Source of the DNA: a virus
DNA: 23,280 nt
Virus record (IMG/VR): IMGVR_UViG_3300005327_000020
Span: 1 to 23,280 of that record
Strand: one strand, 5' to 3'
Part shown: positions 1 through 23,280 of the stretch, piece after piece
Layout of the letters: each line of letters starts with the position of its first letter
How positions within the stretch are numbered: position 1 is the first letter of the stretch
Translations under genes and position numbers: made by a program
Notes under the pieces: model-generated
Database searches by the model: none
Seen by the model: only the letters and a program-made list of their open reading frames with translations
Told to the model about the DNA's origin: nothing

Positions 1-116
1 ACGGTCGTCACGCCGAAATCGTCGGTGACCCGCCGGCTAAAGTCGGTGATTCCAATGGTGGGCGTGGCCTCGGTTACGCCGAGGTCGATGGTCTCACCGT
101 CTACTACGACCTTCAT
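1..116 (-). CDS. Partial tail protein gene downstream of the tape measure (N-terminus only)
   Basis: Only the first 38 codons are in the window; the rest lies beyond the left edge. The ATG at 116-114 overlaps the tape measure stop as ATGA, so translation is probably coupled. The visible peptide begins MKVVVDGETIDLG and contains FSRRVTDDFGVTT. No signal peptide is seen. Its place directly after the tape measure gene is where siphophages encode distal or minor tail proteins that assemble at the tail tip, so that is the inferred role. The fragment is too short to name a family. Confidence 0.6.
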   Translation of the reverse strand, partial: MKVVVDGETIDLGVTEATPTIGITDFSRRVTDDFGVTT

Positions 117-3100
117 GCTGCCGCCGCCGTGGTCGAGATCGCCATGCCGCCACCCTGAGCGGTTACGTTGTCGAGTGAGCGCTTGATCGACCCGGTGTTG
201 CCGGCAGTAGTGGCGTGGCCGGCGTTATTGTCGCTACGCAGCTGTTCGATTTCATTGAGCAGTGCATCGAGCTTGGCCGAAAGCGCATTGGTCGTGTTGT
301 CGTTGGCGCTTGCCGCGGCGGCCTGGCTCGCCCCAGCCGCAGAGAGAAGGTCAGTGGTCGACGCTGGCGCAGCCGTGCCGCTGAGCCCGCTGATCATGCC
401 GTAAGTCGCCTCAAGGCTCGCGGCGGTCTGCGCCTGTATCCGGTCCAGCTCCTGACGGCTCGTCGCGGCGGCCTCTGCCGCAGTAAGCAGCGCCTGGGAC
501 AATTGTGGCAAACTCTGCGCCGCTGTCTGATCGCCGCCGCGCGCCGCCGTGGTGGCGGCATTGAACTGGCCGAGGGCGGAAGCGAAGCTGGTCGCACCGG
601 TCGAGTCCGACAGGCCACGAATCCGGTTGATCTCGTCGAGAATACTACTGCCGGCCGACTTCCAGGCGTCGGCCAGGTCTTGCGCGGCCTTGGCGGCATC
701 CTGCGCGTCCTGAAGGGCGTAGATTTGCTCCTGAAGGTCGCGATTACTTGCGTCCAGACTGGCGAGCTGGGCGGCGCGGATGGCGGCCGTGTTGCCCTGC
801 AGCTGCCACAGCTGATTTAGCAGGTTCTGCCGTTCGCTGAGTACGTCAGCGGCCGATTTGGCCCCGTTCAGCGCCTGCTGAAGGTCGGCAAAGGCCGGAG
901 CGATCTTGAGGAGCGTGGCGTACGTCTGCTGACCTGCCGTCGTGGTAAGGTCTTGAGCCTCGACCATGCTGCGGAACGCCGCAAGCGAGTCTGGCATCGT
1001 CAGGTTCAGGCTGGCGAACACCTGCTGCAGTTCGGCCGTTTGAGCGGCGGTCTGCTCGGCCGTGCTGTAGTACGTTTGGAAATAGGCGTCGGCGGCGCTG
1101 GTGAAGTCGCTGACACTGTCGAACATGCTCGCGACGCCCATGTCGACGTCGATGCCCATAGTAGTGCTGGTCTGGCCGAGCTTCTTGAACTCGGCATCGA
1201 CCGACACGACCGTGGACGCGACGCGCTCAAGCGTTTCGAACAAGCCCTCGCCCACCTTCTGGAACTTGGCGATGCCCGGCAGCACAGCGGCGGTCATCTG
1301 GTCCCCGACCGATGAGAAAATGGCGTTGAGCTGGTCCTCGATCCCCTGCGCATCCAGGCCGTTGAAACTGAGCTTGCCGATGTTGACGTTGAAATTGTCG
1401 AGCATCGCCTTGGCGCCGCTGATGCCAATGCTGCCGGCTGCAGTAACAATGCCGTTTTCGAGCGCCCCGATCACACTTTGGATGGAGGCGGTGATGTCCG
1501 ACGGCAGCGCGCCCGTGGTTGTTTGATAGCTCGTCTTGGTGCCGCCCCCGATGCCCAGGAAGCCGGACGACTTCTTCACCTGCTGGACAATCTGGTAGGT
1601 CTGTCCGGCGATGCCGCTCGTGATGATCTTGCCCACGGTGGTGGCAGCCAGGGTAATGCCGGCATCGTACAGCGTGCGGGTCGTGGACGAGGAGAACAGG
1701 CCGAGGAAGCCCGCGCTGCCCGACGATCCGATGTTGAGCTTGGTCGTGTCGAATAGCGAGCCCGAGACATTGATCTGCTTCGCCACCGTCGCAGCCATTG
1801 CGCCGATCGACGCATCGATCGACTTGAGCGAACTGAGCATCTGACTGCTGTATTGAAGATCGCCTGCGGTGTTCTTCGCAACCAGGCTGAGGCTGTTCGC
1901 GATGCTCGCGCTCTTGTCGTTCGGCGAGCCCAGCACCGTTCCGGTGCCTGCGGCCTTTTGCAGATCAGCAGACGATGTAGGCGCGGCCTGAGTGCTACTG
2001 CCCCTGAACCCAAATCCGGCCATAACCGCCACCATGGCGGCGACGACCGGAAAGGCGAAGATGCCGAGCTGGCTGAACATTTTGGCCGCGCCAGCGGCAA
2101 CGCTCTTGATCGTGTTTACTGCCTGAATGACGGCAAACGCCTCCTCGGCGGCCGTCATCGCCTGATAGCCCGCACTATGCTCTGCGAACATCGTTTTGAG
2201 GCCGCCAATCATCTGCGCAGTACCGGCCACCTGATTGTTCAGCGATGCCTGGCGGTAGAGATTGAGCTCCTTCTCGTCCGACAATCCGGCTCGGACGGCC
2301 GCGTTATGGTCCTGGTCCAGCTTCGCTTGCTGCGCCGCATAGGTGCTCATCGCCGTCATAGCTTGTCCAAGGCCGCTGCCGATGTTTCCGAAGGCGTCCG
2401 AGAGAGCTGACGCGATCGTCTGGGTTCGATCGTGGATTAGTCCGAGCAAATCGGCAGTGTAGGAAAGCGACTTGTTGAACTTGTCGTTACCCGTCGTCAG
2501 ATCGTCGGTGAGTGCGGCAATCTGCTTTTGCCCCTCGATGTAAGCTCGGGCAGCAGCAGCGTCCGCCAGAGGATGTGCGGCAAGGAACTGTTCGGCTTGA
2601 AGCTGCGCGATGGCGACGGCGCGCTCCTTGTTCGTCGCCCCGATCAGGGATAGCTGCAGCTGGAGCTGCGCAATCTGGTCCTGGCCCGCGCCTGTAGAGG
2701 CGAGAACCTGCGCCCGGTTCGCTTCAGCATTGGCGTCGGCTTGCGTCTTCGTCAGATTTTGCAGTTCAGCGTTAAGCTTGATCCAAGCAGCAAGATCGCC
2801 CTGCTGTGCCGCAACACTTATAGCGGCCAGCAACTGGCGTTTCTCGGTCATCGCCTGAAGCGCCTGGCTCATTTGCGAGGCCGGCAGCGTGCCGGCGGCA
2901 ACCGCGTCGTTTACTTCCTTCTGCGCGGCAGCCTGGGCTCGTAGGTCGGCGATGTGCTTCGCGCCCTCAGCGGCCGTCGTGGCCACAGCCTTTTGCAGTT
3001 CCAACTCGTAGTAGACGCCGGTTTCGCCCTTATGCTTGATCGCGTCCTCTTCGGCCTTCTGGAGTGCTTCGGCCTTCATCGCCGCGGCGTCACTGACCTG

Positions 3101-5011
3101 ATAGGCGGCAGCCAATGCCCACTGGCCTTTGATGGCGGCTTGCAGTTCGGCTTCCGCTTTGATGTTGGGGTCAGTCTTGGCCCTTTTCGGTGTAGCGTTC
3201 GCTTTCAGCGCGTCCGCCTCGGCCTTCATGCGATCCTTGGCGTGCTGCTTGGCGTTCTCGCCGACCTGGTGCCAAAAATCGGCATCTGACTTCTTAGCGT
3301 CGGCGTAGGCCTTCTTGTAAGCGTCTCCTATGGCGGCGGCTGCCTTGGTGGCAGCGCCAGCATTGGGATTGTCCATCAGCCCGATCTGTGGTGCTGTAAC
3401 GTCGCCGACGTTGACGCCCGGGATCTTGTTCGCAGCATGGATGAAATCATTGAGGAGGTCGGTCCCGTGCTTCACGAGCACGTTGAGCGCACCGATGGCG
3501 GCATTCACCGCCTGGACGAACAGATCGCCGAAGACTGCTGGGAAGTTGTTCCAGATGATCTTCACGGCATTGAACGTGCCGTAGATGCCGGCCGTGATGC
3601 CCGCCGAGGTGATGTTCCAGGCCTTCAGTACATATCCGAAGGCGTCGCTAGCGTAGCCCTTGATCTTTTCCCAGGCCCCGGCGCCCGCGCTCCCGCTGGC
3701 GCCATCCTTGATCGTCTGCCACAGGCCAGCCATCATATCGCCGGCCGTGATCGTGACGCCGGTCAATTCCTTTATCTTGCCGCCCGCCTTGTCGACGCCA
3801 TCGCTGAGCTGAAGCATCTGCTTGTGCGTCAGACCCAGACTGTCGCGGTAGCGGGTGAGCTCGCCGCTATCCTTGACCTGTGACTGAAACATCTTGAAGG
3901 CGCCGAAAGCCACACCCGCAGCAACTATGAACGGAGCGAGGACAGCCGTAGTGGCGCCTATCATAGTGACTGTAGCGGCTTCCGAAGCAGCGGCGGCCTC
4001 GGCCGCACCCGCTTCTGCTCCTACCAGCGCCTCCTGAGCGATCGTCAATTGCGTCGCGGCCACCGATTGCGCCTCGTAAGCAGCAGCCAAGCTGTCCGCA
4101 GCAGCGGCTGCCTCCACATCCGTGGTCGCCACCCGCTGGGCAGCTTGCGCAAGCTCGATTTCGACGGCGGCGGTAGCCATCCCTGCCTGGGCGCGTTCAG
4201 CGAAGCCCCTGATGGCAGCGGCCGACGCGGCCGTGCTCGCCGCAGCCTCCGCTAGTTCGGCGTTTTGGACGGTTTTGATAATGCCGAGCATGCCCGCGAA
4301 CTGCTTCACGAAGCCACCGATGCCGGCGCCGCCATATTGGATCGCCGTCATCAGACGCCCCGACTCCATCGTCAGGGCCCGGAAGGGATTGACGCCGGTG
4401 GCAATCTGCTCAGTCAAATTGCGCGCGATGTGGGTCATCTCGAGCATTTCGATCTGGGCAGCCTGCGTGGATCGGCCGAGGCCGGCCATACCGCCGGCAA
4501 GGCCCGTCGCAGCGCTAGCGCCAGCCGCCATCGAGACGGCTCCAGTGGTCGAGAAAGCGCGCGTAGCGGCGGCCTCGTCCCGCATCGCAGCGGCCGATTT
4601 CCCGCGCATGGCGACAAGAGTGGCTTCTTGGTCGCGGAGGCGCCCGGCCAACTCGGTCAACCCGTTCTGCTCGGCTCGCAGCGCAGCTGCGGCGGTACGG
4701 CTCATCCCGAAGGTCGAGATTTGCCGCTCCATCTGGCGCGATAGGCTTTCGCCGGCCTTCTCAGCTCGCGCTATAGCTGCAGCGGACGTAGCGCCCGCCT
4801 GGGTTGAGGCAGCCCCGAAACTGGTGATCTGAGCGGTGGCGCCCCCGAGGTTGAGCATGCCGCCGGTCGCGCGCTCGATGTTGGCGGCGTCGGCCAGCAC
4901 CTTCGCTTCGGTCGAGTCCATTGCCTGCTGGAGCTGAGCAAGCTCAGAAAACGACCCGCCTGTGTCGATCGCGAAGCCGACTTCGAGGGTCGGGGAGCCG
5001 TCATCGGCCAT
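113..5011 (-). CDS. Tail tape measure protein
   Basis: This 1632-residue protein is by far the largest product here and follows the tail assembly chaperone region, as expected for a tape measure. In siphophages this protein sets tail length, is wrapped by chaperone and tube subunits, and is ejected during DNA delivery. It is Ala/Gln/Asp-rich and largely helical, with long coiled-coil-like stretches. Hydrophobic segments lie near residues 346-372 (AVLAPFIVAAGVAFGAF), 478-510 and 980-1003 (FPVVAAMVAVMAGFGFRG), a pattern typical of tape measures. By the usual rule of about 1.5 angstrom per residue it would give a tail near 240 nm, which is long for the group. The ATG at 5011 has a GGGAG ribosome site. 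The gene lies immediately after an intrinsic terminator and its stop overlaps the next start. Confidence 0.95.
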   Translation of the reverse strand: MADDGSPTLEVGFAIDTGGSFSELAQLQQAMDSTEAKVLADAANIERATGGMLNLGGATAQITSFGAASTQAGATSAAAIARAEKAGESLSRQMERQISTFGMSRTAAAALRAEQNGLTELAGRLRDQEATLVAMRGKSAAAMRDEAAATRAFSTTGAVSMAAGASAATGLAGGMAGLGRSTQAAQIEMLEMTHIARNLTEQIATGVNPFRALTMESGRLMTAIQYGGAGIGGFVKQFAGMLGIIKTVQNAELAEAAASTAASAAAIRGFAERAQAGMATAAVEIELAQAAQRVATTDVEAAAAADSLAAAYEAQSVAATQLTIAQEALVGAEAGAAEAAAASEAATVTMIGATTAVLAPFIVAAGVAFGAFKMFQSQVKDSGELTRYRDSLGLTHKQMLQLSDGVDKAGGKIKELTGVTITAGDMMAGLWQTIKDGASGSAGAGAWEKIKGYASDAFGYVLKAWNITSAGITAGIYGTFNAVKIIWNNFPAVFGDLFVQAVNAAIGALNVLVKHGTDLLNDFIHAANKIPGVNVGDVTAPQIGLMDNPNAGAATKAAAAIGDAYKKAYADAKKSDADFWHQVGENAKQHAKDRMKAEADALKANATPKRAKTDPNIKAEAELQAAIKGQWALAAAYQVSDAAAMKAEALQKAEEDAIKHKGETGVYYELELQKAVATTAAEGAKHIADLRAQAAAQKEVNDAVAAGTLPASQMSQALQAMTEKRQLLAAISVAAQQGDLAAWIKLNAELQNLTKTQADANAEANRAQVLASTGAGQDQIAQLQLQLSLIGATNKERAVAIAQLQAEQFLAAHPLADAAAARAYIEGQKQIAALTDDLTTGNDKFNKSLSYTADLLGLIHDRTQTIASALSDAFGNIGSGLGQAMTAMSTYAAQQAKLDQDHNAAVRAGLSDEKELNLYRQASLNNQVAGTAQMIGGLKTMFAEHSAGYQAMTAAEEAFAVIQAVNTIKSVAAGAAKMFSQLGIFAFPVVAAMVAVMAGFGFRGSSTQAAPTSSADLQKAAGTGTVLGSPNDKSASIANSLSLVAKNTAGDLQYSSQMLSSLKSIDASIGAMAATVAKQINVSGSLFDTTKLNIGSSGSAGFLGLFSSSTTRTLYDAGITLAATTVGKIITSGIAGQTYQIVQQVKKSSGFLGIGGGTKTSYQTTTGALPSDITASIQSVIGALENGIVTAAGSIGISGAKAMLDNFNVNIGKLSFNGLDAQGIEDQLNAIFSSVGDQMTAAVLPGIAKFQKVGEGLFETLERVASTVVSVDAEFKKLGQTSTTMGIDVDMGVASMFDSVSDFTSAADAYFQTYYSTAEQTAAQTAELQQVFASLNLTMPDSLAAFRSMVEAQDLTTTAGQQTYATLLKIAPAFADLQQALNGAKSAADVLSERQNLLNQLWQLQGNTAAIRAAQLASLDASNRDLQEQIYALQDAQDAAKAAQDLADAWKSAGSSILDEINRIRGLSDSTGATSFASALGQFNAATTAARGGDQTAAQSLPQLSQALLTAAEAAATSRQELDRIQAQTAASLEATYGMISGLSGTAAPASTTDLLSAAGASQAAAASANDNTTNALSAKLDALLNEIEQLRSDNNAGHATTAGNTGSIKRSLDNVTAQGGGMAISTTAAAA

Positions 5012-5028
5012 GCGCGTCTCCCAAATGC

Positions 5029-5050
5029 AAAAACCCCGCAGAAGCGGGGG
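5029..5050 (-). terminator. Intrinsic terminator between the secreted-protein gene and the tape measure gene
   Basis: On the minus strand a perfect 6-bp GC stem (CCCCGC / GCGGGG, positions 5049-5044 and 5039-5034) with a TTCT loop is followed directly by five Ts (5033-5029). It lies 33 bp after the stop of the secreted-protein gene. The T-tract ends only 18 bp upstream of the tape measure start, so it sits inside that gene's translation leader. Confidence 0.75.
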
Positions 5051-5082
5051 ATGCTAAAGAACTGATCTTCGGCGGTTAGATT

Positions 5083-5607
5083 TTACTGCTTGAAGGGATC
5101 GGGCGGGATTATCGAAGCGCGCTGCTGCGCTGCCTTAGCAGCGGTCGCCATCTTCGATGCGCATCGGCTAGTTCTCTCAATCGCGGCCGCACTGCCCTTC
5201 AGCGTCAAGGAATCCAGAAGCTTTTCGTGGTCATTGTCGATTTTGAGCGCGGGAACCAACCGAGAGGCCTTCGAGATCGCATTCATCACGCGAGGGGGTA
5301 AGATGAAGAGGAGAGTGTGGCCAGGAGCACCGGTCGCGCGGCCCTCAAATAGGTCGTCGTCGACAAGCAGGAGGACTTCGTAGCTCTTGCCCTCCTCGGT
5401 GCTCCATCCCTCATTGCCGATGATCATAATCGGCTTCTGCTCTGTCGAAGTCCCCAGCGCCAGCGTGGTGGGCTTGGCGCCAGCGCCCGAATATTCGGTG
5501 CTGGCGACGCAGCCGATATCAATCTGCGAAACCGTCCAGGGCCCGACGGTTTCTTCGGCTGCCGCGGGCACCGCGAGCAAGGCGAGTATTAAAGCGAGTG
5601 AGCGCAT
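5083..5607 (-). CDS. Exported protein of unknown function (probable moron)
   Basis: The ATG at 5607 gives a 174-residue protein. The frame is open further upstream, but this start follows a GGGGGG ribosome site and begins a clear Sec signal peptide, MRSLALILALLAVPAAAEE, with likely cleavage after AAA. The mature part opens with GPWTVSQIDIGC and has two cysteines; the C-terminus is charged and ends DPFKQ. I see no lipobox, membrane anchor or catalytic motif, and the family is not one I can name. It lies between the tail chaperone and tape measure genes, which are normally adjacent, and is followed by its own intrinsic terminator. Both facts suggest cargo rather than a virion protein. A periplasmic role such as host modification or superinfection control is inference. 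Confidence 0.8.
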   Translation of the reverse strand: MRSLALILALLAVPAAAEETVGPWTVSQIDIGCVASTEYSGAGAKPTTLALGTSTEQKPIMIIGNEGWSTEEGKSYEVLLLVDDDLFEGRATGAPGHTLLFILPPRVMNAISKASRLVPALKIDNDHEKLLDSLTLKGSAAAIERTSRCASKMATAAKAAQQRASIIPPDPFKQ

Positions 5608-5642
5608 CTTCCCCCCGGTCCACCGAGGACATACACGCCCAC

Positions 5643-6110
5643 TTAGCCGAGCACTATGCGAAGTTTTGCCTCGTCCACCTCGCGTTCGCGCTGGGAGACC
5701 TCGGCTCGCCATGGCGGAGGGCATGTTTCCGCCTCTGCTCTTCGACTTTCGCCGATGTAGGCCAGCGAGAGTTGCCGCAGAAGCCGCGCTTCCCATGGGG
5801 CGAGGGAGACGGCCGTATTGCGCTGCCACTCGCTGATTTCTCGCCAGCTGAGCGGAGCTAGCCCCATCCCGTTCGTTTCGGTGATGCCTATCTCGACTAA
5901 CCGGGCGATGATGTGAGGGACGGGGTTCGGCGGCATTGCGGGGACAATGCCGTCCTTCTTCATTCGGTCCAGGCGGCTGATCTTCTCCGCCTGCTCGATC
6001 ATCTTCGCCCGCCTCGAACCTGCGGGCGGCTTGGGCGTGGCATGGAGCCACGCCATCTGCCGCACGAAGAGCGTCAGCTCCCGGGCGAGGCGGCTTTGAA
6101 GTTTCCCCAA
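5643..6110 (-). CDS. Tail assembly chaperone, T-like extension (read by -1 frameshift)
   Basis: This reading frame lies -1 relative to the preceding G-like gene and overlaps its end. Its own first possible start, TTG at 6110, has no ribosome site, so it is most likely translated only as the second half of a G-T fusion. Ribosomes slipping at GGGAAAC (6107-6101) would join residues 1-134 of the G-like protein to 152 residues here, giving about 286 residues. The segment contains LSWREISEWQRNTA and LAPWEARLLRQLS, the Trp-containing helix pattern common in these chaperone extensions. By analogy with lambda gpGT it recruits tail tube subunits to the tape measure. It also contains an acidic and basic C-terminal helix (SQREREVDEAKLR). 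Confidence 0.85.
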   Translation of the reverse strand: MGKLQSRLARELTLFVRQMAWLHATPKPPAGSRRAKMIEQAEKISRLDRMKKDGIVPAMPPNPVPHIIARLVEIGITETNGMGLAPLSWREISEWQRNTAVSLAPWEARLLRQLSLAYIGESRRAEAETCPPPWRAEVSQREREVDEAKLRIVLG

Positions 6111-6502
6111 TCGGCGACGAATTTTGCCACCTGCTTGGCGATGAAGCCGATCTTCTGATCGGCATAGACGGCCGTGAACAGCTCGGCGCCCTCCGCCTTT
6201 CCGGACGGCGGGTAGCTGAAATTCTCGAACCGCACGGTGATCGCGGCCAGGTCTTCCGCCGTTTCGCGGATGCGATCCTCGAACGGCGCGACTGTGATCT
6301 TGCCGTCATTGTCCTGCATGCGCTTAACAGCGCGCGAGGACTGGCGCGCTTCGACGAGACCGTAGGCTTTGCTGCCAGGGCCATAGATCACGATCTGAAC
6401 GGGCTTGGTGCGCTCAGCGTCGGCATAGAGCAGCTCGCCGGCAGCGCTCTTCAAATGAATCGTCGCCGTGTCGTCCACGGCCTGGGTGGTGATATCCAAC
6501 AT
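6074..6502 (-). CDS. Tail assembly chaperone, G-like protein
   Basis: This 142-residue protein starts at ATG 6502 with an AAAGGT ribosome site. It lies between the tail tube gene and the tape measure region, the fixed position of the lambda G analogue. It coats the tape measure protein during tail assembly and is absent from finished virions (family knowledge). The sequence is acidic and lysine-containing, with a beta-rich N-terminus (DTATIHLKSAAGELLYA) followed by helices. Its last codons contain a canonical -1 slippery heptamer, eight codons before the TGA at 6076-6074. A fraction of ribosomes therefore continue into the T-like frame. Confidence 0.88.
   Translation of the reverse strand: MLDITTQAVDDTATIHLKSAAGELLYADAERTKPVQIVIYGPGSKAYGLVEARQSSRAVKRMQDNDGKITVAPFEDRIRETAEDLAAITVRFENFSYPPSGKAEGAELFTAVYADQKIGFIAKQVAKFVADWGNFKAASPGS
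6101..6107 (-). other. Programmed -1 ribosomal frameshift site GGGAAAC
   Basis: Read on the minus strand in the G-like frame the codons are TGG GGA AAC, giving the slippery heptamer G GGA AAC. This matches the X XXY YYZ rule and differs from the lambda G-T site GGGAAAG only in the last base. After a one-base slip the reading continues CTT CAA AGC into the open T-like frame. The zero-frame stop comes 24 bases later, and the T frame stays open to 5643. Confidence 0.88.
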
Positions 6503-6508
6503 GGTATT

Positions 6509-6524
6509 TTACCTTTCGCGGTAA
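6509..6524 (-). promoter_or_regulatory. Small hairpin containing the ribosome site of the tail chaperone gene
   Basis: On the minus strand TTACC (6524-6520) can pair with GGTAA (6513-6509) around a GCGAAA loop. The right arm and loop include the AAAGGT that serves as ribosome site for the start at 6502. The 5-bp stem is weak, so any effect on initiation is speculative. Confidence 0.3.
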
Positions 6525-6603
6525 GGTGCGCCACCCGCCCGCTCGACCGCGACGAACGGAGCGGGTGACGCCTGTGAACCGGCTCCGTGGCCGGAATTCT
6601 GGA

Positions 6604-7053
6604 CTAGGCTGCGTCCACCTTGACGATCGCCGTGCAGATCTCGACCGACGGCGCGGCCATGAGGATCGTATCGGGGCCGTCGACTGTCTCGGGGTTGCCG
6701 AAGACACGGCCCTGGAAGTAGCGCTTGGAACCGGTCGGGTAGGTGACCTCGAACGAGTAGAGCGTCGAAGTCGCATCGTCGGCTGCGGTGCGCAGCAGCG
6801 TCTGGCCGGCGTCGTCTTCGTCGTAGGCCATCGACGGCTGCAGCGTGCCGTAATCGACGCTACCCTTGTGCTTCTGCGTCGCTCCCTTGAGCGGCTTGAA
6901 CTCGACTTTGGCAAAGCTCGAGCCCAGCGAGCCGATCTTGTCGATCGAGCCGATCTCGGTGAACGTCAAAGCGGCGTAGCCGGCGGCGTCGAAGGTGGCA
7001 GGCGTGGCGACAGAAATGGCGAGCGCCGAGCCCGCCGAAGTGGTGGAACCCAT
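6604..7053 (-). CDS. Major tail tube protein
   Basis: This 149-residue protein is rich in Ser, Thr, Gly and beta-prone residues, lacks a signal peptide and contains the segment LKGATQKHKGSVDYG followed by YSFEVTYPTGSKRYFQGRV, typical of siphophage tail tube proteins (lambda gpV-like fold). It forms the hexameric rings of the tail tube. ATG 7053 is preceded by a perfect AAGGAG at good spacing, fitting a highly expressed structural protein. Its neighbours fit: tail terminator upstream, tail chaperones downstream. A 101-bp gap without a clear terminator separates it from the chaperone gene. Confidence 0.9.
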   Translation of the reverse strand: MGSTTSAGSALAISVATPATFDAAGYAALTFTEIGSIDKIGSLGSSFAKVEFKPLKGATQKHKGSVDYGTLQPSMAYDEDDAGQTLLRTAADDATSTLYSFEVTYPTGSKRYFQGRVFGNPETVDGPDTILMAAPSVEICTAIVKVDAA

Positions 7054-7121
7054 GATATTACTCCTTGGTGGCGAGCCGGCTCGGCCGGCAGTTATTCAGC
7101 CCGAGGATCGAGCGGAATCTT

Positions 7122-7361
7122 TTAGCCCGTGGGCTGGTTATCCTCGATGTCGGCCGGAGCTTGATCGGCGGCCGGCGAAACAATGGGATCGGCAACAGTG
7201 CGGCGCGCCTCGTTGCCATCCGGCTCACGGACGAGACCGGCCGCGCTGTAGTTCGTAAACGCGCCGGACTCGAAGTCGTAAACTTCGCCGGCCTTGAAAG
7301 TCTCGGTGGTGCCGGCGTCGCGGAAGGTCCGAACGGGGACGCCTTTGGTAGTCGATGGCAT
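7122..7361 (-). CDS. Small conserved phage protein of unknown function
   Basis: ATG 7361 has an AGGAGAG ribosome site and gives 79 residues. The frame is open further upstream, but that part overlaps the tail terminator gene and has no ribosome site. The protein begins MPSTTKGVPVRTFRDAG, has a short central segment FKAGEVYDFESGAFTNYSAAG, and ends in a disordered acidic Pro/Ala tail. It lies between the tail terminator and the tail tube, so a minor structural or assembly role is likely. I do not recognise a named domain. Confidence 0.75.
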   Translation of the reverse strand: MPSTTKGVPVRTFRDAGTTETFKAGEVYDFESGAFTNYSAAGLVREPDGNEARRTVADPIVSPAADQAPADIEDNQPTG

Positions 7362-7371
7362 TGGCTCTCTC

Positions 7372-7773
7372 CTAAGTGGGCTCGTCGAAAGACACTTTGA
7401 AATCTTGGGTCTGTTCGAAGCTGTCGCCGGGCCCATTCACGTCGGGCCCGGTGCCGGCGGTCAGGATGGCGACATTCGTCCCGCCGCCGATGTCGCCGGT
7501 GCGCCCCGCGCAGGAGGCGCGGACCAAGCTCATTGCGGCGACCTGGTCACGATAGTTGGCTGCGCGTACCGTCACGGAGACGCGATCGGTGGTTCGCCGC
7601 GTGGCGCCGCGCTTGAGTGTCTGCCGATCGACGCCGCTGGTTTTGCGCACCAGGAGCGCGGGTAGGGAGACGTCGTCTGGCAGCCTTCCGGCCTTGATGG
7701 AGGCTGCCGGTATCATCGCTGTTACGTTTGCGTCGGCGCGCAGCAGCGCCCCGACGATGTCGACACCGCTCAC
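7372..7773 (-). CDS. Tail terminator / tail completion protein (DUF3168-like)
   Basis: This 133-residue protein begins with the helix VDIVGALLRADANVTAMIP and continues with LPALLVRKTSGVDRQTLK and VSVTVRAANYRDQVAAMSLV. This is the layout of the DUF3168 / HK97 gp10-neighbour tail completion proteins that cap the finished tail and join it to the head. Translation begins at GTG 7773, overlapping the preceding stop as GTGA, with AAGGTGA as ribosome site. The position between the gp10-like gene and the tail tube gene matches the family's usual context. Confidence 0.85.
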   Translation of the reverse strand: MSGVDIVGALLRADANVTAMIPAASIKAGRLPDDVSLPALLVRKTSGVDRQTLKRGATRRTTDRVSVTVRAANYRDQVAAMSLVRASCAGRTGDIGGGTNVAILTAGTGPDVNGPGDSFEQTQDFKVSFDEPT

Positions 7774-8300
7774 TGATCGTCACCTTCCGGTTCATCTGGG
7801 CCGACGATGCCTTGGGGAGTGACCCTGGCGTCGATGTACGCCTGGGCCGCGGCGATGGCCTCGCCTTGTTTCACGTCAAGCGCTGGCCGCAGAAACGGGT
7901 GCGGGCGCGCGCCTGGATGAAAAACCGTGGGACCGACGAACTTCCCGCCGATGACCAGCGAGCCAGCCTTGTGCATCTTGTTAATAAGCCGGATTCCACG
8001 TCCTTGACGCTGATCCTCGGCCACGCTGATAAAGTGCGGCGCGGTGCCATACTCAAGCCACGGCGCGATAAACGCGGCCCTGCCTTTGACCTGCACCTTG
8101 GCTATAACGCGCCCTTCGTCACTGCTGGACGCCACCTTGATCGCCTCTGCCACCTGCCGCGAGATGCAGCGTTCTCGCGCTTCGTCGGCGACCACGTTGG
8201 CGGCAGCACGAGCTGCGCCGCGCAGGATCTTCGACTCGATGTCCGCAGGCGTACGGGCGATGTAGCGCGCCACCTCTGCCTTGCCCCGCACGGTCGGCAT
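7770..8300 (-). CDS. HK97 gp10-like head-tail joining protein
   Basis: The start chosen is ATG 8300, one base after the preceding stop and behind GGGGAG, giving 176 residues. The longer open frame upstream overlaps the head-closure gene. The central part carries the family's features: a basic helical N-terminus with ARAAANVVADEARERC, then FIAPWLEYGTAPHFI and PHPFLRPALDVKQGEAI, where the Trp-Leu-Glu-Tyr-Gly-Thr and HPFLRPA elements are hallmarks of HK97 gp10 proteins. These proteins act in the neck between the head-closure ring and the tail terminator. Confidence 0.9.
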   Translation of the reverse strand: MPTVRGKAEVARYIARTPADIESKILRGAARAAANVVADEARERCISRQVAEAIKVASSSDEGRVIAKVQVKGRAAFIAPWLEYGTAPHFISVAEDQRQGRGIRLINKMHKAGSLVIGGKFVGPTVFHPGARPHPFLRPALDVKQGEAIAAAQAYIDARVTPQGIVGPDEPEGDDQ

Positions 8301-8301
8301 G

Positions 8302-8649
8302 TCAGGCGGAACTCCCCGCCGGTGTGTCGGTTTCGACCATGAATTCCAGCAGCTCGTGTCGGCCGATTTCGGCCGGGCCCGCGACAATGGTCATCACACG
8401 CGTGCCCATGACGAAGCGCATGTTGGGCGTCACATCCGTTCTGTAGCGGATTCGGACCCGGGCAGGCCGAGCGGCGAGATTGATGCCGTCGGCGAGGCGC
8501 TCGCCGCGGCTCGGCAGCGCGTGGCGCACCTGGGCCCAGACTTCCGCGACAAGCTCCCACGTGCCTGAGCCCGCGCCATCGAGGCTTTCGTCCGCGATTG
8601 GGCGCTCGATGCGAAGACGGCGATCGAGAGTGCCCGCGGCTAGAGCCAT
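8302..8649 (-). CDS. Phage head closure / head-tail adaptor protein
   Basis: The 115-residue product starts at ATG 8649 with an unusually strong GGAGGGAGG site. Its sequence fits the small beta-barrel head closure family (SPP1 gp16-like): LDRRLRIERPIADESLDG near the N-terminus, then GTWELVAEVWAQVRHALPSR and VRIRYRTDVTPNMRFVMG. It plugs the portal-connector channel after packaging. Its start faces the divergent PEP-CTERM gene across a 77-bp gap. In related phages it follows the gp6-like connector directly, whereas here about 4.9 kb separates the two. Confidence 0.9.
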   Translation of the reverse strand: MALAAGTLDRRLRIERPIADESLDGAGSGTWELVAEVWAQVRHALPSRGERLADGINLAARPARVRIRYRTDVTPNMRFVMGTRVMTIVAGPAEIGRHELLEFMVETDTPAGSSA

Positions 8650-8726
8650 GAAAGCCTCCCTCCGAATTTCGCTTGCTACGACTCGCGCGCGCGTGATCCC
8701 ATGACGTCAAACAGGGGGGAATCATC

Positions 8727-9434
8727 ATGCGCGTAGCTGTGTTGTCGGCGGCGGTTGCCGGGCTTTGGGTTCAGCCGGCGAGCGCGGCCGCAATCATTCT
8801 TCCGGCAACTTATGTACAGTACGATACCCCCCTAGCGGACCAGGGCTTCACCTACTTCGATTCATCGCTTGGCACGCTGGAGAGCGTCCAGCTTCAGGTG
8901 ACGCCCAACTTCACGCGGGAATTTCAGGCCATTTATCCAGGCCATTTGGATACCGCTTCTGTCGCGTGGGACACGAGCAGCGCGCCAAATTGCGCGGTGT
9001 GCGCGGGACTTACCGCGAAGGGCGAAGCCGACTTAACGCTGGCTTATTCAGACGCCCTCATGGGCTCTTACGACTATTTCCAGGTTAATTTCACGGGGCC
9101 AGCAGAAGCATACAAGTTCAACCCACTAGCGTTCGTAAACCCGCCATTCCCAGAATACCGCAAATATCTAACTAGCTCTGGCCCAGGGCTTTATGACGAG
9201 AGTCTGGACGGCCTGTTTCGGACTACGAACGGTGGCACTATCAGGAATGCTTCGCCCGTTCTATGCACAAGCTACCGCAGCTGCGATTTTTCGCTCTATC
9301 AACTCACTTACACCTACGCTCCAGGCGGCGTGCCGGAGCCATCGACGTGGGCGCTGATGCTCATTGCCTTTGGAGCAATGGGAATGGCAATGCGTCGGCG
9401 GAAGCAAAGGCTCGCACTCGCTTACATGCCGTGA
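8727..9434 (+). CDS. Exported PEPxxWA-CTERM protein, opposite-strand moron
   Basis: This is the only plus-strand gene in the window. It encodes 235 residues. A signal peptide ends near ASAAA (residues 17-21). The C-terminus carries a complete sorting tag: PEPSTWA at 203-209, a hydrophobic segment LMLIAFGAMGMAM, then RRRKQR and a short tail. PEP-CTERM tags are recognised by exosortases, which cut and process proteins at the cell surface, often with exopolysaccharide production (family knowledge). The middle is beta-rich with two CxxC-like pairs (NCAVCAG and LCTSYRSC) and no enzyme motif. The start has an AGGGGGG site. Its composition is visibly more AT-rich than its neighbours, suggesting separate acquisition. 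Its promoter should lie in or before the 77-bp divergent gap, which holds a TGACGTCA palindrome (8702-8709). Its end overlaps the convergent gene by 13 bp. Confidence 0.92.
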   Translation: MRVAVLSAAVAGLWVQPASAAAIILPATYVQYDTPLADQGFTYFDSSLGTLESVQLQVTPNFTREFQAIYPGHLDTASVAWDTSSAPNCAVCAGLTAKGEADLTLAYSDALMGSYDYFQVNFTGPAEAYKFNPLAFVNPPFPEYRKYLTSSGPGLYDESLDGLFRTTNGGTIRNASPVLCTSYRSCDFSLYQLTYTYAPGGVPEPSTWALMLIAFGAMGMAMRRRKQRLALAYMP

Positions 9435-10984
9435 GGATGTCCTATCGTCACATTCGTTTGCGCCATCCCAGGCACCGACATGTACTGCCCCAGCGGGTTG
9501 CCCGGCGATGCATTGTAGCACGCGAGGATCGACGCACACCCACCTGAGTACTTGGTTTCGGGCGATGGGCCATACACGAGGTTATGATACCGATCGACTT
9601 GCGAGCTGTCGCACTCCGCTGGCCCATTGGTCGGCGCCACCCCGCGCACGGTAATCCCGAGGCACTCGCGCTCCATTTGCTCGAACACGTTGGGGCCTCG
9701 CCATCCGAAGGTGTAGTCGGCATGGAGCGTTGCCCCATTGCAGAAGTTCGCGCTTATCTTGCGGCACGGATCGAGCGAGCAGCTATCGCCATGCGTTACG
9801 GGATCGTTGGTACAGCCACTGGTCACGGTCATCGCCGGGTCCATGCGGTCGCTCGATAGATACATGCTGCCGTAGTCAGCGAAGCCGAGGACGTTGTAGA
9901 TGTTCTTGATCGTGAGCTGGGGCACTCGCGAGTAGTCGCTTCCTCCGGCAGTTTTGGGGCATTTTTCGTGGCCCGGCACCTGGTCCGCAGGGAGATAGGC
10001 GGCGTACCAAAAGTGCCCGCGCCCGTCGGGCGAGGTAAGATTATACGTGTCCCAGCACTGCGGGGCCTTGAGGTTGGCAACCATCTGCGCTGGGACAGCT
10101 TGTGTGCCCGTGCAATTGCCGCCCCAAGGATCGTTCCCGTCCTCGTCCTTGAGGAACCGGGAATACCCTGTCACTCCGTTGAAGCGGTCCTTGGTGATCG
10201 CGACCGTGGCAGTGCTGCCGTCCGCGATGATGCAGTAGTACCCGGCAAACCCGGCCGGGGTGGTGGTTGTGCCGGGATAGACAAGCGAAGCCGCGCTATA
10301 GATTGCGCGCCTAGCCTCGTCGTTGAAGTCCTTCGGATTGCCGCCCAGGATGAATTTCATCCCCCGCCGTAGATACGTGTCGATATTGGCTTGGTCCTGG
10401 GTGCCCTCGATGTAATAGAAAGCCTGGCTTTGCGGCCGAACCCCAACAATCGCCCCATTGGACAATTGCCGTTCCATGATCGGCTCCATGTAGTTCGTCG
10501 CATTCAGCGGGCCGCCCGTGCAAGTCGAGTCCGGGTCTGTTCTTAGCGTCGTGTAGGTGCTGTTTTCGTCCCAGTTCACCGCGCCGGAACCCAGGTGGTA
10601 GTGCCCGAACTTCGCCACGCCGAAGCCGAGGATGTTGTCCTTCTGCTTGACGGTGGACACCTGGCAGGTGATGCGGATTTTCTTCTCGAATGACGCCTCT
10701 GAACCAGCAGCCGCCTTGACGTATTTGTTGAGTACCCGTGTGTCTCCGGTGTGAAGCACTTCCAGCATATCGCCCGTTGAAAGCAGCCAATCGCTTTCCG
10801 TGACATCGGCGGGCAGGGCAACTTCGGCCGGTTCGTAAGTATCTGCCGGAGCGTTTTGGGTGGGATATAACGGATAGGATGAATAACCGTGGAGCCAATC
10901 GACGCCCTGATTACCCACGGTCCACGATTGCGCCGCAGCCGGAGAGGCAATGAGCGCCAGTAAGGCGACAAGCAATAGTTTCAT
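9422..10984 (-). CDS. Exported DUF1996-like protein
   Basis: From ATG 10984 this encodes 520 residues with a Sec signal peptide, MKLLLVALLALIASPAAAQ. A GTG at 10996 that overlaps the previous stop as GTGA is an alternative start adding four residues. Counting from that GTG, the mature protein shows a divergent version of the DUF1996 pattern: a His pair (KFGHYHLG, 129-136), NSTYTTLR (145-152), TCTGGPLNATNYMEP (158-172), FYYI, CWDTYNLTSPDGRGH (314-328), CP (346-347) and RVPQLTI (357-363). Many cysteines suggest disulfides outside the cytoplasm. DUF1996 is an uncharacterised secreted family best known in fungi and some bacteria. Lying beside fibre-like genes, it could instead be a virion surface protein. 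Assignment is from recalled motif order only. Confidence 0.72.
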   Translation of the reverse strand: MKLLLVALLALIASPAAAQSWTVGNQGVDWLHGYSSYPLYPTQNAPADTYEPAEVALPADVTESDWLLSTGDMLEVLHTGDTRVLNKYVKAAAGSEASFEKKIRITCQVSTVKQKDNILGFGVAKFGHYHLGSGAVNWDENSTYTTLRTDPDSTCTGGPLNATNYMEPIMERQLSNGAIVGVRPQSQAFYYIEGTQDQANIDTYLRRGMKFILGGNPKDFNDEARRAIYSAASLVYPGTTTTPAGFAGYYCIIADGSTATVAITKDRFNGVTGYSRFLKDEDGNDPWGGNCTGTQAVPAQMVANLKAPQCWDTYNLTSPDGRGHFWYAAYLPADQVPGHEKCPKTAGGSDYSRVPQLTIKNIYNVLGFADYGSMYLSSDRMDPAMTVTSGCTNDPVTHGDSCSLDPCRKISANFCNGATLHADYTFGWRGPNVFEQMERECLGITVRGVAPTNGPAECDSSQVDRYHNLVYGPSPETKYSGGCASILACYNASPGNPLGQYMSVPGMAQTNVTIGHPHGM

Positions 10985-10992
10985 TGCATTTC

Positions 10993-12066
10993 TCACGGTT
11001 GGAAGGCCACGACGGCGCGGCCGTTGCTATAACTGTTATTCGGTGTGGCATTGATCGAGATCGCCCCGGTGGTGGCGCTCGATGCGAGGATGAACATTTC
11101 CTCGCTGTTGAAGAATATCTGATCGATGACAGTCGTGCCGGAGTTAGCGGTAGCCGTGATCGAGTTCCCCAACACGAAGGCGCCGAGCAGCAAGCCGCTC
11201 GGCGGGCAGGTAAGCGACGCCGTAGCGTGCGGATTGCCTTCGCTCGTCCCTGTCGTAAAGGTCGGGCCACTGGTCGGCGTGCTGTTGCCTTTCAGCGAGC
11301 CGAAGAACAGCACGTTGGAACGCGCGGCGGCCGGGCGGGTGCCGGTCACGTCGTAGTTGCCCGCAGCTATGTCCGTTGCGCTGGCATAGATCGCAAACGC
11401 TCGGCCCACCTGTTGCCCACCTGAGCCCAGTTTCGTCAAAGTAACAGCCGAGCCGCCGCCTGTGGGCGTCAGGGTCAGACTGGTTGGGGCCGAATCGACT
11501 GTCCCGCCAGCATTGGAGAAGCAGGTCAGCCACACAACGGCTTTGCCTGCCGTGAAGGGTCGCGTCGTGAAACTCACTGCCGTTGAACTCGATGCCGAAG
11601 TGGCCTTGCCACCGTGCGTATATGTCGCGGGCGCGGCCTGCGCGTTCAGTGTATCGCTCCAGGTGTTCGATGCCGCCGAAATTACTTGTGTGCCAAGGCC
11701 GATATCGCGGCCCAGTTCCTCGTAAACCTCAAACAACCCGCCGGCGCTCAAATTGGCCTCACCGAGCAACGGCCATTCGATGCCCGTCACTTCGGCACCA
11801 AGGTTGAGCGGTACCCAATCCTCAGTTGCCCATGCGCCTGTGCCGCCTATCCGCCAGAGGGCGCGTGCCTGATCGCCAGTGCCGTCATCCGGGTTGTAAT
11901 CGATGTATGACGGGTAGGTCGTGGTCCACGTCGGCGGGTTGTCGCCAGTGGTCCATCCATCCGCATTGGCGAGGACAGGGGCGGTCGGAGCCGCAGCCGC
12001 GAGGGCGCCGCCGCTGTGGATCAGCCGCGTGCCGCGGCCGAAGAACCGGCCCGAAAATCGGCGCAT
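10993..12066 (-). CDS. Probable phage surface or fibre/decoration protein
   Basis: ATG 12066 gives 357 residues; a TTG three bases upstream is also possible. The ribosome site is weak, and the start overlaps the stop of a 14-codon ORF as TGATG, so initiation may be coupled. The N-terminus is basic (RRFSGRFFGRG). An Ig/fibronectin-like segment follows, with WTTTYPSYIDYNPDDG and ARALWRIGG. The second half is a Thr/Ser/Gly-rich beta domain (TGGGSAVTLTKLGSGGQQ) ending SNGRAVVAFQP. Such composition is usual for virion appendages that bind surfaces. No known receptor-binding family is recognisable. The stop overlaps the next gene's possible GTG start. Confidence 0.75.
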   Translation of the reverse strand: MRRFSGRFFGRGTRLIHSGGALAAAAPTAPVLANADGWTTGDNPPTWTTTYPSYIDYNPDDGTGDQARALWRIGGTGAWATEDWVPLNLGAEVTGIEWPLLGEANLSAGGLFEVYEELGRDIGLGTQVISAASNTWSDTLNAQAAPATYTHGGKATSASSSTAVSFTTRPFTAGKAVVWLTCFSNAGGTVDSAPTSLTLTPTGGGSAVTLTKLGSGGQQVGRAFAIYASATDIAAGNYDVTGTRPAAARSNVLFFGSLKGNSTPTSGPTFTTGTSEGNPHATASLTCPPSGLLLGAFVLGNSITATANSGTTVIDQIFFNSEEMFILASSATTGAISINATPNNSYSNGRAVVAFQP

Positions 12067-12110
12067 CAAGCTTCGCCAGCCAGGTCTTCGGCGGTCGTGC
12101 CTTCGGCCAT
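12066..12110 (-). CDS. Possible 14-codon leader ORF upstream of the fibre-like gene
   Basis: ATG 12110 opens a reading frame for MAEGTTAEDLAGEA, ending in TGA that overlaps the next ATG as TGATG. An AGGA lies 7 bases upstream. The main gene's own ribosome site is poor, so ribosomes finishing this ORF could restart on it. It is far too short for database support and might be chance. Confidence 0.3.
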   Translation of the reverse strand: MAEGTTAEDLAGEA

Positions 12111-12154
12111 AACGTCATCCTGTCGGGAGCTAGGGAGGACTTGGAGGGGGCTGA

Positions 12155-12832
12155 TCAGGTGAACTCGACTACGTCGGCAATGCCGAATCCGTCAGCTTCC
12201 CAGATTCCCGTAATCGCGCCGGTGTAGCCCGACCCGAGTTCGTAACTCGAATATTGCGGCAGCCGCACCTGGCACCGCGTAGCCGCCGCCGCGCCGCCAG
12301 AGAGGTCGAGCAACAGCGCATTCGCATCGCTGTTGTAGATCGTCGCTCCCTTTCGCGCCGGGTTCGCCGCGAGAATCGGCGCTGAGGCGATGCCAGAATT
12401 GACCGTGGTGCGCGTCGCTGTGCCACTCTTGAGCGAGGCATCGACATTGACCCTGTTGGTCGTGCCGTCCGTCGTCTGATCGACGCCAACCTTGCCGATG
12501 ATCGCAGTGCCAGCCGGGGTCGCTGCGCCGAGAAGAGCTTCGACACCGTCCAGGTAACCGTTTTGCGTCGTTAGGAGGGCGTTGGTCGCGGCCGCGAGAG
12601 TCTCGAGCCCGTCCACAAAGCCCTGAATTGCGGTCAATGCCGCGACGGCAGGGTCATCGCTGGCCAGCGTCATGCGCTGGACAGCCGCGCTGACGGCCCC
12701 GGCGCCACCGATGGCGTCGACAGCGGCACCGTCGGCGCCAAGCGCAAGCTTGGCGCGCGGATACTGGACGCCGCCTACGTCGTCGGTTGCGAGAACGACG
12801 CCAGTTGCTGGCGCGGTGATGTTGTCAGCCAC
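12155..12832 (-). CDS. Phage virion-associated protein of unknown function
   Basis: The GTG at 12832 is chosen because AGGAGG lies seven bases upstream; the TTG at 12838 is almost touching that site and is unlikely. This gives 225 residues. The N-terminus has TGVVLATDDVGGVQYPRAKL, a motif I associate with phage head or tail accessory proteins, followed by an Ala-rich helical stretch (VAALTAIQGFVDGLETLAA) that could trimerise. The C-terminal beta domain ends GIWEADGFGIADVVEFT. Head fibre, decoration or tail fibre are all possible. It overlaps the preceding gene by eight bases. Confidence 0.72.
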   Translation of the reverse strand: MADNITAPATGVVLATDDVGGVQYPRAKLALGADGAAVDAIGGAGAVSAAVQRMTLASDDPAVAALTAIQGFVDGLETLAAATNALLTTQNGYLDGVEALLGAATPAGTAIIGKVGVDQTTDGTTNRVNVDASLKSGTATRTTVNSGIASAPILAANPARKGATIYNSDANALLLDLSGGAAAATRCQVRLPQYSSYELGSGYTGAITGIWEADGFGIADVVEFT

Positions 12833-13061
12833 CGACAATCCTCCTGCAAGTAAACGTCACCAGGTCCCTGGTGCGAACCGTCGTTTTGACGAATTCCCAA
12901 GTTGCGCCGAACAGCTCGAACGGCTGCCCAATCCTGGGCAGGGCGATCATCTCGTCGCTCGAGACGCTAACCGTCATGATGTCGCCGCGAACGGACACCC
13001 GCGCCTGCCGCGCGATTCCGCCGATGGGCTGTGCCGAGCCATTGTCGACCGTGATAATCAT
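12825..13061 (-). CDS. Small hypothetical phage protein
   Basis: ATG 13061 overlaps the preceding stop as ATGA and gives 78 residues. The sequence is beta-rich: MIITVDNGSAQPIGG at the start, then LPRIGQPFELFGATWEF and VTFTCRRIVGG at the end. It resembles a single small beta-barrel or sandwich, the shape of many head-tail accessory proteins, but no family can be named. Tight coupling to both neighbours supports it as a real gene of the late unit. Confidence 0.7.
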   Translation of the reverse strand: MIITVDNGSAQPIGGIARQARVSVRGDIMTVSVSSDEMIALPRIGQPFELFGATWEFVKTTVRTRDLVTFTCRRIVGG

Positions 13062-13519
13062 CGCTGCGTTACCCGGATTGAGGCCGTCCGTTGGAACACG
13101 CGCGGAGGCGTGCTGTTCGTCGTTGCGGTCAACTCAAACGAGCAGTTGGTGCCTTGCCCGCTCCATGCCGGGAGGCTCCGGCTCGCCCCATCTATGGTCA
13201 CCCATATGCGGACGTGAGAGTTGTCGATCTCTTCCGGGTGGTAAGGAGGCGTGCTCAGGACTGTGAAGCCCTGCGCCACTGCGGATGGAAGGATCACCAG
13301 GCTCAGCGTCGAGAACTGTTCGCCCTCGGTAAGCATCGCCGAAAGGTCGATCATGTAGTCGAGCATATCCGACGGATCGATCGACTGCGCCGCGACAAAA
13401 GACGTGCCAGCTTGCGTCAACACAATCGTGCGCGACGCCGGGGTGGTCACGTCGCTCGGCGTGCCGAAGGCGGTGTCATCCGAGTTGAAAAAGCCCGTGG
13501 CGAGCAGAACGGTCAGCAT
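13058..13519 (-). CDS. Hypothetical phage structural protein
   Basis: This 153-residue product starts at ATG 13519 within a TGATG overlap with the connector gene. It carries LTQAGTSFVAAQSIDPSDML, then a long beta-rich half with VRIWVTIDGASRSLPAWSG, and ends CSFELTATTNSTPP plus an RTASIRVTQR strand. That last part reads like the final strands of an immunoglobulin-type domain. It directly follows the gp6-like connector in transcription order, so a neck or decoration role is reasonable. No named family is recognised. Confidence 0.7.
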   Translation of the reverse strand: MLTVLLATGFFNSDDTAFGTPSDVTTPASRTIVLTQAGTSFVAAQSIDPSDMLDYMIDLSAMLTEGEQFSTLSLVILPSAVAQGFTVLSTPPYHPEEIDNSHVRIWVTIDGASRSLPAWSGQGTNCSFELTATTNSTPPRVFQRTASIRVTQR

Positions 13520-14094
13520 CAGGGGTAGACCCTAAACGGCGAGAGCAGCGTCTCGACTGTGGTCGACATCGGGACGCTGACCGCAGCTGCGCGGTCACCT
13601 GTTACTACGGTGCTGCGCTGGGCGTACAGATCACCGACCATCAACAGAATGGCCGCGCGGATGGCCATGGGCAGATCGGCGTAACCGGCGCGGTACGTCA
13701 CCCGGACGGCTTCGCGGCGCAGCGAGCCGTCCTGCCATGGGAACACCGGGCCAATCGGTGCCAGCTCCGAACCCAGGAGCTCGAACTCGGCCGGATCGGC
13801 GTCTTGAAGAACGTCCTGGTTGTCGAGGTACTGCACTGAGACGAGATCGATCAGTGGCCGATACAGAAGCTGCACGGTCGCGCGGCACGAACGCGTTTCG
13901 AATCGCGCTTCGAGCGTCTGAACGCCGATTGCTCGGCCGAGCCAGCCATCGGGGCCGTCGATGTGGGCGGTCGCGGCTGCAATCATCGCCTCGACTTCCG
14001 GCTGTTGGGACGTATCGCCGCTAAGCTTCAGGTGCTGGTCAGCCTCTTCCCAAGAGACCACCGGCGCCGGCGGATTGACGACGAACACGCGCAT
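13519..14094 (-). CDS. Head-tail connector protein (HK97 gp6-like)
   Basis: The 191-residue protein has the typical gp6 opening, PVVSWEEADQHLKLSGD, followed by EVEAMIAAATAHIDGPDGWLGRAIG, a helical hairpin used to form the connector ring under the portal. Later parts read RPLIDLVSVQYLDNQDVLQ and VTYRAGYADLPMAIRAAILL, where a tyrosine-rich AGY and a helix of small hydrophobics are family hallmarks. It comes two genes after the major capsid gene, as usual. ATG 14094 has only a distant AAGGCG, so coupling with the upstream stop at 14103 may help. Confidence 0.92.
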   Translation of the reverse strand: MRVFVVNPPAPVVSWEEADQHLKLSGDTSQQPEVEAMIAAATAHIDGPDGWLGRAIGVQTLEARFETRSCRATVQLLYRPLIDLVSVQYLDNQDVLQDADPAEFELLGSELAPIGPVFPWQDGSLRREAVRVTYRAGYADLPMAIRAAILLMVGDLYAQRSTVVTGDRAAAVSVPMSTTVETLLSPFRVYP

Positions 14095-14102
14095 GACGTG
14101 TG

Positions 14103-14420
14103 TTACGCCTTCTGCTTGGAGGCCGCGGTCTTATTGGATGGCGCTGGCGCAGCCTTGTTCGCGGGTGCCAGGCCGATGGTGTGAAGGCCATCGGCCTGGC
14201 CGCGTTCGGCATCGATCTGCTCGCGGGTCTTAGCGAGATCTGACGCAAAGCCCACATTGACCGCATCAGCAGTCTTTCCGCCGCGCTCAGCGAGGCCAGC
14301 TTCCTCAAGGCGCTTGGCGTCAGCCTCGTTCACAGTGAACACATCGCCGGCGGCGAGATTTTCTGCCCGCACGTTGCTGATGTGCATCGTGTCGAGGGCC
14401 GTCATGGTAACGTCGGTCAT
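14103..14420 (-). CDS. Small hypothetical protein after the major capsid gene
   Basis: A 105-residue protein with a perfect AAGGAG ahead of ATG 14420. It contains ISNVRAENLAAGDVFTVNE followed by DAKRLEEAGLAERGG, a short segment seen in many phage proteins located between capsid and connector genes. The C-terminal third is Lys/Ala/Pro-rich and probably disordered (SNKTAASKQKA). It could be a decoration or assembly factor. It lies immediately downstream of the terminator that follows the capsid gene, so its transcripts depend on read-through or an unseen promoter. Confidence 0.75.
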   Translation of the reverse strand: MTDVTMTALDTMHISNVRAENLAAGDVFTVNEADAKRLEEAGLAERGGKTADAVNVGFASDLAKTREQIDAERGQADGLHTIGLAPANKAAPAPSNKTAASKQKA

Positions 14421-14463
14421 GTCGGTCTCCTTTCTAGAACGTCGCTACTGCGGCGCTCGAGAA

Positions 14464-14489
14464 AGGAGCGGAGCCGAAGCCCCGCTCCT
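14464..14489 (-). terminator. Strong intrinsic terminator after the major capsid gene
   Basis: On the minus strand an 11-bp stem (one G-U pair) is closed by a UUCG tetraloop on a C-G pair and is followed by UUUC, or UUUU if the last stem base is counted. The left arm begins 9 bases after the capsid stop. The stem core is GGAGCGG paired with CCGCTCC. It would end or strongly attenuate transcription after capsid, and could also protect the capsid mRNA's 3' end. Confidence 0.8.
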
Positions 14490-14498
14490 CCTTGATGA

Positions 14499-15842
14499 TT
14501 ACGAAGTCAGGTCGGTGATCTGGGCGGCGAAGTCGCCCTTCACGAACGCGGCCGTGTTGTAGACGGCCAGCGCCAAGCGCTCCTCGCAGAGGATCGTCAC
14601 GAGGTTCTTGACGAAGTTGTTGCCGTCCTCGGTCGAGATTTCGACCGCAGCATCCTGCCGATCGAAGATCTGCGCGCCGAGATCGAACGCGCCGGTCAGG
14701 AACTTGCCAGCGGTCATCGCCAGCGTCTCGACCACTGGCAGCCCCCAGAGGCGGGCGCCGATGCGGTTCTGCGGATCGCCGACAAGGTAGCGATGCTGCG
14801 CATCCTTCGCCGTCTCGATCGTGAACCAATCCGTCGGGTGGAGCACGATGCCGCTCGACGGAAGGTTCGCCAGCGTCGCCTGGAGGATCGCCGCGCGCAG
14901 CACGTCGATCTTGGTTGGGGTGTCGATCACCGCGAGGTTGGCAGTCGACGCAGTAGCCTGCGTGTAGATGCCGTTCAGGTCGGTGCCGGTGCCTCCGCCG
15001 TTGAGGAGCTGATTGTCCTCGACGAAGCGGAGCCCGTACATCAGCCGTCCGTCGATATACGACTGCAATTGCGGCAGGTCGTCGAGGATCTGACGCGTTG
15101 CCTGGACCCAGTGCGCGATCGTGGTGACATTGGAGGTCACCAGGTTGAGCTGCAGGTCAGACTGCGGCTTGGTCGTGCCCGCCGTTTCCGTCACGGTAGC
15201 CGCGGCGTTGGTGAACGCCGTTTCCTGCACGAACTGGATCGCGTTGCTGGTGGTCCGGCCCGCCATCAGCAAATCGCGAACCCGCAGAGGCCGGTTGGCA
15301 ATGCCCTGGACGCCGGGGATGCGCTGCGGGATGATCGCGCCGCCAGCCGAGCCAGCAGCGTTAGTCGTGAGGGCCGAGATGATGGCCTTCTGCTCAACCT
15401 CGACGCTGACGCGCCCCTTGGTGTTGCGTGCGATGAACGCCTTGAGCCCTTCGTCTTCGGTGACAGTCTCGCCAAGCGACTTGGCCTCGGTGGCTTCGTT
15501 CGCGCGGCCGGCGGCCACCTTCTGCTCCAGCTCGTCGAGACGCGCCTTCGCTTCGTTCATGCCGATGATTGCCTCGTCCGCCAATTCCTTGGCGGTTTCC
15601 GAGAGCGGTGTGCCCTTTTCGGCTTCGGCGAGGGCCTTCTCGGCGAGCGCCTTCACCGCATCGACCTTGCTGTCGAACTGCTCCTTGATCTGCGCAGCCT
15701 TCTGCTCCGGCGTCAGTTCGGGGTGACCGCCAGCATCGCGCAGCAGGCGACCCAAGCGGCGCTCGTTCGGGGTGAGGCCGCCCATGGCGGCCGACATTGC
15801 GAGCACGCTGGAATGCGCGCCCATCAGGACGTTCTTTTTCAT
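14499..15842 (-). CDS. Major capsid protein (HK97 gp5-like) with delta domain
   Basis: ATG 15842 with AAGGAA seven bases upstream gives 447 residues; the longer open frame before it overlaps the protease gene region and is rejected. Residues 30-120 are charged and coiled-coil-like (AQIKEQFDSKVDAVKALAEK), matching the scaffolding delta domain that the prohead protease removes. The mature shell domain follows, including TNAAGSAGGAIIPQ, VRDLLMAGRTTSNAIQFVQE, DDLPQLQSYIDGRLMYGLR and LLNGGGTGTDLNGIYTQA, the classical HK97-fold motifs. The cut probably lies near residue 150-160. The gene follows portal and protease as in HK97. Confidence 0.96.
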   Translation of the reverse strand: MKKNVLMGAHSSVLAMSAAMGGLTPNERRLGRLLRDAGGHPELTPEQKAAQIKEQFDSKVDAVKALAEKALAEAEKGTPLSETAKELADEAIIGMNEAKARLDELEQKVAAGRANEATEAKSLGETVTEDEGLKAFIARNTKGRVSVEVEQKAIISALTTNAAGSAGGAIIPQRIPGVQGIANRPLRVRDLLMAGRTTSNAIQFVQETAFTNAAATVTETAGTTKPQSDLQLNLVTSNVTTIAHWVQATRQILDDLPQLQSYIDGRLMYGLRFVEDNQLLNGGGTGTDLNGIYTQATASTANLAVIDTPTKIDVLRAAILQATLANLPSSGIVLHPTDWFTIETAKDAQHRYLVGDPQNRIGARLWGLPVVETLAMTAGKFLTGAFDLGAQIFDRQDAAVEISTEDGNNFVKNLVTILCEERLALAVYNTAAFVKGDFAAQITDLTS

Positions 15843-15870
15843 GACTGTTTCCTTGTGGGGTGAGGCGCCC

Positions 15871-16542
15871 TCAGAGCAGGGCGTGCAATGCCGACACGAG
15901 GTCGACGTCTTGATCTCTGCCGGGCTCACCCCGGAGCAGATGCAAGTACCCTTTGCCCGCGATCACGGTGCGCTGGGTCTTCGAGTAGCCTGCCTCGCGC
16001 AGGAGCTCGTCGAAATCGGGGAGTGGCGGGATATTCCCGTCCTCCAGGAGGGCTTTCAGGTCGGTCACCGTGGCCTCGCTGTTCGAGCCCTCGGGCACTA
16101 GCGAGACCTCAACCAGGCCGACCGTCTGAAGTCGCCGCTTGACCGCGCCAGAGCCCGGAGCGGCCTTGATGGTCTTGTAGCCGATCGACAGGCCCGAAAG
16201 TGCACCATCCTCCATCAGCGAATAGTGAAAACGGCCGCGATCCGTGTCCATGCCGGACAACTTGCCCTCGACGTAGAGGCCGCGTTCGTCCTCGCGCATC
16301 GACTTCCACTTGCCGACCGGCAGATCGGACCCGGAAAAGGGGTTTGCTGCGGTGCCGTGCATCAGCTTCATCGTGGGGAGCGCGCCTCGCGCCTGCCATT
16401 GCGCAAGAGAGTCGGCGAACGCCCCGGGTTCGATGACATCGCGGTGGCTGTCCACGTTCCCGAAGACTGCGCCGTAGCCTGCAAACTCGCCAGTCTTGCT
16501 GTCCATGCCATCAGGCGCGAACTTGAACTCGAGATGGTTCAT
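15871..16542 (-). CDS. HK97-family prohead protease (U35)
   Basis: The ATG at 16542 overlaps the portal stop as ATGA and has a GGAGGG site, giving 223 residues. Family motifs are in order: FAGYGAVFGNVDSHRDVIEPGA (split here as FAGYGAVFGNV then DSHRDVIEPGA), a His at 62 in KLMHG, LPVGKW, LSGLSIGY with Ser 119, and GLVEVSLVPEG with Glu 145. These are the likely catalytic His-Ser-Glu set by family comparison. It cleaves capsid delta domains inside the prohead and then degrades itself. The usual PAN motif after EVSLV is replaced by PEGSN, a mild oddity. The C-terminus holds a short extra segment ending SALHALL. Confidence 0.95.
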   Translation of the reverse strand: MNHLEFKFAPDGMDSKTGEFAGYGAVFGNVDSHRDVIEPGAFADSLAQWQARGALPTMKLMHGTAANPFSGSDLPVGKWKSMREDERGLYVEGKLSGMDTDRGRFHYSLMEDGALSGLSIGYKTIKAAPGSGAVKRRLQTVGLVEVSLVPEGSNSEATVTDLKALLEDGNIPPLPDFDELLREAGYSKTQRTVIAGKGYLHLLRGEPGRDQDVDLVSALHALL

Positions 16543-17870
16543 CCCAGCCCTCCTACCGTCGCGCGAGGGGCCGGATTCACGGCCTCGCTCAGTGGAATGT
16601 CTTGCATTTGCACAGTGATCACGTCGCCACCCGGCACCGGCGGAAGATTTTCGAGCGCGCGGCACTCATTGCGGGTCATCACGCCGATGTTCGTCATCGT
16701 TTGGTAGAAGAGGGCTCGGCCTTGGCTGTCGCCGCGCAGCAACCCCTCTAGGTTGAACTCGAGCGTGATTCTCTGCGCCCGGTCGGCGGGTCTCAGCAGC
16801 TGCTTTTGCAGGGCCTGCTCGATGCGCTTGAGGCGCCGGCGAAGTGTGAATTTCTGGAAGCCGAGAACGTCGACTTCCTTGCCGGTGCCCCAGTTGCTGG
16901 ATTTGTCGCCGAAGCCCACCATGGGCGGCGGCACGCCGAAAATGCGGCAGATTTCCTCGCCGCTGAACTTGCGGCTCTCGAGCATCTGGGCATCTTCGGG
17001 AGTGATATTGATCTGCTGCCATTTCATGCCGCGATCGAGCAGCATGGGGCGTCCGCTGTTGACCGAGCCCTGGTAGTTTTCCTGCAGATAGCCGTTGAAC
17101 TCCGTGCGCTGTTCCGGCGTGAGCTTTATGCTCGGATCGGTCGACAGCACGCCGCTGGGACGCATCCCGTTGTGGAACGTCTGGCTCGCCGCACCTTCTG
17201 CAGCCATCGCGCCGTAAAACGCACTGCGACACGCGGCCAGGGTGGAAACACCGCCCATCGCATTACCCATCGGTCCGCGAATGTGCAGGACATCCGATAC
17301 GTCCTTGAGCGCCCGGTCGGTGCCTTGGGGCCATTCGTACTGGAGAAAGCCGTTGTCCTGACGGCGGACGACGACCAGATCGGGCCGAATCGGGGTCAGC
17401 GAGTAGACTGTTCCGTCACTGCGCCGGTCAATCGAAGCGTAAGCGTTGCCCTGCAACTCTAGCGCTGCTGCCATGAACTCCCAGAAGTCCAGGGCCGTCT
17501 GATCATAGTTCGGGCTGTCATGCAGCACGAAGTAGAGCGGGTGATCGGCGGCAACAGTCCGTACGCCATTCGCGGCGGTGCGATACACCATCAGCGGTAG
17601 GCTGGCGATCGTGCCGGCGATCAGGTTAACGCAGGCCCAGGTGGCCGACAGCCCGAGCGGGTTCGTTGCGGCGAGCCGGTCCTGCCATTGCGCGAGCGTG
17701 ACCTGATTGGTGCGGAAGTTCTCGCCGTCTTGGCGGCTTGCTCCACCCCAGCCAGCTCCCCAGCCGAGGCCCGTGGAGGTCCACGCATCCAGGGCGTCGG
17801 GACCGAGTAGCTGCTTTTCCTCGATGTCGGCGCCGGGGCGCTTGCCCAAGAGGGCCTGCCACCACTTCAC
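16539..17870 (-). CDS. Portal protein (HK97 family)
   Basis: Translation starts at GTG 17870, overlapping the terminase stop as GTGA, giving 443 residues. The sequence includes ATWACVNLIAGTIASLPLMV, HPLYFVLHDSPNYDQTALDF, ALELQGNAYASIDRRSDG, FSGEEICRIFGVPPPMVGFG and GLLRGDSQGRALFYQTMTN, all standard HK97-type portal motifs. It forms the dodecameric ring at the capsid vertex through which DNA is packaged. The ribosome site is weak, so coupling to terminase translation is likely. Confidence 0.97.
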   Translation of the reverse strand: MKWWQALLGKRPGADIEEKQLLGPDALDAWTSTGLGWGAGWGGASRQDGENFRTNQVTLAQWQDRLAATNPLGLSATWACVNLIAGTIASLPLMVYRTAANGVRTVAADHPLYFVLHDSPNYDQTALDFWEFMAAALELQGNAYASIDRRSDGTVYSLTPIRPDLVVVRRQDNGFLQYEWPQGTDRALKDVSDVLHIRGPMGNAMGGVSTLAACRSAFYGAMAAEGAASQTFHNGMRPSGVLSTDPSIKLTPEQRTEFNGYLQENYQGSVNSGRPMLLDRGMKWQQINITPEDAQMLESRKFSGEEICRIFGVPPPMVGFGDKSSNWGTGKEVDVLGFQKFTLRRRLKRIEQALQKQLLRPADRAQRITLEFNLEGLLRGDSQGRALFYQTMTNIGVMTRNECRALENLPPVPGGDVITVQMQDIPLSEAVNPAPRATVGGLG

Positions 17871-19678
17871 GCCGCGTAACTCGCAATCCAGTCGTCCACG
17901 CTGTCATCTTCAGCGGGCAAGAGCATGGGAGCAGTCGCGTTGATCATGGCGTCTACTCCGTCGATCTTGTTCGGACTGTTCGGCGTCTCCTTCTTGGGAA
18001 GGATGCTGCCATCAACGCGGCGGTCGACCACCGCATTGCCAATCATCCAGGTGAGCACCGGGTTGCCGTCGTGGCGGAGCCGCGAAGGCCCGGCCTTGAC
18101 CCGGGCTTCCAGCGCTTTGGCCGGGTCGGTGACGTTCCGAGCGTTCTTGGCCATCTGGACCGCGAAGGGCTCGCCGCCGTCGTCGAACTCCTCGTTGAGG
18201 CGAGAAGCCATGGCGAGGCCGCTGTTCCACTGATCGAACGTGGCCTTGCGAACCGCGAGAGCCGCTTTCAGATCGCGGATCAGCACCTCGATGACGCGGT
18301 GGTCGATGAAATCGCCTTCGGTCGCGGTCAGCGCACCTTGTGCGACCCACTGCTTGTATAGATCCGTGATCTGCTTGAGCGAGTTGTCCTGGTTGGCCAG
18401 CCGGGCCTGCGGCACGAAGAACCACGGTTTCACCAGCAACTGGCCGTCGTCCTTCTCTGCGGCAAGCACGATTGCCGACAGATCATCGACGTTCGAAAGG
18501 TCGGCGCCGAGGTAGCAATCCAGTCCCGCGAAATCGTCCAGAGTCAGCGACGTGTCGGCGCAAAGCTGCCACTGCGTGACGTTCAGCCAGGCCGATGCGG
18601 CACCGAGCCAGATATTCAGGTGCTTCGTCTTGAACTCGCCCTCTGCGGCCGGGCTCGCGCGCGCCTCAATCGCCCTCTTGGCCACTTCGTCCCGAAGCGG
18701 CTTGGAGGCCTCAAGCAACGGGTTGGCCTTAATCCACTTGGCGGCGTCGTAAGGATCGTCGCCGACCTTCCGGTCATCGGCGTAGTCATCCGCTCGATCG
18801 AGCGTGAAGATGATCGCGAAGATATGCTCGGCTATCACCGATCGCTCGAGCACTTTGACGGCGAGGGTGCGCTGCTCGTAGCAGACACCGTGCAGGTTAA
18901 ACCCGGCCGTCGTGATGATCCACATCAGCGGATTGCGCCGCGCACCGAAGGCCGAATTCATGACGTCGAACAGCCCGCGGTCGGTGTGCGCGTGCAACTC
19001 GTCCATGGTCACCAGGTGCGGGTTATGCCCATCCTGGCTTTTCGCCTTGGCGTGCATCGGCTGCATGTACCCGCCGTTGTCGGCGCAGGTGATCGACTTC
19101 GACCACGGCGAAAGCCCAAACGCCTCTTGCAGCTCGGGCATCTTCTCGACCATCCGCTTGGCCGGGTGGAACACCTTCTTGGCCTGGTCGAACGTCGTAG
19201 CGGCCGTCAAAACCTGCGGGCCCGGCTCATTCTCGCACGTCAGGCAATAGAGCGAGACGATCGCGGTCTTCGTCGACTTGGCGTTCTTGCGAGCCTCTTC
19301 CTCGTAGACCGAGGTGAAGCGCCGGCCGCCTGTTTCGTGTCGGCGCCAGCCGAACACCATGGCGAGAATGAAAATCTGGAACGGTTCCAGCGTGATCGTC
19401 GCCGTGTCCCAGACACCTTCGACGTGCGGTAGCTTTTCGGCAAAGTCGCAGATGTCGTTCGCGTGCCAGGGATCGAAGTAGTAACCCCAGCTCTTGTCCT
19501 TGGCGCGCCTCAGGTCATCCAGATGGCGCTGGCAGGCGAGGCGAACCCACTTACAGTGCCGGCGCTGCTTCTTGTCGGCAGCTCCGCGCTTGGCATACGC
19601 CAGCGCGACCGCCGCATAGTCCTTAGCGTGCCCGGTGTCCGTTGCGGTTGAACGGGTTCGCCTGTTTGCTCGGGTCAT
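17867..19678 (-). CDS. terL: Terminase large subunit
   Basis: This 603-residue ATPase-nuclease drives DNA packaging through the portal. The ATPase domain has the variant Walker A ARKNAKSTKTA (129-139), usual for this terminase group, and Walker B LVTMDE (222-227), followed by the coupling motif IITTAGF. The nuclease domain begins with YLGADLSNVDDLSA (389-402), providing Asp residues for metal binding, and ends with the conserved KIDGVDAMINA near the C-terminus. ATG 19678 has AAGGTGA four bases upstream. The start lies inside the small subunit gene, a 56-bp overlap. Confidence 0.97.
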   Translation of the reverse strand: MTRANRRTRSTATDTGHAKDYAAVALAYAKRGAADKKQRRHCKWVRLACQRHLDDLRRAKDKSWGYYFDPWHANDICDFAEKLPHVEGVWDTATITLEPFQIFILAMVFGWRRHETGGRRFTSVYEEEARKNAKSTKTAIVSLYCLTCENEPGPQVLTAATTFDQAKKVFHPAKRMVEKMPELQEAFGLSPWSKSITCADNGGYMQPMHAKAKSQDGHNPHLVTMDELHAHTDRGLFDVMNSAFGARRNPLMWIITTAGFNLHGVCYEQRTLAVKVLERSVIAEHIFAIIFTLDRADDYADDRKVGDDPYDAAKWIKANPLLEASKPLRDEVAKRAIEARASPAAEGEFKTKHLNIWLGAASAWLNVTQWQLCADTSLTLDDFAGLDCYLGADLSNVDDLSAIVLAAEKDDGQLLVKPWFFVPQARLANQDNSLKQITDLYKQWVAQGALTATEGDFIDHRVIEVLIRDLKAALAVRKATFDQWNSGLAMASRLNEEFDDGGEPFAVQMAKNARNVTDPAKALEARVKAGPSRLRHDGNPVLTWMIGNAVVDRRVDGSILPKKETPNSPNKIDGVDAMINATAPMLLPAEDDSVDDWIASYAA

Positions 19679-20036
19679 CCGTCACCTTGCCGACACGGCT
19701 CTTGCGGCCAGCGATGCCCAGCAGCTCACCCATGCGTCGCGCCTCAGTTAGATAAGCCGCCGGTGGCGGCGCGCCGGCCTCGAAAGCCTTGCGGATCAGC
19801 GCCTCGATCGAGCAGTAGCGCGCAAACAGCGAGCTATCGATTTCGACCACGCCGGTGGACATCACCCGGCCAATTTCCTCCTGCCAAACATCGATCGCGC
19901 CGGGCGTTAGGTAGTCGGGTTGAGCCGGGGGCGAACCCGGCACGATGATTTCCTGCCTGCTAGCATCGCGGCACGGCTGGAGAGTACCGCGAGCGACCTT
20001 TTCCGAAGGCGGCTCAGCCTTCCGTCCTCGCTGCAT
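19623..20036 (-). CDS. terS: Terminase small subunit (P27 family)
   Basis: The 137-residue protein starts at ATG 20036 behind AGGAGC. It matches the P27-type small terminase: a basic disordered N-terminus, then LTPGAIDVWQEEIGRVMSTG, a central helical region DSSLFARYCSIEALIRKAFE, and ARRMGELLGIAGRKSRVGKV near the end. It recognises phage DNA and starts packaging with TerL. The 56-bp overlap with terL suggests coupled synthesis. The preceding 118 bp have no gene but contain palindromes that could be part of its recognition site. Confidence 0.92.
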   Translation of the reverse strand: MQRGRKAEPPSEKVARGTLQPCRDASRQEIIVPGSPPAQPDYLTPGAIDVWQEEIGRVMSTGVVEIDSSLFARYCSIEALIRKAFEAGAPPPAAYLTEARRMGELLGIAGRKSRVGKVTDDPSKQANPFNRNGHRAR

Positions 20037-20154
20037 TTCAACTGCTCCTGAATTTCAAAGCTGGCAAAGCGCCAAATCGCACGTGCGAAAAAAGGCCCCC
20101 GGAGCCGGTCCCATGGGTAGGGGCCGCAGACTTTCGAACCTCCCCCCATGACGT
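20037..20154. other. Non-coding interval between HNH and terS with hairpin, T-tract and palindrome (possible cos or terminator)
   Basis: On the minus strand GGCCCC (20125-20120) can pair with GGGGCC (20099-20094) across a 20-base loop that itself contains the palindrome CCCATGGG. Six Ts follow (20093-20088), as in an intrinsic terminator. Immediately after lies a perfect 12-bp palindrome, TCGCACGTGCGA (20077-20088). A G-rich run, GGGGGGAGG, lies just after the HNH stop. In phages with P27 terminase and an adjacent HNH nuclease, the cos site usually maps to this interval. I cannot tell a cos site from a terminator here. Confidence 0.4.
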
Positions 20155-20499
20155 TCATCGTGGCGGGCTGATTGCTGAACGATTTCGCAGTCGGCCTCTC
20201 GCACTCTCGCGCGCCGTCTTGGCGACGTCGCAGGGCTTGCAGAGGCCTTGGTAGTTCTCCCGGTCGTCGGTGCCGCCTTCGGCCTTCGGAGTGATGTGGT
20301 CGGCGATCGCGCTGGGCGAGTACTGCGGTGGGTCCATTGCCAGGCAGGCTCGGCAGAGCGGCTCTTCGCGGAGCACCCGCTCACGCATTCGTTCGTGGGC
20401 GCGGCCGTATCCACGTGCCTGGCGGCTCTCGCGCCGGTTCCAGTTAGATGCTGGCTTGCCTTTCGGCTTCGCTTTCAGGTGTGGAGGACGGCTGGGCAT
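20155..20499 (-). CDS. HNH endonuclease, packaging-associated
   Basis: The 114-residue protein starts at ATG 20499 with GGAGGCG. The HNH core has a zinc pair CRAC (Cys 49 and 52), the catalytic ADHITPKAEGG (His 68), ENYQGLC (Asn 82) and a second pair CKPC (Cys 87 and 90). After the second pair most relatives have His before xxKT; here it is Asp 91 in CDVAKT, a possible single-base change from CAC to GAC. HNH proteins beside terminase genes help TerL cut at cos in several phages. The zinc site and first two catalytic residues are intact, so activity is possible but uncertain. Confidence 0.9.
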   Translation of the reverse strand: MPSRPPHLKAKPKGKPASNWNRRESRQARGYGRAHERMRERVLREEPLCRACLAMDPPQYSPSAIADHITPKAEGGTDDRENYQGLCKPCDVAKTARESARGRLRNRSAISPPR

Positions 20500-20687
20500 C
20501 AGCGCCTCCGTTCAATCAGTCCCCGACCAGCTCTTCTCGATAGCGCCAGTGGCAGGTGCCTCGCTTTCGTGAGGCGGTCGGGGTTGGACCAAGCCTCGCG
20601 GGGGAGGTCATGGGCTCGGTGCAAGTGGTTCCATTGCGGTAGCAGTCCACTCAGAAGCGAGGCTTCCGTTGGATCGCTGATACTCAC
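20499..20687 (-). CDS. Possible 62-residue small protein before HNH
   Basis: GTG 20687 opens a frame ending in TGA that overlaps the HNH start as TGATG, the coupling seen throughout this unit. The peptide starts VSISDPTEASLLSGLLPQWN (first residue Met when initiated) and ends in a basic tail, GRGLIERRR. The ribosome site (GGGAA) is weak. It fills most of an otherwise gene-free 282-bp gap. No family is recognised, and it may be a chance ORF. Confidence 0.4.
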   Translation of the reverse strand: MSISDPTEASLLSGLLPQWNHLHRAHDLPREAWSNPDRLTKARHLPLALSRRAGRGLIERRR

Positions 20688-20708
20688 CGTTCCCAGGCCA
20701 AGGCCGTA

Positions 20709-20807
20709 CTAGGCTTTCTCATGCTCGGGCTGCTCGGGCAGCGGATCTGATCCGGCTTGCCCGTTCAGATTGAGAACCCTTTTAATGAACCTCGCCCGCT
20801 GGGTCAA
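20709..20807 (-). CDS. Possible 32-residue small protein overlapping the NusG-like gene's end
   Basis: A TTG at 20807 starts a 32-codon frame with a basic N-terminus (MTQRARFIKRVLNLNG) and an acidic end (PLPEQPEHEKA). It overlaps the last 26 bases of the NusG-like gene in another frame. The composition looks protein-like, but there is no clear ribosome site, so confidence is low. If real, it would be translated by coupling to the NusG-like gene. Confidence 0.25.
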   Translation of the reverse strand: MTQRARFIKRVLNLNGQAGSDPLPEQPEHEKA

Positions 20808-21405
20808 CTACCGGAATGAGAACCCACGGGAAAAAATCGAAGGCTTGGGTCGACCCGGGGAACAGCACCTTGGCGAACTTGCCCCGCATCTCCTGCACCG
20901 TGCCGGTGAGCCCAGCGAACGCGCCCTCGATCAGCTTCACCTGATCGCCGGCACTGAACACCCGTGGCTTGCCCCGCGGCTTCCGCCGGCTGGCTATCCG
21001 GCGCAGCGGCGCCAACTGATCATCGGTCACCAGCGGGATGTCGTCACCGGCATGGAAGAGCCTGAAGAACGGATGGCCTCGCACCACCATTCTGCGCTGC
21101 TCCGTGTCCCACACCCTGTAGAGTTGGGCAGGCGACCGCGACAGCGCCAGCAGTTCCGCCAGCCGATCGGCACGGGCGAACACGAATGACGGGAGCAGGG
21201 GCCGTGTCACCAGCGCCGGGAGCTTGCGAGGGCGGCTGGGCCGTTCATCCGGCCCACGTTTGGGAGGGGCAGGCTTGATGCTCTCCACAGGGGTCCAGAC
21301 TTCGAATCCGGCATCGGCCAGGGAGATGGCAAGCTGCAGGGTACGGCTGGGCAACGTCCTCAGGATGCACCAACTTCCACTCATCGGTTTCTCGCCACCG
21401 CTCAT
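20782..21405 (-). CDS. NusG/RfaH-like transcription antitermination protein
   Basis: ATG 21405, behind GGAGGCAAGG, gives 207 residues; an ATG seven codons later is possible. The frame is open much further upstream but that part is repeat-rich leader. The N-terminus has the NGN pattern: SWCILRTLPSRTLQLAISLA, FEVWTPVE (34-41) and LPSFVFARADR (71-81). The C-terminus has a KOW domain, FSAGDQVKLIEGAFAGLTG then TVQEMRGKFAKVLFPG (150-184). A basic Pro-rich insert lies in the NGN domain (residues 44-62), and a second basic stretch (RRIASRRKPRGKPR) joins NGN to KOW. NusG proteins bind RNA polymerase and change pausing and termination. A phage paralogue at the head of a late unit containing terminators suggests processive antitermination (inference). 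Confidence 0.88.
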   Translation of the reverse strand: MSGGEKPMSGSWCILRTLPSRTLQLAISLADAGFEVWTPVESIKPAPPKRGPDERPSRPRKLPALVTRPLLPSFVFARADRLAELLALSRSPAQLYRVWDTEQRRMVVRGHPFFRLFHAGDDIPLVTDDQLAPLRRIASRRKPRGKPRVFSAGDQVKLIEGAFAGLTGTVQEMRGKFAKVLFPGSTQAFDFFPWVLIPVVDPAGEVH

Positions 21406-21450
21406 CGCACAAACCTTGCCTCCGACCCCGAATGCCGGGTTGACAGGCGT

Positions 21451-21487
21451 CGGAACCCCCGACGGCCCCAAGGGCCTAGGGGTTCCG
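21451..21487 (-). promoter_or_regulatory. Strong two-tier hairpin in the NusG-like gene's leader
   Basis: A perfect 9-bp outer stem (CGGAACCCC at 21451-21459 with GGGGTTCCG at 21479-21487) encloses a 5-bp inner stem (GGCCC 21464-21468 with GGGCC 21472-21476) and a 3-base loop. Its right edge in transcription order is about 45 bases before the start codon. No T-tract follows, so it is not a standard intrinsic terminator; a pause or RNA recognition element is possible. Confidence 0.6.
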
Positions 21488-21545
21488 GCCTCCCCGCCAG
21501 CCCCGCGAACCGGGCACCAAACCACCCACTGAAATCGATGAAACC

Positions 21546-21596
21546 AGCCCGATCGAACCCGGGCTGCCGAACTGTCGCAGCATTTCGTGCGACAGT
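21546..21596 (-). repeat. Inverted repeats in the NusG-like leader
   Basis: Two adjacent stem-loops. ACTGTCGCA (21571-21579) is repeated inverted at 21588-21596 around an 8-base loop, a perfect 9-bp stem. Next to it AGCCCG (21546-21551) pairs with CGGGCT (21560-21565), also with an 8-base loop. The 9-mer of the first stem is the same motif as the nearby tandem repeats. Confidence 0.7.
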
Positions 21597-21647
21597 GCCG
21601 CGACACTTTGCTGTAACCCGCAGAAATCTGCCATTCCTGTCTGACGG

Positions 21648-21674
21648 TGCGACAGTTGCGACAGTTGCGACAGC
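21648..21674 (-). repeat. Three tandem 9-bp repeats, TGCGACAGT type
   Basis: Plus-strand reading gives TGCGACAGT, TGCGACAGT and TGCGACAGC back to back with no spacer. On the transcribed sense they read ACTGTCGCA-like units, and they start three bases after the stop of the 165-residue gene. With the inverted pair at 21571-21596 this makes five copies within about 105 bp. The tandem copies, one arm of the pair and the shared motif suggest a protein- or RNA-recognition site. Confidence 0.85.
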
Positions 21675-21676
21675 GG

Positions 21677-22174
21677 TCACCATTCGACCCTCCGGATCCT
21701 GCCGCGACGCAGGCTATTCCAGATGAGGTCACCGCCGCTGCGATCGAACGGCACCGAGGCGCCGGGGCTCTGCCGATAGAAGACGTGCGCTGCGTGGCGG
21801 CCGTTCGATATGACGATGCGGTTGGGGTCGATGCTGACCACCGGCCGGCCGTCCAGCAGGGCCACCACGCCGCTCTGATCGAGGCGGCGATGGTGCAGCT
21901 CGGCCGGCGCGCCGTATAGGTCTTTCAGGCTCCAACCGCAGCCGAGCGCCAGGTCCAGCCACTGGTCGGCGAAGTTACGCAGATCCCGCAGTAGCGTGAA
22001 CCAGCGCTCATCGGTGAGCCCATATGGCTTCTGCCCTTGCTCAAGCTCATCGAGCTCCCGCCGAACCCGGGCAAGGTGATCGCTGGGCACGGCCGCCGCG
22101 GCAGTGTCTGTCTGGCTGGCCTCAGGGTCGGTCCAGCCGGCCACGTCCGCTTGAAAGCGTTCGAACGTGCTCAC
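21677..22174 (-). CDS. Hypothetical protein next to the DUF3987 gene
   Basis: GTG 22174 overlaps the preceding stop as GTGA and gives 165 residues. The N-terminal half is acidic with a helical segment (LARVRRELDELEQGQ) and RWFTLLRDLRNFADQWLDLA. The second half contains GWSLKDLYGAP, DQSGVVALLDGRPVVSIDPN and a short basic end, SLRRGRIRRVEW. I associate the second half with uncharacterised alphaproteobacterial prophage proteins that follow primase-like genes, but cannot give a function. Coupling with DUF3987 suggests a joint role near replication. Confidence 0.75.
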   Translation of the reverse strand: MSTFERFQADVAGWTDPEASQTDTAAAAVPSDHLARVRRELDELEQGQKPYGLTDERWFTLLRDLRNFADQWLDLALGCGWSLKDLYGAPAELHHRRLDQSGVVALLDGRPVVSIDPNRIVISNGRHAAHVFYRQSPGASVPFDRSGGDLIWNSLRRGRIRRVEW

Positions 22175-23280
22175 GGCCGTTCGTCCGGGTAGATGACGGT
22201 GAAAGCGACCCGTTCCTTGATTTCCTGACCGCGCGCTTCGAAGGTTGCCCCGCCCGCGATGGGCACCAGGTGGCCGTGGAAAATCAGCAGATCAATCGCG
22301 CGCTGTAGCACCTCGGCAGGGCGGAGGTGGTTCGGCGTAGCAAAGCGGCTCAGCCAGCGCTTGCCCACGGTCTCCAGCTTCTCTCCCCGGATGAAGTCGA
22401 TGAGCGCGTTCGCGTTGTCAGAGTCCTCGCTAACTGTGCCCGCGTTGAATAGGCGCAGGGCCTCAGCGAGGTAGAACTCGCCCAAGGCAATCCCGACGGA
22501 CATCGCGGCTGGGCTGATGCCCGCCGTGGCGGTCATCTCGCCTGCCTCGAAATACGATACCACAGCGGCCAGCCGGAGCGCGTGCTGGGCCATCTTGGCC
22601 GCGAGGTCGCTCACGGGCGACAGCGACCCTTTCTCGCCCTGTTGGGTCTCGAGGTGGTCGCTGAAGCGAATCCACATTTGGCGCGCTTCCGGCTGAAGTT
22701 GCGCGGTGCTGAACTCCAGCTCGCGTGTCTCGGGGTGCATGCGGCTGAACGCCTGCCGCAGAAGGTTCGAAAGGCGGGACTTGTACTTCTCCAGATCGTC
22801 CCACGATTCCTGCGATGGCTCTTTCCACAGGCGTTGACCGCGGAGGCTCTTGGGCGCTGCCACCAGCATGCGGCTGAGCATGCCCTGATCGCGGAGCGCC
22901 TTGTTGCCGAACAGCTTGGATGCCACACCCGCCTGAACCATCAAGTGGAGCGACATTCGGCGCCCGTCGAGTATCTTGGTGACGTCGGTTCCGCGCACCC
23001 GCTTAATCGGCTTGCCGTCCCACAGCTGGGACAGGGCCGCGCCGGTCGACGCCTGCCGGTCCTCCTGCATGGAGTATCCGCCGAGCATCTTGGCGCCTTC
23101 GTCTGAGAACAGCCCGATGGAAGGGTAGGCTTCGTCGAGCAGCTTCACGATGCCTTCGACCGTCGGCTCTTCGACCAGCAGCATCGGCAGCGCGGGTGCA
23201 ATTGGCGGCTGGCCGCAGTCCTCCAACTCGCGCTTGATTTGTGACTTATCCTTCTTGCCGCGCTTCGCCGCGGCGACGGC
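22171..23280 (-). CDS. DUF3987 (YfjI-like) replication-associated protein, N-terminus missing
   Basis: The frame is open to the right edge, so only the C-terminal 369 residues are visible. Recognisable features are EGIVKLLDEAYPSIGLFSDE, AKMLGGYSM, LSQLWDGKPIKRVRG, RRMSLHLMVQAGVASKLFGN and MLSRMLVAAPKSLRGQR, which match the DUF3987 proteins often fused or linked to phage and plasmid primase-polymerases. The C-terminus has LIDFIRGEKLETVGKRWLSR and a small winged-helix-like end. A role in phage DNA replication is probable. Any primase or helicase domain would lie upstream, outside the window. Confidence 0.85.
   Translation of the reverse strand, partial: AVAAAKRGKKDKSQIKRELEDCGQPPIAPALPMLLVEEPTVEGIVKLLDEAYPSIGLFSDEGAKMLGGYSMQEDRQASTGAALSQLWDGKPIKRVRGTDVTKILDGRRMSLHLMVQAGVASKLFGNKALRDQGMLSRMLVAAPKSLRGQRLWKEPSQESWDDLEKYKSRLSNLLRQAFSRMHPETRELEFSTAQLQPEARQMWIRFSDHLETQQGEKGSLSPVSDLAAKMAQHALRLAAVVSYFEAGEMTATAGISPAAMSVGIALGEFYLAEALRLFNAGTVSEDSDNANALIDFIRGEKLETVGKRWLSRFATPNHLRPAEVLQRAIDLLIFHGHLVPIAGGATFEARGQEIKERVAFTVIYPDERP

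Follow-up and report, generated by a model that had tools for sequence, protein, structure and literature searches.

What does a NusG-like protein do at the point where a phage genome passes from replication to packaging, and do the repeats that lie ahead of its gene serve it? The locus that raises these questions lies in a virus record of 23,280 bases, which we analysed whole (the window). On the minus strand, the genes run from the end of a DUF3987 / phage DNA helicase (22171-23280, cut by the window end; PF13148, 7.1e-61; phrog_2373, 5.6e-59) through a gene for a 165-aa protein (21677-22174), a 271-nt gap and a gene for a 207-aa protein (20782-21405) to the packaging module, with an HNH endonuclease identified by profile matches (20155-20499), the terminase small subunit (terS, 19623-20036; phrog_83), the terminase large subunit (terL, 17867-19678; PF20441 and PF03354) and the portal. 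Protease and major capsid genes follow, and the strand continues onward to a 1632-aa gene of tape-measure size. The 165-aa protein, the product of a partner gene of the helicase that is found at the same place in three relatives (loci L042, L046 and L050), had no family match in profile searches. A first-pass annotation of this DNA had put the 207-aa ORF at the passage from replication to packaging, and the gene order agrees, with the ORF running from 21405 to 20782 between the DUF3987 helicase and HNH-terS-terL.

The 207-aa product is a genuine specialised NusG paralogue of the NusG/Spt5 superfamily. It matched phrog_6386 in PHROGs v4 with an E value of 2.6e-22, and all 30 aligned members of its own family also matched; the name of phrog_6386, 'transcription antiterminator', is an annotation, and we found no tested member in the open-access literature searched. 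Scored as a single sequence, the protein fell under the Pfam cut-offs for NusG and KOW. In an AlphaFold2 model built from ten homologues (mean pLDDT 84.8), the NGN domain (residues 9-140; 20986-21381, minus strand) aligned to RfaH (8pen_P) with a Z score of 9.1 and an rmsd of 2.6 over 99 residues. The KOW domain (residues 149-200; 20806-20961, minus strand), which is predicted to form a beta barrel and has beta strands in the model, aligned to the Spt5 KOW domain (4ytl_A; Z 9.7, rmsd 1.0 over 51 residues). Foldseek gave an E value of 6.7e-7 to an RpoB-NusG model, and the top viral structural match was a phage protein named RfaH. Whole-chain TM-scores were low and whole-chain rmsd was large, which we read as a different placement of the domains in the model; matches to ribosomal proteins, NdhS and PHF1, unrelated KOW/Tudor barrels, were set aside as common small-barrel matches. 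The first-pass annotation had called an NGN-plus-KOW protein and proposed structure prediction as a check, and the PHROG profile and the predicted structure bear the call out. In the NCBIfam ranking UpxY came top and RfaH, NusG and LoaP lower, and every score was under its cut-off (UpxY NF033644, 34.4 bits against 100; RfaH TIGR01955, 16.0 against 144.5; LoaP NF033641, 16.8 against 125), so we did not file the protein under any of these four names. The UpxY model, the best curated match, was found with E values up to 0.001 in 27 of the 30 family members.

The Sphingomonas melonis genome, in which a prophage copy exists alongside a normal NusG, allows this family to be set against a housekeeping protein. 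The host NusG scored approximately 27 bits in the family profile, compared with 228 bits for the prophage copy of the same genome and 195-235 bits for the best prophage copies, and on these scores the family is clearly separate from this host NusG. Alignment of the homologues places F76 (codon 21178-21180, minus strand) at the position of RfaH F56, a leucine in NusG and the residue behind the tight binding of RfaH to RNA polymerase (Wang et al., PMC7593976). Phenylalanine occupies this position in all 69 distinct homologues, and the S. melonis NusG, the sole host NusG examined, has L65. In the loop through which NusG contacts Rho (I164, F165 and G166 in E. coli), the isoleucine was lost in most homologues, the phenylalanine was kept in 68 of 69 and the glycine in 47. 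Judged by these residues, the Rho-contact loop of the KOW domain appears only partly lost, which counts against an anti-termination reading.

An alignment search found a homologue in 71 viral loci. Fourteen of them lie in named genomes, all of the sphingomonads Sphingomonas, Novosphingobium or Rhizorhabdus. Among sampled genomes, 9 of 299 from the family of one of these hosts carried the gene, that host included, and a single genome of 385 from the whole class did so, this being the query genome itself; tblastn searches of 50,697 GenBank phages and 72,556 PLSDB plasmids returned no homologue of the NusG paralogue. The gene is placed at the early/late junction. In every one of the 43 loci with a recognisable terL, the NusG stop was followed, at a distance of 882-3985 nt, by terL in the same orientation. 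In 28 of these 43, TerL was less than 35% identical to that of the window, so the NusG gene stays where it is as the packaging genes behind it are swapped. No other result speaks as strongly for a part in late transcription, although the argument is purely positional. Several close TerL relatives do not have the NusG gene, which counts against a late-operon reading, and no common replacement protein was obvious in the relatives without it.

On balance, we favour a role for the gene product as a putative late-operon antiterminator or anti-Rho elongation factor of the phage, a specialised NusG paralogue; we hold this with somewhat better than even confidence. Antitermination, displacement of NusG and the late operon as the target are what we infer from the fold, the phenylalanine and the position, which were computed here along with the family and the host group. 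The paralogue would be expressed from the last part of the early/replication transcript, and its NGN domain would then bind the clamp of the host RNA polymerase and displace host NusG. By suppressing pauses and Rho-dependent termination, and perhaps intrinsic termination too, it would keep the polymerase moving along the long operon for packaging, head and tail, and its KOW domain may couple a ribosome. There is published precedent for a specialised NusG that resides in the very operon on which it acts (PMC7593976, PMC7819879).

A k-mer search for a shared loading motif, allowing one mismatch and covering 500 nt upstream and 700 nt downstream of the gene in 53 homologues, found no k-mer above control regions. 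At the level of sequence comparison there thus appears to be no shared cis-element, which counts against a targeted late antiterminator and would suit a site-less general anti-silencing factor, one that would compete with host NusG on all transcribing polymerases during infection and relieve NusG/Rho silencing across the phage genome. The predicted beta-barrel KOW domain, with no sign of RfaH-like autoinhibition, is consistent with such a factor, as are the conserved clamp-binding phenylalanine and the partial loss of the Rho-loop residues, and the place before terS would then reflect only the time of expression. However, a gene for general anti-silencing would be expected early, and the strict same-strand place ahead of an exchanged terminase points instead to the late operon; we consider general anti-silencing unlikely, if still the main rival. 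Separately, a 50-nt leader just upstream of the NusG gene is common to loci L076, L078, L079, L081, L097 and L137 (GAACAAAGcGTGATTCgGGtGCGGGTT..GGAGTATTGGGGTGGTTGAG), and its GAACAAA..GTGATTC part is also present in L083. It is possible that this leader is a cis-element of one sublineage; these relatives are too close to judge.

We also considered that this KOW protein could be degenerate or moonlighting and play no part in late transcription. The single-sequence scores under the Pfam cut-offs and the absence of the gene from some close relatives would agree with this, but the ORFs are intact, the NGN residues are invariant and synteny is kept across proteins that are only 31-49% identical, and we regard such decay or change of function as improbable.

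The first-pass annotation had further proposed that a leader with five copies of a 9-mer, together with hairpins, forms the loading and antitermination site of the NusG paralogue. The copies themselves are there. On the strand of the gene (minus), ACTGTCGCA is found at 21666-21674 with one mismatch and exactly at 21657-21665, 21648-21656 and 21588-21596, and a further exact copy lies on the opposite (plus) strand at 21571-21579. The five copies fall within 104 bp (21571-21674), 166-269 nt upstream of the NusG gene, and CTGTCGCA occurs 6 times in the window compared with 1.4 expected, a count that zero shuffles reached. Structure in the leader RNA is moderate (z -2.5, with 5 of 200 shuffles as stable), and an Rfam search of the window gave zero matches. 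Closeness to the gene, an excess above chance and a structured leader would all fit a loading site. However, these features are shared with phages that do not have the paralogue. The same kind of array directly follows the gene for the 165-aa protein both in relatives that have NusG and the helicase (L042, L046 and L050) and in relatives that have the helicase and no NusG (L114, L115 and L122), and the strong hairpin of the leader (21452-21486, minus strand) has a counterpart in helicase-bearing relatives with and without NusG, that of the NusG-less L115 being nearly identical to that of L050. More distant helicase phages, with or without NusG, carry a related array built of another unit (ACTTTAGCA, ACTATCGCA or AATCGCA); the NusG-less helicase phages L124 and L126 are among those with related arrays. 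Conversely, the 1.2 kb upstream of the gene in 64 loci that have NusG and no helicase held at most one match each to the CTNTMRCA repeat motif.

Counting gave the same picture. In a motif-free count of local repeats, copies per 300 nt were more numerous following helicase genes than ahead of NusG where the helicase is missing (p 7e-7), and remained higher when the loci with helicase and without NusG were compared alone with the helicase-less NusG upstream regions (p 8e-4). A first repeat count with plain shuffles was too noisy for use. For the helicase, an alignment scan succeeded where a single-sequence scan gave zero, and in one broad alignment conservation was nowhere high enough to scan with a DNA pattern. 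The comparison of leaders that had been proposed went the other way from the claim and gave an outcome that the first-pass annotation had named as a refutation. Most homologues lack the repeats in their leaders, and most have no leader in the first place, 56 of 70 starting at most 54 nt from the previous ORF or overlapping it. The distribution among loci with and without the helicase and with and without NusG thus rules out the repeats as the loading site of the paralogue, and we give the proposal next to no weight. Of the original antiterminator reading, the NusG paralogue and a position that fits a late-operon regulator stand; the notion of a protein paired with its own repeat site falls with the repeats.

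To which gene, then, do the repeats belong? The five copies belong to the replication module; their linkage is with a replication gene and not with NusG. We think it probable that they are putative iterons, a replication origin in the leader that would be recognised by the module of the DUF3987 helicase and the 165-aa protein. This reading follows from the linkage to the helicase, the repetition on both strands and the AT-rich tracts beside the repeats in two relatives (L053 and L049). Related but differing repeats (ACTGTCGCA, ACTTTAGCA, ACTATCGCA, ACTGTAGCA and AATCGCA forms) lie next to the helicase on both strands whether or not NusG is present, and the higher copy numbers after helicases point the same way. 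Against an origin, part of the array is read in frame within a putative small ORF of 93 aa (21402-21683, minus strand) as TVA-TVA, so that repetition at the protein level could add to the count; loci L114, L120 and L129 are weak by the motif-free count; and some phages with NusG and no helicase have unrelated repeat clusters, one of which, in L065, lies within approximately 300 nt of the gene. The repeat clusters of helicase-less phages are mostly further upstream and are probably other origins. The start of the small ORF overlaps the array, a counterpart is found in the same place in the NusG-less L115 (6550-6900), and the ORF had no PHROG match. We also observed that 9-bp repeats of related but variable sequence (approximately AACTNTNGCA), putative replication origins, occur beside DUF3987 helicases in the window (21452-21674) and in L042, L046, L050, L053, L049 and L112-L131.

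Intrinsic terminators in the late unit had been offered as further support for antitermination, two of them as clear and a third as a candidate before terS. One is clear, located by terminator scans upstream of the 1632-aa gene (5049-5034, minus strand). The other, a hairpin after the major capsid gene (14489-14464, minus strand), has a strong stem and a weak T tract (TTTCTCG) and was left uncalled by two scans. We rejected the hairpin before terS as a terminator. It is part of a conserved cos-like packaging element between HNH and terS (20071-20147, minus strand; GGGGGG..GAAAGTC..GGACCG..CTTTTTTCGCxCGTGCG), which most of 22 relatives have kept, whether or not they carry NusG. A cos site is the likeliest reading of this element because of its position and the HNH gene next to it, as HNH stimulates cos cleavage in HK97 (PMC9410871). 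Across the late regions of 66 loci with NusG (383 kb), we counted 16 strong terminators in sense and 42 in antisense orientation, compared with 5 and 12, respectively, in relatives without NusG. Strong sense-strand terminators were no commoner in late regions with NusG than in those without it, and they were rarer than antisense ones. These counts suggest that the late operons are not full of intrinsic terminators; the enrichment that would support antitermination was not found, and terminators make a weak argument for it. Should the protein be an antiterminator, it would more likely act on Rho-dependent termination and pausing.

The early/late junction, where the phage NusG paralogue lies, is also the place of lambda Q. 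Capsule, conjugation and antibiotic operons are known to employ specialised NusGs. To our knowledge, Q, AlpA and GafZ are not NusG-fold proteins. Loading takes place at a promoter element for Q and AlpA, and probably for GafZ, which serves an alphaproteobacterial phage-like cluster (PMC11150451). With RfaH of E. coli and other specialised NusGs, the phage protein shares the NGN and KOW fold, the phenylalanine at the F56 position and the separation from housekeeping NusG. It differs from RfaH in scoring under the cut-off, in the predicted beta barrel of its KOW domain, which in RfaH is an autoinhibited alpha-hairpin, in that the search around the gene in 53 homologues gave no ops-like element and in being resident in the operon that it probably serves. 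UpxY of Bacteroides is likewise encoded within the operon on which it acts (PMC7819879); it belongs to different hosts and has a conserved 5' leader that is absent here. Prophage genes like rfaH receive only a passing mention (PMC7593976), and the open-access literature that we searched yielded no NusG paralogue of a phage whose role in late genes had been tested. A phage family with a NusG paralogue at the early/late junction would add a fold to N- and Q-type late antitermination and would give a testable model in Alphaproteobacteria, where little is known of late phage gene control. We suggest, tentatively and with somewhat less than even confidence, that in a large group of tailed phages restricted to sphingomonads a resident NusG paralogue replaces the Q-type late switch and has been kept while packaging modules were exchanged, with a loading signal invisible to sequence comparison. 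The correction to the repeats matters in its own right, as they resemble the origin from which phages with a DUF3987 helicase would replicate.

Two further genes of the window lie within the late operon or among its tail genes. On the opposite (plus) strand, inside the operon, 8727-9434 encodes a 235-aa PEPxxWA-CTERM, choice-of-anchor E-like protein that exceeds the cut-off of NF035944 (38.5 bits), a predicted exosortase-type surface protein in a phage. Adjoining it on the minus strand (9422-10996) is the gene for a 524-aa protein with a DUF1996 domain (8.2e-15), which is unusual among tail genes.
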